Positions 1 to 64,000 of a stretch of 64,000 bases of DNA are shown one piece after another. The stretch is from the NCBI GenBank assembly GCA_903900335.1, contig CAIUMP010000001.1, forward strand, positions 1 through 64,000, given 5' to 3'. Position 1 is the stretch's first letter. Each line of letters opens with the position of its first letter. A program made the position numbers and the translations under genes. Source of the DNA: an uncultured Ignavibacteriota bacterium. GTDB lineage: Bacteria > Bacteroidota > Ignavibacteria > Palsa-1295. The notes below the pieces were generated by a model that was given only the letters and a program-made list of their open reading frames with translations, ran no database searches and was not told where the DNA came from.

Positions 1-690
1 GTAGCCCCCTACGTAGTTAAAGTAATCCCTTACGTATGGAGAGCTAAGCCATTCCATCCATACGCTTGACATCTCCTGAAAGAATATCTCGTCGCTGTTG
101 GGCTGACCGTAGCCGGAGAATTGAACGACATGAAAAAACTCGTGGAAGACCGTCACACGAAGTGCATCGTATCCATGTGTGTAGTATATGTTGCTCTTGA
201 AAGAGTTGTCAATAATACAATAGGCGCGCGTTCTGGAAACACCGCTCGCTGAACTGGCCAATGAGCCATTATCAAGCCAAAAGGTTGCTCCGTAGTAGGC
301 CCCGTTCGGATCGAGATGAACGGGCGAGAGATAGATGTCGTAATGTCCGTTCATCGTGAACTCGGGCGCGCTGTAGCCAAGCACCCCAACTTCGAATTCA
401 TACGCGCTGTCGGCCTCCATCGCTGCCCGCTGGGCGTAGGCCGGTGCGGTTACGCTGTCCGTATCTTTTGTCGTTGCATCAAAGTGAATGAGGAAGCGAT
501 GCGAGGGCGAGAAGAGCGAATCTGGAAGACTCTTTGGTAGTGCGAATTGCGGAACAGCGCCTTTCGCGTGAATGTGATTAAGCGGAGTGCCGCACTTGAT
601 GTCGTGCTCCCGCACTGTTTGCGCACACAGACGATCTGAGCAAATCAGGAATGCAAGAACGGAGAGGATCGAGAGTATTCGTGTTCGCAC
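1..690 (-). CDS. Secreted zinc metalloprotease, 3' end cut by window edge
   Basis: The minus strand is open from a GTG at 690 to the window edge, giving 230 residues with no stop. The first 24 residues are a signal peptide (basic start, hydrophobic core, cleavage after LCAQ). Residues 183-187 are HEFFH, the HExxH zinc-binding motif, followed by VVQ; the downstream segment with FQEMSSVWMEW may supply the third ligand (Glu206). This layout resembles MXAN_6640-type and related gluzincin-like secreted metalloproteases of environmental bacteria. The GTG was chosen because no in-frame ATG lies nearby and the signal peptide starts directly there. The C-terminus, where a sorting domain would be expected, is outside the window. 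The protease class is well supported; the exact family is inference. Confidence 0.8.
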   Translation of the reverse strand, partial: MRTRILSILSVLAFLICSDRLCAQTVREHDIKCGTPLNHIHAKGAVPQFALPKSLPDSLFSPSHRFLIHFDATTKDTDSVTAPAYAQRAAMEADSAYEFEVGVLGYSAPEFTMNGHYDIYLSPVHLDPNGAYYGATFWLDNGSLASSASGVSRTRAYCIIDNSFKSNIYYTHGYDALRVTVFHEFFHVVQFSGYGQPNSDEIFFQEMSSVWMEWLSSPYVRDYFNYVGGY

Positions 691-887
691 GTTTTGAGAA
701 ATGGTGGAATCCGGGAGTGCGAAAATACGAAGAATGTTCGAGGCACTCAGGAAAAGATCGTTAAGCGCCAGACAGCGTGGACAATTAAGTTCCGAACAGC
801 GGAATCTATTGGAGAAAATAAATATTACTTACCATCACAGTATTTCCAAAAAGTGTTGAAACATATGAATAGTCCCATATTAAAACG

Positions 888-933
<46 letters not shown>

Positions 934-958
934 GCTGAGGCTTAGTCTTAGGCGGGCA

Positions 959-1795
959 TTGCCTTTCGTTGTTTTATTTTTTGCTGTGTCGTGTCGGCAA
1001 CAGATTTTAGCTCCGCAGGCCAACCATGCCCGTTATACCATTGCCATGAAGCAGGGAGGTGCTCTGGAGTATGATGAGACCGTGACGGATAGCACCGTCC
1101 TTCCAAGCCAGTTTGCCGATAGCTCTGCTGACTTCAAAAGCCTTATTTCAAATGCTCAGACAACAACTTACCATGTGAGGGTTACGGTGCCAGATTTGAG
1201 TGTCCCTTATTTTCAAACTGAACGGACTATCACAACACCATCCATCAGGGATACTTCGAAGTCTGCGGCAACGCAAGTATGGAAAGTGAAAACGTATGGG
1301 ACGAGTTGTTACGAATATGACGCGAATAATAACTTGATAAATTCATTTTCGATCACTGCCGACACCGCCGATCTTGAAGGACTCCCGATGCTCGCCGTGG
1401 ACACGGTAACCGCGAATGATTCTATGCGCTCAATCGTAACAACAGGAATAACCTATGCAGGACAGTCCGCATCAACAACAGGCACGGAGATAATTGCTTC
1501 CGGCCCAATACCAAACACATCGTCAACCATGACGATCTATCTGGATAAGACGAATCTTACGGAGGATAGTTCGCAGGTGGTAACTGACGGAGATGTAAAT
1601 TATTGCAGTCGTCAGACGTACACGACCGTGGGAGGCTTTCGCATCGCGACCGGAATTGTTGCAATAACACACTGTTCGGTACCCAGCGAAACTCGGACTT
1701 CCTATGAAGAGACTTCGAATGGATTCGACATCTCGTTCCTTTATCAATCGACCCATGTCAAGGCAACCACCATCTCGAACATCCAATTACCATAA
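959..1795 (+). CDS. Unknown secreted or lipid-anchored protein
   Basis: A 278-residue frame beginning at a TTG. The short hydrophobic start ends in FFAVSC, which could be a lipobox, but the n-region is nearly absent, so the start is uncertain. The rest is rich in Ser, Thr and Asp with alternating hydrophobic residues, typical of a secreted beta-rich protein. I recognise no family. It ends 10 bases before the lipase-like gene and is probably in one operon with it. Base composition is clearly lower in GC than in the genes after 7 kb, as for the next two genes, which suggests the three travelled together. Confidence 0.6.
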   Translation: MPFVVLFFAVSCRQQILAPQANHARYTIAMKQGGALEYDETVTDSTVLPSQFADSSADFKSLISNAQTTTYHVRVTVPDLSVPYFQTERTITTPSIRDTSKSAATQVWKVKTYGTSCYEYDANNNLINSFSITADTADLEGLPMLAVDTVTANDSMRSIVTTGITYAGQSASTTGTEIIASGPIPNTSSTMTIYLDKTNLTEDSSQVVTDGDVNYCSRQTYTTVGGFRIATGIVAITHCSVPSETRTSYEETSNGFDISFLYQSTHVKATTISNIQLP

Positions 1796-1805
1796 GAGGC
1801 TGATC

Positions 1806-2918
1806 ATGACACAAAGAAGTAATCGCGCTTTTACCATTACAGTTTTCGCCATTTTTGTTTCGCTAAGCATTTTTGGCGATCTCCGAGCTCAAGCAACACA
1901 GCATCACTTCTTCATACACGGCTGGTCACAGTCGAATACGAGCATGCAGCCACTTGCGGACGATATGAAATCTTCCACGTATTTAGGCTGGGGGGAAAGC
2001 CCGACACTTCCCTACTATGCCTCATTGACGAATTCGAGAGGAATTGCATCAGAAGTCAGCGGGGCAGGAGTGAGTGTCCATAGCCAGCTTCACTCCGATC
2101 ACATGTTCGGAAATTATGTCGGTTTGGGTTATTCTGCGGGTGGGTTACACGCCCGATATGAGGCCCAGTCAGCGGGAAGCACATTTATCCAGGGTATTGT
2201 AACGTTACACACTCCAAACGCGGGAATCCCTCTGGCAAGTGTCGGAATGCGTAACTGGCTTATTGTAGCATTAATGGCAGCTAATTCAAAGGGTTCAGTC
2301 GACTTAAATGTATTTATAACGCCCGCTATGCTCACAGCCAATACTTTTGGATCGAGCACGTTCGATGGCCTCGTACAGGATATGATCCCTGGTTGCTCGT
2401 TCCTGAACACAATAAATGGTACTCAGCCAAACATTCCAAGGGTTGCTGTTTGGGGACGCGTTGCGGATCAACAATGGGCAAGTTTTCAAGATGCCGTTAA
2501 TGGCCCGACGAACTGGCTGAACCAGCAGGGCTTGTACCGGCGAACCGGAGCTATGTGGAATCAGTCGGCACAGGCCAATCAATCACAGTATCGATGGTAT
2601 AAACCTTGGACGTATGGGCATAAGGCAGAAGCTATGCTTGATTGGATGGTGAGTGATATGTGGAATAATAAGGCCTCAGCAATGGATGACATAGAAAGCG
2701 CTTGGGAAACCGCCATCGGCAGTAAGGGGCAGTCTTCTGATGGATTTATTTCTGTGTCATCACAGAAGGCAATTCCAAACGCTACATCAATCATTCAAGA
2801 CAACGTTGCGGGTAGGTATATTAACCATGGTGAAGCCATATTAGACATTGTCTTTAGCGGTGCTCATGTTGAACGTCTTGCTATCTATCACGCTCTTCAG
2901 ACGGCTGGAGCTCAATAG
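1806..2918 (+). CDS. Secreted lipase-like alpha/beta hydrolase
   Basis: 370 residues from ATG 1806, which places a signal peptide (residues 1-29, ending LRAQA) at the start; the longer open frame upstream overlaps the previous gene and lacks a signal. FFIHGW at 35-40 fits the oxyanion-loop HG motif of triacylglycerol lipases, and GYSAGG at 108-113 is the nucleophile elbow with Ser110. An ester or lipid substrate outside the cytoplasm is likely, but specificity cannot be read from sequence. I see no sorting domain at the C-terminus. The stop overlaps the next gene's GTG start (TAGTG), implying translational coupling to the PQQ-propeller lipoprotein. Confidence 0.75.
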   Translation: MTQRSNRAFTITVFAIFVSLSIFGDLRAQATQHHFFIHGWSQSNTSMQPLADDMKSSTYLGWGESPTLPYYASLTNSRGIASEVSGAGVSVHSQLHSDHMFGNYVGLGYSAGGLHARYEAQSAGSTFIQGIVTLHTPNAGIPLASVGMRNWLIVALMAANSKGSVDLNVFITPAMLTANTFGSSTFDGLVQDMIPGCSFLNTINGTQPNIPRVAVWGRVADQQWASFQDAVNGPTNWLNQQGLYRRTGAMWNQSAQANQSQYRWYKPWTYGHKAEAMLDWMVSDMWNNKASAMDDIESAWETAIGSKGQSSDGFISVSSQKAIPNATSIIQDNVAGRYINHGEAILDIVFSGAHVERLAIYHALQTAGAQ

Positions 2919-4234
2919 TGCAAATACCATACTTATCATCGGTTTTTCTTCTGCTTGGGATGCTTTCGTCAGGCTGTGAATCTCCGAATACACATTTACC
3001 AGTTATCTTGAATCCCAAGGATACCCTGAGAGCCGATAGCATGCGGGTTCGATGGGCAACTCAAATACCCTTCAATCCAAGCGAATTCACCGAGTCACGA
3101 CTAAGGCCAGCAATTATTGATGATTCGCTAATCATATTCGGTTTTTCCGAAGGTTTCGTGTGTCTGAATATGAATACCGGTGCGATCAAGTGGCAGACAC
3201 AAATTGGACTAACACTCGGGCAGAGGATTAGTGTATGGGCCGCACTTGACATGATCATCGAAAATGGAAGAATCTACACGTTAGCGTCGAACGATGCGGT
3301 TCGTGGTTCAAAGGCCTCGGCAGTTTGCCTATCTGTTACGGACGGACATCTGAATTGGAGGCATGACATTGCACCTGAAGAGTCCTTCGCGTGGCAATTT
3401 AGTAAGTATTCCTCTTCTCCTGATGCAATTTATTACTCGACACAATCGAGCCACGTTGTTGCTCTGTCTAAATCGGATGGTTCGGTCTTATGGGATTCAC
3501 CGAATGGGGCGTACAAACCGTTGAACTTTCAGATCTATCAAGGAGAACCCACCTATAAGAACGGCATACTCTATGTTTGCTCATCATTCAATACCCCCGA
3601 TGGCTTCCACAACGATGGTGGGGTTGTTGCCCTCGATGCAAAGACAGGGAATGTACTTTGGAAGAAGATGTTCCCCCATGCCGATTCCTCCTCAGGATAT
3701 TACAATCCTGCTCTATTGAATGAGAATCTTATCCACGCTCCTCCGCTGCCTACGCAGGATGGATTGATTCTTACAGCGGGCTTCTGCATCACACTAATGG
3801 ACGATACCGGACGCTTCGTTTGGATGAAGGCTCCTAACATTAATGGAAATCTCTCGATCTACGATTGGCAGCCATTCCTCCAAAATGGGAAACTGTATGG
3901 ATATAATAACGGCAATGGAAATTATTTTACATTTTGCATGGATCCTCACACTGGCTCTATGAGTTGGATACAGATCGCTTTGAGCCCTCCTGACGGTGCC
4001 ACCGAAATCTTCAATTCACCTGGAATTGATTCAATTTCGACATATATAATCAGCGACGCTTTCCAGATTTTTGGCCAAAGCCTTGCGGACGGTCATCGTG
4101 ATTTGTTTGTTGATCCTCGATATTATAGCAAGGGTGATTATGTTCCAGGTGGCGAGATTCTCGTGCGCGGTAACCGATTGTACTATCAGACAAGAGATAC
4201 GCAGGATTACATCATATGCTTGGAGCGTCCCTGA
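2918..4234 (+). CDS. PQQ-like beta-propeller lipoprotein
   Basis: 438 residues from a GTG overlapping the lipase stop by one base. A lipoprotein signal ends in the lipobox LSSGC (Cys at about 20), so the protein is predicted to be lipid-anchored in the envelope. The body has repeated blades of the type seen in PQQ-binding-like propellers: VCLNMNTGAIKWQT, VVALSKSDGSVLWD, VVALDAKTGNVLWKK and similar. The fold is that of BamB or PQQ dehydrogenases, but this is not BamB by context; a binding or scaffold role beside the secreted hydrolase is inference. It lies in the same low-GC cassette. Confidence 0.75.
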   Translation: MQIPYLSSVFLLLGMLSSGCESPNTHLPVILNPKDTLRADSMRVRWATQIPFNPSEFTESRLRPAIIDDSLIIFGFSEGFVCLNMNTGAIKWQTQIGLTLGQRISVWAALDMIIENGRIYTLASNDAVRGSKASAVCLSVTDGHLNWRHDIAPEESFAWQFSKYSSSPDAIYYSTQSSHVVALSKSDGSVLWDSPNGAYKPLNFQIYQGEPTYKNGILYVCSSFNTPDGFHNDGGVVALDAKTGNVLWKKMFPHADSSSGYYNPALLNENLIHAPPLPTQDGLILTAGFCITLMDDTGRFVWMKAPNINGNLSIYDWQPFLQNGKLYGYNNGNGNYFTFCMDPHTGSMSWIQIALSPPDGATEIFNSPGIDSISTYIISDAFQIFGQSLADGHRDLFVDPRYYSKGDYVPGGEILVRGNRLYYQTRDTQDYIICLERP

Positions 4235-4255
4235 TAGTTTGCTGTTGTTTTTCAA

Positions 4256-4570
4256 TCAGCTGGTCAAAAGTCTCTCCTCAAGCTCCTTAAAATCAAGATT
4301 ACCATAGAACACACCCCATTGCAGGATCTCCGTGTAGCCGATCTCATTCATCGGTGTGCCAGCCGAGAGGCGCTCGGCTGCTTCGGGAGTATCGGCCGCG
4401 ATGAGGGTTAGTCCCCCACCGGTGTCGTTATTCCATCCTCCACCGCCACAAGCAACGAGATTACCGCCAGCATATAACTCGCGAAGCCAGACCATCAATC
4501 TTGGGATGCGCGACTGGAATTCTTCGTCCGTGCCGGTTTGGTGGAATAGGCAAGCGTAGATCTCTTTCAT
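4256..4570 (-). CDS. YciI-like (YCII domain) protein
   Basis: 104 residues forming one YCII-type dimeric alpha/beta-barrel domain. The start MKEIYACLFHQTG, the central GGG-rich segment and the later TPEAAERLSAGTPMNE resemble DGPFAETKE/YciI proteins. These are small cytoplasmic proteins, mostly of unknown function, and no active site can be assigned. The start overlaps the stop of the upstream secreted protein gene (ATGA type), so the two are probably co-translated. Confidence 0.6.
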   Translation of the reverse strand: MKEIYACLFHQTGTDEEFQSRIPRLMVWLRELYAGGNLVACGGGGWNNDTGGGLTLIAADTPEAAERLSAGTPMNEIGYTEILQWGVFYGNLDFKELEERLLTS

Positions 4571-5085
4571 CTCGCTTTCTTCTTTTTACCCTTGGTTGGC
4601 GGAACAACTTTTGGCTCGGAAACCCGTGTGACATGCCCCGTAACATTTCCCTGATTGGCCTTGACTTCGAAGTGGAAAGTCGTCGTGGCTTGCGATGCAG
4701 GTGAAACTCCAGCGAGGTGCTTTAGCAAGAACTCTGCTGTGATCTGGTCAATGCCGTAAGGTGACCTTTCCTGTGTCGTGGTGCGTGCAACGCTGTCGTA
4801 GCTCGAAGTGGGTTTCCCCTTCGCTGTAGATTTTGAAGTCGCTGCGGCCTTTGGAAGTATCAACTCCAGAGCGTACTTACCTGGAGCAAGATAACTGAAC
4901 TTATACGCCCCATCCTTATCGGTGGTGGTCTGGTCCGGTGATCCACCCTCTGGCGTAAGACTCACATTGATCCCCTCGATCGGAGTGGTAATGGGGGCGG
5001 GAGCAGCGTCCTGCGCACTCGCAATCCGGCAGAATAGGAGAAAAGAGCCTACAAAAATAGCTAATGGGAGGAGTGGTCGCTTCAT
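4567..5085 (-). CDS. Secreted protein with carboxypeptidase-regulatory-like Ig domain
   Basis: 172 residues. Residues 1-24 are a signal peptide ending IASAQ. After it, a single beta-sandwich is suggested by INVSLTPEGG, TTTDKDGAYKFSYLAPGKY and ALELILPK, the hallmark pattern of the carboxypeptidase-regulatory-like (SdrD-B-like) domain. A second beta segment ends in a strongly basic tail (KGKKKKAR). It lies 52 bases downstream of nusG on the same strand and overlaps the YciI-like gene. The role is unknown; a periplasmic or surface structural protein is likely. Confidence 0.6.
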   Translation of the reverse strand: MKRPLLPLAIFVGSFLLFCRIASAQDAAPAPITTPIEGINVSLTPEGGSPDQTTTDKDGAYKFSYLAPGKYALELILPKAAATSKSTAKGKPTSSYDSVARTTTQERSPYGIDQITAEFLLKHLAGVSPASQATTTFHFEVKANQGNVTGHVTRVSEPKVVPPTKGKKKKAR

Positions 5086-5137
5086 GGTTTTGTCTTGCTA
5101 AGTATCAACCATGACGCAAACACGAGACCGGCCCAAC

Positions 5138-5689
5138 TTACTCCGCCTCTACCTGCGCGTAATCCAATTCGACTGGTGTCTTGCGTCCAAAGATGGACAC
5201 TTCAACCTTCAACTTCTGCTTGTCTTCGTTGACTTCCTTGATCTGTGCGCCAAAACCAGAGAATGGTCCATCAATGACCTTCACAGGCTGTCCGAGGAAG
5301 AAGCGAATTTCTGGCGACTCCATACCACGCTTTTCTTCAACCTTACCGAGGATGCGGCGCATCTCGTCTGGCTGAAGCGCTGCGGGCTGGTTCTTGGTCG
5401 CACCGACGAAGGCGACGACACCGGGCACGGAGAGAATAAGATCGATCAGCTTCTTATCGAGTGCTGCCTCGATCAGGATATAGCCGGGCAAAAAACTCTT
5501 GGTCTTCGTTCGCTTCTTGCCATCGCGAACTTCATACACCTTTTCGTTAGGGATGACCACTTCTGGCACCCGCTCGGAAACTCCGCGGCGCTTGAGCTCA
5601 TCTTCGATGTACGCCTTGACCTTTGCTTCGTGACCGGTGAAAGTCCGAAGGGCGTACCACTTGAGGGAGATTCCTTGAAGTTCGCTCAT
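5138..5689 (-). CDS. nusG: Transcription termination/antitermination factor NusG
   Basis: 183 residues with the NusG two-domain layout. The NGN domain begins [20 protein letters not shown] and includes [10 protein letters not shown] and [10 protein letters not shown]; the KOW domain at the end carries [20 protein letters not shown] and [19 protein letters not shown]. It binds RNA polymerase and links it to Rho or the ribosome. The start overlaps the secE stop (ATGA), the usual secE-nusG pair. Unusually, rplK does not follow: rplK-rplA lie at 49.4 kb on the other strand. Confidence 0.97.
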
Positions 5690-5922
5690 AGAATTCTATA
5701 CAAACCGCGAATGACGGTCTCGAAAATTTTGTCCACGCCAAAGGTGAAGACAGCCATAGCGACACACATCACAAGCGTGATGACGGTAGCGTCCTGAAGC
5801 TCTGTGCGCTTTGGCCAGCTGACCTTGCGCATCTCGCGTGCGACATCGTTGAAGAAGGAGAACGACTTTGATTTAAGTCCCTCTTTCTCACCGGGTTGGG
5901 TAACGACTGTTGTTTCTGCCAT
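5686..5922 (-). CDS. secE: Preprotein translocase subunit SecE
   Basis: 78 residues from ATG 5922 (MAETTVV). A longer open frame reaches 5970, but the extra 16 residues run through a repeat-like intergenic sequence and are unlikely to be translated. The single-TM SecE pattern is clear: amphipathic [20 protein letters not shown] followed by a hydrophobic segment and a short tail. It clamps SecY in the translocon. It sits between tRNA-Trp and nusG, the common bacterial order. Confidence 0.95.
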
Positions 5923-6034
5923 GATCGTTCGTATTGTAACGAGTGGATGAGTAATGGGTAACGAGTTCAAACCTACCAGGTTTCCTGCGAACAGGGCTCG
6001 TTACTTCTTACTCGCAACCGGTAACGTACATAAG

Positions 6035-6107
<73 letters not shown>

Positions 6108-6210
6108 ATTCTTCAGAAACGAGTGGATGAGTAACGAGTAACGGGAAGAGGTCACCATGGTTTCATGGCCACTCGCTCGTTACTCGTTACTCACCACTCG
6201 TTACCTCAAA

Positions 6211-6360
6211 TTACTTCGACTCCTTGTGGAGCGTGCGTTTGTTATCGCGGGAGCAGAACTTGGTGTACTCGACGCGGCCGGACTGCTTGCGCTTGTTCTT
6301 CGTTGTCGAGTAGTTGCGCATCTTGCATACGGTACACTCGAGTGTGATGATGTCTCTCAT
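6211..6360 (-). CDS. rpmG: 50S ribosomal protein L33
   Basis: A 49-codon gene on the minus strand, ATG at 6358-6360 and TAA at 6211-6213. The product starts [19 protein letters not shown], continues [18 protein letters not shown] and ends in KRTLHKESK. This is the L33 pattern, though only Cys9, Cys12 and one later Cys are obvious for zinc. It sits in the standard rpmG-tRNA-Trp-secE-nusG run. Copies of the GAGTAACG intergenic repeat lie between it and tRNA-Trp. Confidence 0.95.
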
Positions 6361-6392
6361 TGTCTGTGATCTCCTATTGTCTATCTAAACTC

Positions 6393-6632
6393 TTAATTGA
6401 CGACCGGAGGCTGCTCCTCCGGAGGCTTCGGCTGCAAGTTATTCAGGAAGGCAGCCGATAAAAACTTGAATCTGCCGCACTTCGGGCAGATGTACGTTGT
6501 CACTGGCAGCGCACGAGATGTGTTGAACTGCACACCCTGCGGGGTGACATCGAGCCCAGGCAATGCGAAGAGCTCAGGATTGACCTCCATCTGCGTGCCG
6601 CAGTCTCCACACAATTTTGCCGGTGACGCCAT
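6393..6632 (-). CDS. Small zinc-ribbon protein of unknown function
   Basis: 79 residues with two CxxC pairs (Cys8/Cys11 in LCGDCG and Cys49/Cys52 in ICPKCG) about 37 residues apart, a classic four-Cys zinc ribbon. The C-terminus is Pro-rich (QPKPPEEQPPVV). No signal or membrane segment, so it is probably cytoplasmic. It lies between tRNA-Gly and rpmG on the same strand. I do not recognise a named family; small ribbons like this can bind nucleic acid or act as adaptors. Confidence 0.7.
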   Translation of the reverse strand: MASPAKLCGDCGTQMEVNPELFALPGLDVTPQGVQFNTSRALPVTTYICPKCGRFKFLSAAFLNNLQPKPPEEQPPVVN

Positions 6633-6738
6633 TCGTCAGTAATGATCTTTTATGAATAATGAATTATGAATGGTCAGACGTTGAATAATGAGCAAGCGCT
6701 CTTCTTCTTTATCATTAATCATTCATATTTGCTCAGAG

Positions 6739-6811
6739 AGCGGGAGACGGGACTCGAACCCGCGACCAACAGCTTGGAAGGCTGTGACTCTACCAACTGA
6801 GTTACTCCCGC
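6739..6811 (-). tRNA. trnG: tRNA-Gly (TCC anticodon)
   Basis: A 73-nt cloverleaf on the minus strand. The acceptor pairs gcgggag (6805-6811 read on minus) with 6740-6746. The anticodon stem acagc/gctgt closes the loop CTTCCAA, giving anticodon TCC, and GGTTCGAGTC is the T arm. CCA is not encoded. It heads the tRNA-Gly, zinc ribbon, rpmG, tRNA-Trp, secE, nusG run. Confidence 0.95.
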
Positions 6812-7108
6812 ATTGTCGTAATTCCCGCAATGTGCGGGCAGCCTCGCATCCTCCGGAGGGAATATGCGGTGCCTTAACTCCGAATCAATGAAAAAAAAGC
6901 CGGGGACGCTCGATTTCTTCGTCGAAATCTCCCATCCTCAGCGGGCTGATAGACAAAACCGGGCCGGAATCGGTTCCTTTGGGCTGGAAAAAGGGTGTTG
7001 GGCCGTAAACTCACCCTGTTCCCTGAAAATTGTCGTATATTTAAATGAGGAATAAAAGTCCACAACCTCTTTCAATGTACCACTTTTTCACTTAATCGAC
7101 CGATAGTC

Positions 7109-9073
7109 ATGAGAATTTCTCGTGTTGTACGTATAGCGGCGCTATCCATGCTGCTCGCTCTCGTTGGTTTTTCTAGTGTGTTTAGTCAGGCATACAAGCG
7201 GCACGCCCTCATCGAGGAAGGCACCGGGACCTGGTGCCAGTACTGTCCCTGGGGTGCCTACACCATTGACAGCATGGAGCGTTATATGGGTGAGCACCTC
7301 GTTGCGATCTCGTGGCACGGCCCCAAGAATTACGGCGAACCGCTGTACATTCCGAAGGGACAGTGCGACACGGTTGCCAGCTATGCGAAGGCGACAGGCT
7401 ATCCTTGGGCCTACATTGGCCGCACATGGACCGGTTCGGGCTCCTACCAGACATTCCCGAACCCATGGTACAGCACCGCTATTCAGCAGGCTTCCGAAGC
7501 CCCTGTCATTGATTTCCGCGTCGTCAATGCTGTCTATAAATCCAACAGCGTTGATTTCGACGTAGATGTTACCCCATTCGATCTGAGCAACACCCCAACT
7601 GAGGACACCTGCGGCTATCTAATAATCACGGCTCTCACCGAAGATGGCATCGTCTCTTCCCAAACGAAGAATGGCGTTGGCCAGGTGGACAACTTCGTGC
7701 ACCGCAACGTGGCACGCGCTGTCGGTGGCAAGGTGCTCGGTGATGTATTCACACTTGGCACCAAGACGGCAGTTCAATGGCCGGTTCGCAAGCATTATCA
7801 TATGGTGACCAACGGCACCGCAAATGGCATTGACTGGGTGCAGGACTCGCTTCGCATTAAAGCGTTCGCGGTCCTTGCCTCCAAGAAGACCTCAGGCGAG
7901 GCGTACCTCGATGCAGGCCAAACGGGTTACGTCACAACCCTTCCCTCTTCTGCAGCCCCAGCAGTTTGGACTGTTCTGCCTCAGACCAACTCCAGTATTT
8001 CTGGCGACAGCGCTAACCTGACCATCGTCTGGAGCAAGGGTGGCGGCGCCGGCGCGAAGGTCAATCTCAATTATTCGCTCGATAACGGCAAGACCTGGCT
8101 GCCAATCGCCTCGAGCATTTCCACCACCACCTACTTCTGGAAGATCGCGACTGCGGCCTATGGCCAGCAGGTGATGATTCAGGTCGTTGATGGTTCAGAC
8201 GCTACGATCAAGGCAACGTCCGGAACATTCTCGATCGGCCCGAAGCCGAACTTCCAGGTCATGACACCAAAGGGAGGCGACGTGGCCTACATCGGAGCGA
8301 CGCAAGCGGTGACGTTCACGCCGATCAACAATCCGGGCGAGAATATCACCATTTCGCTTTCAAGAGACTCCATGGCAACATGGACGAAGCTCGCCAGCGT
8401 GAACGCAGCAACCAGCTACCCATGGGCCGTTAAGGGTCCTGCGACGACCACCGCATTCCTCAAAGTTTCGGATGGTGTGAACGCCACCGGCTACACCGGA
8501 ATGTTCTCCATCGTCGATTCGGGCAAGATCACGGTCACCGTGGATGGAACGCCGCTCGCGCAGGGTGCCTCGACTGTCATTCACTGGATTTCAACCGGGT
8601 ATCTTGGCGAGACCGTTGACGTGGATGCAAGCTATGACGGCAAGCAGTCCTGGGCACAGATAGCCCACGGCTTGCCATCGAGCACAACCTCGCAGAATTG
8701 GACAGCGCCGATGAAGAACGTTGTCGCTACAATTCGAGTCATGGCGGCTTCTGGTGCAACCGGCTACTCGTCGGATTTCTCCGTAGGTTCTGCTGGTGTT
8801 TCCCAAAGCGCTCCGGGTACCGGGATCACGATCTCCCCGAATCCGCTTTCGTCGGCCTCGACCATAACGTATGATCTTTCGGCACCTGCGACAGTCACAT
8901 TTATTGTGCATGACCTGCTTGGCCGAGAAGTGGCCCGCGTCAATGGCGGCGCACTCAGCGAAGGATCGCACGAGATGAGCTTCGAAGGTTCGAACCTTGC
9001 CGCTGGAACATACGAGTACACGCTGCTCGCTGGAAAACAAAGCTATCGCGGAAAATTGAGCATCATCCGGTAG
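7109..9073 (+). CDS. Secreted Omp28-like thioredoxin-fold protein with T9SS sorting domain
   Basis: 654 residues. A signal peptide (1-27, ending VFSQ) is followed by an Omp28-type domain: EEGTGTWCQYCPWG carries Cys43 and Cys46 in a thioredoxin-like CxxC, and VAISWHGPKNYGEPLY follows as in that family. From about residue 280 come three Ig-like repeats (each with DSMATW or DNGKTW type strands) and from about 575 a type A sorting domain: SPNPLSSASTITYDL, HDLLGREV, LAAGTYEYTL. The protein should cross the outer membrane by T9SS and be anchored or released. The CxxC may act in redox or merely be structural. A strong terminator follows it. Confidence 0.85.
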   Translation: MRISRVVRIAALSMLLALVGFSSVFSQAYKRHALIEEGTGTWCQYCPWGAYTIDSMERYMGEHLVAISWHGPKNYGEPLYIPKGQCDTVASYAKATGYPWAYIGRTWTGSGSYQTFPNPWYSTAIQQASEAPVIDFRVVNAVYKSNSVDFDVDVTPFDLSNTPTEDTCGYLIITALTEDGIVSSQTKNGVGQVDNFVHRNVARAVGGKVLGDVFTLGTKTAVQWPVRKHYHMVTNGTANGIDWVQDSLRIKAFAVLASKKTSGEAYLDAGQTGYVTTLPSSAAPAVWTVLPQTNSSISGDSANLTIVWSKGGGAGAKVNLNYSLDNGKTWLPIASSISTTTYFWKIATAAYGQQVMIQVVDGSDATIKATSGTFSIGPKPNFQVMTPKGGDVAYIGATQAVTFTPINNPGENITISLSRDSMATWTKLASVNAATSYPWAVKGPATTTAFLKVSDGVNATGYTGMFSIVDSGKITVTVDGTPLAQGASTVIHWISTGYLGETVDVDASYDGKQSWAQIAHGLPSSTTSQNWTAPMKNVVATIRVMAASGATGYSSDFSVGSAGVSQSAPGTGITISPNPLSSASTITYDLSAPATVTFIVHDLLGREVARVNGGALSEGSHEMSFEGSNLAAGTYEYTLLAGKQSYRGKLSIIR

Positions 9074-9099
9074 TCAAACTAAGAGCTAAAACAAAAAGA

Positions 9100-9131
9100 A
9101 GCGCCGCCCGATTGGGCGGCGCTTTCATTTT
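9100..9131. terminator. Rho-independent terminator, probably bidirectional
   Basis: A perfect GC-rich hairpin (agcgccgccc, 4-nt loop, gggcggcgct at 9100-9123) is followed on the plus strand by TTCATTTTGT and preceded by an A-rich run. It lies 27 bases after the Omp28-like gene and before the end of the convergent PNGase F-like gene, so it may serve both. Confidence 0.9.
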
Positions 9132-9178
9132 GTACCACTAACTTTTCAGCAGCGTTCCGCTTTGCGGTGCTGATTGCA

Positions 9179-11125
9179 CTACTGAATCACAAACCCATTC
9201 TCGGAAGAGCCATCCTTCGTCGTCACTCGCACGAAGTAATTGCCTTTGGCAAAGCCATCGAGCTTTAGCGTGTCGTTCAGCGTGCCAGGTGTGCCGGTGG
9301 GATGCTGCTCTCGTCGGAGGACGTTTCCGCGTTCATCCACGATCTCCAGCATGACGACCTCGGATGGGTAACCATCGAGCTGAACATGCACAACTGACTC
9401 TGCAGGATTAGGATAGAGCGAGACGCGGCGGAACGGTACCTCGGCAGTGCCAACGCCAGCCGGAGACTGCGCGATAGTAAAATCGTACTGGATGAACTTT
9501 CCAAAGTCCCCGGAGAAATTCTTCAGCACCTTGCCAGATCTCGATCCCTGGCGTAAACGAAGAACACCATTCCCCTGACCCGGATTAGCCCAAAAAGATA
9601 TTCCATCAAGACCATCATCATGGAAGATCATCGAATAGCATCCGGCGGGCAACGCGAGGGAGTCATAGTATTGTGTGGAGTCATCAAAGCTGTTGTTTGA
9701 GAAGACCGTCGCTCCCAACATATTGCGGATCTCGTAGTAGTTCTCACCAGGCGCGTGGTTCGACAAGAAGCTTACAACCACTGCCCCGGTGTACTGGGGT
9801 GGCTGCGTGTAGTTCGAGGAGTAGTGGTTGTTCGGGTCATACTCGTCCTGCACACCATTCGGCAGCGAGAGATCAACATGGAATTTGCCGCTCTTCGCAG
9901 CTGTCCAGAAAGAAACGGAATCGACCGGAAGCGCGAGGGCGAGCGTATCGAGGAATGCCATGTGACCGCTCCAGTTATAGACCCGATGCGGACCGCCATC
10001 CACGTAATACTCGAATCGAACGCTCGTTAGCTCGTTGGAGCCATTGTTGCGAAGCACAACGATCGGCAGATCGCAGGCAGGGTTGATCTTGCCGTATTGG
10101 ATGTGATCCGACGGGCGCTGAATATCCACAATGCCCGCATCGTTCTTAAAATTCGGCGCTCCGTAGCTGACAAGCTGCGTGGACGGATCGTACCGCGAGT
10201 CACCAGAGCCGCCCTCGACACCATAATCAAGCTTTGCGTTCGCACCCGGTGAGACGGTGCCTGTGATTTCGTATTCGGCAAGATCGGTAGCCATTCCTGG
10301 ACACCAGCCAGCGCGGCTGTATACCCACGTGCCTCCCTGCGCGACGACGGGATCAGCTGCGCATTCCTTCCATACAAGCCGTTCATACTTCGTGTTGTCA
10401 ACGGAGATGTAGTGTGTTTGGGCAATGAACTCACCCTGCTGCCCGTGCCCTGTAATGTAAGAGCGCAGCTTAAAACCCTGAGCATTAGGGTTGAGATGGA
10501 CCGTGCGTGGCTCGTAGCGTGTGTCGGCTTGAATGGTGGCGTAGCCCTCCTCGGTCATCGGCCAGATCTGCTGCATGTCCAGCACCTGACGCGCTGGGGT
10601 GCCCTTGATGAAGAGAAACTTCAGGTCGAACTCCTCCTGCCCGGAGCCACGCTCCATGGAAAGGCGCTTCCAGCCCTTAAGAACAGTGACATAGTCCGTC
10701 ACATCGAACTCCCACATCTTGCCTGTCTTGCCGAGATCGAGCCCAATTCCGTAAGGGGTTACGAACGACATCAGCTCATATTTTTGCGGCCATTTGTCAT
10801 AGGTGCCGGGAGTGGTCGTCGATTTGACGGAGTCGGTGCGACTGGAATCGGTAATGTAGGTCTCGCAATTGTAATCCCACTCGCCGCATCCCACATCATT
10901 GGGGGCATGCTGTGTTGTGATCAGTGCGTGTTTGCAGCGCATACTGTACTGCATGATCACCTTTTCGAATTGTCCGGCATCGGGAAAGTGATAATACCCG
11001 GCACGGCCCACCGAGTCGAATGTCAGGGTTTGCACCAGGACGGTGTCCTGCGCTCGGAGCGGATGGACTGTGGCGAGCGCTAAAAGAGCCGCAAGAACAG
11101 AAACTTGAAATGGACGACAATTCAT
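9179..11125 (-). CDS. Secreted PNGase F-related protein with T9SS sorting domain
   Basis: 648 residues with a signal peptide (ending PLRAQ). The N-terminal half carries DVGCGEWDYNCETY, a motif typical of peptide-N-glycosidase F-related proteins in Bacteroidota, and DVTDYVTVLKG nearby. A domain rich in Asn, Gly and Asp follows. The last 80 residues (VSLYPNPAESVVHVQL, VDERGNVLRREQ, GNYFVRVTT) form a type A T9SS sorting domain. Deglycosylation of glycoproteins is plausible, but many family members lack proven activity and I could not confirm every catalytic residue. It is monocistronic and convergent with the Omp28-like gene. Confidence 0.8.
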   Translation of the reverse strand: MNCRPFQVSVLAALLALATVHPLRAQDTVLVQTLTFDSVGRAGYYHFPDAGQFEKVIMQYSMRCKHALITTQHAPNDVGCGEWDYNCETYITDSSRTDSVKSTTTPGTYDKWPQKYELMSFVTPYGIGLDLGKTGKMWEFDVTDYVTVLKGWKRLSMERGSGQEEFDLKFLFIKGTPARQVLDMQQIWPMTEEGYATIQADTRYEPRTVHLNPNAQGFKLRSYITGHGQQGEFIAQTHYISVDNTKYERLVWKECAADPVVAQGGTWVYSRAGWCPGMATDLAEYEITGTVSPGANAKLDYGVEGGSGDSRYDPSTQLVSYGAPNFKNDAGIVDIQRPSDHIQYGKINPACDLPIVVLRNNGSNELTSVRFEYYVDGGPHRVYNWSGHMAFLDTLALALPVDSVSFWTAAKSGKFHVDLSLPNGVQDEYDPNNHYSSNYTQPPQYTGAVVVSFLSNHAPGENYYEIRNMLGATVFSNNSFDDSTQYYDSLALPAGCYSMIFHDDGLDGISFWANPGQGNGVLRLRQGSRSGKVLKNFSGDFGKFIQYDFTIAQSPAGVGTAEVPFRRVSLYPNPAESVVHVQLDGYPSEVVMLEIVDERGNVLRREQHPTGTPGTLNDTLKLDGFAKGNYFVRVTTKDGSSENGFVIQ

Positions 11126-11234
11126 CAGATTCTTATCAATTGTAATGTCACACAGGGTTCACGGGAATGGAGGCAACTCGCCTCGAAAACGTGAAGCGGG
11201 AAAAACAAACCAAGGAATGGAAAAGATTACATCG

Positions 11235-11243
11235 TAATTTTGC
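11235..11243 (+). promoter_or_regulatory. Bacteroidota-type -7 promoter box
   Basis: TAATTTTGC matches the TAnnTTTGC consensus of Bacteroidota housekeeping promoters exactly. It overlaps the most upstream possible TTG start (11240) of the YihY gene, so translation probably begins at GTG 11249 on a leaderless or nearly leaderless mRNA. No clear -33 TTTG is visible. Confidence 0.5.
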
Positions 11244-11248
11244 AGCAC

Positions 11249-12256
11249 GTGAAAGACTCCCGGATATGGAATTCCATCAGTTACTACGCAAAGGGCCTCT
11301 ACAATTATGTAGATGAGGACCACTGTTTCCTATTGGCGGCAGGGATCGCCTTCAATGTGCTGTACTGCATCCTGCCGCTCTCCCTGGTCGGCTTCTATTT
11401 CTTTTCAGCGACGCTGACGAGCGAGCGAGCAGTCACGCAGGTTGTCACCTACATCACCACCTCCTTTCCGGTCCCAGTCTATGAGGAGGACGTTCGTTCG
11501 TGGTTGACCACCCAATTAACAAAGATGGGCCACCAGAGCAACATGGCCGGCCTCATCGGTGGTATCGCGCTCTTTTGGCTGGCGAGCGTGCTGTTCTCAA
11601 CGCTCCGAACATCGCTGAACGCGGTGCTGAACATGCCAGCGAAATCGAACGTGATCCTGCAAAAACTGCGGGATTTCGTGCTGATGATCGTTATTCTCCT
11701 CCTTCTACTTGCTTCGACATTCCTCTCCCCTGTTGTGGATCTCTTGCAACATTTGGGTACGCAGGTGCTACCCGGTTGGCTTGCGTATGTGCTGGATTCG
11801 ACGGTGCCGCGCATTGTGTCGATCGCGATCTCCATCCTCCTCTATGTGCTGCTCTTCCGGATGCTGCCAAACCAGCGCCTCTCGTGGAAGGTGATCTTCG
11901 TTGCGGCCGGGACATCGGTACTTTTGACGGAGGCCATGAAACTCCTGTTCGTCTATTACATGAAGCACTTGAGCTCGATCGGTACACTCTATGGTGCATA
12001 CGCATTCCTCGTTGGAATTTCGCTTTGGGTGTACTACGCGAGCACTGCCTTCCTGATAGGAGCAGAGGTTGGGTGGCTATATCAGGAGCGACATGAGACA
12101 GTAGCTGAACCTGAGATTTCCGCTTCCGACATCGCCTTAGCGCGTCATCCTGGCGAGCGAGCGCTGAACGCTGATATGTTGGCGATCCACGAGGATTTGA
12201 AGCACAACCCTACACGCCCGGCGGGCGAGGTCAAGCCGCATGTGGGTGCGGAGTGA
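11249..12256 (+). CDS. YihY/BrkB family inner-membrane protein
   Basis: 335 residues from GTG 11249, chosen because the TTG at 11240 falls inside a promoter-like -7 box. The YihY/virulence factor BrkB pattern is clear: AAGIAFNVLYCILPL at the first TM, six hydrophobic segments in all, GTLYGAYAFLVGISLWVYYAS near the end and a hydrophilic cytoplasmic tail of about 60 residues. Older databases call this family ribonuclease BN by error; its true role is unknown, perhaps transport. It stands alone between divergent and convergent neighbours. Confidence 0.85.
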   Translation: MKDSRIWNSISYYAKGLYNYVDEDHCFLLAAGIAFNVLYCILPLSLVGFYFFSATLTSERAVTQVVTYITTSFPVPVYEEDVRSWLTTQLTKMGHQSNMAGLIGGIALFWLASVLFSTLRTSLNAVLNMPAKSNVILQKLRDFVLMIVILLLLLASTFLSPVVDLLQHLGTQVLPGWLAYVLDSTVPRIVSIAISILLYVLLFRMLPNQRLSWKVIFVAAGTSVLLTEAMKLLFVYYMKHLSSIGTLYGAYAFLVGISLWVYYASTAFLIGAEVGWLYQERHETVAEPEISASDIALARHPGERALNADMLAIHEDLKHNPTRPAGEVKPHVGAE

Positions 12257-12292
12257 CTCCGAAGAAGCTCGTCCCCTTGATTCTTTCTTTGA

Positions 12293-13033
12293 TTACCGAT
12301 GCTCTGCTTTCGTGGGTGGTCGATCTCCAGAAGCCCCAAGGAAACGTACCTCCCCGCTATCGTAGACACGGAAACTCCAGGAACGCGAGTGTGCACATCC
12401 GGCCTGGCAGTCGCCATATCCCGCTGTGTAGGTCAGTTTAACAGAGGCTTGCTCGAAGTTGGCCTGTACGTCATCCCCATCGCCCCCAGCCCAGTCTGGT
12501 TCTGCACAAATAAATGAATTGGGATCATGAAATCCGAGCGAGTCGTTGATTTCTCTGGCCACTGCGATCGTGTTCAGCAGTAGCGCTGTCCGATACACAA
12601 CAATTGGAAGTGACATGTCGCGTTTGAGTTGGTACCGATTGAGCGTGGCAGCATAGGTCTCCGGATTTCCGCAGAACATCCCTATGCTATGAAAATCGTT
12701 TTGACTCCAGACGCTCAAGGAGTAGACTCCAAAAACCGTATCGCGCTCAGGTATTCCTTTTGAAAGCCAAAGCGTACCAATTGCCTGATAAGCTCGGGCG
12801 GCAGCCCAAGCTGGAAGTTGAACTGTGTCGAGTTGGTTGCTGTCTAGCGCAACTGCGGCATAGAACCCAATGATCGGAGCCTGACCATCCAAGAATTGCT
12901 TGACGCTATCTGGCAGGTGAAGCAATGGGCTGCCAGGGTTCATGGTGGAAACCGGCTGCGAACATCCAGTGTGCAACACAGAGATTGCGGCGCAAATAAC
13001 TGCGACTATGACTGACCTAAGGTATGGGCTCAT
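12293..13033 (-). CDS. Unknown lipoprotein
   Basis: 246 residues from ATG 13033. The open frame continues upstream to 13135, but the signal MSPYLRSVIVAVICAAISVL followed by the lipobox LHTGC places the start here. The mature part has paired cysteines near the C-terminus (CQAGCAHSRSW) and contains YRTALLLNTIAVAREINDS, a helical segment. No known family recognised. Predicted to be lipid-anchored in the envelope. It converges on the YihY gene with only 36 bases between stops. Confidence 0.65.
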   Translation of the reverse strand: MSPYLRSVIVAVICAAISVLHTGCSQPVSTMNPGSPLLHLPDSVKQFLDGQAPIIGFYAAVALDSNQLDTVQLPAWAAARAYQAIGTLWLSKGIPERDTVFGVYSLSVWSQNDFHSIGMFCGNPETYAATLNRYQLKRDMSLPIVVYRTALLLNTIAVAREINDSLGFHDPNSFICAEPDWAGGDGDDVQANFEQASVKLTYTAGYGDCQAGCAHSRSWSFRVYDSGEVRFLGASGDRPPTKAEHR

Positions 13034-13232
13034 TGAAGAACTGTAACTCCCGGGTAATCCACTACACGCCACCACCCCGAATGAATCCACGGACACGTGC
13101 CGGAGCGGGCGCGTAGCAGCCAAATCGTGAAACATCCTTCATGTCATCTCGTAGCCAGATATCTGTGGTTTACCCGATTCTCTTACGGAATTCGCTACCT
13201 CAAAGGAAAACTTTACTGTTCGTGCACCATTA

Positions 13233-14408
13233 ATGCCGGTCGAAAGCAGCTCATCTCCACTTCAAGGAAACACCGTGCGTCGCGCGCTGCGCCTGCCACA
13301 TTTGGGCAAGCGGGTGTGGATGTCTGGTCATCCGCTCCGCGTGGCTGGGCTTGCACTTCTTGGAATTGGCGGGCTTGCGGGACTCGCGGCCGCGATCGAA
13401 CATTACATCACGAACCACATCCCAAAGATGCCAGGCGAGACCCGTCTGATGCTCAAGCTCGAATCACCCTATTGCTCCGTGGATCTGCGGCCCGGCTCCG
13501 ATCCGACCGATGTTGCAACGGTGGAATTACCCACCGGCGATGGCACTTCCTCCGGGTTCCAGTTTTCCCACAAGGTGGCAAACGGCAATATTGGCGTGCT
13601 AAGAATGGGGGTTTGCGAGGAGGGAATGTTGGAAACCCCGCCGCTTGCGATGTGGAAAGCCAATACGCAATTCTCACCGGTCAGCACTCGACTCCCCCAA
13701 TCCGACATGGGAATGCGGCTCACTCCTGGGACGCTCATCTCCTACACTCTACCTCCGATCTATAGCTATTCCCAAAGCTATGCACGCGGATTCATTCGTT
13801 TTCGACCCATGCCTGTTTTGGCGGTAGGTGAGGATGGAATGTTCGAGGCAAAGAGCAATGGCTCCACAGTAAGCACCAAGATCCGACTTTCGAAAGAGCT
13901 GCCGATGGACTTCTCGGCGGCGCTGGGGTTCGGCGAATCGTCGCTCAATCTCAGCGGACTACCAATCACGAATGCGACCATCGAGACTGGTGCATCACGC
14001 GCACATATTTTCACTACCGAGCCAAACCCACAGGTTCTCGGCAATTGCCTCGTTCGGGCAGGTCTGGGAGAGGTGATCTTCTCTGGGATCTCTAATTTAA
14101 ATGCGAAGCACTTCAATTTTCATGGTGGGGTTGGCAGTTACCATCTCGGCTTTGATGGGAAGCTTCTGCAGAATCTCGATGCCCAGGTCGAACTTGGAAT
14201 AGGACTCTGCTCTATCGCAATTCCCCCGACAGCGGGCCGGGTCCAGATCTTTTACGATGAGGGTTTGCTCAACTCTTATACCTTTTCCGGGCTCACCACG
14301 CGCCACAAAGGTTATGTTACTAGCGTCGGTTTTGATCAGGCAACCGGACCCATTCTGACCCTTCGCCTCTCTGCCGGGGCTGGCAGAATGTCAATTACTT
14401 ACCACTAA
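13233..14408 (+). CDS. Membrane-anchored beta-rich protein of unknown function
   Basis: 391 residues. A basic N-terminus is followed by one TM segment (about residues 36-55, AGLALLGIGGLAGLAAAI), leaving about 330 residues outside the cytoplasm. The remainder is Gly/Ser/Thr-rich with regular short strands (GESSLNLSGLPI, NATIETGASRAHIFT, GLGEVIFSGISNLNAKHF), a pattern like the right-handed beta-structure of DUF4097/adhesin-like proteins. That family match is weak inference. It has no partner in the immediate context. Confidence 0.6.
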   Translation: MPVESSSSPLQGNTVRRALRLPHLGKRVWMSGHPLRVAGLALLGIGGLAGLAAAIEHYITNHIPKMPGETRLMLKLESPYCSVDLRPGSDPTDVATVELPTGDGTSSGFQFSHKVANGNIGVLRMGVCEEGMLETPPLAMWKANTQFSPVSTRLPQSDMGMRLTPGTLISYTLPPIYSYSQSYARGFIRFRPMPVLAVGEDGMFEAKSNGSTVSTKIRLSKELPMDFSAALGFGESSLNLSGLPITNATIETGASRAHIFTTEPNPQVLGNCLVRAGLGEVIFSGISNLNAKHFNFHGGVGSYHLGFDGKLLQNLDAQVELGIGLCSIAIPPTAGRVQIFYDEGLLNSYTFSGLTTRHKGYVTSVGFDQATGPILTLRLSAGAGRMSITYH

Positions 14409-14527
14409 GCGATCGACGGTCGTTAGACTCAACCAGTCCACCTATGTTCGGGTTATGTAAATTCGCTAATTCGTTATCCACAAATGAATTAGTAGACTTT
14501 CGATAAGCCTGAATCTAGCCTAAGCAC

Positions 14528-15307
14528 CTACTTCCCTTTCGGCTTCTTTCCGGCTGCTGCGCCACCAATTTCACTTTCAAATCTCTCACCGATCTTCCGC
14601 AATTCTGGCTTACGGGAGCAGAGCAGATCGAGTTTGAATTTGTAATCCTCCTTCTTGATCGCCCCATAGTAATGGAGTGCGACCAGATCCATCAGTCCAA
14701 CCGGATCCGAAGGGTGATGTTCCAATGAAACCGTTAGCAGATCAGTGACCTGTTTCCGATGCTCTGCACTTGCCTTCCCGATCCTACCAAGCCCCAAAGC
14801 CGCGTTGATCGCGTAGGCATAAGGCGCATACCCAGATAGGCGATAATACTCGATGTCCCATAGCTCGGGCATGGAGTCCATGGAATTGAGGATCTCGTCA
14901 TAACTTCTGATCGACCTGGGGTAATGCTTTAGCTCCCTATCAAGCTCGGCAAAAGCGACAAGGAAATAGGCTTTGGAGTGCTTCAATCGGAACAGTGGCA
15001 CTCCCCTTGCGAGCAACGAGTCCGCACGCAGTTTTGCGCCCTTTTGAAGTTCGAGCAGTCCTTCAGAGCCAAAGGCGATCGCTAAGGCATCCACATCTTT
15101 TTTGACATCACGGTCAGCTGCGACCTCACGCCAGTTTGCAATGACCTCGTCGATCGTGATGGTGCTGTCGGCGAGCTGAGCCTGGTACTCGTATGCGACC
15201 TGGACTTTCTTTCTTCCGGGCGAAGCAGACTCATCCTTTTGGGCAAAGGCGGCAGAGGAAAAGGTCAAGAGAATCAGGAGAAAGGTACTCTTCATGAGGG
15301 TGTTCAA
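14528..15307 (-). CDS. Secreted helical-repeat (TPR-like) protein
   Basis: 259 residues with a signal peptide ending AAFAQ. The mature part is almost wholly helical with repeat-like pairs (AYFLVAFAELDRELKHYPRSI, then YEILNSMDS-type segments), compatible with TPR or Sel1-like solenoids, but no repeat is canonical. It ends in a basic GKKPKGK tail. ATG 15307 is used; ATG 15295 would also give a complete signal. It follows the lamin-tail-like gene on the same strand after a hairpin. Function unknown. Confidence 0.6.
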   Translation of the reverse strand: MNTLMKSTFLLILLTFSSAAFAQKDESASPGRKKVQVAYEYQAQLADSTITIDEVIANWREVAADRDVKKDVDALAIAFGSEGLLELQKGAKLRADSLLARGVPLFRLKHSKAYFLVAFAELDRELKHYPRSIRSYDEILNSMDSMPELWDIEYYRLSGYAPYAYAINAALGLGRIGKASAEHRKQVTDLLTVSLEHHPSDPVGLMDLVALHYYGAIKKEDYKFKLDLLCSRKPELRKIGERFESEIGGAAAGKKPKGK

Positions 15308-15316
15308 AAGCGAGAA

Positions 15317-15335
15317 GCCCCGGCAATGCCGGGGC
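15317..15335 (-). terminator. Hairpin terminator after the lamin-tail-like gene
   Basis: A perfect 8-bp GC stem (gccccggc/gccggggc) with a 3-nt loop, followed on the minus strand by the moderately T-rich TTCTCGCTTTT. It separates two minus-strand genes; the weak T-run suggests incomplete termination. Confidence 0.55.
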
Positions 15336-15361
15336 CAATTAGCGGAATATCGTGAATCGAC

Positions 15362-17137
15362 TCAGTGCTGCACTACCACATTCGCGGAGGATTGGGTTCC
15401 ATCTGCAAATTGGATACGGGCATGATACACTCCGTTTGGCAGGTCGCTGACGCCAAGTAAGGCATCGGTCCGGCCGCCATCTACGGTGTACGAGCGGGCC
15501 AGCCGTCCCGTGGCGGAGTAAAGCATGATCGAGCGACCCGGTCTCGGCAGTGTGACATTGATCGCGTCCGGAGCTGGATCCGGGTAGAAATTAACGCGAG
15601 ACGCGGGACCCGTGAGCGAGGCGACCGAGCGTGCCGCTCGGATGCCTGCTGACGTCATTTCCTTCTCGGTGCCGCCACCGGAGACCTTCTGAGTCACGAT
15701 CGTTGTCCCTGCGATGGGCGTGTTGCTCTTGATGATCCCAATCCCTTTTCCCCCGCCGTTCGCTTTTGCAAGCCACAAGGATTGAACCATCGTGAAGTTG
15801 CCAGTAACAAGACCACCATAGGCGGAAATCTCGACGAGATTGGAAATGTCAAAACGGTACGTGGTGTCAAATCTTCCCGCGGGCACAGAAATGCTCTTTT
15901 CGATGCCCCGGTACTTACCCGTTGAAGTGATCTTGACGGTGATCGCCACGCCACTCTGCGTGGCCGAACCATTGATGACAGCGACCGGATAGGAGACATT
16001 CACACCGCCAGACATTTTGAGATAGTCAACGAATTTGTTTGGCAGCGTCAGGGTGAGCCCGAGCCCAGTGGGAATTGCAGCATTGAGCAAGGATTGGTCC
16101 GCATATACTTGAATGTCACCCGCGCTCGTCGGTAGATAGTGCAGATCAGCAACAGCTCCAGAGCCGGGTGTGGTGATCTGGCTTGAATCGCTGACCCATG
16201 CCACGCTGTTAATTCCGTTGTAGGTCATGTTGCTTCCAAATACGGTGTAGGACGCGGTGGTGCGACTCGGTACGGCACCAGATGTGGCGGTATCGTATTC
16301 ATCATAGGCCACATAACGATTGAGATCCAACGGCATCAGATCTGTCACCTTCACCACAGCAGGTGGCGGCGGGGGCGGGGTTGTACCATGCTGAGATCCG
16401 GGAGTCGGGAATTGCAGACCGAAATCATTCGAGGAGTTGAGCGTAGTCACGCCCACCTTGTTGCGCTCCAGAGCGTATCCGTACTTAAGATTTGGACCAC
16501 CGGTATAGCCCGCGTCGATCGAAGCGGGCAATGTTCCTGCCACCCACGCGACATTGTAGTTCACGCCATCGATCACACTCGCAATAGTGATACCATCGGA
16601 TATCACGCTGTCCGTGCCATTCGTTAGCACCACCGCATCCGTTGTCGGCGAGAGTTGAAAGTCTGTTAAATTCGCAGGTCCCGAGGAGAGCTTATGCAAA
16701 TTGATACTGTTCGGATTATCCAGATCTTTTCCAGATGTGGCGGTGTAGGTCTCGAACTGGGCTGCCGACAGGTCAAGTCCGCCCGAATATGCTTTTGCTG
16801 TTCCTGCAATAACAACAAAGGCACCCGGTGCAACCGGCAATGTCTTCCCGCCTGGCCTACCCGGAAATCTCCAAGCTTCGGCAACCTGGGTCAATGCAGC
16901 ACCAACGACCTTGCCGCCCGTACCGAAGCGGACGATCATGTTCGCGTCAAGATAAAGCGTAACGGTCTGGGGATTGTAGATCTCAATGAACTCGTCGTTC
17001 GATGCGGCGCCAACCGGTGCGGCCGAACCTATGTAGATCTCGTTAATCACAAGACCTTTCCCGGACTGTCCATATACCGAGCCAACGGCCAGAACAGCGA
17101 GCATTGCTAATAGCAGGACGATACGCCGAGTAACCAT
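15362..17137 (-). CDS. Secreted lamin-tail/DUF4876-like protein with T9SS sorting domain
   Basis: 591 residues from ATG 17137 (MVTRRIVLLLAML), which gives a signal peptide ending VYGQ; an open frame upstream to 17227 lacks a signal. The N-terminal domain has GLVINEIYIGSAAP and NDEFIEIYNPQTVTLYLDANM, the signature of lamin-tail and DUF4876-like surface domains. A PPPPPP linker (about residue 265) leads to a middle beta-rich region, and the C-terminus (VNFYPDPAPDAINVTL, LPNGVYHARIQ) is a type A T9SS sorting domain. Probably a surface protein; its ligand is unknown. Confidence 0.8.
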   Translation of the reverse strand: MVTRRIVLLLAMLAVLAVGSVYGQSGKGLVINEIYIGSAAPVGAASNDEFIEIYNPQTVTLYLDANMIVRFGTGGKVVGAALTQVAEAWRFPGRPGGKTLPVAPGAFVVIAGTAKAYSGGLDLSAAQFETYTATSGKDLDNPNSINLHKLSSGPANLTDFQLSPTTDAVVLTNGTDSVISDGITIASVIDGVNYNVAWVAGTLPASIDAGYTGGPNLKYGYALERNKVGVTTLNSSNDFGLQFPTPGSQHGTTPPPPPPAVVKVTDLMPLDLNRYVAYDEYDTATSGAVPSRTTASYTVFGSNMTYNGINSVAWVSDSSQITTPGSGAVADLHYLPTSAGDIQVYADQSLLNAAIPTGLGLTLTLPNKFVDYLKMSGGVNVSYPVAVINGSATQSGVAITVKITSTGKYRGIEKSISVPAGRFDTTYRFDISNLVEISAYGGLVTGNFTMVQSLWLAKANGGGKGIGIIKSNTPIAGTTIVTQKVSGGGTEKEMTSAGIRAARSVASLTGPASRVNFYPDPAPDAINVTLPRPGRSIMLYSATGRLARSYTVDGGRTDALLGVSDLPNGVYHARIQFADGTQSSANVVVQH

Positions 17138-17142
17138 AATGT

Positions 17143-17155
17143 GTTGTGTCACAAC
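17143..17155. promoter_or_regulatory. 13-bp palindrome upstream of secreted protein gene
   Basis: gttgtgtcacaac reads the same on both strands around its centre and lies 6 bases upstream of ATG 17137 on the minus strand. It could be an operator for the lamin-tail-like gene. No regulator is encoded beside it. Confidence 0.3.
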
Positions 17156-17253
17156 GTGAAAACAGGAGGAGAATCGAAGCCCATCACCCCCTAACCGAAA
17201 AAGCGTGCTAGCTGTAAATCCGAACAATCGAGCAATGATTCATGTAAAAGACG

Positions 17254-17262
17254 TAAATTTGC
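17254..17262 (+). promoter_or_regulatory. Bacteroidota-type -7 box abutting the lolC/E start
   Basis: TAAATTTGC matches TAnnTTTGC and ends 6 bases before the ATG at 17269. The expected transcription start would be at or within a few bases of the start codon, implying a leaderless or near-leaderless lolC/E mRNA. Confidence 0.45.
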
Positions 17263-17268
17263 AGCCAG

Positions 17269-18513
17269 ATGCGATACGAATACTTCCTGGCCCGCCGCTA
17301 TGCCTTCTCGAAACGGCGAGAAAACTTCATCACGATCATCAGTATCATCTCGATCACCGGTCTGGCGGTCGGGACGGCAGCGCTGATCATCGTGCTTTCG
17401 GTATTCAACGGATTCTCCTCCGTGGTCACCGATATTTACGTTAGCTTTGACCCGCACGTTCGCGTCAGTGCTGTTGCTGATAGCTCTAACACCTCCGACC
17501 GGGCCGTTATCACGAACGCAGACAGCCTTATCCGATCAGTTAAATCCATACCAGACGTTCGGTCGGCGGCGGCGGCTATACATGGCAAAGCAGTGCTGGT
17601 GCATTACACACTGCCAAAAGTGGTGGATCTGACAGGTATCTCCAGCGCAGATGCCTTTGCGGTTAGCGGGCTCGCGAAGTGTATGCAAAGCGGTAAGCTC
17701 GCCTTGGACTCCGATGACATCGTGCTGGGGCAGATCCTCGCCGATGAGTTAGCAGTCCAGCTTGGGGACACACTCGCGGTCTATAGCCCAACGGGACTCG
17801 AACGCATCCTGACCGAACCCATCGCGCCTCGTGAGCGGCGGCTGATCGTTCGCGGCATCTTTGCAGCGAACAACCGCGACTATGATGCCACGAACGTCTA
17901 CACGAGTCCGGAAGTAGCGCGAGAGCTATTCGACCTGCCATCGGCGGCGGCTACTACGATCGACATTAAGGTAACAGACATTCATGGCGCCAATGATGTT
18001 AAGGAGAAGATCGCTACAATGCTACCGGTTTCAAAGTATGCGGTGCAATCCTGGTATGACCTGCATACGGAATTGTACTCCGTGATGGAGATCGAGCGGT
18101 GGGTTGCCTACATCATCCTGTTTCTGATCGTAGCGGTGGCGGCTTTCAACATCTTCAGTTCGTTGTCGCTGACCGTCTTCGAGAAACAGCGCGATATTGG
18201 GCTGCTGCGAGCGCTCGGAACGCCCGTGAAGGGAATCCGCAATATCTATTTGTTCGAGGGGATGCTTATTGGAGGGATCGGAACACTCTCCGGCTGCTTG
18301 CTCGGACTAATTGTGATCCTGTTACAGCTCAAATTCGGCTTCTTCAAGCTGGACGTGAGCGTTTATATCATCCCTGCGTTGCCAGTGGAATTACGCTGGA
18401 CCGATTTCCTTTCAGTGGGGCTTGGGTCATTTGCTCTGACGACGTTCTGTTCTCTCTTCCCTTCGCGAAAGGCCGCCGCTGTAGAACCAGCGCAGGCGTT
18501 GAGATGGGAATAG
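17269..18513 (+). CDS. LolC/LolE-type lipoprotein-release ABC permease
   Basis: 414 residues of the FtsX/LolCE (MacB-like) permease family. It begins YEYFLARRYAFSKRRENF, typical of LolC/E, then has TM1 (about 22-46), a large periplasmic domain, and three TM segments at the end separated by EKQRDIGLLRALGTPVKGI, the conserved cytoplasmic coupling region. With the LolD-type ATPase 148 bases downstream it should extract lipoproteins from the inner membrane for transport to the outer membrane. A single permease gene suggests a homodimer, as in LolF-type systems. The two genes are separated by a hairpin repeat. Confidence 0.88.
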   Translation: MRYEYFLARRYAFSKRRENFITIISIISITGLAVGTAALIIVLSVFNGFSSVVTDIYVSFDPHVRVSAVADSSNTSDRAVITNADSLIRSVKSIPDVRSAAAAIHGKAVLVHYTLPKVVDLTGISSADAFAVSGLAKCMQSGKLALDSDDIVLGQILADELAVQLGDTLAVYSPTGLERILTEPIAPRERRLIVRGIFAANNRDYDATNVYTSPEVARELFDLPSAAATTIDIKVTDIHGANDVKEKIATMLPVSKYAVQSWYDLHTELYSVMEIERWVAYIILFLIVAVAAFNIFSSLSLTVFEKQRDIGLLRALGTPVKGIRNIYLFEGMLIGGIGTLSGCLLGLIVILLQLKFGFFKLDVSVYIIPALPVELRWTDFLSVGLGSFALTTFCSLFPSRKAAAVEPAQALRWE

Positions 18514-18528
18514 AGTTATCAGGATTGT

Positions 18529-18605
18529 CATTCCCGCGAACGCGGGAATCCAGAATCGGTAGTACCTGTCAGTCTGCGGCCTGGATTCCCGCATTTGCGG
18601 GAATG
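18529..18605. repeat. Inverted-repeat element between lolC/E and lolD
   Basis: Two 25-bp arms (18529-18553 and 18581-18605) are inverted copies of each other with 23 of 25 matches. Each arm is itself a hairpin (cattcccgc, 4 nt, gcgggaa). The 77-bp unit looks like a BIME or small MITE. One arm of the same family lies at 49111-49133. It may weaken read-through between the two lol genes. Confidence 0.85.
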
Positions 18606-18661
18606 AGATCGTGATGTAACGGGTCACTAATGCCGGTCACACTTATTAAATTCGAAAGTAC

Positions 18662-19390
18662 TTGAGCACAATTTTAAAAGCCACCGGACTTACAAAACGC
18701 TTCCCCGTTGCGGGACGAGCGGACGTCGAAGTCTTTTCGAATCTCTCGCTCATGCTGAATGAGGGCGAGCTTGCTACGCTTATCGGCCCCAGTGGGTCAG
18801 GAAAGAGTACGCTGCTCCACCTGCTGGGGACCCTCGATAAGCCAACCTCTGGAGAGATCCTGATCGAAGGGCAGAACGTCGCCAAGATGAATGACAAGGA
18901 TGTCTCCGCGTTTCGAAATCGGCGCATCGGCTTCATCTTCCAATTCCATCACCTGCTGCCGGAGTTTACCGCGCTCGAAAATGTTGCAATGCCAGCGATG
19001 ATCGCGGGGCAAACGTTCAAGGACGTGGAAGCCAGAGCGACCGAATTGCTTACCGATGTGGGATTAGGCGAACGCCTTGACCATCGGCCAGCGATGTTGA
19101 GCGGCGGCGAGGCCCAGCGCGTGGCCGTGGCGCGGGCATTCCTTATGCGGCCAGCGCTTATCCTTGCCGATGAACCAACCGGGAATCTGGATTCGAGGAA
19201 TAGTGAGATACTCTTCACGATCATTCTGAACTTGTCCCGTAAGCATTCCCAGACCTTCCTCATCGCCACTCATAATCTTGATCTGGCCAAGGAATCCGAC
19301 CGTATTCTACATTTGGAGCGTGGCGTGCTTCAGGAATCCGGTGGGCAGAAGTTGGACGGAGCGGAACGAGAAGATTCAGCCCAAAGTTAA
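18662..19390 (+). CDS. lolD: LolD-type ABC transporter ATPase
   Basis: 242 residues from TTG 18662. All ABC motifs are present: Walker A GPSGSGKST at about 42-50, Q-loop in FIFQFHHLLPEFTA, signature LSGGEAQRVAVARAF and Walker B LILADEPTGNLD, followed by the H-loop in LIATHNLDLA. The HHLLPEFTALENV block is characteristic of LolD and MacB/FtsE-like ATPases. It should power the LolC/E-type permease upstream. The C-terminus carries a short extra acidic tail, and a palindrome spans the stop codon. Confidence 0.9.
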   Translation: MSTILKATGLTKRFPVAGRADVEVFSNLSLMLNEGELATLIGPSGSGKSTLLHLLGTLDKPTSGEILIEGQNVAKMNDKDVSAFRNRRIGFIFQFHHLLPEFTALENVAMPAMIAGQTFKDVEARATELLTDVGLGERLDHRPAMLSGGEAQRVAVARAFLMRPALILADEPTGNLDSRNSEILFTIILNLSRKHSQTFLIATHNLDLAKESDRILHLERGVLQESGGQKLDGAEREDSAQS

Positions 19391-19397
19391 CTTTGGG
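19380..19397. repeat. 18-bp perfect palindrome over the lolD stop codon
   Basis: cccaaagttaactttggg is its own reverse complement and includes the lolD TAA. It lacks a T-run, so it is not an ordinary terminator; it may be an mRNA end-stabilising hairpin or chance. Confidence 0.4.
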
Positions 19398-19402
19398 TCA
19401 AT

Positions 19403-19783
19403 TTGAACGGATCAACCAAAACAACTATTTCGACCGTGGCCACCACAGCACCTACTCGTCCAGTCCGCACCGCTCCCCGTCAGACTCCTACACGTCAGAC
19501 ACCCGTCGCGGCACGCGAACGAAGCTCCGCAACTTCAGCGGTAAAGCCATTCAACATGCCGTTCGATGCGAAGAATATTCGCATCATCCTTCTTGGCGTT
19601 GTGATCATCGCGCTCGGGTACTTCTTGATGTACGTTAGCCCGGTGATGAGCGATATGGCACTGACCGTAAGCCCGATCATTCTCCTTATTGGTTATTGCA
19701 TCGTCGTGCCAATGGGCATCATGGCAGGAAGCAAGACCTTCCGCAGCACCGCTCCTGCGACGGAGCCGCCTGCTGCAAGTTGA
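19403..19783 (+). CDS. DUF3098-like two-TM membrane protein
   Basis: 126 residues from TTG 19403. The first 50 residues are Thr/Arg/Pro-rich and probably disordered, and MPFDAKNIRIIL (ATG 19556) is a possible alternative start. The C-terminal half has two TM helices (about residues 58-78 and 86-108, LTVSPIILLIGYCIVVPMGI), matching the layout of DUF3098 proteins common in Bacteroidota. It follows lolD by 12 bases and is likely co-transcribed. Function unknown. Confidence 0.55.
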   Translation: MNGSTKTTISTVATTAPTRPVRTAPRQTPTRQTPVAARERSSATSAVKPFNMPFDAKNIRIILLGVVIIALGYFLMYVSPVMSDMALTVSPIILLIGYCIVVPMGIMAGSKTFRSTAPATEPPAAS

Positions 19784-19810
19784 GCGTTTTGGTTTTAGCG
19801 GGGTGCGCTG

Positions 19811-20329
19811 TTAGCTCGCCCCGTATTCTGCAAGGAGGGTAACCCTCATTTGACGAGTTGTGGTATCTATCTTCCGGACTTCCCCACCGGCGTTTGTTAC
19901 AAGGTGCTCTGCCCCTTTTAAGTCCAGCACAAACACATCCCCTGCTGGCATCTCCATTACATCTCGGACAGATCCAATTGCCTCGCCTGTCTCGTCATCG
20001 ACGACGGTCATTCCAATGACCTGATCGAAGTAGGCGCGCCCATTGGGTAGCGGCGGACGCTCACTTTCCGGAATCACCAACTCGTGATTGCGCAGAAGGT
20101 CGGCTGCATCCATGTCGTCGCAACCAGCGAGCTTTAGGAGCACTCCACGCGCTGTCAGCCGCGCGGATTCGACGGTACGCGGCTCCACTTCACCCTTTCG
20201 GTTTCGAACGAGCACCCGTTCAAGATCCAGGAATCGCTCGTCGTCGTGCGTGAATGTCTTGATGGCAACTTCTCCGGCGACTCCGTGCGGCTTGAGGATG
20301 GTACCAATGAGGACGTAATCTTCGGTCAT
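19811..20329 (-). CDS. rimM: 16S rRNA processing protein RimM
   Basis: 172 residues from ATG 20329 (MTEDYVLIGTILKPHG). The frame continues upstream to 20368 only through the rpsP terminator hairpin. The N-terminal RimM barrel (LIGTILKPHGVAGEVAIKTF) is followed by the PRC-like barrel with AYFDQVIGMTVVDDETGEAIGSV and DVFVLDLKGAEHLV. RimM helps mature the 30S head with S19. It follows rpsP as in many bacteria, but trmD and rplS do not follow. Confidence 0.93.
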   Translation of the reverse strand: MTEDYVLIGTILKPHGVAGEVAIKTFTHDDERFLDLERVLVRNRKGEVEPRTVESARLTARGVLLKLAGCDDMDAADLLRNHELVIPESERPPLPNGRAYFDQVIGMTVVDDETGEAIGSVRDVMEMPAGDVFVLDLKGAEHLVTNAGGEVRKIDTTTRQMRVTLLAEYGAS

Positions 20330-20346
20330 ACTTCTAAAAAAATGAA

Positions 20347-20376
20347 AGACCCTGAAGCCATGCGGCATCAGGGTCT
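20347..20376 (-). terminator. Terminator/attenuator between rpsP and rimM
   Basis: A 9-bp stem (agaccctga/tcagggtct) with a further internal GCC/GGC pair, followed on the minus strand by TTCATTTTTTT. It lies 42 bases after rpsP and 17 before rimM, so rimM may be expressed by read-through or from its own promoter. Confidence 0.75.
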
Positions 20377-20418
20377 CAAAAGAACTGAAATCCGCTCTTG
20401 TACGTAGAGCGATTCGTA

Positions 20419-20967
20419 TTAGCCTTCGACGGCAGGAGCTTCTGCCTCGGCGGCAGGTGCATCCGCAGCGGCGGCCTCGGCTGCATCGGCAGCGGCCTTG
20501 GCGGCGACTTCCGCAGCAGCGGCGTCAGCGGCTGCCTGAAGTGCAGCGGCGGCGGCATCATCAGCGGCCTTCTTTTCAGCGGCTAACTTGCGCTTGGCCT
20601 CTTCCTTTGCGCGGGTCTTGGCATCGGCGGCACCGGCCTGACGGGCCTCCTTCTGAGTTTTCCATGTTGAGAAGATCTCGGCAGCGCGCGCTGGTTCGAT
20701 CTTCTTCTTTTCGAGATGCCACTTGAGGAGTACGCCCTCACCAGAAAGCAGCGAACGAACGGTATCCGACGGCTGCGCGCCAGTCTTCAACCAATACATG
20801 ATGCGGTCTTCCTTCAGTGTGACCTTCTGTCCCGGCTCGTTCGATGGGCGGTACTGACCGAGCGCTTCGATGAAGCGGCCGTCGCGGCGGGAGCGGCTGT
20901 CGGCGGCGATGATCTTATAAATGGGGACTTTCTTGCGTCCCTGGCGTGCAAGGCGTATCTTAACCAT
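20419..20967 (-). CDS. rpsP: 30S ribosomal protein S16 with long Ala-rich tail
   Basis: 182 residues. The first 85 are canonical S16 ([24 protein letters not shown], then [17 protein letters not shown]). The remaining near-100 residues are Lys/Glu then almost pure Ala with Asp and Glu, predicted to be a long helix. Long low-complexity tails on S16 are seen in Bacteroidota relatives, so this is probably not an assembly artefact. The gene lies between ffh and rimM on the same strand. Confidence 0.95.
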
Positions 20968-21162
20968 GGTTCTTATCGCTTGTAATAGCGGTCGCTATCC
21001 CAAAATTGGGCAATACGACCGAAAATGGAAGTATTTCGGAGGAAGTCTGCCGGGCCAATACCACGAAGGGCCTTCGCAGAGTCTCCGAGTGAGGCGCTGT
21101 AAACAAAAATGGGGTGGAATGGCTCCCGGAATCGGTGTCTTGGATGCTGGTCCGGAAGAGGC

Positions 21163-22512
21163 TTATTCCTCTACTTCCGGCAGCTTCGCATTCATGAGAT
21201 TCTTCACTTCCTTCGTCATTTTGCCACGGGAGAGCTTCTTCATCATCTTCTGCATCTCGCCGAATTGCTTGACGAGGCGATTGACCTCTTGCACACTTGT
21301 GCCGGATCCGATGGCAATGCGTGCGCGGCGGGAGCCACTTAGGATGTGGGGATAGTGACGTTCTTCCTTCGTCATCGAGTGCACGATGGCTTCGATATGC
21401 GTAAAGGAGTTCTCGTTGATATTCGCCTCGGCAAGCATGGACTGATTCACTCCGGGTATCATGCCGAGCAAATCTTTGAGCGAGCCCATCTTTTTGATGT
21501 GGCCGAGCTGCACAAGGAAGTCATCGAAGGTGAACTCGTTCTTGCGTATCTTCTCTTCGACCTTCTGCGCCTCCTCTGCTGACATCTGCGCTTCGGCGCG
21601 CTCGACAAGCGAGATCACGTCGCCCATGCCGAGGATTCGCGAGGCCATGCGATCCGGGTAGAATGGCTCGATGGCGTCGAGCTTCTCACCCGTGGAGACG
21701 AACTTGATCGGCTCAGCAACGATAGAGCGGATGGAGAGCGCCGCGCCGCCGCGAGCATCACCATCGAGCTTTGTCAGGACGATACCGTCAAATTTAAGGC
21801 GGTCATGGAACGCCTTGGCAGTATTGACCGCATCCTGTCCGGTCATCGCATCGCAGACGAACAGGATCTCGTGCGGCTTGACGCTGGACTTGATGTTCGC
21901 GACCTCTTGCATCATCACCTCATCGATCGTGAGGCGACCGGCGGTATCAATGATGACCGTTTCGTAGGCTTGCTCGCGAGCATATTTCACGCCCTGCTCC
22001 GCGATCTTTACGGCGTTCTTTTCACCCTCGATAGTGAAGACCGGCACATCTATCTGTTGGCCGAGCAAACGTAATTGCTCGATAGCTGCCGGACGATAAA
22101 TATCACCTGCGATGAGGAGCGGCTTGCGATTCTTGCCTTTGAGGAGATTGGCGAGCTTGGCAGTGAAGGTCGTCTTTCCAGAACCCTGCAGACCGCAGAC
22201 CATAATGATCGTGGGCAGGACATTGGAGTGCGCAATGTCGGCGGATGCGCCACCCATCATCTCTACAAGCTCATCATAGAGGATCTTGACGAACTGCTGC
22301 TCAGGGTGAATGGACTTCAGTACATCCGCGCCGAGCGCCTTGGCCTGCACGTCGTCCACGAATTTCTTCGCGACCTTATAGTTAACGTCCGCATCCAGCA
22401 AGGTGCGGCGAATATCGCGGACGATGTCTGTTACGTTGCTTTCTGTTAGGCGCGCCTGACCGCGGATCTTCTTATAGACGTCCTCAAAACGCGAACTGAG
22501 ACTTTCAAACAT
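21163..22512 (-). CDS. ffh: Signal recognition particle GTPase Ffh
   Basis: 449 residues with the three Ffh parts: N-domain, G-domain and M-domain. GTPase motifs include GLQGSGKTTFTAKLA (G1), IDTAGR (G3), TKLDGDARGG (G4) and the insertion-box region between. The M-domain ends with SGSRRARIAIGSGTSVQEVNRL, which binds the SRP RNA. It targets nascent membrane and secreted proteins to the translocon. A 195-bp gap separates it from rpsP; I could not identify the 4.5S RNA there. Confidence 0.97.
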   Translation of the reverse strand: MFESLSSRFEDVYKKIRGQARLTESNVTDIVRDIRRTLLDADVNYKVAKKFVDDVQAKALGADVLKSIHPEQQFVKILYDELVEMMGGASADIAHSNVLPTIIMVCGLQGSGKTTFTAKLANLLKGKNRKPLLIAGDIYRPAAIEQLRLLGQQIDVPVFTIEGEKNAVKIAEQGVKYAREQAYETVIIDTAGRLTIDEVMMQEVANIKSSVKPHEILFVCDAMTGQDAVNTAKAFHDRLKFDGIVLTKLDGDARGGAALSIRSIVAEPIKFVSTGEKLDAIEPFYPDRMASRILGMGDVISLVERAEAQMSAEEAQKVEEKIRKNEFTFDDFLVQLGHIKKMGSLKDLLGMIPGVNQSMLAEANINENSFTHIEAIVHSMTKEERHYPHILSGSRRARIAIGSGTSVQEVNRLVKQFGEMQKMMKKLSRGKMTKEVKNLMNAKLPEVEE

Positions 22513-22653
22513 GCACTAAATATTGGATAATGTGACCGATTTCTGCGGTAGAAGGCCGAAAACAAGGGAGTTGCAACGTTCGTGCCGTTCGTAAATTCGA
22601 GTTGGTCATGCATTTGCATAGCAACCTGGTTCTACTAACTCAATTGCGAACTT

Positions 22654-22887
22654 ATGCGAACATTTTTACTTCTCGTTACTCTCAGTGCTATCATCAGTGG
22701 TTGCACCAAGCAATCCGACAACCAGGTTATCGACTCCACGACCACGACGATCACAAGTTCTAACTCCTCCAACCAATACACCCAACCACAGCCACCACCT
22801 CAGACTCCCCCGCTGCCGCCGATGCCAACGCCTCCTTCTCCACGACCGGATACACTGGCTTCGCCCGACTCCACGCTGCCCCATTAA
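22654..22887 (+). CDS. Small Pro-rich lipoprotein
   Basis: 77 residues. A signal of 15 residues ends in the lipobox IISGC (Cys at 17). The mature part is short and low-complexity: Ser/Thr/Asn, then PQPPPQTPPLPPMPTPPSP, suggesting an extended wall- or membrane-spanning tether. Its last four bases overlap the convergent thiamine pyrophosphokinase gene. Function unknown. Confidence 0.6.
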   Translation: MRTFLLLVTLSAIISGCTKQSDNQVIDSTTTTITSSNSSNQYTQPQPPPQTPPLPPMPTPPSPRPDTLASPDSTLPH

Positions 22888-23561
22888 GCACCGTTTTGCT
22901 CTGTCGCGGAGTGGATCGATACCAGGAGCGCACCGCCAGTGATCGTCACGGTGGCTGGTGCGCCAGTCGTGACATTGCTGAGGCCCTCTCGCATGCCAGC
23001 GCGCAGGGACTCTGTGTTCAAGGGGTACAATAGGTTGGAAGTAGTGATGCCATCTGCCGCTCCGAATGGGGTAAGGGAGATTGTTGTACCAAGCGGGGAA
23101 TCGAAACTGATCGTGCCGTGGTGGCTTGTCAAAAATTGATGACGTGCATAGCGATCATACGCGACGATGCTTTTGAACAGGTCTGAATGACGGAGCATCA
23201 CACTAAGGTTGCTGAGCGTGTGATCAAGCCGCCCCCCGGTCATCCCGAGCACCACCACCTCGGTCCCTGCGGGATTCATTAGCGACAAGAGAACTTTCTC
23301 GAAGTCATTGTGCCCTTGCTCGGCGATGTTGAGGATCGTGCAACACCGTCCCCGATAGTATTCCAATGTCTTCGGTGAGATGGAATCGAGATCGCCGATG
23401 ATAGAATCGATCTCAAGTTTGAGTCTGTATGCATGTTCGGCACCACTATCGGCACAGACAATGCTCGATGCCGCGCGTGCAAGTTCGAGCACTTGAGTGT
23501 CGAGCATGAGCTCGCCTGCAAGGAACAAGAGTGTGAACGGTGTCGCGGGCGGCAAATGCAT
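22884..23561 (-). CDS. thiN: Thiamine pyrophosphokinase
   Basis: 225 residues matching the TPK fold. VCADSGAEHAYRLKLEIDSIIGDLDS holds the conserved ADSGA and GDLDS (metal and ATP binding), followed by QGHNDFEKVL and GMTGGRLDHTLSNL, the typical second TPK block. It transfers pyrophosphate from ATP to thiamine to give thiamine diphosphate. The C-terminal TPK vitamin-binding domain (SLTPFGAADGITTSNLLYPL) is also present. No thiamine biosynthesis genes lie nearby. Confidence 0.88.
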   Translation of the reverse strand: MHLPPATPFTLLFLAGELMLDTQVLELARAASSIVCADSGAEHAYRLKLEIDSIIGDLDSISPKTLEYYRGRCCTILNIAEQGHNDFEKVLLSLMNPAGTEVVVLGMTGGRLDHTLSNLSVMLRHSDLFKSIVAYDRYARHQFLTSHHGTISFDSPLGTTISLTPFGAADGITTSNLLYPLNTESLRAGMREGLSNVTTGAPATVTITGGALLVSIHSATEQNGA

Positions 23562-23562
23562 C

Positions 23563-25374
23563 CTATTGTAGAGCTGTCAAAAGTACGCGCTGTGTCACGC
23601 TTACACCCGCTTGTGAGATGCGAATAACGTACATGCCGGCTGCCGAAGCAGGAAGCGCGAGTTCGGAGGTTGATCCGGAAGATTCAACGTCGCGTTCTGC
23701 AATTGCAACCCCAAGAAGGTTCATTATCTGCACGCGATACGGCCGACCGGCCACAAGTCCCGAGACGATTATGCTGTTGTGCGACGTCGTCCGCAGTTGG
23801 AGCGCACGGTCGGAAGCAGTTTGCACTCCCATTGTTTGGAAGGAGATCCCCACCGTCGTGCTCTTCGATTTGTGAAGCTGCACTATGCCGCCAGAGGCCA
23901 ACGCTCTCCAAGCCCATCCTTCCAATCGCAGCTCACCGCTATCCGGCCACGCGACGAGCGATAGTGGGGTATTCCCTGCAACGACGCGCGAGGGTGGCTT
24001 CGGCATTCGCAGTAACTCTGTCGAATTGGAATCGAAGGTTGCGTAATTGATAGAGTCCGTTGAATACGTGACATTCGAGATGGTGGAGCTGCTTCGTAGA
24101 ATGTGCGGCATGTCCACCGGCGCGAGAATCGGATCGGAAGCCATTGCATCGAGATAATACCGCACGTAGTCTCCGTATCCATCCGTGTACCACACACTAT
24201 CGGTCGGATACCGATTCTTGCCGTCGCTATCGACCATATAGGTTGCCCAGTTGAGTTGTCGCACGGCGGCTGCCACTCGGCTGGTGTCCCCTGTTCGCTC
24301 TGCATAGAGCAACTCTGCGCTGGCAAAATCTGCAGTGTGGCTATTGCCTGGCACCATATAGACGGTCTGCTCGAAGATCGGGAAGACCCCGAGGTCGCTT
24401 ATGGACGAATCAGCGAAGCGCTCATACGTCTGATCCAGTATCATCCGCGCATGGCTCCGCCAATTGGAGTCGCTTGTCGGGTGCTGCAGGATGTATCGCA
24501 CAAATGCGCATGGGTTGATCTGCGTGTTCGACCAGCCTTCAACGTCTTCATAGAACGGTCCCCAGTCGTTGGTCTGTACCGGATAATCGAGGAGCCATTG
24601 CATAAGCAAGTCATTTGCGGTAGAATAATTCTCGTGGCTTCCGATCCCGAGCTCTATCAGTCCACTAAAGAGCCGCATGGTCCCAGCCCAATTAGTTGTG
24701 TAATTATCGAAGACTTCCCCATCGGAGGCCCGCACACGAAAGGGCAACGGAGAGTTCAACGAATCTCCGGGTGTTATGTGCGCAGAGAGTGTGTTGGCGA
24801 TGGCGGTTGCTGCGTCAAGATACTTCGAGTTGCCGGTTATCTTATATAAGGTGATCAACTCCGCTCCGAACGAACCCGCCTTATCCGGCTGTGTAAAGCC
24901 TGGGCCGGCAACAAGATCACCATCGTAGATAGCGAGCGGCGTCATGTTGCAAGGGTACGGAATACCAGGCCAGAGTGAAGATTGGTCACTGAGACTATTT
25001 TGCAGATAGGTGTCTGCAATGTACTGCATATTTTCGACGATCCGGCGATCACCTGTGTAAGCATAGAGCTTCGCCCATGATGACATCGCCATAGCGAATT
25101 GATCTCCACCAACGCCGTAATTAGTATATGATTCATCCCACACTCTGCTGACCATGTAGTTCTTCTGTCCGTCACAGCAGACCGGTAACTCGCGCCACCA
25201 ATCCCATACCTTGTGAAGATCAAAGTCGTACGTCGTTGCTGGGTCGTCTGAGTACCAGGGCAGGATCGCACCCTGTGCGTCCATTCTAATTGGATGATCA
25301 CCAAGCGTTTGTGCTGCGGCCGGAGCAGGCATAAGCGCAGAGACTCCGATAAGCAAAAGCCACACACGCAGCAT
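23563..25374 (-). CDS. Secreted six-hairpin glycosidase-like protein with T9SS sorting domain
   Basis: 603 residues from ATG 25374 (MLRVWLLLIGVSALMP), which gives a signal peptide ending PAAAQ; an upstream ATG at 25443 is possible. The central 420 residues contain repeated helices with aromatic turns (KNYMVSRVWDESYTNYGVGGD, YDGDLVAGPGFTQPDKAGSF, NNYTTNWAGTMRLFSGLIE-like), the look of an (alpha/alpha)6 barrel glycoside hydrolase or epimerase. I cannot place it in a numbered GH family. The C-terminus (NLLGVAIAERDV, AGMYVIRISQAG) is sorting-domain-like. It ends two bases before the TPK gene. Confidence 0.65.
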   Translation of the reverse strand: MLRVWLLLIGVSALMPAPAAAQTLGDHPIRMDAQGAILPWYSDDPATTYDFDLHKVWDWWRELPVCCDGQKNYMVSRVWDESYTNYGVGGDQFAMAMSSWAKLYAYTGDRRIVENMQYIADTYLQNSLSDQSSLWPGIPYPCNMTPLAIYDGDLVAGPGFTQPDKAGSFGAELITLYKITGNSKYLDAATAIANTLSAHITPGDSLNSPLPFRVRASDGEVFDNYTTNWAGTMRLFSGLIELGIGSHENYSTANDLLMQWLLDYPVQTNDWGPFYEDVEGWSNTQINPCAFVRYILQHPTSDSNWRSHARMILDQTYERFADSSISDLGVFPIFEQTVYMVPGNSHTADFASAELLYAERTGDTSRVAAAVRQLNWATYMVDSDGKNRYPTDSVWYTDGYGDYVRYYLDAMASDPILAPVDMPHILRSSSTISNVTYSTDSINYATFDSNSTELLRMPKPPSRVVAGNTPLSLVAWPDSGELRLEGWAWRALASGGIVQLHKSKSTTVGISFQTMGVQTASDRALQLRTTSHNSIIVSGLVAGRPYRVQIMNLLGVAIAERDVESSGSTSELALPASAAGMYVIRISQAGVSVTQRVLLTALQ

Positions 25375-25704
25375 GGCTACGCCGCGGGTGCACTGATGTC
25401 GAAGAGAGATGAGACGGAAAATCATCGGTAGAATAACAGGCATGATCTGAAATTGAATCGGCCTGTGAATGTGAAAATACGATATTGACGTGGGCCGCTT
25501 GTTCGTAGCGTGCGCTCCCATATTGTTAACCCCTATTCATTCGAATAATCACACGCGGCCTGTTATGCCGATGCTCGAGCGGAGTTTTACTAACGAGATC
25601 AGATTCGCCAGCCCATCGGGGTCGAGAAGGCACTCGCAAGGAATGGTCCGCCAGGGCGGACGCGCACTGATCTAACCAATTCATCACTTAATCGAACTAA
25701 CCGT

Positions 25705-26511
25705 ATGAGATCACAACGCTCCAACCGGACAACACCGCTCGCACTTTTTTCAGCAATGCTTGCCATAGTATTAGCTCCGATCTTTCTCACGGGCTGCAAC
25801 AGTCCGACGTCTGCCCCCGCCAGCGCGTCATCTTCGGCCCTTTCTACTGCAAGTTACGCCGGCGCCCTTTCGCTGACGGATTCGCTCCGTCCAACATTGG
25901 GTAACGGACTTTGTACACCTTCTCCATTTCTGTATCCTGCTGGATATTTGCAACAGCAACTTGGATTAACAGATAGTCAGACAACGGCGATCGAACGTGT
26001 GCAAGACTCCATGAAACTTGCATTCCGCACTGCTGTTCTTGCCCTCGGCAAGAACGGACGCCCGAACCCGGATTCAGTTCGTGCATTGGTACTGCAGTTC
26101 AAGACTGCGCTAGAGAACGCGATCTCTCCGCTGCTCACCGCTACGGAACTCGTCTCGCTGCAAACTCTTGCACCGCCGTTTGGTCCTGGTGACATGGGTC
26201 GGGGTGACCACGGCCGTCGGGGCCCGGATCATGATACAGTGATGCCGCCACCCGTACCCCCGAGCGACAGCACAGTGCTTGCAAAGCTAACGCAATTGCT
26301 AAGCTTGACGGATTCGCAGGTCGTTGCAGTGAAGTCCTTGCAGGATAGCCTTGCTGCGGATACCACATTGACACCTGATGGTCGTCACGACGCATTCCGC
26401 TATAAGTTATCGTTCATCCTTACGAGCAATCAGCTCGCGGTACTCGAGTCACAAGATCATCAGATCGGCCCAGGCCCAGGCGACCGCCGTCGTGGAGGAC
26501 GTCGCCGCTAA
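25705..26511 (+). CDS. Lipoprotein with two LTxxQ (Spy/CpxP-like) motifs
   Basis: 268 residues. The signal ends in the lipobox FLTGC (Cys31). Two repeats start with LGLTDSQTTAIERVQDSM and LSLTDSQVVAVKSLQDSL; LTDxQ heads the helical hairpin of Spy/CpxP-type envelope chaperones and of zinc-sensing LTxxQ proteins. The repeats are separated by a Gly/Asp/Arg/Pro-rich linker (MGRGDHGRRGPDHD) and the C-terminus is a poly-basic GGRRR. A stress-chaperone role is inference. A strong terminator follows. Confidence 0.6.
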   Translation: MRSQRSNRTTPLALFSAMLAIVLAPIFLTGCNSPTSAPASASSSALSTASYAGALSLTDSLRPTLGNGLCTPSPFLYPAGYLQQQLGLTDSQTTAIERVQDSMKLAFRTAVLALGKNGRPNPDSVRALVLQFKTALENAISPLLTATELVSLQTLAPPFGPGDMGRGDHGRRGPDHDTVMPPPVPPSDSTVLAKLTQLLSLTDSQVVAVKSLQDSLAADTTLTPDGRHDAFRYKLSFILTSNQLAVLESQDHQIGPGPGDRRRGGRRR

Positions 26512-26588
26512 GAACAAGTGTGGGGATAGGAACGGTGATAGCTCAAGGACAGAGCGGTCATCAGGAGTAGATGATCGTTCGTCCAATG

Positions 26589-26629
26589 GTGCAGGCTGCG
26601 GTAGATCCTACCCAGCCTGCACTTTTTTT
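26589..26629 (+). terminator. Strong terminator overlapping the end of the kinase gene
   Basis: A perfect 10-bp stem (gtgcaggctg/cagcctgcac) closed by a 14-nt loop, then seven Ts (26623-26629). It ends the LTxxQ lipoprotein gene, and the 3' stem arm and T-run encode the last codons of the convergent histidine kinase. Confidence 0.88.
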
Positions 26630-28788
26630 GTAGCGCCGGCAAGCACTCGCGCAACGACATCGAGCACCTCGCGGCGTGTAGCGGGCTTCGAAAGATAATC
26701 GTTGCATCCTGCATCGAGACACTTCTGGCGGTCGCCGGTCATGGCAAATGCGGTGAGTGCGACGATCGGGACGTTTGGGCAAAGTGAGCCAGCTCGAATT
26801 TCTTTTGTAAGCGTCAGCCCGTCCCGTCCTGGAAGATTGATATCCATGATGATAATATCAGGACACTCCTTCTTGAGCGCAGCATACAAGCTTTGCGCGT
26901 TGATCGCCTGTGCGATGCGGTAATGTCCTCGGAGATAGGCCTCAATGAGTCGCTGCGTCTCGGCGTTGTCCTCAACAACCAGTACGAGTGCTCCATCGGT
27001 GCTTGGTGCAACGACCTTCGGAGGAGTCTGCACAGCAGCAATGACCGTTGAGGAGACTTCTGGTGCCTTGGGCTTTCTGCCCTGCGCCACGAGAGGGAAT
27101 ACCAGGCTGAAGACAGTGCCAACCCCCTGCTGCGATCGAACCTGGATAGTCCCACCCATCAGTGAGACCAGCCGACGTGAGATCGCCAGGCCTAAACCTG
27201 TACCTCCAAATTCTTTCGTCTGGCCGGAATGCTCTTGACGGAATTCTTCGAACAGGTGTGGCAAGAAATCCTTGCTGATACCGATTCCAGTGTCTTCAAC
27301 TTCCACCACGACATGATCCGTGCCGCTGCCTGTCCGATCCGAATCGACAAACGAGCGGACAGAAATAGAGCCGCTTCTGGTAAACTTAATGGCATTGCTA
27401 ATGATATTCGTTAGCACCTGCCCGAACCGATGGCGGTCGCCTTCGATGATCAGCTTATCCTTGTTCTCCTCGATAATGACCGTGAGCGACTTCTGTTTCG
27501 CGATCCAGGAGAGCGGCGTGATGGCCGATTCGATCTCCATCCCGACATCGAGTTCATCAACGGCCATTTCGATCCTGCCGGATTCGATCTTGGAGAGATC
27601 GAGAATGTCATTGATAAGATTCAGCAGTCGCTTGCCCGAAACGTTGATCGATCGAAGAAACGTGTAGTGCTGCTCGGATACTTTGCCGGACAACTCGGAG
27701 GCAAGCACATCGGAGAAACCGAGTATCGCTGTCATGGGCGTTCGGATCTCATGCGACATATTTGCCAGGAAGGCAGACTTCAGCCGGTTGGCTTCATTGG
27801 CACGATCGCGCTCTAACTGGTATTTCTCGTTGAGATCGCGCAGCGTTTGTCTGCTCTTGACCGTCGCGGTAACCTCGGGAAAGGTAACGATGACCCCCGT
27901 CACGTCCCCAAACTCATCGAGGATCGGGGCTGCACTCTCGAGTATCCATGTCAGCATCCCGTCGGGGCGCACAACACCCAGCTCGACATTCGTTATCGGC
28001 TGCTTGGTTCGGAGCGCTTTTGTAGCAGGAAGTTCGGAGATCGGCACAGGCGTGCCGTCTTCCATAATGGCCTGCCAAATGGGATCATCATGGGTGAGCG
28101 TCAGCAGCCGCTCGGCTGGGATGCCAAGTATCTTCTCCGCGGCCTTGTTCGCCCGAACGATCAGGCCGCGTGAGTCGGAGATCAGCACCGCCTCACCCAA
28201 TTCGTCAAACAGCTCGGTGAAAAGTTGCGACTCTTCGATCCGAGCTTGCACCTTCTGCAACTTACTTCCTTCCGGAGGGAGTGTACCCGTAACCTCGAAC
28301 AAGAGCCCAACGTCCGTGCCGGTCACGAACGTCCGAATTTCGAAAATGCCAACCGCGCCTTCGACCTCCGAAGGAATGCGCCGCTGATAGTGATTCGGAT
28401 TTTGGCGAGCATTTGCCAGCAGTGTGTCGAGTGTTTCCTCAAAGAACGGGAGTAGCTCGACGGCATCCTTCCCGATGGCTTCCTCCTGGCTTATCCCCCC
28501 ACTCACAACTTCTGCCGCACGATTCCAGCAGATGATGCGCCTGTGATCATCGATAACGATCAAGGCGGTGGGTACATGCTTCACAACTGTCTTCAGTCGA
28601 TCCTCGGCACGGGCGAGTTGCTCGGCGACTGAAAGATCTTTAAGCGCAGGAGCCTGATAGGTGGCCACATGGGCAGCACTCCGCGCCGGTGAGGCCACTG
28701 ACGCGGCAGAAGTGGATTGGGTTCTACTTGCGCGCACAGCTTGCTGGGAATCCTCCGTTGGAATTCGAGTATCTTTGGGGGAAGCCAT
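26608..28788 (-). CDS. Soluble hybrid sensor histidine kinase (two PAS, HK, REC)
   Basis: 726 residues with no TM segment. Two PAS domains (about 65-170 and 190-305) precede a coiled linker, the H-box FLANMSHEIRTPM with His346, an HATPase with N-box (NIISNAIKFT), G1 (DTGIGIS) and G2 (GGTGLGLAIS), and a receiver with Asp649 (IIIMDINLPGRDG) and Lys701. Lack of a transmembrane sensor suggests it reads a cytoplasmic ligand through PAS. An output regulator is not adjacent, so phosphotransfer to a separate HPt or regulator is likely. The first 45 residues are low-complexity. Confidence 0.9.
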   Translation of the reverse strand: MASPKDTRIPTEDSQQAVRASRTQSTSAASVASPARSAAHVATYQAPALKDLSVAEQLARAEDRLKTVVKHVPTALIVIDDHRRIICWNRAAEVVSGGISQEEAIGKDAVELLPFFEETLDTLLANARQNPNHYQRRIPSEVEGAVGIFEIRTFVTGTDVGLLFEVTGTLPPEGSKLQKVQARIEESQLFTELFDELGEAVLISDSRGLIVRANKAAEKILGIPAERLLTLTHDDPIWQAIMEDGTPVPISELPATKALRTKQPITNVELGVVRPDGMLTWILESAAPILDEFGDVTGVIVTFPEVTATVKSRQTLRDLNEKYQLERDRANEANRLKSAFLANMSHEIRTPMTAILGFSDVLASELSGKVSEQHYTFLRSINVSGKRLLNLINDILDLSKIESGRIEMAVDELDVGMEIESAITPLSWIAKQKSLTVIIEENKDKLIIEGDRHRFGQVLTNIISNAIKFTRSGSISVRSFVDSDRTGSGTDHVVVEVEDTGIGISKDFLPHLFEEFRQEHSGQTKEFGGTGLGLAISRRLVSLMGGTIQVRSQQGVGTVFSLVFPLVAQGRKPKAPEVSSTVIAAVQTPPKVVAPSTDGALVLVVEDNAETQRLIEAYLRGHYRIAQAINAQSLYAALKKECPDIIIMDINLPGRDGLTLTKEIRAGSLCPNVPIVALTAFAMTGDRQKCLDAGCNDYLSKPATRREVLDVVARVLAGATKKVQAG

Positions 28789-28886
28789 TCTTTGGGGTTC
28801 GACGAACGCGATCGTACCGTATGCAACTAGCGACTACTGGACGATCTGCAGGAACCGTCCAGCACTGTTAACTCGTAATCGATCCG

Positions 28887-28912
28887 AAAAAATGCTAACG
28901 GATGCTAGCATT
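28887..28912 (-). terminator. Terminator of the addB-like gene
   Basis: On the minus strand, a 7-bp stem (aatgcta/tagcatt) with an 8-nt loop is followed by a run of six Ts (A-run at 28887-28892 on plus). It lies about 110 bases past the addB-like stop and upstream of the kinase. Confidence 0.8.
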
Positions 28913-29023
28913 TCTGCTGGATTCTTTGCCACATGTAGAGAAGTCAACAAGGACGGAAGGAGAAAATTCCGGTCTGCTCGAAGTGTACTTCCGCTGAGCA
29001 CCCTACCCTCCGCTGTCTAGATC

Positions 29024-32000
29024 TCAGATCAGCACGTCAAACTCCTCGGCTTCCGCCACTCTGCAGACTCGATTATACGGACAGTATTGGCAGTTCTTGA
29101 GTAGGTCCCGTTCGGTCAGCCGAAACACCCCCGTGGAAATTCCTTCAACGTAGGACTGCGCCATTTGGACGGTCCTTTCGATCAGCTGCTCAAGCTCCTC
29201 CTCGGAATTAAGTATCCCCTTTCGCTTGCCATTGCCGATCTGTTCAAAGGCCGTTCCCATATACGTCCGAACGGCGAGACCCGGTTCGCGGACAGAGTCC
29301 TTATCGAGCACCTTGTGGTATAACGCCGCGACTCCCTTCAACTCCGGAAAATGACTTCGGAGCAGGTCCTCGGCGACGCGCAAATAGAGTGGCAATTGGA
29401 GCGAGATCCCTCGCTCCATATCCGCATAACTGGCCGTTTGCTTGCCGGACTTGTAATCAATGATCGTAAAGGTATCGTCCGAGAGGTCAATTCGGTCGAT
29501 CTTCCCGCGAAGCTTGATACCGCCAACAACGACAGGTTCATCGCGCGATAACTCGTTATCGTTGGTCTTTGGGGCAGCTCCATGCATAGCCCTTCCAGCT
29601 CCACCAAAACTGGCTTCGAAATATCGGGGCCGTTGTTCGTTCTTGACGAGTGACCGTTCACGCTGAATGAACTTCCACAGCACATTACGCTCTTGCTTCG
29701 TCTCCATGAGGCTCTCTGCGTCGAGTCTCCAAAACGGATGATCGTTGGAGATGGCTGATAGGTGGCGGTCGGCGATACTTCGCGCCTCCGCGTAGGCTTC
29801 GATTACCTCCTGCTCTGGAATGCTTTGCAGCGAGGGCAACTTGCGTTCTCGGCGATGGGTGAGAAACTCCCGCAATACCTCGTGAAGTACATTGCCACGC
29901 TCGCGAGCATCCAGACCATCCTCCACTTCGCCTTCCTCACGGAGTCCGAGGATATACTTGGAGAAATACTTAAAGGGACAACCGGCATAGAGCTCCAGTT
30001 GCGTAACCGACCATACCCGACTGCGGTTGCGCTCGAGTGCTGCGCGCTCACGTTCGGACAGCATCTCACTATCCACCAGCCCTCGATAAATGGAAAGCTC
30101 TGGCTGGCGGCGCACCTCCTGAACGCGCAGCGCGCGCGGGACGTGGTCACGCAAGGTCTTGCCATAATGTGACCCTGGGGCAATCGCCTCAACCGCCTCA
30201 ACGACCTCCGCAAGTCGCTGAGGTTCGCTTGCGGCCAGCGCCCCAACACGTTGAAAAAGATCACGGTAGGAAAAGACGCCCTCTGCAGGTTTGACCTCAT
30301 CGATCGTGACGATCTCCTCGAGGCTATCTAAGAAAATGGACCGGGAGAACTCCGCATTACTCGAAGTTTTCTTCGGGTAACTAAGGTAAAGCCCACGTTG
30401 GAAATTCGTGACGGATTGATAGAAGAGTACGCGATCCTCCATCAACTGCCGATGCTCTCCTCGCTGCATTCCTTCCATCAGGAAGACTTGTGGCTGATAG
30501 ACGGAAGGCAACGCTCCTTCGGTGAGACCCGCGATGAAAAGGTAATCCACCGGTTGTGCAATGCACTGCGCGAGCGAGGTCACCAGGACCGCCCCAGAAC
30601 AAGGTCGCGGGCTATAGCGAACGAAGATAACAGCAGCTTTGAAGCGCTCTATATAATACGAAAGCGGGCGTTCCTTCTGCGCGTCCCCCATGAGGGTTAG
30701 GAGCGAATCCAGGTCACGAAGCAGCTTCAGCAACTCCCGATAGGCACGAACATCGAGCTCCAAGGTGGCGGCACGGATCGTATGAGCATTTTGAGATAGA
30801 ATACACTTCTGGACCTCAAGCGCCGAGAGTAACTCCCGAACGGCATTACAGAAAGTTGCGGGCGTAAGCGCTTCCTGTAGCGGAAGCAACAACTGCTTAA
30901 GGTGATCGAGATCGAGAATTGCCTTTCCAATGCGTTCCTCTTCACGGCCAAAGTGTGCATGTTGCAGATTATCCTGCGATTGTTCCTGTTGCAGTTTAAT
31001 GATGCTCAGGTGTGCATTCAAACTCCGCTTCCAACCCCGCAGATCGCCAGAGAGCTTATAACGAGCAAAGATATCGAGCAAATTGGGAGCGTCGAGTTGG
31101 GCGCCGTCTGGGTGCGTAAAATTGAAGTACGGGCTTCCGAGAACGCGGATGACCTCCCGGCGCCGAAGCCCAAAACGAGCGATGTCGAACAACGCCAGCA
31201 ACGACAATACAAGTGGAGAGCGATCGAGGTGATGGCGATCGGCGATCTGAACGGGAATTTCATTGCGGCGAAATGCCTCTTCGAATAGCGGCGTGTAGGA
31301 CTCCGCGTTCGGAGTTGCAACGACGATACGAGACAGATCCGACAAGACAGTAGGATCCTCTTCACAGACGAGTTTGATCTTCCGCGCGATCTCTTCGACT
31401 TCCTCTGTTGGATTACGAGCAGACCAGAGCTTGACTGCTCTAGCTGGCTGTCGCTCGAATGCCGGCTCACGGCCGGCAAATAAATGTCTCCGAAGGAGCG
31501 CTCGGTACCCGTCCTGTTGATTAGCACCCTCGGTCGCGCTGGCGCCGGAGACCGCATGGAAGCCGTGTTCCTCCAATTCGGCAATGAGTTTGATCACCTC
31601 GGAAAAGAGCGCGGGATTCTGGTCCATCGAATCCAAATGGATCGTGGTCCGAACGCCTGTAACACCAGAGACTACCGTCAGCAGATCCATCGACGGGCCT
31701 TCGAGGTGATAGAATCCATCGATGAAGATGTCTGTGACGCCAGAAAATCTTGCGCGAAAGTCACTCGTTGCCCGCGCAGTTGCTTGCCTTGTGTCGCCGT
31801 AACGCTCGTTGAGCAGAAGTGTCTGCCCATACGTATCCATGAAGCCATTGTCAATGAGTTTTGACATATACGCATCGTAGATTTCCAGAATATCTGTCGC
31901 GCGACGAACCTCCGTGGACTCACCATGCAATTCAAGAGATCGCTTCAGGTCACGGCGAATATGCTCGGTCGTGACACCGCTCTCCTTCAACTGCCGAATG

Positions 32001-32413
32001 GTATTGACGACCAATTCGAAGGTGCCCCGAGGGATCGGAAACGATGCTGTATCTGAAACTCCGCTTTCCTCATCGGTGGCACGCTCAAAGTAGGAGAGCC
32101 TGTGCTCGGAAATCAGTGAACGGATGGCCTGTTCGACCAGCACGCCAGTCTCCGCATCAGAGAGCAGTTTCAACTTCGGAAATCCCTCTTCGCACAAGAC
32201 GCCGGCAAAATCAGCGAGCGTAAGAATGTGTGGCTCTGCGATTGTTCGCCCTTTCGCGGCTTCGACCAACTCCCGTTCCATCCTGCGCTGCGCAATGCGA
32301 TTCGGAACGAGGTAGAGAAACGTGTGGCTCTCCCCCGTCTGCACGCGCCGCTTGGCTTCATCGGCGAGCGTGCTGAAGGTGGTTCGGGCTGGGGATGTGG
32401 AGAGGAATGGCAT
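29024..32413 (-). CDS. addB: AddB/RexB-like helicase-nuclease subunit
   Basis: 1129 residues from ATG 32413 (MPFLSTSPARTTFSTLADEA). The N-terminal part contains FLYLVPNRIAQRRMERE, as in AddB, where the Walker region is often degenerate. The C-terminus holds a PD-(D/E)XK nuclease: GGIKLRGKIDRIDLSDD and IIDYKSGK. Four Cys likely bind a 4Fe-4S cluster: one in YAGCPFKYF and three in NCQYCPYNRVC. With AddA it would process double-strand breaks. No addA is beside it. Its first 40 codons plus 5' leader are duplicated at 33.7-33.86 kb. Confidence 0.8.
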   Translation of the reverse strand: MPFLSTSPARTTFSTLADEAKRRVQTGESHTFLYLVPNRIAQRRMERELVEAAKGRTIAEPHILTLADFAGVLCEEGFPKLKLLSDAETGVLVEQAIRSLISEHRLSYFERATDEESGVSDTASFPIPRGTFELVVNTIRQLKESGVTTEHIRRDLKRSLELHGESTEVRRATDILEIYDAYMSKLIDNGFMDTYGQTLLLNERYGDTRQATARATSDFRARFSGVTDIFIDGFYHLEGPSMDLLTVVSGVTGVRTTIHLDSMDQNPALFSEVIKLIAELEEHGFHAVSGASATEGANQQDGYRALLRRHLFAGREPAFERQPARAVKLWSARNPTEEVEEIARKIKLVCEEDPTVLSDLSRIVVATPNAESYTPLFEEAFRRNEIPVQIADRHHLDRSPLVLSLLALFDIARFGLRRREVIRVLGSPYFNFTHPDGAQLDAPNLLDIFARYKLSGDLRGWKRSLNAHLSIIKLQQEQSQDNLQHAHFGREEERIGKAILDLDHLKQLLLPLQEALTPATFCNAVRELLSALEVQKCILSQNAHTIRAATLELDVRAYRELLKLLRDLDSLLTLMGDAQKERPLSYYIERFKAAVIFVRYSPRPCSGAVLVTSLAQCIAQPVDYLFIAGLTEGALPSVYQPQVFLMEGMQRGEHRQLMEDRVLFYQSVTNFQRGLYLSYPKKTSSNAEFSRSIFLDSLEEIVTIDEVKPAEGVFSYRDLFQRVGALAASEPQRLAEVVEAVEAIAPGSHYGKTLRDHVPRALRVQEVRRQPELSIYRGLVDSEMLSERERAALERNRSRVWSVTQLELYAGCPFKYFSKYILGLREEGEVEDGLDARERGNVLHEVLREFLTHRRERKLPSLQSIPEQEVIEAYAEARSIADRHLSAISNDHPFWRLDAESLMETKQERNVLWKFIQRERSLVKNEQRPRYFEASFGGAGRAMHGAAPKTNDNELSRDEPVVVGGIKLRGKIDRIDLSDDTFTIIDYKSGKQTASYADMERGISLQLPLYLRVAEDLLRSHFPELKGVAALYHKVLDKDSVREPGLAVRTYMGTAFEQIGNGKRKGILNSEEELEQLIERTVQMAQSYVEGISTGVFRLTERDLLKNCQYCPYNRVCRVAEAEEFDVLI

Positions 32414-32456
32414 CGGTAATTGTAACCGGAGATTGACGAAGGACGTGCCGTGCGCT
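32298..32456. repeat. Direct repeat copy A: 5' end and leader of the addB-like gene
   Basis: About 160 bp, ending about 43 bases upstream of the addB-like start, that is repeated in the same orientation at about 33697-33857 with small differences. The match includes gagaaacgtgtggctctccc and gctggggatgtggagaggaa. The two copies bracket the glycosyltransferase-like gene. Confidence 0.9.
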
Positions 32457-32771
32457 CTCATGGCCATCGCAACGCGAGACACTCATCAGGCCTACCGCAA
32501 CAGGTTGGATTGCGTTTCGTGTTGAGCACATTAGCAACGGTCGATCTTTGATTGCTCTCCATATTCCCGCCCAATATCGAGTTGCGCTCGCAATGTGAAT
32601 TCTCCAGCAACAGCCACTTGGATCTCCCCATGTCGAAGGAGCGCGGCATCACATCTCTGGAGTTAACTGATCGCCATTGACAACAGCGCGGTGTCAACAA
32701 ATCGAAATGGTGGGGTTCGGTGCGGATTGTAAGCTTGTATCAATCGGTTTGAATGTTCCGTTCTTGTGCCG

Positions 32772-32782
32772 CCCCCCCCCCC
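32772..32782. repeat. Poly-C tract of 11
   Basis: Eleven consecutive Cs lie 47 bases upstream of the probable ATG of the glycosyltransferase-like gene. A longer frame starting at TTG 32677 runs through the tract in phase, so slippage could alter either spacing or frame. Confidence 0.85.
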
Positions 32783-32829
32783 TTCCACCTCCCGGTCTAG
32801 GCATTGGCAACATTTGCGTATTGGAAAAT

Positions 32830-33672
32830 ATGATTCAGGCCACCGCAGTCCTCATTACGAAGGAAGCCTCCTACCCGCAAGAAGTACTTGACTCCTTGCC
32901 CGAGTTCGAGGAAATCCTAGTCTATCCAAACTGCCCAGATCTACTCCACCGCTTTCACAAAGCAAGTGAGGCGAGAAACGAGTTGATCTACGTTCAAGAC
33001 GACGATTGTATTATTCGTGACATTCCCGCGCTGCTAGCGAGATTTGACGGACGTATTACAAATTATGTTAAGAGAAGTCATCTGGAGTGGTACGATGGTA
33101 CCGGCATCACTCTTCTCGGCTGGGGCGCGTTCTTCCGTAAAGAAAGCATCAACTTTGAGCGCTATACGAGTCGGTATGGATTTGATCTGGATCTTCTTCG
33201 AGAGGCCGATAGGATCTTCACGTTCTTAAATCAGCCGTGCAATACAGTCGTCGGAGAGATAGTTGATTTGGCAACCTGGAATGACGGCAGTAGAATGTCC
33301 AATGCGGCTGACCATTACCAGCGGTTGGAGAGGACCTTACAAAAATGTCTGCTACTTTCGTCAGACATCTATCAACCGGCACCAATAAAGGCTCTGATCG
33401 CACTATGCACTTACTTCAGAAACAACCAGCAGTACGAGGAAGCCTACAAGCTCTCACTTATCCCCCCTGTCCCCTCGCCTAACCCCACCCCCGATGATCC
33501 CAACTCGTTATGGAGGCTTCTTGAAGAGCATGGGCTGGCCGCATATTACCTGGGAAGGTTTGATGAAGCGCGTGAATATTTCCTTCGGATCATGGACTCC
33601 GATCCACCCGCTGGAGATAGAGCACGAACACTGCAGAATATTGGATTCTGCGATGCAAAGCTTGTTGGATAA
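32830..33672 (+). CDS. Glycosyltransferase-like protein with C-terminal TPR-like helices
   Basis: 280 residues from ATG 32830 (MIQATAVLITKEASYP). The N-terminal 190 residues look like a GT-A fold: ITKEASYP at strand 1, LIYVQDDDCII with DDD at 57-59 as the metal-binding DxD, and acidic loops. From about 200 the sequence becomes helical and repeat-like (PIKALIALCTYFRNNQQYEEAYKL, GLAAYYLGRFDEAREYFLR), matching TPR units. Sugar and acceptor are unknown. Base composition is lower in GC (about 47% in two sample lines) than that of flanking genes, and it lies between direct copies of the addB 5' end, suggesting insertion. Confidence 0.6.
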   Translation: MIQATAVLITKEASYPQEVLDSLPEFEEILVYPNCPDLLHRFHKASEARNELIYVQDDDCIIRDIPALLARFDGRITNYVKRSHLEWYDGTGITLLGWGAFFRKESINFERYTSRYGFDLDLLREADRIFTFLNQPCNTVVGEIVDLATWNDGSRMSNAADHYQRLERTLQKCLLLSSDIYQPAPIKALIALCTYFRNNQQYEEAYKLSLIPPVPSPNPTPDDPNSLWRLLEEHGLAAYYLGRFDEAREYFLRIMDSDPPAGDRARTLQNIGFCDAKLVG

Positions 33673-33696
33673 ACATTCAATACAGTTTCAGGGTGC

Positions 33697-33857
33697 CAAT
33701 CCAATTGGGGACGAGATAGAGAAACGTGTGGCTCTCCCCGCCTGCACGCGCCGCTTGGCTTCATCTGCAAGTGTGCTGAAGGTTGTTCGGGCTGGGGATG
33801 TGGAGAGGAATGGCATGGATGAATCTAACCGGAGATCGTTTCAGGACGTGCCGCGAA
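33697..33857 (-). pseudogene. Broken second copy of the addB 5' end
   Basis: Read on the minus strand, this begins MPFLSTSPARTTFSTLADEA exactly as the real addB-like protein, then loses one G in a G-run after about 26 codons and shifts frame. Past the shift the sequence still resembles FLYLVPN in the other frame. Homology also covers about 43 bases of 5' leader. The rest of the gene is absent and the rpoC terminator follows. It is a truncated remnant, direct-repeated with 32298-32456. Confidence 0.85.
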
Positions 33858-33890
33858 CTGCGGTGCGAACGGACGAACGATTAATGCGGA

Positions 33891-33924
33891 CAAAACGAAA
33901 AGACCCCAGCCAAAGCCGGGGTCT
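33891..33924 (-). terminator. rpoC terminator
   Basis: On the minus strand a 7-bp stem (agacccc/ggggtct) with inner GGC/GCT pairing is followed by TTTCGTTTTG. It lies 26 bases after the rpoC stop and ends the rpoBC unit. Confidence 0.85.
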
Positions 33925-33949
33925 TTCCAGAATTCTCGCAGCGAATAAC

Positions 33950-36900
33950 TTACGCTGCCACACGCTCCCGACGCATCACGCGATCCGCAGATGGAGCTTC
34001 TTCGGCGCCCATCCAGCCACCGGTGTCGGTGTTGGTTTTGAACTCTTCCTTCGGCGATACGATGAGATCGCGGAATTTCGGAAGGCCCGTACCGGCCGGG
34101 ATAAGGTGACCGACGATAACATTCTCCTTGAGTCCGAGCAGGGTATCGACCTTCGCCTGGATTGCGGCGTCGGTGAGCACCTTTGTCGTCTCCTGGAAGG
34201 ATGCGGCGGAGATGAAGCTCTCTGTGGTAAGAGCAGCCTGTGTGATGCCGAGCAGCACGGGTTCGCCATGTACTGGCTCTGCCGGACGTGCCTCGGGCAC
34301 GATCTTCTCCTTCTTCTTGAGATCGGTGACGACCTCCTTGAATCGCTTCTTGTCGAACATCTGAGCGACCTTGAACTTCGAATCACCACGCTTGGTGATG
34401 AAGACCGAGTTCATCAGCATCTCATTCTCGGTCGCGACCTTCGCCTTATCGACCTCATCATTGACGAGCAACAGCGAATCGCCGCTGGCTGTGATGCGGA
34501 CCTTGCCCAACATCTGGCGCACGATGACTTCGATATGCTTATCGGAGATCTTCACACCCTGCATGCGATAGACTTCCTGAATCTCATTCACAAGGTACTG
34601 CTGCACTTCTGCAACGCCCTTGATCGCGAGAATATCATGTGGGTCGATCGCACCATCGGACAGACGCTCTCCCGAACGGACGGTGTCGCCTTCCTGGACA
34701 AGAATGTGCTTACCGAATGGAATCGTGTACTCGCGGCGGTCGGTCGCATCGTGCGATGTGACGACGACGACGCGTGAACCACGACGCGGCTTCTCGAAGT
34801 GAACCGCTCCGTCGATCTCGGAGACCGTCGCGGGATCGCTTGGCGAACGCGCCTCGAAGAGCTCCGTAACGCGCGGAAGACCTCCCGTGATGTCACGCTG
34901 CTTGCCGGACTCACGTGCGATCTTCACGAGCACCGTTGCAGCCTCGATGTCCTGATGATTCTGGACCTGGAGAATGGCGTTGCTCGGGATAATGTAGTTA
35001 ATGATAACATGACCATCCGAGGCAACGATGTCGATCGTCGGCGACTTTGTGCGATCGCGTGAGTCGATCGTACGGATCTGGAGATTACCCGTAAGTTCGT
35101 CGGCCTCTTCGCGGAACGTGATGTTCTCGATGAAGTCCTTGAAGCGGATCGCGCCAGCATGTTCCGAAATAATGACCGCATTGTACGGATCCCACTCATA
35201 GAGCATCTCGCCCTTGACGACCACCTTGCCATCTGTGACGAGGATACGCGAGCCATACGGCACATCGAACTTACCGACAACGCGGTTATCTTCGTCGAGC
35301 ACGTTCACGACACCGGAGCGGCTCATGACGATATGCTCGCCTTCCGGATTGATGACGACCTTCATGCCTTCGTATTGCACGGTGCCATCGAACTTCGACG
35401 TGACCTGCGACTGCGATGCGATGAGCGATGCGGCACCACCCGTGTGGAATGTACGAAGCGTAAGCTGCGTACCGGGCTCGCCGATGGACTGTGCCGCGAT
35501 GATACCCACAGCCTCTCCCATTTCGACGATCTTGTGCGTCGTGAGGTTGCGACCGTAGCACTGCGCGCACACACCGCGGCGGGCTTCGCATGTAAGCACC
35601 GAGCGGATGAGCACGGTCTCGATGGAGGTCGAAGCGATCTTCGCAGCGACGATCTCGTCGATCATGCCGCCAGCCTCAACGAGCACCTCGCCGTTGAGTG
35701 GATCGGTGACGACATCGAGCGTAACACGACCGAGGATACGCTCGGAGAGCGGTTCCTTTACGTCTTCGCCTTCCTTCAATGCGCTGACCGGAATACCACG
35801 GATCGTACCGCAGTCGAAGCCGGAGATGATAGCATCCTGCGCGGCGTCGATGAGGCGGCGCGTGAGGTAACCGGCGTCCGCTGTTTTGAGAGCCGTATCG
35901 GCAAGGCCCTTACGAGCGCCGTGCGTCGAGATGAAGTACTCGAGGATCGAAAGACCCTCGTGGAAGTTCGAGATGATCGGGTTTTCGATAAGCTCGCCCG
36001 TCTGTCCTGACAAGGACTTCTGCGGCTTGGCCATAAGACCGCGCATACCGGCAAGCTGACGAACCTGTTCTTTCGATCCACGAGCGCCGGAATCGACCAT
36101 CATGTAGAGTGGATTGAATCCATCGCGGTCGTGCTGCAACGCGTCGAAGAGCTTGTCCGCAGTGCGGTTTGTCGCACGCGTCCAGATGTCGATGACCTTG
36201 TTGTAGCGTTCGCCAGAGGTCATGAAGCCGTTGAGGTACTTGTCCTGAACGTCATCAACCTGCTTCTGCGCTTTCGCGATGATCTCGTCCTTCTCCTTCG
36301 GCACGATGATGTCCGAGAGAGCTACGGAGAGTCCGCCCTTCGTTGCAAATCCGAATCCGAGATCCTTGAGCTTATCAAGGAAGATAACGGTCTTGAGCGT
36401 ACCGACCGAGCGGAACGTGGTCGCGATGATCTGACGCAGACGCTTCTTTGTGAGAAGCTCATTCAGATAACCGAGTTCTTCTGGCACGATTGCATTAAAG
36501 ATCGCGCGACCCGTCGTGGTCTCGATCATCTTGCCCTTGACGCGGACGTGAATCTTCGCGTGAAGATCGAGGCGACCGAGATTGTAGGCGATGACAGCTT
36601 CCTTCGAGTCCGAGAAGCGCATACCTTCGCCGAGCGCACCCACGCGGTGTTTCGTGAGATAGTACGCTCCAAGAACCATGTCCTGCGACGGAACGGCGAT
36701 CGGCTCACCATTCTGCGGGGAGATGATGTTGTGCGAAGAGAGCATGAGGATCGCACACTCGAGCTGTGCTTCGTAGCTCAGCGGCACGTGAACGGCCATC
36801 TGATCGCCGTCAAAGTCAGCGTTAAAGGCGGTACAGACGAGCGGATGAAGCTGCAACGCGCGTCCTTCGACAAGGCGTGGCTGGAACGCCTGAATGCCGA

Positions 36901-38230
36901 GTCTGTGCAGAGTGGGAGCGCGGTTGAGCATGATCGGATGCCCATCGATGATGGACTCCAAAATATCCCACACTTCGGTTGTCTTCTTTTCAACGACCTT
37001 CTTCGCACTCTTTACCGTCTTCGTAATTCCGCGCTCGATGAGCTTGCGGATGATGAACGGCTTGAAGAGTTCGACAGCCATCTCCTTCGGAAGTCCGCAC
37101 TCGTGTAGCTTGAGTTCTGGTCCGACGACGATAACCGAACGACCGGAATAATCAACGCGCTTACCCAGCAAGTTCTGGCGGAAGCGGCCCTGCTTACCCT
37201 TGAGGGTATCAGAGAGTGACTTGAGCGCGCGGCTTGTGTCCGAACGTACAGCAGAAACACGGCGCGAGTTATCGAGCAGCGAATCCACGGCCTCTTGCAA
37301 CATGCGCTTCTCATTACGCAAAATAACCTCTGGCGCCTTGATGTCCATCAGGCGCTTCAAGCGGTTGTTGCGGATGATAACGCGGCGATAGAGATCGTTG
37401 AGATCGGATGTGGCGAAGCGACCGCCTTCAAGCGGCACAAGCGGACGAAGCTCTGGCGGAATAACTGGAATGACATTCATGACCATCCACCACGGACGGT
37501 TCTCCGGCTTGTTCTCGTCTTCACGGAATGCCTCGATGGTGCGGAGACGCTTCAGCGCGTCCTGACGCTTCAACTGCGAAGTCTCTTCACGCGCTGCACG
37601 GCGAAGATCGAGCGATAAAGCTTCGATGTCCGTGCGTTTCAGAAGCTCCTTGATAGCCTCACCGCCGATGAGGGCAATGAACTTGTTCGGGTCTTCGTCG
37701 GACATCTCGGTGTTGCCCGGAGGAAGCGAATCGAGCACCTTGAAGTACTCTTCTTCCGTCAACAAATGCTTGATCGGAAGCCCTGTGCCGCCAGCGTTGA
37801 CGACGACATACGACTCATAATAGACGATCTTTTCGAGATCCTTCGTCGGCATTCCGAGCAAGTGACCGATCTTATTCGGCAGCGAACGGAAATACCAAAT
37901 ATGCACGACAGGCACGGCGAGCATGATGTGTCCAAAACGCTCGCGGCGCACGGACTTCGTTGTTACCTCGACGCCGCAGCGGTCGCAGATAATGCCTTTG
38001 TAACGGATGCGCTTGTACTTTCCGCAATAGCATTCCCAATCGCGCGTTGGTCCGAAGATCTTCTCGCAAAAGAGTCCGTCTTTTTCCGGGCGATACGACC
38101 GGTAGTTGATCGTCTCGGGCTTCGTCACTTCGCCATGGCTACGGTTGAGCATCGAGTCCGGAGACGAGAGGCCCACCGAGATGGAGGCGAAATTACGAAG
38201 CGGTACTTCCTGGGGCAGCATGTAAGCCAT
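33950..38230 (-). CDS. rpoC: DNA-directed RNA polymerase subunit beta'
   Basis: 1426 residues, full length for Bacteroidota-type beta'. The N-terminal zinc site is [20 protein letters not shown], the catalytic loop is [12 protein letters not shown], and the second zinc site is [15 protein letters not shown]. The bridge-helix region near [20 protein letters not shown] is intact, and the trigger-loop region is present. It catalyses RNA synthesis with RpoB. ATG 38230 (MAYMLPQ) is used; ATG 38221 is possible. Separation from rpoB by 163 bp with three hairpins is unusual. Confidence 0.98.
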
Positions 38231-38276
38231 ATGGTATTCTCTTAGTCTAACCTATTTCAAAATCTTTTTCTTCAAG

Positions 38277-38373
38277 TCCCTCTCCCAGCGGGAGAGGGAT
38301 TTAGGGAGAGGCAGTCCGCTTAAAGAACTGCCTCATCCCCCCTGCCCCCCTTCTCCCGTTGGGAGAAGGGGGG
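38277..38373. repeat. Three-hairpin element between rpoB and rpoC
   Basis: Three inverted repeats in a row: tccctctccc/gggagaggga (38277-38299), gaggcagt/actgcctc (38308-38334) and ccccccttctccc/gggagaagggggg (38345-38373). The first and third share the CTCTCCC/GGGAGAG theme of dispersed intergenic repeats found in many environmental genomes. There is no T-run, so rpoC transcription can continue. Confidence 0.85.
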
Positions 38374-38393
38374 TGAGAGAGGATTACACCCTT

Positions 38394-41300
38394 TTAGTCG
38401 ATGCGCACTTCCAGCGCCAATCCCTGCAACTCGCGAACGAGTACGCTGAAGGATTCCGGCACGCTTGGCTCAGGCATGTTCTCGCCCTTGACGATCGCTT
38501 CATAGACCTTCGAGCGGCCTGGAACGTCATCGGACTTCACCGTGAGAATCTCCTGGAGAGCGTGCGCCGCGCCGTATGCTTCGAGCGCCCACACTTCCAT
38601 TTCACCGAAGCGCTGTCCGCCGAACTGTGCCTTACCACCAAGCGGCTGCTGCGTGATGAGGGAGTACGGTCCGATCGAACGGGCGTGGATCTTATCATCA
38701 ACAAGATGCGACAGCTTCATCATATAGATGATACCGACCGTCACCTTTTGATCGAACTTCTCGCCAGAGCGGCCATCGTAAAGTGGCGTACGCGCTTCGG
38801 TGTCGAGTCCGGCCTCTGCGAGATAGCCCTTCACGTCGTTCCAATGTGCGCCATCGAAGATCGGTGTCTCGAAGCGGACGCCAAGCTGGCGACCAGCGAA
38901 TCCGAGAGCAGTCTCATAAAGCTGCCCGATATTCATACGGCTTGGCACGCCGAGCGGGTTAAGCACGATGTCCACAGGAGTTCCGTCTGCGAGGAACGGC
39001 ATGTCCTGAATAGGTACGATCTTGGCGACGACACCCTTGTTACCGTGGCGTCCGGCCATCTTATCACCGACGGAAAGCTTGCGCTTCTTCGCAACATAAA
39101 CCTTCGCCATCTGCATGATACCGGGCTGGAGATCATCTCCCAAACCGATCTTCGAACGCTCGCGACGAACGTCCGCATCAATGTCTTCACGCTTGATCCA
39201 GTATCCTTCGTAGATCTTCCGGATCTGGTTCATCTTGCGGCGATCCTCTACCCAATCGTTACCGATAGAGAGATGATCGAGTTCATCCAGGCGCGAGTTG
39301 AAAGTGTCGGCCTTGAACGTGACGCCGGAGCGGATGACCGCGCCGCCATCAAGATCACGAACACCAACAGATGCTTCGCCATCGAGAACCTTCAGCAGCT
39401 TCTCTGCGAGCTTGCGATTCGTGTCGTCAAGCTGCTCCTTGTAATGCTTGTCGATGAGATCGATACGGCGCTTCTCCTCGCGCTTTTCTTCGCCTTCCTT
39501 CTTGAGGCCCTTGCGGGAAAAGAGTTTGGTATCGACAACGACGCCCTTGATTCCAGGAGGTGCCTTCATCGAAGCATCCTTCACGTCGCCGGCCTTGTCG
39601 CCGAAGATGGCGCGGAGGAGCTTCTCTTCCGGCGTCGGGTCGGTCTCGCCCTTCGGCGTGATCTTACCGATAAGGATGTCGCCTTCTTTAACTTCAGCAC
39701 CGGTACGAATGACACCGGTGTCGTCCAAATCCTTCGTCGCCTCTTCCGAGACGTTCGGAATTTCACGAGTGAGCTCTTCCTCGCCGCGCTTGGTGTCGCG
39801 GACGTGAAGCTCGAACTCCTCGATATGGATCGAGGTGTAAATATCTTCGGAGACTACGCGCTCGGAGATGACGATAGCATCTTCGAAGTTGTAACCTCTC
39901 CATGGCATGAACGCCACGAGCACGTTACGACCAAGCGCGAGTTCGCCATCTTCCGTCGATGACGAATCAGCGAGAACATCACCCTTCTTCACACGCTGTC
40001 CCTGCTTAACGATCGGGCGCTGTGTGATGGATGTGTCCTGGTTCGTACGGAAGAACTTGATGAGCTCGTATTCCTTGCGGCGGCGGTCATCAAAGCTCGC
40101 GAGGATCTCATCGCGTGAACCCTCATCATCATAGACCATGACGATACGGCGTCCGTCAACGAAATCGACAACACCATCGCGCTCGGCGAGGATGAGTGTG
40201 CGGCTGTCGCGTGCGATCTTACCTTCAAAGCCTGTACCGACGAAAGGCGCTTCCGGACGGAGAAGTGGCACCGCCTGGCGTTGCATGTTCGATCCCATGA
40301 GTGCGCGGTTGGCGTCATCATGCTCAAGGAATGGAACGAGCGCAGCGGCGGCAGAGACGATCTGCGACGGCGCGACATCCATATACTGCACGACATCCGG
40401 CGCGATCACGATAAAGTCACCATACTGGCGCGCGCTGATGCGGTCGCCCACGAAGTGGCCCTTCTCGTCAAGCTCCTGATTGGCCTGCGCGATGATCTTG
40501 TCTTCTTCATCATCGGCAGAGAGATACGTGATCTCGCTGGAGACCTTGCCGTTCTTCACGATGCGATATGGCGTCTCGACAAAGCCGAACTCGTTGATAC
40601 GAGCATAGACGGCAAGTGACGAGATAAGACCGATGTTCGGGCCTTCCGGCGTTTCGATCGGGCAGAGGCGACCGTAGTGCGTGTAGTGAACGTCGCGGAC
40701 TTCGAAGCCAGCGCGTTCGCGGGTAAGACCACCAGGTCCGAGGGCCGACATACGACGCTTGTGCGTCATCTCGGCAAGCGGATTGGTCTGATCCATGAAC
40801 TGCGAAAGCTGGTTCGTACCGAAGAAGGTATTGATAACGCTCGTGACGGTACGCGCATTGACGAGATCGGCCGGGCCGACCTTCTCATCATGGATCGACA
40901 TGCGCTCGCGAATGGTGCGAGCCATACGCGCCAAGCCAATATTGAACTGCTGTGCAAGCTGCTCGCCAACCGTGCGAACGCGGCGATTACCCAAGTGATC
41001 GATGTCATCGACTGCGGCCTTACCAAGCTGCAAGCGGATGATATACTTGAGGATCTCTACAATGTCTTCCTTTGTCAGCGTGGTGATCTCGTTCGGGATA
41101 CCACCTTCGTCGTTGTGCAGCTTCTGATTCAAACGGATACGACCGACCAGGCCAAGATCGTAGCGCTTCTGATTAAAGAAGAGCTTTTCGAGCAAGCCGC
41201 GCGCGGCTTCCATATCCGGCGCTTCGGAGGAGCGCATGACGCGATAGATCGCCTCGAATGCGTCGTCGGTGGAGCGCGACGGATCCTTTGCAATCGTGTT

Positions 41301-42227
41301 CAGGACAACACGGCCACCCGTGTTCTCCAGATCCATGAACTTGAGCTTCTTGATACCGGCACCCTTGAGGCGTTCGATATGCTCTTCGAGGAACGTCGAA
41401 TCCTTCGAAAGGAAGATCTCACCCGTGTTCATGTCGATGACGTCCGCAGCGACGAGCTTGCCAACCTGCGCGGCGAGATCGCCGGTCTTCACATCCATAT
41501 CGGTGATGAGACCGAACAACTGGAGAATGTCCTCGTCGCTCGAATATCCGAGCGCGCGAAGGAGCATCGTCACCGGGAATTTCTTCTTGCGGTCGATGTA
41601 GGCCCAAAGGACGTTATTGATGTCCGTTGTGAACTCCACCCAGCTTCCACGGAATGGAATGACGCGACCGGAATAGATGGTCGTGCCGTTCGGATGAAGG
41701 CTCTCGGCGAAGAAGACGCCTGGGCTTCTGTGCAACTGCGAAACGACAACGCGCTCAGCACCATTGATGATGAACGTACCACGCTCGGTCATCTGGGGCA
41801 AGTTGCCCAAGAACACTTCCTGCTCGACGGTCTCGACGAAATCCTCGGAACCCTCTTCCTGATTCTTCGAGGCCAAACGCAGACGCGCCTTGAGCGGCAC
41901 GCTGTACGTAAGCCCGCGCTCCTGACACTCCTGCACGCTGTAACGCGGCTTTTCGAGACGATAATCGAGATACTCGAGAATGAATGTCTCGCGGGAATCG
42001 ACGATGGGGAAATTAAGCTGGAACACGGATTCCAGTCCCATCACGGCGCGGTCTGCCAGCGGGATGCCCTCTTGCAGGAATTCGTAGAAGCTCTTGAGCT
42101 GCACGTCGAGAAGATCGGGCAGTTCGTAGTCGCGAGGAATTTTCGAGAACGAGATACGGCCATTGTCCACTACGTGGGCGCCGTTGAGCAGGTTCGTTCC
42201 GTTGGATGTCTTGGTTGCTTTCGCCAT
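38394..42227 (-). CDS. rpoB: DNA-directed RNA polymerase subunit beta
   Basis: 1277 residues. The rifampicin-region pattern [27 protein letters not shown] is present with [16 protein letters not shown] following; the catalytic region [17 protein letters not shown] and the C-terminal [21 protein letters not shown] are intact. The rifampicin cluster reads SQFMDQTN, the sensitive-type sequence. Usually rplJL precedes it; here a 578-bp gap and a divergent lipoprotein gene do. Confidence 0.98.
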
Positions 42228-42805
42228 GTTGAGTGTTCGGTTCCTAAAAATCTCTTCGAGCTATGATACTCTAATATCTGAATGCGCGGCGTTACGACTT
42301 ATTACCGCGACTTTGGATCTGGTGGAAACGCGCGAATATTATCGTCAGCGTGCACCGTGTGTAGCGACGACGTAGTTTACTCCGTAGATACGGATGTGCA
42401 AAAGGAAAGTGTGGGTGCGGAAATCCTGTGAGCGGACTTCAACGAGAGGCAATTCGACGCGGCAACGCCAGCGACCCGCATGCTTCCCTCGCAAAAAATT
42501 GGCGGGAAACAGGAATCACCGGTCCTATAGATGGTATGTAGGATCAATGTAGTATCGATTGTGGCTGTCCGCTGAACTTCTCCATTACGGCGAGAAAGGT
42601 GTCGCCGGGGGCTAAATTCAGACAAAACAACGGTTTATCTCCGCCGCGGCGGGTATTGCACGTTCTTCAGAGCGGATCTTATATTATTTCATCCCCCTTT
42701 TTCGCGCGAGACCGAAACCAATGCGGAATCCAAACAATTCCGGCCCAAAAGCCTTATATTTGCAGCGGGTCCATTTGCCAACGTTTTTCCTGAAGGCACC
42801 TCCTC
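42228..42805. other. 578-bp divergent intergenic region without a recognised gene
   Basis: This gap should carry the promoters of rpoB (minus) and of the lipoprotein at 42806 (plus). I see no rplJ or rplL remnant, no tRNA and no convincing ORF. The only element noted is the -7 box at 42755-42763. Confidence 0.6.
42755..42763 (+). promoter_or_regulatory. Bacteroidota-type -7 box
   Basis: TATATTTGC matches TAnnTTTGC and ends 42 bases before the lipoprotein ATG at 42806. No clear -33 TTTG lies 19 bases upstream. Confidence 0.5.
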
Positions 42806-43165
42806 ATGAAAAAGTTTTTGCTCTTCCCGCTCGCTATTCAACTCTGCGGGTGCAACATTTATTTGCACAAGAACCTGGCCGACATCCGTTCGGCCCCTGA
42901 ATCCAGGATTTCTACCGTAACAACCCACTCAGGTCTTGAAGTGGTGAAGTTCCAATCACCCTACGGTGCGTATTCGGCGCAGTGCGATTGTGTCGTTGGA
43001 AATCGTTACGATAGCATTGTTAGTATCCCATGTTCCGATATTTCCTCCGTGGAGACGGTCCGGTCGAACCCATGGATCGTCGTGCTTGGTGGGCTCGGGG
43101 TGGCAGTGGGCATGATCGCCGTATTCTTTCTCCTATACCCACAACGGCCAGCCCCGGGCTGGTGA
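42806..43165 (+). CDS. Small lipoprotein with C-terminal TM helix
   Basis: 119 residues. The short signal ends in QLCGC, a lipobox, with a further Cys pair (CDC) later. A C-terminal TM helix (about 92-110, VVLGGLGVAVGMIAVFFLL) follows. The middle (SGLEVVKFQSPYGAYSAQCDCVVGNRYDSIVSI) resembles small envelope proteins with a single beta-domain. No family recognised. It abuts the convergent lipoprotein gene. Confidence 0.6.
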   Translation: MKKFLLFPLAIQLCGCNIYLHKNLADIRSAPESRISTVTTHSGLEVVKFQSPYGAYSAQCDCVVGNRYDSIVSIPCSDISSVETVRSNPWIVVLGGLGVAVGMIAVFFLLYPQRPAPGW

Positions 43166-43696
43166 TCACTTTCGTATCTTGATCCGGATCGCCTTTGCAG
43201 TTACTTTTGCCTCCTCTTTGGAGTAGAACGGCAGCACGCGGAAATAGGAACGATCCACGCGTGGGGAGATGAGCGCGTCCGCACCAGGGACCGTGCTGAT
43301 CGCATTGTACATCGCTTCGTCTTCGGCGGTGGCATCTCCGGAGAAAATCAGATTGATGAGAGCTGGGACTGCGAGTATCGCACCCGCGATCGGATCGACA
43401 TACACACCGACTGCACCGGCAGCGATCAGAAGTACACCGCTCGTTCCGTCAAAGGAAGGGAAGGAAGACGAGTGAGGCAGAGGAGCATTGCCAGAATGGG
43501 AGCCGCCAAATTTGATACCCATGACGTAAGTGACACTCCCCTCCCCCTTCACATCACCGATTATCTCATAGTCCGTATCCTTGAGTGGTTCGATCTTGAT
43601 CCGATCAATGTAGGTGCCCTGCATTGTGTTGGATGCACCAGAACAACCGGTGAGGATGACGACCGCGAGAAAGACGAGAGACAATAGCGATTTCAT
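43166..43696 (-). CDS. Unknown lipoprotein with internal hydrophobic stretch
   Basis: 176 residues from ATG 43696 (MKSLLSLVFLAVVILTGC, lipobox at Cys18); a longer frame upstream has no signal. The mature part has DYEIIGDVKGEGSVTYVMG, a beta pattern seen in TRL-like/DUF6567-type lipoproteins, then a Gly/Ala-rich hydrophobic stretch (GVLLIAAGAVGVYVDPIAGAIL) and a basic C-terminus. The family assignment is tentative. Its stop touches the stop of the neighbouring plus-strand gene. Confidence 0.6.
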   Translation of the reverse strand: MKSLLSLVFLAVVILTGCSGASNTMQGTYIDRIKIEPLKDTDYEIIGDVKGEGSVTYVMGIKFGGSHSGNAPLPHSSSFPSFDGTSGVLLIAAGAVGVYVDPIAGAILAVPALINLIFSGDATAEDEAMYNAISTVPGADALISPRVDRSYFRVLPFYSKEEAKVTAKAIRIKIRK

Positions 43697-43712
43697 TGCA
43701 GCCGTATTATTG

Positions 43713-43746
43713 ATGGACATGGAAAGTGGATGGACATGGAAAGTGG
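43713..43746. repeat. 17-bp direct repeat, two copies
   Basis: atggacatggaaagtgg occurs twice in tandem just upstream of the lipoprotein start at 43696 and is followed by a partial third acatg. The rest of the 239-bp gap to kdsC holds a degenerate intergenic repeat ending cgcaatgacgag. Confidence 0.8.
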
Positions 43747-43935
43747 ACATGAACGACACTTGGCAAATTTACAGTGAAATTGCTTCGCGTGCTTGGATTG
43801 TTAGCTGTCTGCTTCCGCGCGAAATTCGTGGAAGGAAGACCACCCCTGATGTCGCGCTACTGCGTCTCAACAAAGGATTGCTTCGTCGTCCCTTCAGGAC
43901 TCTTCGCAATGACGAGATAATTATTAAGACAACCA

Positions 43936-44457
43936 ATGACCACAGCCGCTGCCCTCTCCGAATCGGAAATCCAACGCCGCGCAAAGCGAATCCGTCTCGT
44001 CCTCACTGATGTCGATGGCGTGCTGACCGACACCGGTGTCTATTATGGCGCGAACGGTGAGGAGCTAAAGCGATTTAGTATTCGCGATGGAATGGGAATG
44101 GAGATTCTGCGCGAGCACGGCATCGAGACGGCGATGATAACGCGGGAGGACTCACCGCGCGTGGCCTCGCGCTCGAGGAAACTGGCACTCCCCTATTACT
44201 TCCCAGGCATCATCGACAAACGCGCCGAGCTAAAGCGCGTAATGGAGATCACCGGCTGCGCGATTGACGAACTCGCCTACATCGGCGACGACGTGAACGA
44301 TCTGGAGATCATGACGGATATCGCGCCACATGGCCTCATCGGATGTCCGGCGGATGCGATGCCAGCGATCGCATCCATCGTTCACTACCGTGCCAGCGTC
44401 GGCGGCGGGCACGGAGCGTTCCGGGATTTTGCTGAGTGGATATTGGGGAAGAGATGA
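43936..44457 (+). CDS. kdsC: KDO-8-phosphate phosphatase, HAD family
   Basis: 173 residues of the KdsC-type HAD phosphatases. Motif I is LTDVDGVLTD with Asp25 and Asp27, motif II follows at AMITREDSP, then GIIDKRAELKRVM (Lys) and motif IV GDDVNDLEIM. The C-terminal VGGGHGAFRDFAEWIL is the tail that inserts in the neighbouring subunit's active site in this tetrameric family. It removes phosphate from KDO-8-P, supporting LPS core synthesis. No other kds gene is in the window. Confidence 0.92.
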   Translation: MTTAAALSESEIQRRAKRIRLVLTDVDGVLTDTGVYYGANGEELKRFSIRDGMGMEILREHGIETAMITREDSPRVASRSRKLALPYYFPGIIDKRAELKRVMEITGCAIDELAYIGDDVNDLEIMTDIAPHGLIGCPADAMPAIASIVHYRASVGGGHGAFRDFAEWILGKR

Positions 44458-44727
44458 AATAGGAGGAGCGTGGGAAAGTCGCACGTTGATTTCACCCTGC
44501 TTTCCAGCTTCCCTCCAATATCTTTCATTATATTGGGTGTGTCATCGTGTGAGTACCCACTAGCAAGTGTGAGTCTCTGGTGTTGCCAAATGGATGATTC
44601 CTGACTTAGGAAGTCCCTCATCCTCGCCATTGTAGGGATCGAAACGAAAAGTTCGTTGCGGTTTCTACCCTACCTTGTTCTATCTCCACCTGCGGAATTC
44701 CTCGCGGGTCGATCGCTTACCTACATC

Positions 44728-47664
44728 ATGAAGAAGACGCTTCTCACGCTGTGTGCGGGACTGCTCGCGCTCGTCTCTACTTTTCCGATAACCGCCATCG
44801 CACAATCGAGGGTAGGCAGTCCTGCCGCTGCTGCGGATGTTCCGCGCCTCATCAGCTATCAAGCTGTTATTACGGACGCTTCCGGCAACCCGCTGCCGGA
44901 TGGCATTTATGCAATTGGGACAGCGCTATACAACGCTGCGGGTGACCGCACGATTTGGCGTGATACGTATCATGCGCAGGCGCGTAATGGCGTGGTTGAT
45001 CTGCTGCTAGGGTCTGGAGCGGTCGCACTGCCAGATTTTTCACAGACCGGGGCGATGTGGCTTGGCATTCGCATTAACGGCGACGAAGAGCTTCCGCTCA
45101 CACAGTTCACTGGCGCTCCGTATGCGCTGACCGTTCCGAACGGCGCGATAACTTCACCGAAGCTCGCGAACAACTCTGTCACGGCGGAGAAGATGGGAGT
45201 GGACTACGTGGGTTCGGTTTCAGTCAATGGACAGAAGGTCTCGAACAAGGGTGGCGATATCAATATCGTCACGGACGGCATTGATGCGACGGTCGATCCG
45301 GCGTCGAACTCGGTCATTCTGCGAGGCGGCTCGGCTAATTCGCCAGCCGGGACGAAGGGTAGCACGGCGCAGGGAAATTCTTCGATCACGGGGACGCTGA
45401 CCGTCACTTCTTCCGCCTATCTCAATACGCATGACGGGACGACGACACTCGGAAGCAACAGCGCATCCAACCCCGGTATCCTCGCGCTCCAGCAAGGGAC
45501 ATCCGGCGGTCACATGGTGACATTGCAAACGCCTTCGGGCAGCATGAGTTCAGATGCAACGGTGACGCTTCCGAACGCGAGTGGCAGACTGCTCACGGAC
45601 TCCCGCACCATCTCCACCGGCACCGGCCTCTCTGGTGGCGGCGATCTAAGTGCGGATAGAACGATCTCGCTTGTCAACACGGCTGTAACTCCCGGCTCTT
45701 ATACGAATGCGAATGTAACGGTCGATGCACAGGGGCGTGTTACGGCGGCGGCGAATGGGACAGGCGGAAGCGGAGGCGGATTTGCACCGACCGACAGCAC
45801 GAGCGCAAATACTCCGAGCAAACTCGTTGCGCGTGACGCATCCGGTAACTTTAGCGCGGGCACGATCACGTCAAACAAACTCACATCGAATGCGAATGAG
45901 GCGGTGATCGAGCAGACGGGAGATGCGATGGGCACAACCCGGATACGGTTACAAAATCGAGGCAATTCGAATGGGCTGGTCGTTGAACAGGCGGGGCCGA
46001 ATCACCTATCGGACGTGGGGTTCGCTGCTGGAAATGGGTATCAATCCAATATCCGGCTCGAAGGCCGGGCGAACAACGCGCAGAACCAGGCAAACGGCAC
46101 GGTCGGTGAATTCCAGTTTCTGTCGAATATGGTGAGCGGGGGTCCCTCAACTAATGCCTTCTCGACTGGCGCAGGGGCTTCCTCCTTTTCGGGAAATGTT
46201 GGTATTGGCAAGAACAACCCGGCACAAAGCCTCGATGTGGCTGGCAATGTGCAGTTCACTGGCGCGCTCATGCCGAATGGGGATACGGGCACAAGTGGGC
46301 AGGTGCTTACTTCGAATGGGCACTCGGCACCAACTTGGCAGAATGCTTCGTCCGGTGGTGGATTGGCTCCTGGAACAGCCGCAGGACAAATCCTCTATTG
46401 GAATGGTAGCGCGTGGACCGTCATCCCACCTGGTAGCAACGATCAAACACTGGTCTTCCACAACCATGTACCGACATGGACTTTTACCAATAATCTACCC
46501 GCAGTCACAACGGATACAGTCACAGCAATAAATTGTATTTCCGCATTAAGTGGAGGCACCGTCTCGGCGAATGCACAAGGCGATTCCATTCTCGGCAGGG
46601 GCATCTGCTGGAACACAAGCCCAAATCCGACTGTCGTCAATAGTCATACCTCAAATGGAACGGGGCAAGGCAGTTTCAGCGCCACACTTACCGGGCTGGT
46701 AGTAGGAAACACGTATTACGTGCGGGCGTACGGTGCATCGAGCTCTGGCGTTGGTTATGGTGCGGAGGATACCTTCCTCGTTCGAGCAGTACTTCCAACC
46801 GTTACCACGATAGGAATAACCGGGATCACTGGTACGTCTGCGTTTGCCACGTACGAGCTCATTGAGGCAACCTGCTCAGTAACGGCATCGGGAGTTTGCT
46901 GGAGTACCAGCCCAAATCCAACCACATCCATCAGCAACAACACCGGCCGAACTAGCCCCGGGGTTCAGGCAGACAATTTTTCTGGATTGTTAAAGAACAC
47001 GACCTATTACGTCCGGGCCTATGCAACAAATAGCGCCGGCACTGCGTACGGAAATCAAGTATCGTTTTCAACATTCCCGTATGCAGTTGGCGATACGTGT
47101 ATGGGAGGGCGGTTGGCCTATTTCCTCCAACCAGGGGATCCGGCACACAGTAATGCCACTACGGGATATCCAGGATACGATGCTGGTACCCCGCATGGCT
47201 TAATTATAGCGATAACAGATCATTCAGGAATTTGGTCAGTCAATGATTTAGTCGTGCCGAGTCAGCAATTTAATTTTGACTACCTTCATCCCGCTGGGTA
47301 TTCAGATAAATTCGGATGGGGCCTGCGCTCTTCAGGATCAATTGCGGCTGGGAGCGTTAATCAGTCAAACGTCGCTGCGGTTATTTGCCGAGCCTTGAGG
47401 GATGGTGGTTACAACGATTGGTTTTTACCCAGCTACAATGAAATGGCGGCCATTCTTTCCAGCAACTCAGTATTCAACTTCCAACTCTACCCTAACGCGT
47501 ATTGGACTTCAACTGATCTAGAATGGTACGAATATAACAATGTTGGTCAAAATCTTCCTCAGGGGGACGGCTCTTGGACAGCCTACATAGGTACCTCAGG
47601 GGTGCAAAGCGGGGGGGACGCTCGGCAAGCAACTCACGCATTTCGACCTGCTCGATACTTTTGA
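44728..47664 (+). CDS. Large tail-fibre-like secreted protein with FN3-like and DUF1566 domains
   Basis: 978 residues from ATG 44728 (MKKTLLTLCAGLLAL), with signal ending AIAQ. An N-terminal module begins ISYQAVITDASGNPLPDGIY and includes MWLGIRINGDEELPL and PYALTVPNGAI, a widespread surface domain. A long Gly/Ser/Asn/Thr-rich fibre region follows, with collar-like TGLSGGGDLSADRTISL repeats as in phage tail and pectate-lyase-like proteins. Two FN3-like modules (ITAINCISALSGG-type, RGICWNTSPNPTVV and SGVCWSTSPNPTTS) precede a C-terminal DUF1566/Lcl domain (YNDWFLPSYNEMAAILSS, YWTSTDLEW). The last module is distinctly AT-rich. Confidence 0.75.
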   Translation: MKKTLLTLCAGLLALVSTFPITAIAQSRVGSPAAAADVPRLISYQAVITDASGNPLPDGIYAIGTALYNAAGDRTIWRDTYHAQARNGVVDLLLGSGAVALPDFSQTGAMWLGIRINGDEELPLTQFTGAPYALTVPNGAITSPKLANNSVTAEKMGVDYVGSVSVNGQKVSNKGGDINIVTDGIDATVDPASNSVILRGGSANSPAGTKGSTAQGNSSITGTLTVTSSAYLNTHDGTTTLGSNSASNPGILALQQGTSGGHMVTLQTPSGSMSSDATVTLPNASGRLLTDSRTISTGTGLSGGGDLSADRTISLVNTAVTPGSYTNANVTVDAQGRVTAAANGTGGSGGGFAPTDSTSANTPSKLVARDASGNFSAGTITSNKLTSNANEAVIEQTGDAMGTTRIRLQNRGNSNGLVVEQAGPNHLSDVGFAAGNGYQSNIRLEGRANNAQNQANGTVGEFQFLSNMVSGGPSTNAFSTGAGASSFSGNVGIGKNNPAQSLDVAGNVQFTGALMPNGDTGTSGQVLTSNGHSAPTWQNASSGGGLAPGTAAGQILYWNGSAWTVIPPGSNDQTLVFHNHVPTWTFTNNLPAVTTDTVTAINCISALSGGTVSANAQGDSILGRGICWNTSPNPTVVNSHTSNGTGQGSFSATLTGLVVGNTYYVRAYGASSSGVGYGAEDTFLVRAVLPTVTTIGITGITGTSAFATYELIEATCSVTASGVCWSTSPNPTTSISNNTGRTSPGVQADNFSGLLKNTTYYVRAYATNSAGTAYGNQVSFSTFPYAVGDTCMGGRLAYFLQPGDPAHSNATTGYPGYDAGTPHGLIIAITDHSGIWSVNDLVVPSQQFNFDYLHPAGYSDKFGWGLRSSGSIAAGSVNQSNVAAVICRALRDGGYNDWFLPSYNEMAAILSSNSVFNFQLYPNAYWTSTDLEWYEYNNVGQNLPQGDGSWTAYIGTSGVQSGGDARQATHAFRPARYF

Positions 47665-47713
47665 GGTCGCCAATCTTCCGGTCCTGCTTAGGGCATGGAA
47701 TTGCGAAGCTCAT

Positions 47714-47802
47714 AGGTCGGGCATCCTTGCCCGATACCCCCTTCCCAACGTCGTCTCATCAACCGGAGGTGCCAGGCAGGGATGCCCGACCTACGCGAGA
47801 AC
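47714..47802. repeat. Second REP family: gggcat hairpin pair
   Basis: gtaggtcgggcatccttgcccga at one end and ggcagggatgcccgacctac at the other are inverted copies separated by about 45 bases. A single related unit (gtcgggcagggatgcccgg) lies at 48967-48983. These frame the palindromes around the RAYT gene. Confidence 0.7.
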
Positions 47803-47917
47803 GTGAACTGTGATAGGTGGGATGGGTGGGATTTATGGGGAGAGGAACAGGTCGCCCCGATTGGGGTGAGGGACGATGTTTTTTAATATTTCCGTGTAGC
47901 ATCGGAAATTGTTATTT

Positions 47918-48097
47918 TGTGTAGCGCCGGACCTTCAGGTCCGGTAAAGCGCGGTAGAGACTTCGCCGGAGCTAAAGCTCCGGCGGTACACGAATGAACC
48001 GGCTTGTGTAGCACCGGAGCTTTAGCTCCGGTGTAGTTGTATATTGAGCACAGTTGTTTATTGAACTTTCACCGGAGCTAAAGCTCCGGTGCTACAC
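47918..48097. repeat. Upstream REP array: two inverted palindrome pairs
   Basis: Four hairpins in forward-reverse order: 47927-47944 (ccggacc stem, forward), 47965-47984 (reverse), 48013-48032 (forward) and 48071-48090 (reverse). Forward units are preceded by gtgtag and have a TTTA or TTCA loop; reverse units are followed by ggtacac or gctacac and have a TAAA loop. The first carries paired changes on both stem arms (GACC/GGTC), which keep the hairpin. Confidence 0.93.
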
Positions 48098-48113
48098 AAT
48101 TCGTCCACTTGTT

Positions 48114-48773
48114 ATGAAAATCATTCATGGCGACACGGAGCTTCGACGTCGTCATCTTCCGCATCTCGAACGCCGTGGCGCCGAGTATTTTGTTACCTGG
48201 AGATTATATGGTACGATTCCTGAGGAAGTGTTGGAATCGATGCGACTAAAGGCCCAATCATTGGAGGCGCGGGCGCAAAGCGCGACGCAACCGCCCGACG
48301 AACAAGAGCGAGCAGCCAGAGAACGGAAACGCCTATTCGCTCTTCTCGACCACTATCTCGACAGCGCCAGTACGGGCAACGATTGGCTCAAAAATCCAGA
48401 TTGCCTGGAGACGGTCAAGCAAACGATCCTCGATCAATCTGACCGCGCATCGATTGACTGCTTTACGATCATGCCGAATCATGTTCATCTCTTGTTCCTT
48501 CCGATTCCTCCCGATACCCTTCGCAGTGTGATGAAGCGCATAAAGCAGATTACCGCGTATCACTGTTTGCTTCTTACGAACACTACCCCGCCGTTTTGGG
48601 AAGAGGAAAATTACGATCACATCCCACGCGAAGGTGAACGACCTCGCATCACTTCCTATATTATTCGAAATCCCGTGGTCGCTGGGTTGTGCAACGGATG
48701 GAAAGATTGGTCGGGCACCTACCTCGCGGAGGAATTCGACGGTATTGATGAGCGCGGTTTTTTGATGGGGTGA
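48114..48773 (+). CDS. REP-associated tyrosine transposase (RAYT, Y1_Tnp family)
   Basis: 219 residues from ATG 48114 (MKIIHGDTELRRR). Signature motifs of Y1/HUH enzymes are MPNHVHLLF at 121-129 (His123 and His125, HUH) and the helix SYIIRNPVVAGL at 181-192 with Tyr182 as likely nucleophile; FWEEENYDHIPRE precedes it as in RAYTs. It nicks and joins single-stranded palindromic ends. Unlike IS200 genes it is a single domesticated-type gene with REP palindromes on both sides. Both key motifs look intact, so it may be active. Confidence 0.9.
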   Translation: MKIIHGDTELRRRHLPHLERRGAEYFVTWRLYGTIPEEVLESMRLKAQSLEARAQSATQPPDEQERAARERKRLFALLDHYLDSASTGNDWLKNPDCLETVKQTILDQSDRASIDCFTIMPNHVHLLFLPIPPDTLRSVMKRIKQITAYHCLLLTNTTPPFWEEENYDHIPREGERPRITSYIIRNPVVAGLCNGWKDWSGTYLAEEFDGIDERGFLMG

Positions 48774-48788
48774 TCGGGAACGTTTACT

Positions 48789-48949
48789 GTGTAGTACCGA
48801 ACCTTTAGGTTCGGTGAAGTCCCGGAGAAATTTCGCCGGAGCTGAAGCTCCGACACTACACGGGGTGAAGTTCTAGTGTCTCACCGGAGCTTTAGCTCCG
48901 GTGAGAAGTTGAGGAGGCTTCGCCGGAGCTAAAGCTCCGACGGTACACG
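48789..48949. repeat. Downstream REP array: two inverted palindrome pairs
   Basis: Four hairpins: 48796-48815 (forward, stem accgaacc/ggttcggt), 48835-48854 (reverse, followed by actacac), 48883-48902 (forward) and 48922-48941 (reverse, followed by ggtacac). Forward-reverse spacing is about 19-20 bases. The first keeps pairing with changed bases on both arms relative to the ggagc/gctcc core. Confidence 0.93.
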
Positions 48950-48966
48950 ATTCGTTGAATTGTTTG

Positions 48967-49403
48967 TCGGGCAGGGATGCCCGGTGTACGTTGAGAAAGT
49001 TTTCTCAAAAATATTGGAAAAGCTCTTGACTTCGGGTTTTGGATGTGTTAAGTTACAGGTAATGAGATGGGCACCTTTTCAATTTGGCACACATCCACCG
49101 GGGACCTGGGTTCCCGCATCCGCGGGAATGACAGAATGGAGAGTCTGTTCATTAAATGAACATTCAATTGAGAGAATAGGGGCACCTGTTTTCAATTAGG
49201 GATTGGGATGTGCCTTCGTTGAAGGGATGCTTCGCTCCGCTCAGGATGACGGTATATGGATGGAGCGGTTTTTCTGAACTATTTCTGCCGAAATCCGTTA
49301 CGTTGCGGCAATTTAAATTCGTGGGAGTCCAACCACCCCCTGCCCCCGCCTTGAAAATGCGGGGGTTGGTATGGAAAGACGGACCACTAAACCATATTAC
49401 ATC
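48967..49403. other. Repeat-rich leader of rplK
   Basis: No gene is visible. The stretch holds one gggcat hairpin (48967-48983), a candidate promoter at 49026-49054, one arm of the CATTCCCGC repeat (49111-49133) and a dispersed-repeat fragment (gggatgcttcgctccgctcaggatgac, about 49224-49250). Confidence 0.65.
49026..49054 (+). promoter_or_regulatory. Candidate sigma-70-like promoter upstream of rplK
   Basis: TTGACT (49026-49031), a 17-nt spacer and TAAGTT (49049-49054). The -35 is good, the -10 weak, and it lies 350 bases upstream of the rplK ATG. Its use is unproven. Confidence 0.35.
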
Positions 49404-49829
49404 ATGGCGAAAAAGATAACTGGTTTTATTAAGCTGCAGGTACCTGCAGGCAAGGCTAATCCGGCGCCGCCGATTGGTCCGGCGCTTGGACAGAAGGGCG
49501 TCAATATCATGGAGTTCTGCAAGCAGTTCAACTCGCGGACTCAAAAGGAAGGCGATATGATCATCCCCGTGGTCATTACCGTCTATTCCGACAAGAGCTT
49601 TACCTTCGTTACCAAGACTCCTCCGGCGGCGTCCTTGATCCTCAAGGCAGCTGGTGTGGAGAAGGGTTCAAAGGAGCCGAATCGCTCGAAGGTCGCAAAG
49701 GTCAAGTTGGCGGACATCACTGCCATTGCAAAGCTGAAGATGCCTGATCTTAACGCCGCTTCGCTCGAAGCTGCGATCAGCATGGTATCAGGTACAGCCC
49801 GCTCGATGGGCATAACCGTGGAGGGCTAA
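49404..49829 (+). CDS. rplK: 50S ribosomal protein L11
   Basis: 141 residues from ATG 49404 ([18 protein letters not shown]); the frame opens at 49371, but the extra 11 residues do not match L11. The N-terminal domain has [25 protein letters not shown] and the RNA-binding C-domain has [12 protein letters not shown]-type and KEPNRSKV segments, ending [10 protein letters not shown]. It is the site of thiostrepton and RelA effects on the ribosome. rplA starts 4 bases after its stop. The pair lies on plus, away from nusG and rpoBC. Confidence 0.96.
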
Positions 49830-49833
49830 GATC

Positions 49834-50538
49834 ATGGCAACATACGGCAAACGCTACAACAATCTTGTAAAGAAGCTCGGCGCAGACCGCAAAGCGGTTC
49901 CGATCCCCGAGGCAGTAACGAAGGTCAAAGGCACGGCATCGGCGAAGTTCGATGAGTCCGTTGACATTGCGATCAATCTTGGTGTCGATCCACGTAAAGC
50001 CGATCAGGCTATTCGCGGAACGGTCTCCCTCCCCCACGGAATCGGTAAGACGGTTCGCGTGACGGTCGTGACTCGTAACTCGGAAGCGGCAGCTCTCGCT
50101 GCTGGTGCTGATGAAGCGGGCTTCGAGACGATCCTTGAGAAGATCAAGGGTGGCTGGACGGACACCGATGTTATCATCGCGACTCCTGAAGTTATGGGTG
50201 AGCTTGGTAAGCTCGGTCGTATCCTCGGACCACGTGGCCTCATGCCGAATCCGAAGTCGGGTACGGTTACAACGGACGTTGCAACGGCGGTGAAGGAAGT
50301 CAAGGCCGGTAAGATCGAATTCCGCGTTGACAAGGGTGGGAATATCCACGCTTCTGTCGGCAAGATCTCGTTCGATCAGGCGAAGTTGGTCGATAACGTC
50401 AACATGTTCTTGGCCACGATCATCCGCGCTAAGCCAGCAACGGCGAAGGGTCAGTATGTGAAGTCTGTCGCGCTTAGCTCGACGATGGGACCAAGCGTGA
50501 AGATCGATCCGCAAGAGGCTATTAAGGCTCACGCGTAA
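49834..50538 (+). CDS. rplA: 50S ribosomal protein L1
   Basis: 234 residues. L1 signature VDIAINLGVDPRKADQAIRG and VSLPHGIGKTVRV are near the start, and ILGPRGLMPNPKSGTVT in the middle, with FRVDKGGNIHASVGK near the end. It binds 23S rRNA and in many bacteria represses its own operon. A terminator follows, so rplJ and rplL are not in this unit, which is unusual. Confidence 0.97.
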   Translation: MATYGKRYNNLVKKLGADRKAVPIPEAVTKVKGTASAKFDESVDIAINLGVDPRKADQAIRGTVSLPHGIGKTVRVTVVTRNSEAAALAAGADEAGFETILEKIKGGWTDTDVIIATPEVMGELGKLGRILGPRGLMPNPKSGTVTTDVATAVKEVKAGKIEFRVDKGGNIHASVGKISFDQAKLVDNVNMFLATIIRAKPATAKGQYVKSVALSSTMGPSVKIDPQEAIKAHA

Positions 50539-50565
50539 GCAAATCCTGATATTGGGTTTTATCGA

Positions 50566-50602
50566 GAAGGCCAGTCCAATGCGGACTGGCCTTCTTCGTT
50601 AG
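50566..50602 (+). terminator. rplKA terminator
   Basis: A 12-bp stem gaaggccagtcc/ggactggccttc with a 5-nt loop and then TTCGTT; it lies 28 bases after rplA and just before the convergent glycosyltransferase's end. Confidence 0.85.
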
Positions 50603-50604
50603 AG

Positions 50605-52209
50605 TTAGTTCTGGCGGGCAAGTCTTGGTGCGGAGGAATTGCGGCGGTAAATGTCGTAGGAGCCGCAGGTGGTGTCCTTTGTGAAGTCGGCGCGTAGAAG
50701 ACTATCGAGTTCCGGAAATTCGGTATGGAGCGAGGTTCGAGGGGCGCCTCGCCACCAGAAATTCATATAACCATTCAAGACAACGAACTGCGCTGGCGTC
50801 GAGACCAGTGCATTGAGGAACTCCCGTCGCCAGGTCATCTGGAAATCCGGGTGTCCTCCGTGGACATCGGTAATCGTAAAGGCCTGAAAGTAAAGGAATC
50901 GGGATGCTGGCTCACGTTCAAGTCGGCATCGGAGTCGAGCATCGTACGAGCAGATCTCAACAGCCCCCTTTTTGTTTCGTGGCTCGCCAAAATATGCAAT
51001 AACGGAGTCATCCATTCGCCTCCACGCTCTATCGTAGTTTGTGAGGCATGAGCCACCGTATCCCTCGTGTAGCCATTGCAATGATGCCGCTCTGGAAGCA
51101 ACGGAAATGATCGGTGTATAGACCATCAGAAGCAGTAGTGGAAGGCCGATGACCACGATCTTCCGAGGAAATGTTGCTTGTATGGAGCACACCAGCCGCT
51201 CTATTCCCGCCCCGGCCAGCGGAGCAATCAGCGCGTAGAGCGGCGCAAAATGGTAGCCAAGAAAGCGATGCTGCGCGAAGATTATGAACAAAACGGCCAC
51301 GAGCAATCCCACGAACAAGCGTCGATCAATTGGGGCAAAGGGCTTCAGCACAATGCTTGATCGCTCGCGAACCCAGGGGATGAGCCCAGTTGGGAGTGCC
51401 CCGAACGCGGCGAATAGAAAGATCGGTGACAATCGCCAAAGCCCCGCAAAGAATTGCAAGTAGGATGGTGCTGGTACCGAAGCGTACAGTAAGAGAAACC
51501 GAATAGTAGTCTGATAATAGACATTAAGAGTCCCGGTGATGAGATAGGGAACAAGCGAAAGAAGCGTAGGCAAGCCTACACCACCGGTAAACAGGATCCA
51601 TTTTGCTTTGGAGAGTCTGACCCAATAAGTAGTGGCGAATACCAGCGGGATCAGTCCATAGAATGGGCGGATCAACATTGCCAGACCAAGAAACACACCT
51701 GCAAGGAGCACGTGCCAGCGTTGGTGGGATTCAGACCGTAGCCAAAGTTCACAACTAATCACAATCAGGCCTGTGGCGAAAACATCCCTCTGACCGTAAT
51801 AGAGGATGCCGCCAAACATCGAGCACATAACAAAGCTGTACGAGGCAAAGAAGGCTGCGCGCGGCGTAAGCCACCTTGCGGAAAGCCTAAAGAGGCATCC
51901 GAGCGTTCCAAGCTGAAAGCAGAGCTCGATCACACGAAAACCGACATCGCTATTGCCGAAGAGCAACACTGCTGGTAGGTGAAACGCGAGCGTACCGACG
52001 AAATTAGGCTCCCAGGTCCCAACGTAGGGAAGCAATCCGTGCCGCAGCAGTCGCAGCGCGACCCACTGAATCCCCGCCGTGTCTGAACAAAGCGGGTAGA
52101 AGAGGATCATTGAATATATGAGGAGACCGGAGACAAGCGTCAGTCGCTGCCAGAATCGGTAAGACGGATCGGCTGTCGCTTCCGAGCGTTGGTCGTAGGG
52201 GCTGGGCAC
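50605..52209 (-). CDS. GT-C (ArnT/PMT-like) membrane glycosyltransferase
   Basis: 534 residues with about 9-11 hydrophobic helices. An early extracytoplasmic loop has DTAGIQWVALRLLRHG and YVGTWEPNFVG, matching the acidic catalytic loop of GT39/GT83-like enzymes that use polyprenyl-phosphate sugars. A C-terminal soluble region of about 130 residues follows the last TM. It probably modifies lipid A, glycans or proteins at the outer face of the inner membrane; the substrate is unknown. It converges on the rplKA terminator. Confidence 0.7.
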   Translation of the reverse strand: MPSPYDQRSEATADPSYRFWQRLTLVSGLLIYSMILFYPLCSDTAGIQWVALRLLRHGLLPYVGTWEPNFVGTLAFHLPAVLLFGNSDVGFRVIELCFQLGTLGCLFRLSARWLTPRAAFFASYSFVMCSMFGGILYYGQRDVFATGLIVISCELWLRSESHQRWHVLLAGVFLGLAMLIRPFYGLIPLVFATTYWVRLSKAKWILFTGGVGLPTLLSLVPYLITGTLNVYYQTTIRFLLLYASVPAPSYLQFFAGLWRLSPIFLFAAFGALPTGLIPWVRERSSIVLKPFAPIDRRLFVGLLVAVLFIIFAQHRFLGYHFAPLYALIAPLAGAGIERLVCSIQATFPRKIVVIGLPLLLLMVYTPIISVASRAASLQWLHEGYGGSCLTNYDRAWRRMDDSVIAYFGEPRNKKGAVEICSYDARLRCRLEREPASRFLYFQAFTITDVHGGHPDFQMTWRREFLNALVSTPAQFVVLNGYMNFWWRGAPRTSLHTEFPELDSLLRADFTKDTTCGSYDIYRRNSSAPRLARQN

Positions 52210-52413
52210 AATGTTGCAGAAGATTCGAAGCTACTTGAACTGTGGCCTGCGCTAAAAAGGTCACAATCAAGCATAGAGAAGCGAATTTGTGGAACGGGTA
52301 AAGTAGATTGGGTGTCAGTAAGGTTTCATCCCGTTTGGAATCCTATTCGAGGCGCGATATGGGGTGCTTAAGTGAGCTTCGATCAGAATACGTACAGATC
52401 AATTAACTAGATA

Positions 52414-54213
52414 ATGGGCTTTCGGCAACGAACAATCATGGCGGGCGAGCTTAGCTCGCAGCATATTGGTGAACGGGTGGTTTTGAGCGGATGGGTAGAT
52501 AGCAATCGCGATCTTGGCGGGCTGCTGTTCTTCGATCTGCGAGACCGCACCGGGAAGAGCCAGTGCGTCGTGCAGCCAACGGATGAGACCGCGCTGCTTT
52601 ATGAGATCGCCCGAAAGCTCCGAAGTGAATTCGTGGTGAACGTGGAAGGCGTTGTGCGAAAGCGGGAGAACCCGAACCCGAAGATTCCAACAGGAGAGAT
52701 CGAGGTGGTCGTCGAAGAGCTGATGGTGCTCAATGAGTCCGAGGTGCCGCCGTTCGAGGTAAAGGAGGATACGACGGCGAGCGAGGATCTGCGACTGAAA
52801 TATCGCTACCTTGATCTGCGTCGGCCCAGCCTTCAGAAGAACCTCGCGATGCGCCACCGGATCATGCAGACCATCCGCCGGTATTATGACACCCGTGGGT
52901 TCTTCGAGATCGAAACACCGGTACTGATGAAGGCGACGCCAGAAGGCGCACGGGATTTCCTCGTGCCAAGCCGGTTGCATCCGGGTTCGTTCTACGCGCT
53001 GCCGCAATCACCGCAGATCTACAAGCAAGTGTTGATGATCGCAGGCTTCGACCGCTACTTTCAGATCGCGCGTTGTTTCCGCGATGAGAACCTGCGTGCC
53101 GATCGTCAACCGGAGTTCACGCAGCTCGATGTCGAGATGAGCTTTCCGAATGAGGCCATGGTATATGACGTCATGGAAGGATGCCTTGCGGAAGTATGGA
53201 AGAGCGTTGGGCTGACCCTCCCCTCTCCTTTTCTGCAACTGAGTTACCACGAAGCGATGAGCCGCTTTGGAAGCGACAAGCCTGATCTGCGATATGGCCT
53301 GGAGATCCAGACACTGACGGAGATGATCCGAGGCAAAACGGAATTCAAGGTCTTCACCGATGTGCTGGAAAAGCGGCAGGGCGTTATTGGCGCAGTCGTT
53401 GCGCCCGGCGGTGCAGAGTGGTCGCGGAAGCAGATCGACACGTTGACCGATCTGGCGAAAGTATATGGCGCCGGTGGGTTGGTGTGGATCAAAGTGACGC
53501 CAGAAGGCTATGAATCGAGCGCAAAGAAGCATCTCTCCGAGGATCTGCTCTCCGACATTAAAACGGTTTGCGGTGCGCGCGAGGGAGATCTGATACTTGT
53601 GGCATCCCATCCGAAGTGGGAGCGTGCCTACACAATTCTCGGAGCACTCCGAAGTGAACTAGCGAAGCGCCTGGGCCTTCTCGAAGGGAAGCAATTCGAA
53701 TTCGCGCCGGCCTGGATCACGAACATGCCGATGTTCGAGGAGGACGAGGACACAGCCACGTTCACCTTCAAGCATCATCCGTTCACGGCGCCCGATACGC
53801 AGGACTGGCACCGCCGCAGCGAAGGCCTGGGTGATGTCCGTGCCCGCGCCTACGATATTGTCATCAATGGCTACGAGCTTGGGTCTGGCTCGATCCGTAT
53901 CCACGACCGCAAGATGCAAGAGGAGGTTTTCGATCTACTGGGGCTAACGCGGGAAGAGCAGTTGGAGAAATTCGGCTTCATCCTGGATGCGTTCAAGTAT
54001 GGCGCACCTCCGCACGGTGGAATGGCACTCGGCATCGATCGCATCGTCATGCTTTGCTCGGGCACGGATAATATACGTGACGTCATCGCCTTCCCGAAGA
54101 CTGCGAGTATGCAAGGGCTTATGGACAACTCGCCATCTCCCGTCGAGGAGAAGCAATTGAAGGAACTCCGGCTTGAAGTGAAGCTCGACAAATCGGTCGA
54201 AAAGCCAGAATAA
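52414..54213 (+). CDS. aspS: Aspartyl-tRNA synthetase
   Basis: 599 residues from ATG 52414, since QRTIMAGELSSQHIG aligns with the usual RTHxCGEL start; ATG 52438 would cut that. Class II motifs are present: motif 2 FRDENLRADRQPEFTQLD and motif 3 GMALGIDRIVM. The OB-fold anticodon domain (ERVVLSGWVDSNRDLGGLLFFDLRD) and the bacterial insertion domain in the middle are intact. It charges tRNA-Asp; specificity for Asn cannot be judged here. A 204-bp gap precedes it with no clear promoter. Confidence 0.97.
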   Translation: MGFRQRTIMAGELSSQHIGERVVLSGWVDSNRDLGGLLFFDLRDRTGKSQCVVQPTDETALLYEIARKLRSEFVVNVEGVVRKRENPNPKIPTGEIEVVVEELMVLNESEVPPFEVKEDTTASEDLRLKYRYLDLRRPSLQKNLAMRHRIMQTIRRYYDTRGFFEIETPVLMKATPEGARDFLVPSRLHPGSFYALPQSPQIYKQVLMIAGFDRYFQIARCFRDENLRADRQPEFTQLDVEMSFPNEAMVYDVMEGCLAEVWKSVGLTLPSPFLQLSYHEAMSRFGSDKPDLRYGLEIQTLTEMIRGKTEFKVFTDVLEKRQGVIGAVVAPGGAEWSRKQIDTLTDLAKVYGAGGLVWIKVTPEGYESSAKKHLSEDLLSDIKTVCGAREGDLILVASHPKWERAYTILGALRSELAKRLGLLEGKQFEFAPAWITNMPMFEEDEDTATFTFKHHPFTAPDTQDWHRRSEGLGDVRARAYDIVINGYELGSGSIRIHDRKMQEEVFDLLGLTREEQLEKFGFILDAFKYGAPPHGGMALGIDRIVMLCSGTDNIRDVIAFPKTASMQGLMDNSPSPVEEKQLKELRLEVKLDKSVEKPE

Positions 54214-54311
54214 AACAAATCGCCCGCCATCTCGTAGGACGGCGATCGACCGCATCAGAAAGTGCGGATGGCTGGAGCCTAAGCGTGACTCGTAATTGTT
54301 AACTGTCGCTC

Positions 54312-54731
54312 ATGCGATTCCTATTCTCGGTCATACTCTTATTACTGACGATCCAGAGCGCTGCGCTGGCCCAATCCGGGGCCGGATCGCAGGACTCCGC
54401 TGCGTCCGGACACTTGCGCCCGAGGTGGGGATCGTATCTCATCGAGTCATTTCCTTCGCCAGCAAAATCTACGGAGGACGTGACCATTCAGTTCTACAAT
54501 CATACCGATGAGACGCTCTCCTGCATGATCTTCGATATGAACTGCCGCGACATGCTCCTCGAACCAAAACTGGTGTTGCAACCGAAGGAGCAGGTCAGCG
54601 CGGGACTCCACACGTTCACGATACACGCGAATGCCCTCTCCACGGGCTGCTATTTCGTACGTTTGACGACCTACACCGCCTCCGGTGCGGAGAACATTGT
54701 CGATAACGCCCGCTTTGTGATCGTCAAATAA
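54312..54731 (+). CDS. Secreted sorting-domain-like protein
   Basis: 139 residues: a signal peptide ending ALAQ, then one domain of about 110 residues that looks like a T9SS type A sorting domain by itself (IESFPSPAKSTEDVTIQFYNH, MIFDMNCRDMLLEP, ALSTGCYFVRLTTYT, ARFVIVK). A sorting domain without cargo is unusual and may act as an anchor, decoy or accessory. Its stop overlaps the next gene's ATG (TAATG), implying coupled translation. Confidence 0.6.
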   Translation: MRFLFSVILLLLTIQSAALAQSGAGSQDSAASGHLRPRWGSYLIESFPSPAKSTEDVTIQFYNHTDETLSCMIFDMNCRDMLLEPKLVLQPKEQVSAGLHTFTIHANALSTGCYFVRLTTYTASGAENIVDNARFVIVK

Positions 54732-57136
54732 TGCGCCGACTTTTCCTGTATCTCTTTACCGTTACACTCCTTCTCCTCACTTCCGGGGAGCTTGCCTATT
54801 CCCAAACACAGGGCAAGACGGTCGTTGGTGACTCGCGTGGCAAGAACTTCTGGTTGGCCTTTCCAAAGAACGCGCTGATCGAAGGCAACAAACTGCTGAC
54901 GCTGAAGTTATTCATCACAAGCGATAAATCGACCGATGGCGTTGTGACGATTCCTGGTCTCGGACAACGAACACCGTTTCACGTGAATCCTTCGCAGGTG
55001 CTGGAGATCACTCTTGACAGCCAGGCACAAATTCTGCAAAGCGAGATGGTGCAGAGGCTTGGGGTGCATGTGGAGTCCGACAACGATGTTGCGGTATTCG
55101 GACTTTCGCACAGGCCAGCGAGCACCGATACGTATCTTGCCTATCCTGTGAATGTGCTCGGTACAACCTATCGTGCCGTTGGATATTATCCGCTGCCGAG
55201 CGCGGGGCAAGGCTTTGCATCGGAATTTGCCATTGTCGCGACTGAGGATCACACCCTTGTCAACCTCTCACTAACGGCAGATACACGCGGAGGACGAAAA
55301 GCCGGGGACACCTTTAGCATTGAATTGCAGCAGGGTGAGACCTACATGGTACACGGCACATCCGAAGACTCGAAGAAGAGCGACCTTACAGGTTCTCTCG
55401 TTACATCCAATAAGCCCGTGGGATTCTTCATCGGACACAGCTGTGCGCAAGTCCCACAGGAGGTTTCCTATTGTGACCAGCTATTGGAAATGGAGCCGCC
55501 GATTCCGAGCTGGGGAAGGCAATTTTACGTCGGGAAATTTTCGAGCAAAACGCAGTACGCCATGCGTGTGATCGCAAGCGAGGACAGCACGCAGGTCTTC
55601 GTCGATAACAAACTCGTGGCAAAGCTCAAGGCAGGAGCCTTCTACGAGGACAACCACATGGTCGACAACTCGCTTATTACTGCGAGCGCACCGGTTCTTG
55701 TCGCGGAATATGCCCAATCGTCCGAGGCGGATTCCATCCGGGTTGGGGATCCGTTCATGCTGCTCATCACGCCGACGGAGCAATTTCTGAATTACTACCG
55801 CTTTGTGACTCCCGTCAGTGGGGATTGGCATCACTATATCAATCTTGTCGTGCCGCTCGATGCAGAAGCATCGCTTCGTGTGGATGGTCGTTCAGTGCCA
55901 CCGAGATATTTCCACGGAATCGGTATCTCGAAGTTCGGCGTTGCTCAGTATGAGATTGGTTTTGGCTCTCATGCAGTGTCGTGCGACAAGCCGTTTGGCC
56001 TATACTCCTACGGCTTTGGTGTCGGCTCGGATAATTTTGATTCGTACGGCAATGATGGTGGGCAGTTGGTCGAGACTGTGCCGATCACGCCGGACACAGC
56101 ACGACCTATTGTGGAACTGGTGTCTGACGATGCTTCGCGATCACTTGCTCTCATTGCTCGCGATGACAGGTTGTTCGATGCAGGACTTGCGAAGATCACT
56201 GTTATTGATAGCGATAATTTCGCCACGCCCGTAGAGGTGCCAAAGTTTGATAAGGGTGCGCCTGAAGTGCCTTTACTGTTCCGTATTAGTAATCCGAATG
56301 CGTGCGGATTCATGAGCATACGTCTGGAAGACGCTGCGAAGAATGTTTCCTACTGGGTGATCTGCCGCACACGCTCGAGTGAGAACAGTGCGTGGTTCTA
56401 CTCGATGAAGGAAGGTCGAGAGAATATCTGCCCGAGCTGCCGATCCTGGACGGTGCAATTCATCACGACGCCCTCGTTTACCGAATCGAACGTGCTATTC
56501 CCGCGCCCGGACTACCTGAAGGGGCCCGATCAGTTCGATCAGTTCAGCACACGTTTGAGCGGTGGTTTCCAGGGCGATTATGTGTTCCCACTCGATAAAG
56601 GGATTCAATTTGCCGGGGGTATTGGGTACTCGAATTTCACTGGTGCCGCAATGGGGACGCACTCCACCTTCGTTCAGGACTCGATCCTCTATGGCACCGG
56701 GCCTGACGCTCGACTCTCAAAACTAATCGAGCAATTCACCACGGAGGCGTCGCTAAGTTATCTCACTGTCAATGGTGGTGTTTATTATTATGCAATCCCG
56801 GAGAAGCTTTATCTCTACGCTGGGCTTGCAGCGGGCTTTCTGATCTCCAGCAATTATATCGAAACGAGCGACATCATCTTCCCTTCCACACTTGCGGACT
56901 CCACAGGACGCAGCACCAGTTCGCGTTCGCTCACACTTGCCAGCGGCTCTCTCCCCCATCCAACAGCATTTCACATTGCTTTGGAGTTGGCGCCGGGAAT
57001 GCAGTTCAAGCTCAACCAGCAGTTCTCATTGCTTGCTGGGTTGTATATGAACTTTCCGTTCTTCAACGCCGTCAATGATTTGAACTGGCATCTGACCTCG
57101 TTCGGTGCAAGGATCGGTTTGCAGTATCGAAGATGA
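54731..57136 (+). CDS. IgGFc-binding-like domain fused to an outer-membrane beta-barrel
   Basis: 801 residues with a signal peptide ending AYSQ. Residues about 30-430 match the IgGFc-binding protein N-terminal domain: GKNFWLAFPKN, VVTIPGLGQRTPFHVNP, GLSHRPASTDTYLAYPV, KPVGFFIGHSCAQVP and FHGIGISKFG. From about 600 the sequence alternates aromatic and Gly residues as in an 8-strand barrel (LSGGFQGDYVFPLDKGIQFAGG, GVYYYAIPEKLYLYAGLAAGF) and ends in IGLQYRR. It is probably an outer-membrane protein presenting the domain outside. Binding target unknown. Confidence 0.7.
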   Translation: MRRLFLYLFTVTLLLLTSGELAYSQTQGKTVVGDSRGKNFWLAFPKNALIEGNKLLTLKLFITSDKSTDGVVTIPGLGQRTPFHVNPSQVLEITLDSQAQILQSEMVQRLGVHVESDNDVAVFGLSHRPASTDTYLAYPVNVLGTTYRAVGYYPLPSAGQGFASEFAIVATEDHTLVNLSLTADTRGGRKAGDTFSIELQQGETYMVHGTSEDSKKSDLTGSLVTSNKPVGFFIGHSCAQVPQEVSYCDQLLEMEPPIPSWGRQFYVGKFSSKTQYAMRVIASEDSTQVFVDNKLVAKLKAGAFYEDNHMVDNSLITASAPVLVAEYAQSSEADSIRVGDPFMLLITPTEQFLNYYRFVTPVSGDWHHYINLVVPLDAEASLRVDGRSVPPRYFHGIGISKFGVAQYEIGFGSHAVSCDKPFGLYSYGFGVGSDNFDSYGNDGGQLVETVPITPDTARPIVELVSDDASRSLALIARDDRLFDAGLAKITVIDSDNFATPVEVPKFDKGAPEVPLLFRISNPNACGFMSIRLEDAAKNVSYWVICRTRSSENSAWFYSMKEGRENICPSCRSWTVQFITTPSFTESNVLFPRPDYLKGPDQFDQFSTRLSGGFQGDYVFPLDKGIQFAGGIGYSNFTGAAMGTHSTFVQDSILYGTGPDARLSKLIEQFTTEASLSYLTVNGGVYYYAIPEKLYLYAGLAAGFLISSNYIETSDIIFPSTLADSTGRSTSSRSLTLASGSLPHPTAFHIALELAPGMQFKLNQQFSLLAGLYMNFPFFNAVNDLNWHLTSFGARIGLQYRR

Positions 57137-57232
57137 CGATCGCATTGCTTGGGGCTTCGTCATTCTGAGCGAAGCGAAGAATCCCGTCGCAATGAGTCGG
57201 CCCTCGTCATGAGATCCCTCGCTGCGCTCGGG

Positions 57233-57386
57233 CTGACATCGCAACTTGCTCGGGCTGACATCGCAACTTGCTCGGGCTGACATCGCAACTTGCTCGGGCT
57301 GACATCGCAACTTGCTCGGGCTGACATCGCAACTTGCTCGGGCTGACATCGCAATTTGCTCGGGCTGACATCGCAACTTGCTCGGG
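57233..57386. repeat. 22-bp tandem repeat, seven units
   Basis: Seven copies of ctgacatcgcaacttgctcggg in perfect register; only the sixth differs (gcaattt). It grows from a dispersed-repeat sequence (cattctgagcgaagcgaagaatcc, then gagatccctcgctgcgctcgg) in the gap between the fusion gene and the heptose kinase. A minus-strand frame through it is only the translated repeat. Confidence 0.95.
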
Positions 57387-57415
57387 ATAAAATTGTAACG
57401 AGTGACTATACCGTC

Positions 57416-58405
57416 TTACCAGCGGTAGCGGCGTTGATTGAATGTGATCGTGGCACCAAAGTCATCCAGCATAAAGGGCATTTGACGATAATCCTTTAGG
57501 GCTTCGCGCACTTTGGCCTGATGTTCGGGCTTCACATAGAGCAGCAGGAATCCCCCACCGCCAGCGCCAGCCACTTTGCCACCGACAGCTCCAGCTGCCA
57601 TTGCCTTGGTGTACATATCATCGATCTGTGGATTCGTGATACCGGAAGCAAGCTGTTTCTTTAATATCCAATTTTCATGTAACACTTCGCCGATCTCGTC
57701 AAAGCGTTTTGCGCGAACGGCGATCTCGATCTGCTTGCCAAGCGCGTGGATCGCTTGCAGGCTGCTGCGGTTGTCGCCGGTCTTCTCGCGCTGCTCTGTG
57801 AGGATGGATGAAGCCTGGCGCGTGATATTGGTGAAGAACAGCATAAAGTGACCAGAGAGGTAATGACGGTCACTGTCAGAGAGCTCCAGGCGTTCCGTAG
57901 TTACGCGTTCGGAGCCGTGAAAGGTGATGGCAGAAAGTCCACCATGAGCAGCAATGTACTGATCCTGCTTGCCGATCGGTTTCTTGAGCACTTCGATCTC
58001 GATGATGCAGGCTTCTTCGGCAAGCTGATCATGCGTGACCTGTCGGCCGAGGAACGTGTGCATTCCGTTGAGGAGCCCGACCGTGAGGCTGCTCGATGAA
58101 CCGAGTCCTGAACCTTCGGATGGAATATCAGCGAAGGTGGCTAACTCAAAGCCATTGCGCAGGCCAGTGATGATGCCCGCCTCACGGACGAGCTCGTGCT
58201 GGATCTCGGAGATGTCGTCAACGATCTCCTTACGAGCCGCGTAATTCAGATAGATCTTATCATCGAATCGCTCCTTGATGAGTACATAGAGGTACTTGTC
58301 GATGGAGGTTGAGACGACGAATCCGTCGGAGTCCTTGTAGAAGGCGCGCAGGTCCGTCCCGCCGCCGGCGAGACTGATGCGAAGAGGAGTTTGGCTAATG
58401 AGCAA
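57416..58405 (-). CDS. GHMP kinase, D-glycero-D-manno-heptose 7-phosphate kinase-like
   Basis: 329 residues of the GHMP kinase family. RISLAGGGTDLRAFY at the start and the ATP loop PSEGSGLGSSSSLTVGLLNG are diagnostic, and VAGAGGGGFLLLY is motif 3. The N-terminal GGGTD pattern is that of HddA-type heptose kinases, which phosphorylate D-glycero-D-manno-heptose 7-phosphate for surface glycan precursors. It stands between two tandem repeat blocks with no heptose operon around it. Confidence 0.75.
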   Translation of the reverse strand: MLISQTPLRISLAGGGTDLRAFYKDSDGFVVSTSIDKYLYVLIKERFDDKIYLNYAARKEIVDDISEIQHELVREAGIITGLRNGFELATFADIPSEGSGLGSSSSLTVGLLNGMHTFLGRQVTHDQLAEEACIIEIEVLKKPIGKQDQYIAAHGGLSAITFHGSERVTTERLELSDSDRHYLSGHFMLFFTNITRQASSILTEQREKTGDNRSSLQAIHALGKQIEIAVRAKRFDEIGEVLHENWILKKQLASGITNPQIDDMYTKAMAAGAVGGKVAGAGGGGFLLLYVKPEHQAKVREALKDYRQMPFMLDDFGATITFNQRRYRW

Positions 58406-58423
58406 AGGCTGGGTATTAAGTGC

Positions 58424-58552
58424 TAAAGTGCTGAGGTACTAAAGTGCTGAGGTGCTGAGGTACTAAAGTGCTGAGGTGCTGAGGTACTAAAGTGCTGAGG
58501 TGCTGAGGTACTAAAGTGCTGAGGTGCTGAGGTACTAAAGTGCTGAGGTGCA
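58424..58552. repeat. 24-bp tandem repeat with partial ends
   Basis: Four exact copies of aaagtgctgaggtgctgaggtact (58441-58536) with partial units before and after. The unit itself contains gtgctgag twice. It lies between the heptose kinase start and the HIT gene; I see no gene in it. Confidence 0.95.
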
Positions 58553-58594
58553 AAAATACTGCTTCGAGGAGGATGAACGCTAATGTTGAATGGC

Positions 58595-58628
58595 AACCCG
58601 TTACTCGTTACTCGTTACCCATTACCCA
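58595..58628. repeat. GAGTAACG-family dispersed repeat
   Basis: acccgttactcgttactcgttacccattacc is one of at least six blocks built on the octamer cgttactc/gagtaacg in this window (others at 5939-5965, 5999-6027, 6119-6145, 6173-6208, 61535-61578 and 61626-61681). All lie between genes. Confidence 0.85.
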
Positions 58629-58643
58629 TCCGCTCGGTACCGG

Positions 58644-59144
58644 TTAGTCGCTGATTCGTCGGATCTCTGCTTTGATCTTTCGGGCCAGATCTTCCATATC
58701 GGTTTCGGGTATCTCGCGAAAGATCTTTGGGTCGGCAAGCTCACCGTGTCCGTCGTCCTCGAAACGGGGAATGAGATGAATGTGCGCATGAGCGACACCG
58801 ATGCCTCCGGTGTCAGCAATGATCCAGTCAGTTGCACAAACTTTCTGGAGTGCTTTCGCAACGCGCCGCGCCCGCATAAACAAGAACCCGGCCTCAGAAG
58901 ATGCCATGTCCCATACCCAGCGATGATGCGCTTTTGGAATCACTTGCGTGTGGCCGGGATTGAGCGGGTACTTATCCAGAAATGCAAGGAACTCCGCATC
59001 TTCATAGACGATGTGATGCGCGGACGATTGGTCATCGTCCGTGATCGGATCGTTGGCTCGGGCAACGATGTCACAGAATACACATGGAAAGGATGATCGC
59101 TCATCCGAATAGGATGATCTCTCACCCGTAAAGGAGTCTGACAT
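58644..59144 (-). CDS. HIT family protein
   Basis: 166 residues. The histidine triad HAHIHLIPR lies at 119-127, and Cys21/Cys24 in FPCVFCDI form the zinc pair seen in many HIT hydrolases. GHTQVIPKAHHRWVWD is the conserved central block. HIT proteins hydrolyse nucleotide conjugates such as dinucleoside polyphosphates or AMP-amidates. The first 18 residues (Ser/Glu-rich) are probably an extension before the domain. Confidence 0.88.
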   Translation of the reverse strand: MSDSFTGERSSYSDERSSFPCVFCDIVARANDPITDDDQSSAHHIVYEDAEFLAFLDKYPLNPGHTQVIPKAHHRWVWDMASSEAGFLFMRARRVAKALQKVCATDWIIADTGGIGVAHAHIHLIPRFEDDGHGELADPKIFREIPETDMEDLARKIKAEIRRISD

Positions 59145-59268
59145 TTTGGCTGATCCGCTGAGAAACGACGTGGCGAGTTATGCTGGGGAACACACGACTC
59201 TCAGTGCCTACTAACGATTCGCACCCCGCGAATGGTTTTGCACAGACAGGGCAAACAGCCGTCAAACA

Positions 59269-60126
59269 TCACTGCAGATACTTCTTGAAGAACTGCTTTG
59301 CATGAGCAAGCACCATCTCCAGCGCAGGTGTCATCCCCTTGAAGGGATGCACTGCATTGAAGGTGTGCCCCACGTGCGGGATGACGTGAATTTCTGTCAG
59401 CGGCCCCCGTGCTGCTTCAGCTATCGCCTCGGTTTCCTTGAGTGGGGTTGTGAGGTCTTCCGAACCACAGACAAGCATGAGCGGCTTACCGAGAATGGGC
59501 AGCTCCTGTGCGGCTTTCAGAATGCTAAGTTTTTCGGCGTTAGCTTCGAGGTCGTCGAGCAGAGTAACATCGAGCCTCATCACCTGCAACGTCCGCTGAT
59601 TGAGCACTTCGAATGCGCCCTCGCGGCGCCAGCGCTCTTTGTGGCGCTCAGAGTAGCGTTCGAAGGTGCTGACCGGAGAAAGCGCCGCCACCGCTCGAAC
59701 AAGCTTTGAATGCCGACCCGCGAGAATTGCCATCGCCGCTCCCCGAGAGTGGCCCAGGATGCCAACGTTATTAGGATCGAGTTCGCGCGGCTCCAATGGA
59801 ATACCTTCACATGCCGCGAGTGCGCGGACCACAGATTGAACTTCGTCTAGCTCGCGTGAGAAGGTATTCCTCGCAAAGCGATCAAGCTCGGTGAAGTTCA
59901 TCAGATCTTCGCCGACGCCGTTGTGGGAGAAGTTGAATGCGAGCGTAATGAAACCCGCGCGCGCGAACTCCTCCATCATCGTCGGGAATGGCCCCCAATC
60001 CTTGAAGCCCTTAAAGCCGTGGAGGAAGACGATCGCGGGCTTGGCTTCGCCCGTTGGTATGTATCGAAGATCGGCGCGAAGTAGCTCCCCTTCGCTGGAG
60101 TATATCTCGAAACGTTCGTGCGTCAT
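59269..60126 (-). CDS. Alpha/beta hydrolase (dienelactone hydrolase-like)
   Basis: 285 residues. LHGFKGFKDWG at 35-45 holds the oxyanion-type HG, and GHSRGAAMAI at 125-134 gives nucleophile Ser127. LVCGSEDLTTP carries the acid and HVIPHVGHTF the histidine. It is cytoplasmic with no signal peptide. Substrate is unknown. Its ATG overlaps the stop of the truncated ClpB gene (ATGA), so the two are translated together. Confidence 0.82.
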   Translation of the reverse strand: MTHERFEIYSSEGELLRADLRYIPTGEAKPAIVFLHGFKGFKDWGPFPTMMEEFARAGFITLAFNFSHNGVGEDLMNFTELDRFARNTFSRELDEVQSVVRALAACEGIPLEPRELDPNNVGILGHSRGAAMAILAGRHSKLVRAVAALSPVSTFERYSERHKERWRREGAFEVLNQRTLQVMRLDVTLLDDLEANAEKLSILKAAQELPILGKPLMLVCGSEDLTTPLKETEAIAEAARGPLTEIHVIPHVGHTFNAVHPFKGMTPALEMVLAHAKQFFKKYLQ

Positions 60127-61466
60127 GCAGCGACCTGCTCTCGTGCCGTGAGTTCGAAGACATATTGTCCACGTTCATTGTGGTCAATTCGAACGGTGTC
60201 GCCCGTGATGAATTCGCCGCCGAGCATTTTGATGGCGAGCGCATCGACAATCGCTTTTTGAATGACGCGCTTGAGCGGACGCGCGCCGTACATCGGGTCG
60301 AAGCCACTCTTAGCAAGCCAGTCACGGGCATCATCACCGACCGTAATATGGATTCCGCTCTTCCCTGTCATCTCGATCACACGGGCAAGTTGGATATCCA
60401 CGATCTTTCGAATATCCTTCATCGTCAGCGGCTGGAACATGACGATCTCATCAATCCGATTGAGAAACTCCGGGCGGATCTGCTTGCGCAGTTCTGCGAG
60501 CAGCTTGGTCTTGATGCTTGTGAGAATCTGCTCACGGTTGGCATCCGTCATCTTCTCTATCTGCTCGGTGATGAGCTGCGAGCCGATATTAGAGGTCATG
60601 ATGATGATGGTGTTCTTGAAATCCACCGTACGGCCCTGGGAATCGGTGAGGCGGCCATCGTCAAGAACTTGAAGCAGGATGTTGAATACATCCTGGTGGG
60701 CTTTCTCGATCTCATCGAGAAGGAGCACGCTGTAGGGCCTGCGGCGAACGGCCTCGGTAAGCTGGCCTCCCTCTTCATAGCCGACATATCCTGGCGGGGC
60801 ACCAATCAGCCGCGAGACGGAGAATTTCTCCATGTACTCCGACATGTCAATGCGGACCATCGCGTGGTCGTCATCGAAAAGAAATTCGGCAAGAGAGCGG
60901 GCGAGCTCAGTTTTGCCGACCCCCGTAGAACCTAAGAAGATGAAGCTACCGATCGGGCGGTTGCGATCCTGCAAACCAGCGCGGGAGCGGCGAATGGCGT
61001 TCGAGACTGCGGTTACGGCATCTTCCTGTCCGATGAGGCGCTCGTGGAGGCGATCTTCCATCTTGAGGAGTTTCTCGCGTTCGCTCTCCAGCATTCGCGA
61101 GACGGGAATTCCCGTCCAGCGCGCGACGATCTCTGCAATGTCTTCTGGCCCGACAACTTCTTTGAGCATCTGGTGCTCCTTCTGAAGTTTCTCCAGCTCT
61201 TCCTGCTTCAGTCGAAGATCGTTTTCGATGCCTGGAATTTTGCCGTAGCGCAGTTCCGCGACCTGACCGAGGTCTCCTTGCCGTTCGAGTTGTTCGGCTT
61301 CGATACGGAGGTGTTCAATTTCCTCTCGCTCCCCGCGAATATCTTTAATGAGCCGCTTCTCGTGGTCCCAGTGCGAGCGCAGTTGTGTGCGGCGCTCTTG
61401 CAGGTCGGCAAGTTCTCTGTCTATTTCTTTAAGACGGGCTTCGGTAACGTGGTTTGTGGAGGCCAT
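60123..61466 (-). CDS. clpB: ClpB lacking N-domain and NBD1 (middle domain plus NBD2)
   Basis: 447 residues against about 860 for full ClpB. It begins inside the coiled-coil middle domain (about E. coli residue 445) and continues through WTGIPVSRMLESEREKLL to a complete NBD2: Walker A GSTGVGKT at 179-186, pore loop GYVGYEEGG at 226-234, Walker B VLLLDE at 247-252, sensor 1 Asn293 and sensor 2 Arg396. No NBD1 coding lies upstream; 226 bases of repeat-rich sequence and the stop of the next gene do. It is not a simple frameshift. It could be a gene split, with the first half elsewhere, or a decayed copy. Confidence 0.85.
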   Translation of the reverse strand: MASTNHVTEARLKEIDRELADLQERRTQLRSHWDHEKRLIKDIRGEREEIEHLRIEAEQLERQGDLGQVAELRYGKIPGIENDLRLKQEELEKLQKEHQMLKEVVGPEDIAEIVARWTGIPVSRMLESEREKLLKMEDRLHERLIGQEDAVTAVSNAIRRSRAGLQDRNRPIGSFIFLGSTGVGKTELARSLAEFLFDDDHAMVRIDMSEYMEKFSVSRLIGAPPGYVGYEEGGQLTEAVRRRPYSVLLLDEIEKAHQDVFNILLQVLDDGRLTDSQGRTVDFKNTIIIMTSNIGSQLITEQIEKMTDANREQILTSIKTKLLAELRKQIRPEFLNRIDEIVMFQPLTMKDIRKIVDIQLARVIEMTGKSGIHITVGDDARDWLAKSGFDPMYGARPLKRVIQKAIVDALAIKMLGGEFITGDTVRIDHNERGQYVFELTAREQVAA

Positions 61467-61625
61467 GTGAGTTGGTGTTCAAAAGCCAATGCTAAACATA
61501 GAGAGTGGCACTCGCAGTTCGCTAACGCGCAGAGGGAGTAATGAGTAATGAGTAACGAGTAACGGGTAACGAGTAAGTGAAATACTATGTACAGGAATTG
61601 GTCAGACCAGATGGCACAAATAAAA

Positions 61626-61681
61626 ACGGGTAACGAGTGGTGGAATCCCACTCGTTACCCGTTACTGGGTACTCGTTACTG
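61626..61681. repeat. GAGTAACG-family hairpin upstream of truncated clpB
   Basis: A perfect 15-bp inverted repeat (acgggtaacgagtgg at 61626-61640 with ccactcgttacccgt at 61648-61662, 7-nt loop), followed by another copy of the repeat. It lies between the end of the sorting-domain gene and the clpB leader, with a second block at 61535-61578. Confidence 0.88.
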
Positions 61682-61692
61682 CGACGAAGGCG

Positions 61693-64000
61693 CTACTTCT
61701 GTATGAGCAGCTTCTTCGATTCGGTTTGCTCCGGCGTTGTGACGCGGAGGCTATAGGTACCGGCGGGGAGACCGGAGACATCGAGATCGATCGTGCGCGA
61801 ACCGGCGGGCATCGGCATGGCCTGCGAGTAGGTGCGGACCGATTGACCAAGCATGTTAAATAGCTCCATGGTCATCGGGACTCCATCCTTTTGGAAATCG
61901 AGATCAACCTTCACGGAGCCTGCTGCCGGGTTCGGATGAATTCCGCCGATGCCGAAGATGAGGTGGCCAGTCTTCAGGAAGTTGCGGAGTATCTCGTTGC
62001 TGCACAGCTCCTGCGGCACGAACGTACCGGGAATGGAGTCATGCAGGACGTAGCAAATGTCCCCGCCGGTGGAATTCTTCAAGACGACGTTCGACAGAAG
62101 GAAATCGCTTAAGGTGTCGCGAGCAACCATAAGCTGGAAAGTAATATTGGCCAGCGTTGTCGCCCCATCGAAACTCTGCTTACCTTGCGGTGCCACCGTG
62201 AGGTGAAGCGTTTCGATACCGCCAACATCCGTGACGGACTGGCTAACAATCTGCGTACCGGGTGCTGCGACGGCCGGGGCACTCGGGTTGCCCGCCATAA
62301 AGAGATCCTGCTTGTAGGTCAAGTCGAGCGAGATGGAATGCACGTCCGCCAATGGAGTGACATTCTCCGTTGCGCGAATGGGTACCGTGAATGTATTCGC
62401 CGTCTTAGCGATATACGGCCCCGTGCTGGGGTTCTGCACACTGACGGTCTGGTGCTCACGCAGGCCCATTCCGGTGATAACCTTCGTGATCGTCCACTTG
62501 CCTCCGTGGTTCGGGAGCACATCGCCAACGGTGTCCACCGTGAAGATGACCTGCGCACCAACCGCCTGATTGATCGGATGTGCGAGTGTCGGGACGTAGA
62601 CGATGTCGAAACGATTGGTATCGTTGCGGAGCAGCGCGCGATTCAGATTCAGCAGACGCGTACCATCTGCAAATTGGAATTGATCGCTGCGTCCGGGATA
62701 GGCCGGGTCGTCCACGATCTGCACGGAGAGTACCTCGACATCACGCGTACCGGTAGAGACCAGTGGCACGCTGTTGACATTGTTCATGCAGATATAGGTC
62801 GGCGGATAGTTATGTCCGAAACCTTCGACACTCACGTTGGAGGTGTTGCCCATGAGTTGGATGATCCCCTGCGGCGGGCAGTTGGTCATACCTTTCAATG
62901 TGAGATTACCCTTCGTGAGTCCCTCCGCCGTCAGTGTGGCCTGCACAATTATTGTTGCGGATTTTCCAGGTTGAATGGTATCCCACTTCTTGATCGAACC
63001 CGGCTGCACAATGAAGAACGGCGGGTCTATCGAAAGCGACTCGATGATGAGTGGCGCGGTACCAGGGTTCTTCACGGTAACAGACTGTTGCGAGGTCGTC
63101 CCGTTGGGTAGTATCGTGCCGAAATCAATGGAGTTCGTGGAAACAGTCATATCCGCCTGAACCACAGTCGCATCCAGTATGAAGACAGGGTAGATCCCAA
63201 CGGCATCGAACGCCCAGACGGTATCCTTGCGGGAGCCGGGGCCCTTAGCACGATTAGGTGTGAAGGTGAACAAGACAGAATCACCCTGCTCCGGCTGAAT
63301 ATTGAAATTATCCATTGGCATGTGGCCCGTCTCATTTGCGACGATCTGCCACTCATCCTGGTCCGGCCCGAGAATGCGAACGCTATCAACATGAATCAGC
63401 GCAGAGCCGGAATCCAGCAGGTGCGCAGTAAAACTGCGTGGCGTATCACACTCGGTGATGATGCGCTGAATGTCGCGATCCCATGTTAGCTGGGGCTTGA
63501 TACCGCGGCCGCTGAGACGGCTGACATCCTTGATGACATGAGTGAATGGCTCTGGGATGTCAGATGACCAATGCTGATAGGTAGTATCGCTTCCTTCGGC
63601 CGTTGGTGAGAAGCAGAAGTTGAGATAGACACCCTCGCCCTGCTTGATGGTGAGCGGAAGCATGGCGGTATCGGTGAACTCGAAATCAATAAAGTTATCG
63701 AGCACCCACTGACGAGTAAGTTGGAATGGTGCCGCGCCTGGATTCCACACGCGGATCGCATGGCACTTCTTTTTGCCAACGACGACGGTTCCGAAGTCAT
63801 AATCTTCAGTGTTGATCTTAGGGACGGTTGTGGTGCCGATGATGCCTGCTATTGGCGTCGGGCAGTCGGTTTGTACGAGCAGCGTATCATAGTAGATATG
63901 CGCAGGCTGCGTTGCATTGAAGCAAACAAAGAACTGTATCGAATCACCAGGGCCGAGTTTGTATGGTAACGGCGGGACGGTGGAAGTCAGTCGAACGCCC
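61693..64000 (-). CDS. Secreted choice-of-anchor/ASPM-SPD2-Hydin-like protein with T9SS sorting domain, 5' end outside window
   Basis: The frame is open from 64000 to the stop at 61693, so the true start lies beyond the edge; the ATG/GTG candidates inside (63750) would cut a continuous beta-rich domain. About 769 codons are visible. Repeated Ig-like modules with FGTVVVGKKKCHAIRVWNPG and FGTILPNGTTSQQSVTVKNPGTAPL are typical of choice-of-anchor D/ASH domains. The C-terminus (IHPNPAAGSVKVDLDFQ, NMLGQSVRTYSQ, LPAGTYSLRVTT) is a clear type A sorting domain. Likely a large surface or extracellular protein. Confidence 0.88.
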   Translation of the reverse strand, partial: GVRLTSTVPPLPYKLGPGDSIQFFVCFNATQPAHIYYDTLLVQTDCPTPIAGIIGTTTVPKINTEDYDFGTVVVGKKKCHAIRVWNPGAAPFQLTRQWVLDNFIDFEFTDTAMLPLTIKQGEGVYLNFCFSPTAEGSDTTYQHWSSDIPEPFTHVIKDVSRLSGRGIKPQLTWDRDIQRIITECDTPRSFTAHLLDSGSALIHVDSVRILGPDQDEWQIVANETGHMPMDNFNIQPEQGDSVLFTFTPNRAKGPGSRKDTVWAFDAVGIYPVFILDATVVQADMTVSTNSIDFGTILPNGTTSQQSVTVKNPGTAPLIIESLSIDPPFFIVQPGSIKKWDTIQPGKSATIIVQATLTAEGLTKGNLTLKGMTNCPPQGIIQLMGNTSNVSVEGFGHNYPPTYICMNNVNSVPLVSTGTRDVEVLSVQIVDDPAYPGRSDQFQFADGTRLLNLNRALLRNDTNRFDIVYVPTLAHPINQAVGAQVIFTVDTVGDVLPNHGGKWTITKVITGMGLREHQTVSVQNPSTGPYIAKTANTFTVPIRATENVTPLADVHSISLDLTYKQDLFMAGNPSAPAVAAPGTQIVSQSVTDVGGIETLHLTVAPQGKQSFDGATTLANITFQLMVARDTLSDFLLSNVVLKNSTGGDICYVLHDSIPGTFVPQELCSNEILRNFLKTGHLIFGIGGIHPNPAAGSVKVDLDFQKDGVPMTMELFNMLGQSVRTYSQAMPMPAGSRTIDLDVSGLPAGTYSLRVTTPEQTESKKLLIQK

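Follow-up and report, generated by a model that had tools for sequence, protein, structure and literature searches.

A glycosyltransferase gene with an addB 5′ end on either side in an Ignavibacteriota genome: a possible scar of exchange between diverged addB alleles

In the genome of an uncultured Ignavibacteriota bacterium, an apparently chimeric glycosyltransferase (GT) gene lies between rpoC and an addB-like gene and is bracketed by the 5′ end of addB, one copy belonging to the live gene and the other being broken. We tentatively propose, with a confidence that stops just short of even, that two diverged addB alleles were exchanged here and left a scar, the resident one remaining as a stub. 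Exchange of this sort, probably with a close relative, is an interesting but ordinary kind of bacterial genome change. The window that we analysed is a stretch of 64,000 nucleotides, and coordinates refer to it unless another contig is named.

The live addB-like gene occupies 29024–32413 on the minus strand, counted from what is most likely its true start, ATG 32413, rather than from GTG 32482. We prefer this ATG because the proteins of several genus relatives (G002, G003, G005 and G006) begin there, with MPLL or MPLI; with this start each repeat would comprise a 37-nt leader and about 120 coding nucleotides. The predicted product carries the C-terminal PD-(D/E)XK nuclease domain (PF12705 PDDEXK_1, E 2e-39 in Pfam), and its best NCBIfam match is TIGR02773 addB_Gpos (E 4.7e-42, residues 16–1086, below the curated cut-off); a nuclease domain together with full-length similarity is what would be expected of an AddB protein. 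Copy A of the repeat (32292–32450, minus strand) consists of the leader and the first ~40 codons of this live gene. Beyond it lie the non-coding start of the insert (32451–32829), between the divergent addB and GT genes, for which neither the bacterium's genome nor the loci compared gave a match, and the GT gene itself (32830–33672, plus strand). Copy B (33697–33853, minus strand), the leader and start of a second addB with its ATG at 33816, stands directly behind the rpoC terminator, a terminator-like hairpin (33896–33929, minus strand). A search of 32200–34100 found no Rfam family at gathering score; three sub-threshold matches over the hairpin were ignored. The conserved right flank is rpoC (33950–38230, minus strand), and the next gene upstream of it is a putative rpoB. 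The GT gene is oriented opposite to both addB and rpoC and has a GC content of 49.4% (addB body 54.6%, rpoC 56.6%, window 53.9%), so that the intervening GT/TPR gene is indeed, as an earlier note on this DNA had it, of lower GC and on the other strand.

Two direct repeats, 32333–32450 with 33736–33853 (118 nt, 87% identical) and 32293–32335 with 33697–33739 (43 nt, 88% identical), share a spacing of 1403–1404 bp, and in a gapped alignment they merge into a single unit in which A runs from 32450 to 32289 and B from 33853 to 33694. Both copies read in the same direction, and their alignment score of 230 compares with a best of 39 in 1000 shuffles. The earlier note's description, that some 160 bp of addB start and leader recur 1.4 kb away in the same direction and that the second copy is frameshifted and shortened, is thus borne out, apart from where addB most likely begins: copy B has lost one base after codon 27 (GGGGG to GGGG), and its similarity to addB stops abruptly at codon 39. 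Searching the genome with the whole AddB protein gave two places only, addB itself and 33694–33873 on the minus strand (58% identical over residues 5–64, E 2e-13, one internal stop), and neither the genome nor the insert yielded any further remnant of a second addB.

Of the 121 sites compared in the coding part of the two copies, ten differ; third codon positions account for eight of these and first positions for two, while second positions are all alike. Seven codons differ silently, and the only residue changes are T26A and one in the edge codon 39 (R to W), making three residue-changing nucleotides in all, or one if the edge codon is set aside. Of the 37 leader sites, 10 are mismatched (Fisher p 0.008 against the coding part); these mismatches cluster in two blocks, and the leader may not be neutral. 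Estimated distances are dS ~0.28, ~0.34 in the leader and dN ~0.036 (edge codon counted), so that silent sites and leader concur at about 0.3 per site. Had copy B been dead since a duplication in place, with half of the divergence falling on B free of constraint, 12–13 non-silent differences would be expected where three (or one) are seen; averaged over the uncertainty in the neutral distance, the probability of the data under this model is 0.006 with the edge codon and 0.0005 without it. If B was dead for 0.3 of the divergence, the corresponding values are 0.07 and 0.009. The sample is small (157 bp, ten coding differences), and the evidence that copy B was coding through most of the A/B divergence is good but not conclusive: its protein sequence was mostly kept while leader and silent sites diverged by ~0.3 per site. 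The single one-base deletion is consistent with a recent death. If both copies were coding during most of their separation, then they would be either alleles of two close lineages that recombination united or a long-lived tandem duplicate.

Under the exchange of alleles that we favour, the ancestor would have had rpoC, its terminator and then, ~130 bp further on, an addB allele B. Incoming DNA, from a close relative, would have carried the GT gene divergently upstream of an addB allele A. One end would have been joined by homologous recombination inside or beyond addB, and the other by a non-homologous joint at about codon 39 of the resident addB. The live addB would now be wholly or partly allele A, with the GT gene brought along upstream of it, and the first ~157 bp of the resident gene would have stayed behind the rpoC terminator and then lost one base. 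We infer that the alleles stem from different strains, which way the DNA moved and by what route it recombined; transfer may have run the other way. Matches to AddB occur in 38 of 41 genomes, our own included, and none is near A or B, the closest being 54% identical to the window's AddB, a distance at which the donor of neither allele is traceable.

A tandem duplication in this lineage fits nearly as well, in which both addB copies remained functional until diverged and the upstream one was then reduced to its 5′ end when the GT gene took its place. It accounts for the same coding-preserving substitutions and for the fact that no relative comes nearly as close to A or B as the two do to one another, and the earlier note's proposal of a failed tandem duplication survives if the second copy was functional for a long time. 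Against it, neither the insert nor the genome contained anything of a second copy's body or 3′ end, and recombination normally removes long direct repeats well before they reach a divergence like that of A and B. We regard it as rather unlikely, and prefer allele exchange because the searches turned up no more of a second addB than copy B and because the genes around addB change from one member of the genus to another.

That variation was viewed in ten genomes (our own, G001–G008 and G012, leaving out G009–G011). Only in our genome and in G006 does rpoC adjoin addB. Upstream of addB, G001 and G002 share another neighbour, and G003, G004 and G005 have short ORFs without relatives; downstream, a histidine-kinase neighbour is common to our genome, G001 and G002, and G006 has different ones in common with G004 and G005. 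Within this one genus the addB neighbours of G001–G006 (L067–L072) vary as if at a rearrangement-prone spot. The RpoC tree (10 genomes; G003, G010 and G012 of the 12 relatives were omitted, their rpoC being split or partial) places our genome inside the genus without resolving its position and groups G006 with G005. The earlier note had looked to relatives for an empty site, and G006 provides a weak test of this: about 600 bp separate its rpoC from its addB, a stretch that has a single addB start and lacks the GT gene. It shows the flanks without the GT gene, but at ~50% AddB identity it lies too far off to establish an empty site or to date the event. The DNA of 32280–33900 had no match in the six other members of the genus. 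The GT gene occurs in 0 of 60 relatives and its catalytic domain in 0 of 293 genomes of the class. Of the earlier interpretation, this much is supported: a foreign-looking gene stands between two addB 5′ ends, one of them dead, and the related genomes lack it. A relative with the GT gene and a single addB end, which the earlier note had named as contrary evidence, was sought and was absent from both sets; it could not have appeared there, since none of these genomes carries the gene or its catalytic domain.

A third explanation, that the GT segment was inserted once with copying of a ~157-bp target and that B has been dead ever since, matches the geometry exactly, a GT gene flanked by long direct repeats of its target, and insertions of this sort, with target duplications that are long and variable, have been reported for restriction-modification genes (PMC3031569, PMC1643837). 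It fits worse than either reading above, as a dead B should show the 12–13 non-silent differences rather than the one to three seen, and as the other eight places in this genome that carry the tail of the GT protein (in five regions) lack bracketing long direct repeats. We disfavour it on the substitution pattern and think it distinctly unlikely, so that copy B does not seem to be, as one half of the earlier note's proposal had it, the mere by-product of a target-duplicating insertion. An assembly artefact joining the sequences of two co-occurring strains in one contig is very improbable: the genome is in 62 contigs, but its reported contamination is 0.97% at a completeness of 100, the longest identical stretch shared by A and B in the gapped alignment (~32 nt) is short for a false overlap, and rpoC with its terminator continues straight into B.

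Two further readings of the insert were rejected. For a transposon or IS insertion, no transposase was seen, only the GT ORF standing out in the insert, and the best end-to-end inverted match, 16 against a shuffle maximum of 20, gives no significant terminal inverted repeats. The C11 run (32772–32782, plus strand) lies 47 nt before the GT gene begins, and no other stretch of C or G in the window reaches 8; phase variation by this run was set aside as seven C/G-run loci viewed had no consistent tie to glycosyltransferase genes. Elsewhere in the genome there are C/G runs of 9 to 37, in part at contig ends, with long ones on G000:C49, C50, C52, C21, C31, C40 and others.

The GT protein (280 residues) has two parts, a phage-type GT-A-like domain (residues 1 to ~175) and a TPR tail (~175–280). 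The first part matches 23 of 23 fetched loci (20 on viral contigs, three on MAG contigs), and none of these aligns past residue 205. IYVQDDDC is invariant, along with other residues, in all 12 aligned N-domains, the window's included, and would provide the acidic metal/nucleotide-sugar motif expected of a GT-A enzyme; no model in Pfam, NCBIfam or PHROGs covers this domain. On one viral contig (L047, 3420–5528) a polysaccharide-biosynthesis epimerase is fused to a transferase domain of the QDDDC type. The confident fold model (pLDDT 89, pTM 0.70) has glycosyltransferases and TPR proteins as its best solved-structure matches, with E 5e-4 and TM-scores of only 0.3–0.4, modest as expected when a whole two-domain model is compared at once. 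We predict a sugar transferase of GT-A fold, and by family reasoning the protein would transfer a sugar.

The TPR-like tail occurs in nine places of the bacterium's own genome, the window's GT included, but in none of the viral contigs and in 0 of the class's 293 other genomes. As we read the ORF lists, seven of the eight other tail-bearing genes begin with family 2 glycosyltransferase sequence (PF00535 matched in 3/3 scanned), and the eighth consists of the tail and a hydrophobic end. At L077 (G000:C4), 6376–6792, the tail module stands alone and is followed by a single hydrophobic segment. The window's GT gene looks like a chimera made in its own lineage, and the fusion probably predates the death of copy B, since its tail is at best 54–57% identical to its relatives. 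The tail could be a shared docking or assembly module of the genome's own GT family. Two tail-bearing clusters (C4 and C23) adjoin collagen-like genes at contig ends, which makes surface collagen-like proteins a plausible candidate acceptor, with the tail as the docking part. These ORFs, of Gly-Pro-Thr/Gly-Pro-Gln repeats (L077, G000:C4, 145–1950; L076, G000:C23, 17599–18045), each adjoin a GT gene cluster, and the two contigs may meet in the collagen-like repeat. We also considered bracketing repeats as a habit of this GT family and rejected it: of the five regions with the other eight tail-bearing places, two hold a long direct repeat pair (73% and 72%), in both cases in neighbouring or repeated coding sequence rather than as brackets.

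A bolder reading, which we rate a long shot, is that the genome keeps a private family of GTs with one docking tail, captures catalytic domains for it (here a phage-type one) and seats the resulting genes next to housekeeping genes through exchanges in which stubs of the displaced alleles stay behind; the stub would then be a dated record of the event. More generally, a broken copy whose differences are mostly silent points to a recent death and an earlier life as a separate coding sequence, so that the substitution pattern could offer a simple means of telling target duplication in place from allele exchange at genes bracketed by long repeats. If confirmed, exchange between addB alleles would suggest a route by which accessory surface-sugar genes reach essential genes without a transposon, and the chimeric GT would add a modest case in which a catalytic domain was swapped onto a tail specific to its lineage.

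Insertion with long target duplication, reportedly a subject of Nobusato et al. in 2000, resembles the window's locus in that a gene lies between direct copies of a target stretch greatly exceeding what a transposon duplicates. Its known cases (PMC3031569, PMC1643837) centre on restriction-modification genes; the window's copies, in contrast, differ by ~13%, in a pattern suggesting that both were coding. Homology-facilitated illegitimate recombination, with one homologous and one non-homologous end (PMC3240628), is proposed in PMC5361080 for incoming modules that leave behind parts of the resident genes they displace; usually it brings a deletion of similar size and 3–10 bp of micro-homology. 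Merodiploidy after transformation is alike in that exchange with transforming DNA can yield two copies of a gene region, but the duplications given in PMC3784515 measure ~100–900 kb, and the window holds a 157-bp stub. As for the GT protein, its model has a weak fold match to S-glycosyltransferases of the SunS/ThuS type (7msk, 7msp; TIGR04195), and one tail-bearing relative in its own genome matches TIGR04195 below the cut-off; at 12% identity and a TM-score of ~0.3, however, the catalytic domain of the window's GT belongs to another family.

Follow-up and report, generated by a model that had tools for sequence, protein, structure and literature searches.

A RAYT gene framed by ordered pairs of REP hairpins in a Kapaibacterium lineage, with signs of a changed chromosomal position between species

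The prevailing view holds that RAYTs derive from transposases but have stopped moving the gene that encodes them. For the RAYTs described in 2010, no change of chromosomal location was reported (PMC2817692), and in 2021 no evidence of tnpAREP mobility was found (PMC8266576). REPINs are inverted REP doublets that are dispersed as units and tied to a single-copy RAYT, with stems that keep their pairing (Bertels and Rainey 2011, PMC3116915), and a crystal structure of E. coli TnpAREP with a bound REP hairpin is available (PDB 4er8). RAYT subclasses with REPs have already been reported from Bacteroidetes (PMC6006769); row 2.7 of the TnpAY1 proteins in that work combines an [ND]HVH motif and a median length of 213 aa with long canonical REPs. 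Our literature search found no paper linking RAYTs with Kapabacteria. An earlier note on the DNA studied here had called such elements less described in their phylum, a remark that is only partly right, given the reports from Bacteroidetes.

We analyzed a 64,000-nt stretch of an uncultured Ignavibacteriota bacterium (the window: GenBank assembly GCA_903900335.1, contig CAIUMP010000001.1, positions 1 to 64,000 of the forward strand). Around a RAYT (TnpAREP-like) gene, P0001 (48114..48773, + strand, 219 aa), it carries eight GTGTA-footed hairpins, which form four pairs in the strict order F-R F-R [RAYT] F-R F-R, two pairs on each side, just as the earlier note described. Upstream of the gene, pair 1 comprises an F hairpin (47919..47944, +; CCGGACC..GGTCCGG) and an R hairpin (47966..47991, -; CCGGAGC..GCTCCGG), while the F (48006..48031, +) and R (48072..48097, -) hairpins of pair 2 form a perfect 30-nt inverted repeat, the latter ending 16 nt 5′ of the RAYT start codon. 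Downstream, pair 3 begins 15 nt 3′ of the RAYT stop with an F hairpin of the compensated variant CCGAACC..GGTTCGG (48789..48814, +), followed by its R partner (48836..48861, -), and pair 4 consists of F (48876..48901, +) and R (48923..48948, -). The F-R units span about 62-92 nt, and their cores are CCGGACC/GGTCCGG, CCGGAGC/GCTCCGG or CCGAACC/GGTTCGG. The matched outer flanks that had been claimed hold in part: the foot GTGTAG stands before the F units of pairs 1-3, the F unit of pair 4 has the degenerate GTGTCT instead, and the R units close with GGTACAC, GCTACAC, ACTACAC and GGTACAC.

For comparison we used 61 relatives, one genome per species, with G000 denoting the window's own genome. The ATG at 48114 as the RAYT start is backed by the homologue at locus L080 of G005, which begins MKIIHGDTELRRR. 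The HUH motif (H123-V124-H125, HVH) and the catalytic tyrosine (Y182) are intact, as previously asserted, and H123, H125, Y182, N186 and P187 are invariant in an alignment of 19 RAYTs of the genus. Residues 182-187 read YIIRNP, which is the Class 2 signature Y---NP and not Y---Q. Pfam Y1_Tnp matched at 24.4 bits, just above its cut-off of 23; the best NCBIfam model, REP_Tyr_transpos, scored 53.4 bits (E 2.4e-14), below a cut-off of 80 that is a curated annotation threshold rather than a defining biological feature.

The AlphaFold2 model (pLDDT 88) has a Y1 transposase fold, and its top PDB match is 4er8 (E 3.4e-7), with IS200/IS605 transposases ranking next; a sequence-profile search returned the same ranking, 4er8 again being first (E 9e-11). 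Two motifs are less typical and, with the low REP_Tyr_transpos score, count against the REPtron reading: WE occupies the position at which typical RAYTs mostly carry WQ, and IPR stands where the relatives have I/V-V-R or IIR. Between the G000 and G005 RAYTs, pN (nonsynonymous) was 0.28 and pS (synonymous) 0.84, and on these rates the protein is under purifying selection. Dating of the divergence from dS was rejected because dS is saturated.

To place the array in its genome, we scanned all 62 contigs (4.0 Mb) for the hairpin pattern with up to 3 mismatches. The scan returned 18 copies, nine forward and nine reverse, all of which (18/18) fall into nine inverted F-R pairs. Four pairs lie at the RAYT and five lie elsewhere, one each on C8, C19 and C38 and two on C42, so that five contigs carry the family when the window's is included. 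This search, proposed in the earlier note, thus confirmed dispersal. Within the same mismatch limit the genome has no hairpin singlets, and the pattern read backwards gave 0 matches. The family therefore consists of inverted doublets dispersed genome-wide, as REPINs do, although 18 hairpins is a low copy number for a REP family and counts against the REPtron reading.

The stems proved as regular as the pairing. Over the 18 genomic copies, the nine-pair stem is 96.3% paired, and changes on both sides of the stem occupy 14 cells, against 5.8 +/- 2.0 in shuffles (0/500 shuffles reach 14), bearing out the earlier statement that pairing persists through changes on both arms. When the partners were slid by 1-3 columns, pairing dropped to 20-40%, and all nine doublets, including the four of the array, form far better ssDNA folds than shuffles do (z = -4.2 to -14). 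Together, the compensation, the collapse on sliding and the folding suggest that it is the hairpin that is conserved and not the exact bases.

Among the relatives, the hairpin family is essentially confined to one genus. Copy numbers there are 18 in the window's own genome, 11 in G002, six in G003, four in G005, two in G001, one in G006 and none in G004, and scanning of the 61 relatives yielded a single match outside the genus, with 3 mismatches. The RAYTs closest to P0001 are 60-65% identical to it. P0001 and the RAYTs of G005 and G002 form one clade (support 98/96), and all three carry the P0001-type hairpin; G004 has neither a RAYT of this clade nor the hairpins. Close RAYTs also appear in public records, namely in the Bacteroidetes MAG Centralia_MAG_339 (60% identity), which matches G005, and in a Candidatus Kapaibacterium MAG (83% identity over the first 35 residues), which matches G002. 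The window's genome has one copy of the P0001 RAYT, and a second RAYT of this clade was found in none of the genomes.

Inverted GT(A/G)G-footed REPs stand on both sides of the RAYT in the window and likewise at L080. Most RAYT loci examined in the genus have a GT(A/G)G- or GTGTA/GTGTG-footed palindrome family of their own on both sides, so the window locus is one of many REPtrons in the lineage. Palindromes follow RAYT relatedness, related RAYTs having related palindromes. Another RAYT of the window's genome (L023 / L149, C53:72266) is bracketed by two F-R pairs of GGGTTAACGGCGTTAACCC-type hairpins, one 5′ and one 3′ of the gene. Further RAYT loci of the genus lie within hairpin arrays at L137 (G004:C5), L144 (G001:C2) and L135 (G004:C17), L144 having five same-orientation hairpins in tandem 3′ of the RAYT.

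A second palindrome family, gggcat, had been described as framing the whole array. Three copies do lie beside it: F (47712..47736, +; GTAGGTCGGGCATCC) and R (47770..47794, -) on the left, and R (48966..48989, -) on the right. The family (GTAGGTCGGGCATCCNTGCCCGAC), however, is separate from this REPtron and belongs with another RAYT clade, so that its palindromes are neighbours of the array and not parts of it. It has 37 copies in the window's genome, mostly single, and few in relatives. Only 4 of 25 tested copies are in pairs; the remaining 21 lack a correctly oriented partner within 120 nt (at least 10 mismatches, as in shuffles). Decay as the cause of this mostly single state was not supported, given a mean pairwise identity of 0.85 versus 0.84 for the paired GTGTA family.

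Hairpins similar to the gggcat family flank a RAYT of a different clade in G005. Of that clade, the window's genome yielded only two 33-residue remnants (L207, C62:94217; L214, C61:116757), truncated REPtron copies in which GTCGAGCGTCCTCGCTCGAC hairpins surround the RAYT tail, which suggests a gene-deleted REPtron derivative. The rightmost gggcat copy adjoins a dispersed repeat some 200 bp long (window ~48993-49195). This repeat contains TTGACTTCGGGTTTTGGATGTGTTA as well as a GGGCACC..TTTTCAA motif in two copies and had no match in Rfam. It recurs on C37, C44, C8, C50, C56 and C45 (L043, L031, L007, L047, L033, L032), mostly adjoining a gggcat palindrome and with 70-88% identity where the match covers most of the repeat; C56 and C45 match in short parts only. 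The usual nusG-rplKAJL-rpoBC cluster is also split in the window (5138-5689, 33950-42227, 49404-50538), with nusG, rpoBC and rplKA lying apart, partly on opposite strands.

Comparison of gene neighborhoods revealed that the RAYT of the P0001 clade sits at a different site in each of the three species that carry it (G000, G005 and G002). Upstream of rplK, it and its array occur in the window's species only; the array is thus not fixed at this locus among the relatives. Gene order varies there, so the comparison gives the absence of RAYT and REPs rather than a clean junction. In G005, LmbE and an APC permease gene enclose a 795-bp F-RAYT-R unit, and these two genes are adjacent without the unit in G000, G001, G002, G004 and G006, the interval in G000 having one unrelated GTAG-footed palindrome instead. 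In G002, F-RAYT-R has ispG on one side and an enoyl-CoA hydratase gene on the other, a site without RAYT in G000, G001, G003, G004 and G005, where the intervening genes vary by species. Two contigs share the G002 RAYT, their join being inferred from conserved gene order, and it matches in two frames, so that it may be broken or misassembled.

At the G005 site, sequence to the left of the RAYT unit (L080 2898-2927) is similar to the APC 3′ end to the right of the unit (3777-3810), a resemblance that duplication of target sequence might have produced (TCTCC..AATAAAAC..GGCCGG.TGAG; score 37, 0/500 shuffles). Gene-less units differ in position as well: the tpiA-gcvH interval contains a REPIN in G002 and none in G001. 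For the C8 REPIN the comparison yielded no empty site, its neighbour gene being without a clear orthologue in other genomes. Two other RAYT clades of the genus hold their locus, L126/L133 and L134/L127 sharing about 88% of the upstream protein-coding flank. The apparently relocated pair is about as diverged (60%) as RAYT pairs at shared loci (62-64%), which fits vertical descent plus relocation, with no sign of an ancient paralogue split.

Collectively, these comparisons suggest that the RAYT, together with its hairpins, changed chromosomal position between species, with the caveat that a similar picture could arise if each species had lost different old paralogues. Movement by its own transposase would be the simplest reading; recombination between dispersed hairpins and transfer between species are other possible routes. 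The system type, a REPtron with REPINs, is already known, and it is the relocation of the RAYT gene that is of interest, since published work offers no evidence that RAYTs are mobile.

The locus is very probably a REPtron, that is, a single-copy Y1/HUH transposase gene with cognate REPs spread as inverted pairs. In such a system, the RAYT would bind one REP hairpin through the GTGTAG foot and the stem when the locus is single-stranded, and would nick beside it by means of Tyr182 and HUH metal catalysis. The cut strand would then pass to another hairpin or target, and the two-hairpin unit of about 62-92 nt would thereby be copied or moved. Four such units have gathered around the gene and five are found elsewhere in the genome, and the F-RAYT-R unit itself would have relocated between species of the genus. 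The RAYT may be active at present, as its purifying selection and the species-level signs of movement hint. A bolder proposal, which we put at slightly below even chances, is that the RAYT of this genus kept IS-like mobility, the REP-RAYT-REP unit transposing with REPs as its ends while also spreading gene-less REPINs.

That the REPtron is instead stationary, with a domesticated RAYT serving the host, hairpins retained because the host uses them, for example in mRNA stability or termination, and positions due to ordinary rearrangement or differential paralogue loss, we consider unlikely. Published RAYTs are housekeeping-like without signs of mobility (PMC2817692, PMC8266576), L126/L133 and L134/L127 stay at one locus across species, and the P0001 protein is under purifying selection. 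Yet the RAYT-free LmbE-APC junction in five congeners demands one insertion in G005 or several independent losses, none of the genomes has two RAYTs of the P0001 clade, and the 60% divergence resembles that of shared-locus pairs, with no deeper paralogue split seen.

An IS200/IS605-type insertion sequence with hairpins as mere ends would be in keeping with the apparent relocation, with the Y1 transposase fold and with the compact 795-bp hairpin-gene-hairpin unit of G005, an account that we nonetheless judge quite improbable. The ends are inverted (F left, R right) with the foot GTGTAG, gene-less pairs outside the RAYT locus outnumber the gene five to one, Y---NP stands against the Y---Q of IS200 (PMC6006769), and the closest structure is TnpAREP. 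Several near-identical full-length RAYT copies per genome, as expected of such elements, were sought and not found. The genome's own IS200-like genes (C24, C26, C44, C54) belong to a different group, those read showing N-Q at the Y motif. Unrelated terminator or attenuator hairpins lying by chance around a transposase fragment have a negligible probability: REPs often sit directly 3′ of stop codons, as at the RAYT and at tpiA of G002, but dispersed copies refute chance, their common sequence at separate loci coming with constant GTGTA feet, strict pairing and compensated stems, and RAYT clade and hairpin family match across species.

Within this one genus, an apparently mobile RAYT clade at otherwise RAYT-free sites coexists with stationary clades, offering a natural comparison for when and how REP transposases become domesticated. 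If the RAYT did keep IS-like mobility, the REP-RAYT-REP unit would occupy an intermediate position between IS200/IS605 elements and domesticated, stationary RAYTs. The hairpins also represent a REP family that is new and specific to the genus, in a Bacteroidota lineage (Kapaibacterium) that is rich in REPtrons and has received little study.

Among described systems, the REPIN/RAYT system (PMC3116915) shares the dispersed inverted doublets, the single-copy RAYT and the pairing-conserving stems. It differs in having hundreds of doublets where we found nine, with no singlets at up to 3 mismatches, and the present one lies in the Kapaibacterium lineage, where the RAYT unit appears to change locus. 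The GTAG head-to-head dimers (PMC3733652), compared by general features, likewise place GTAG outermost on both partners with spacers of tens of bp, but the foot here is GTGTAG and not bare GTAG. Within the TnpAY1 subclasses 2.1-2.8 (PMC6006769), P0001 shows the Class 2 Y---NP signature and comes nearest to 2.7, by motif row only, differing in WE rather than WQ and in YIIRNP. The RAYTs of Nunvar 2010 (PMC2817692) and the E. coli REPtron (4er8; PMC8266576) resemble it in the inverted GT(A/G)G-footed palindromes on both sides, the HUH and Tyr (Y---NP) motifs and the fold. At 219 aa, with its N-terminal half extended, P0001 exceeds them in length, and it bears the motifs NHVH and WE; whereas those RAYTs are without signs of location change (PMC2817692, PMC8266576), the one described here has apparently relocated.
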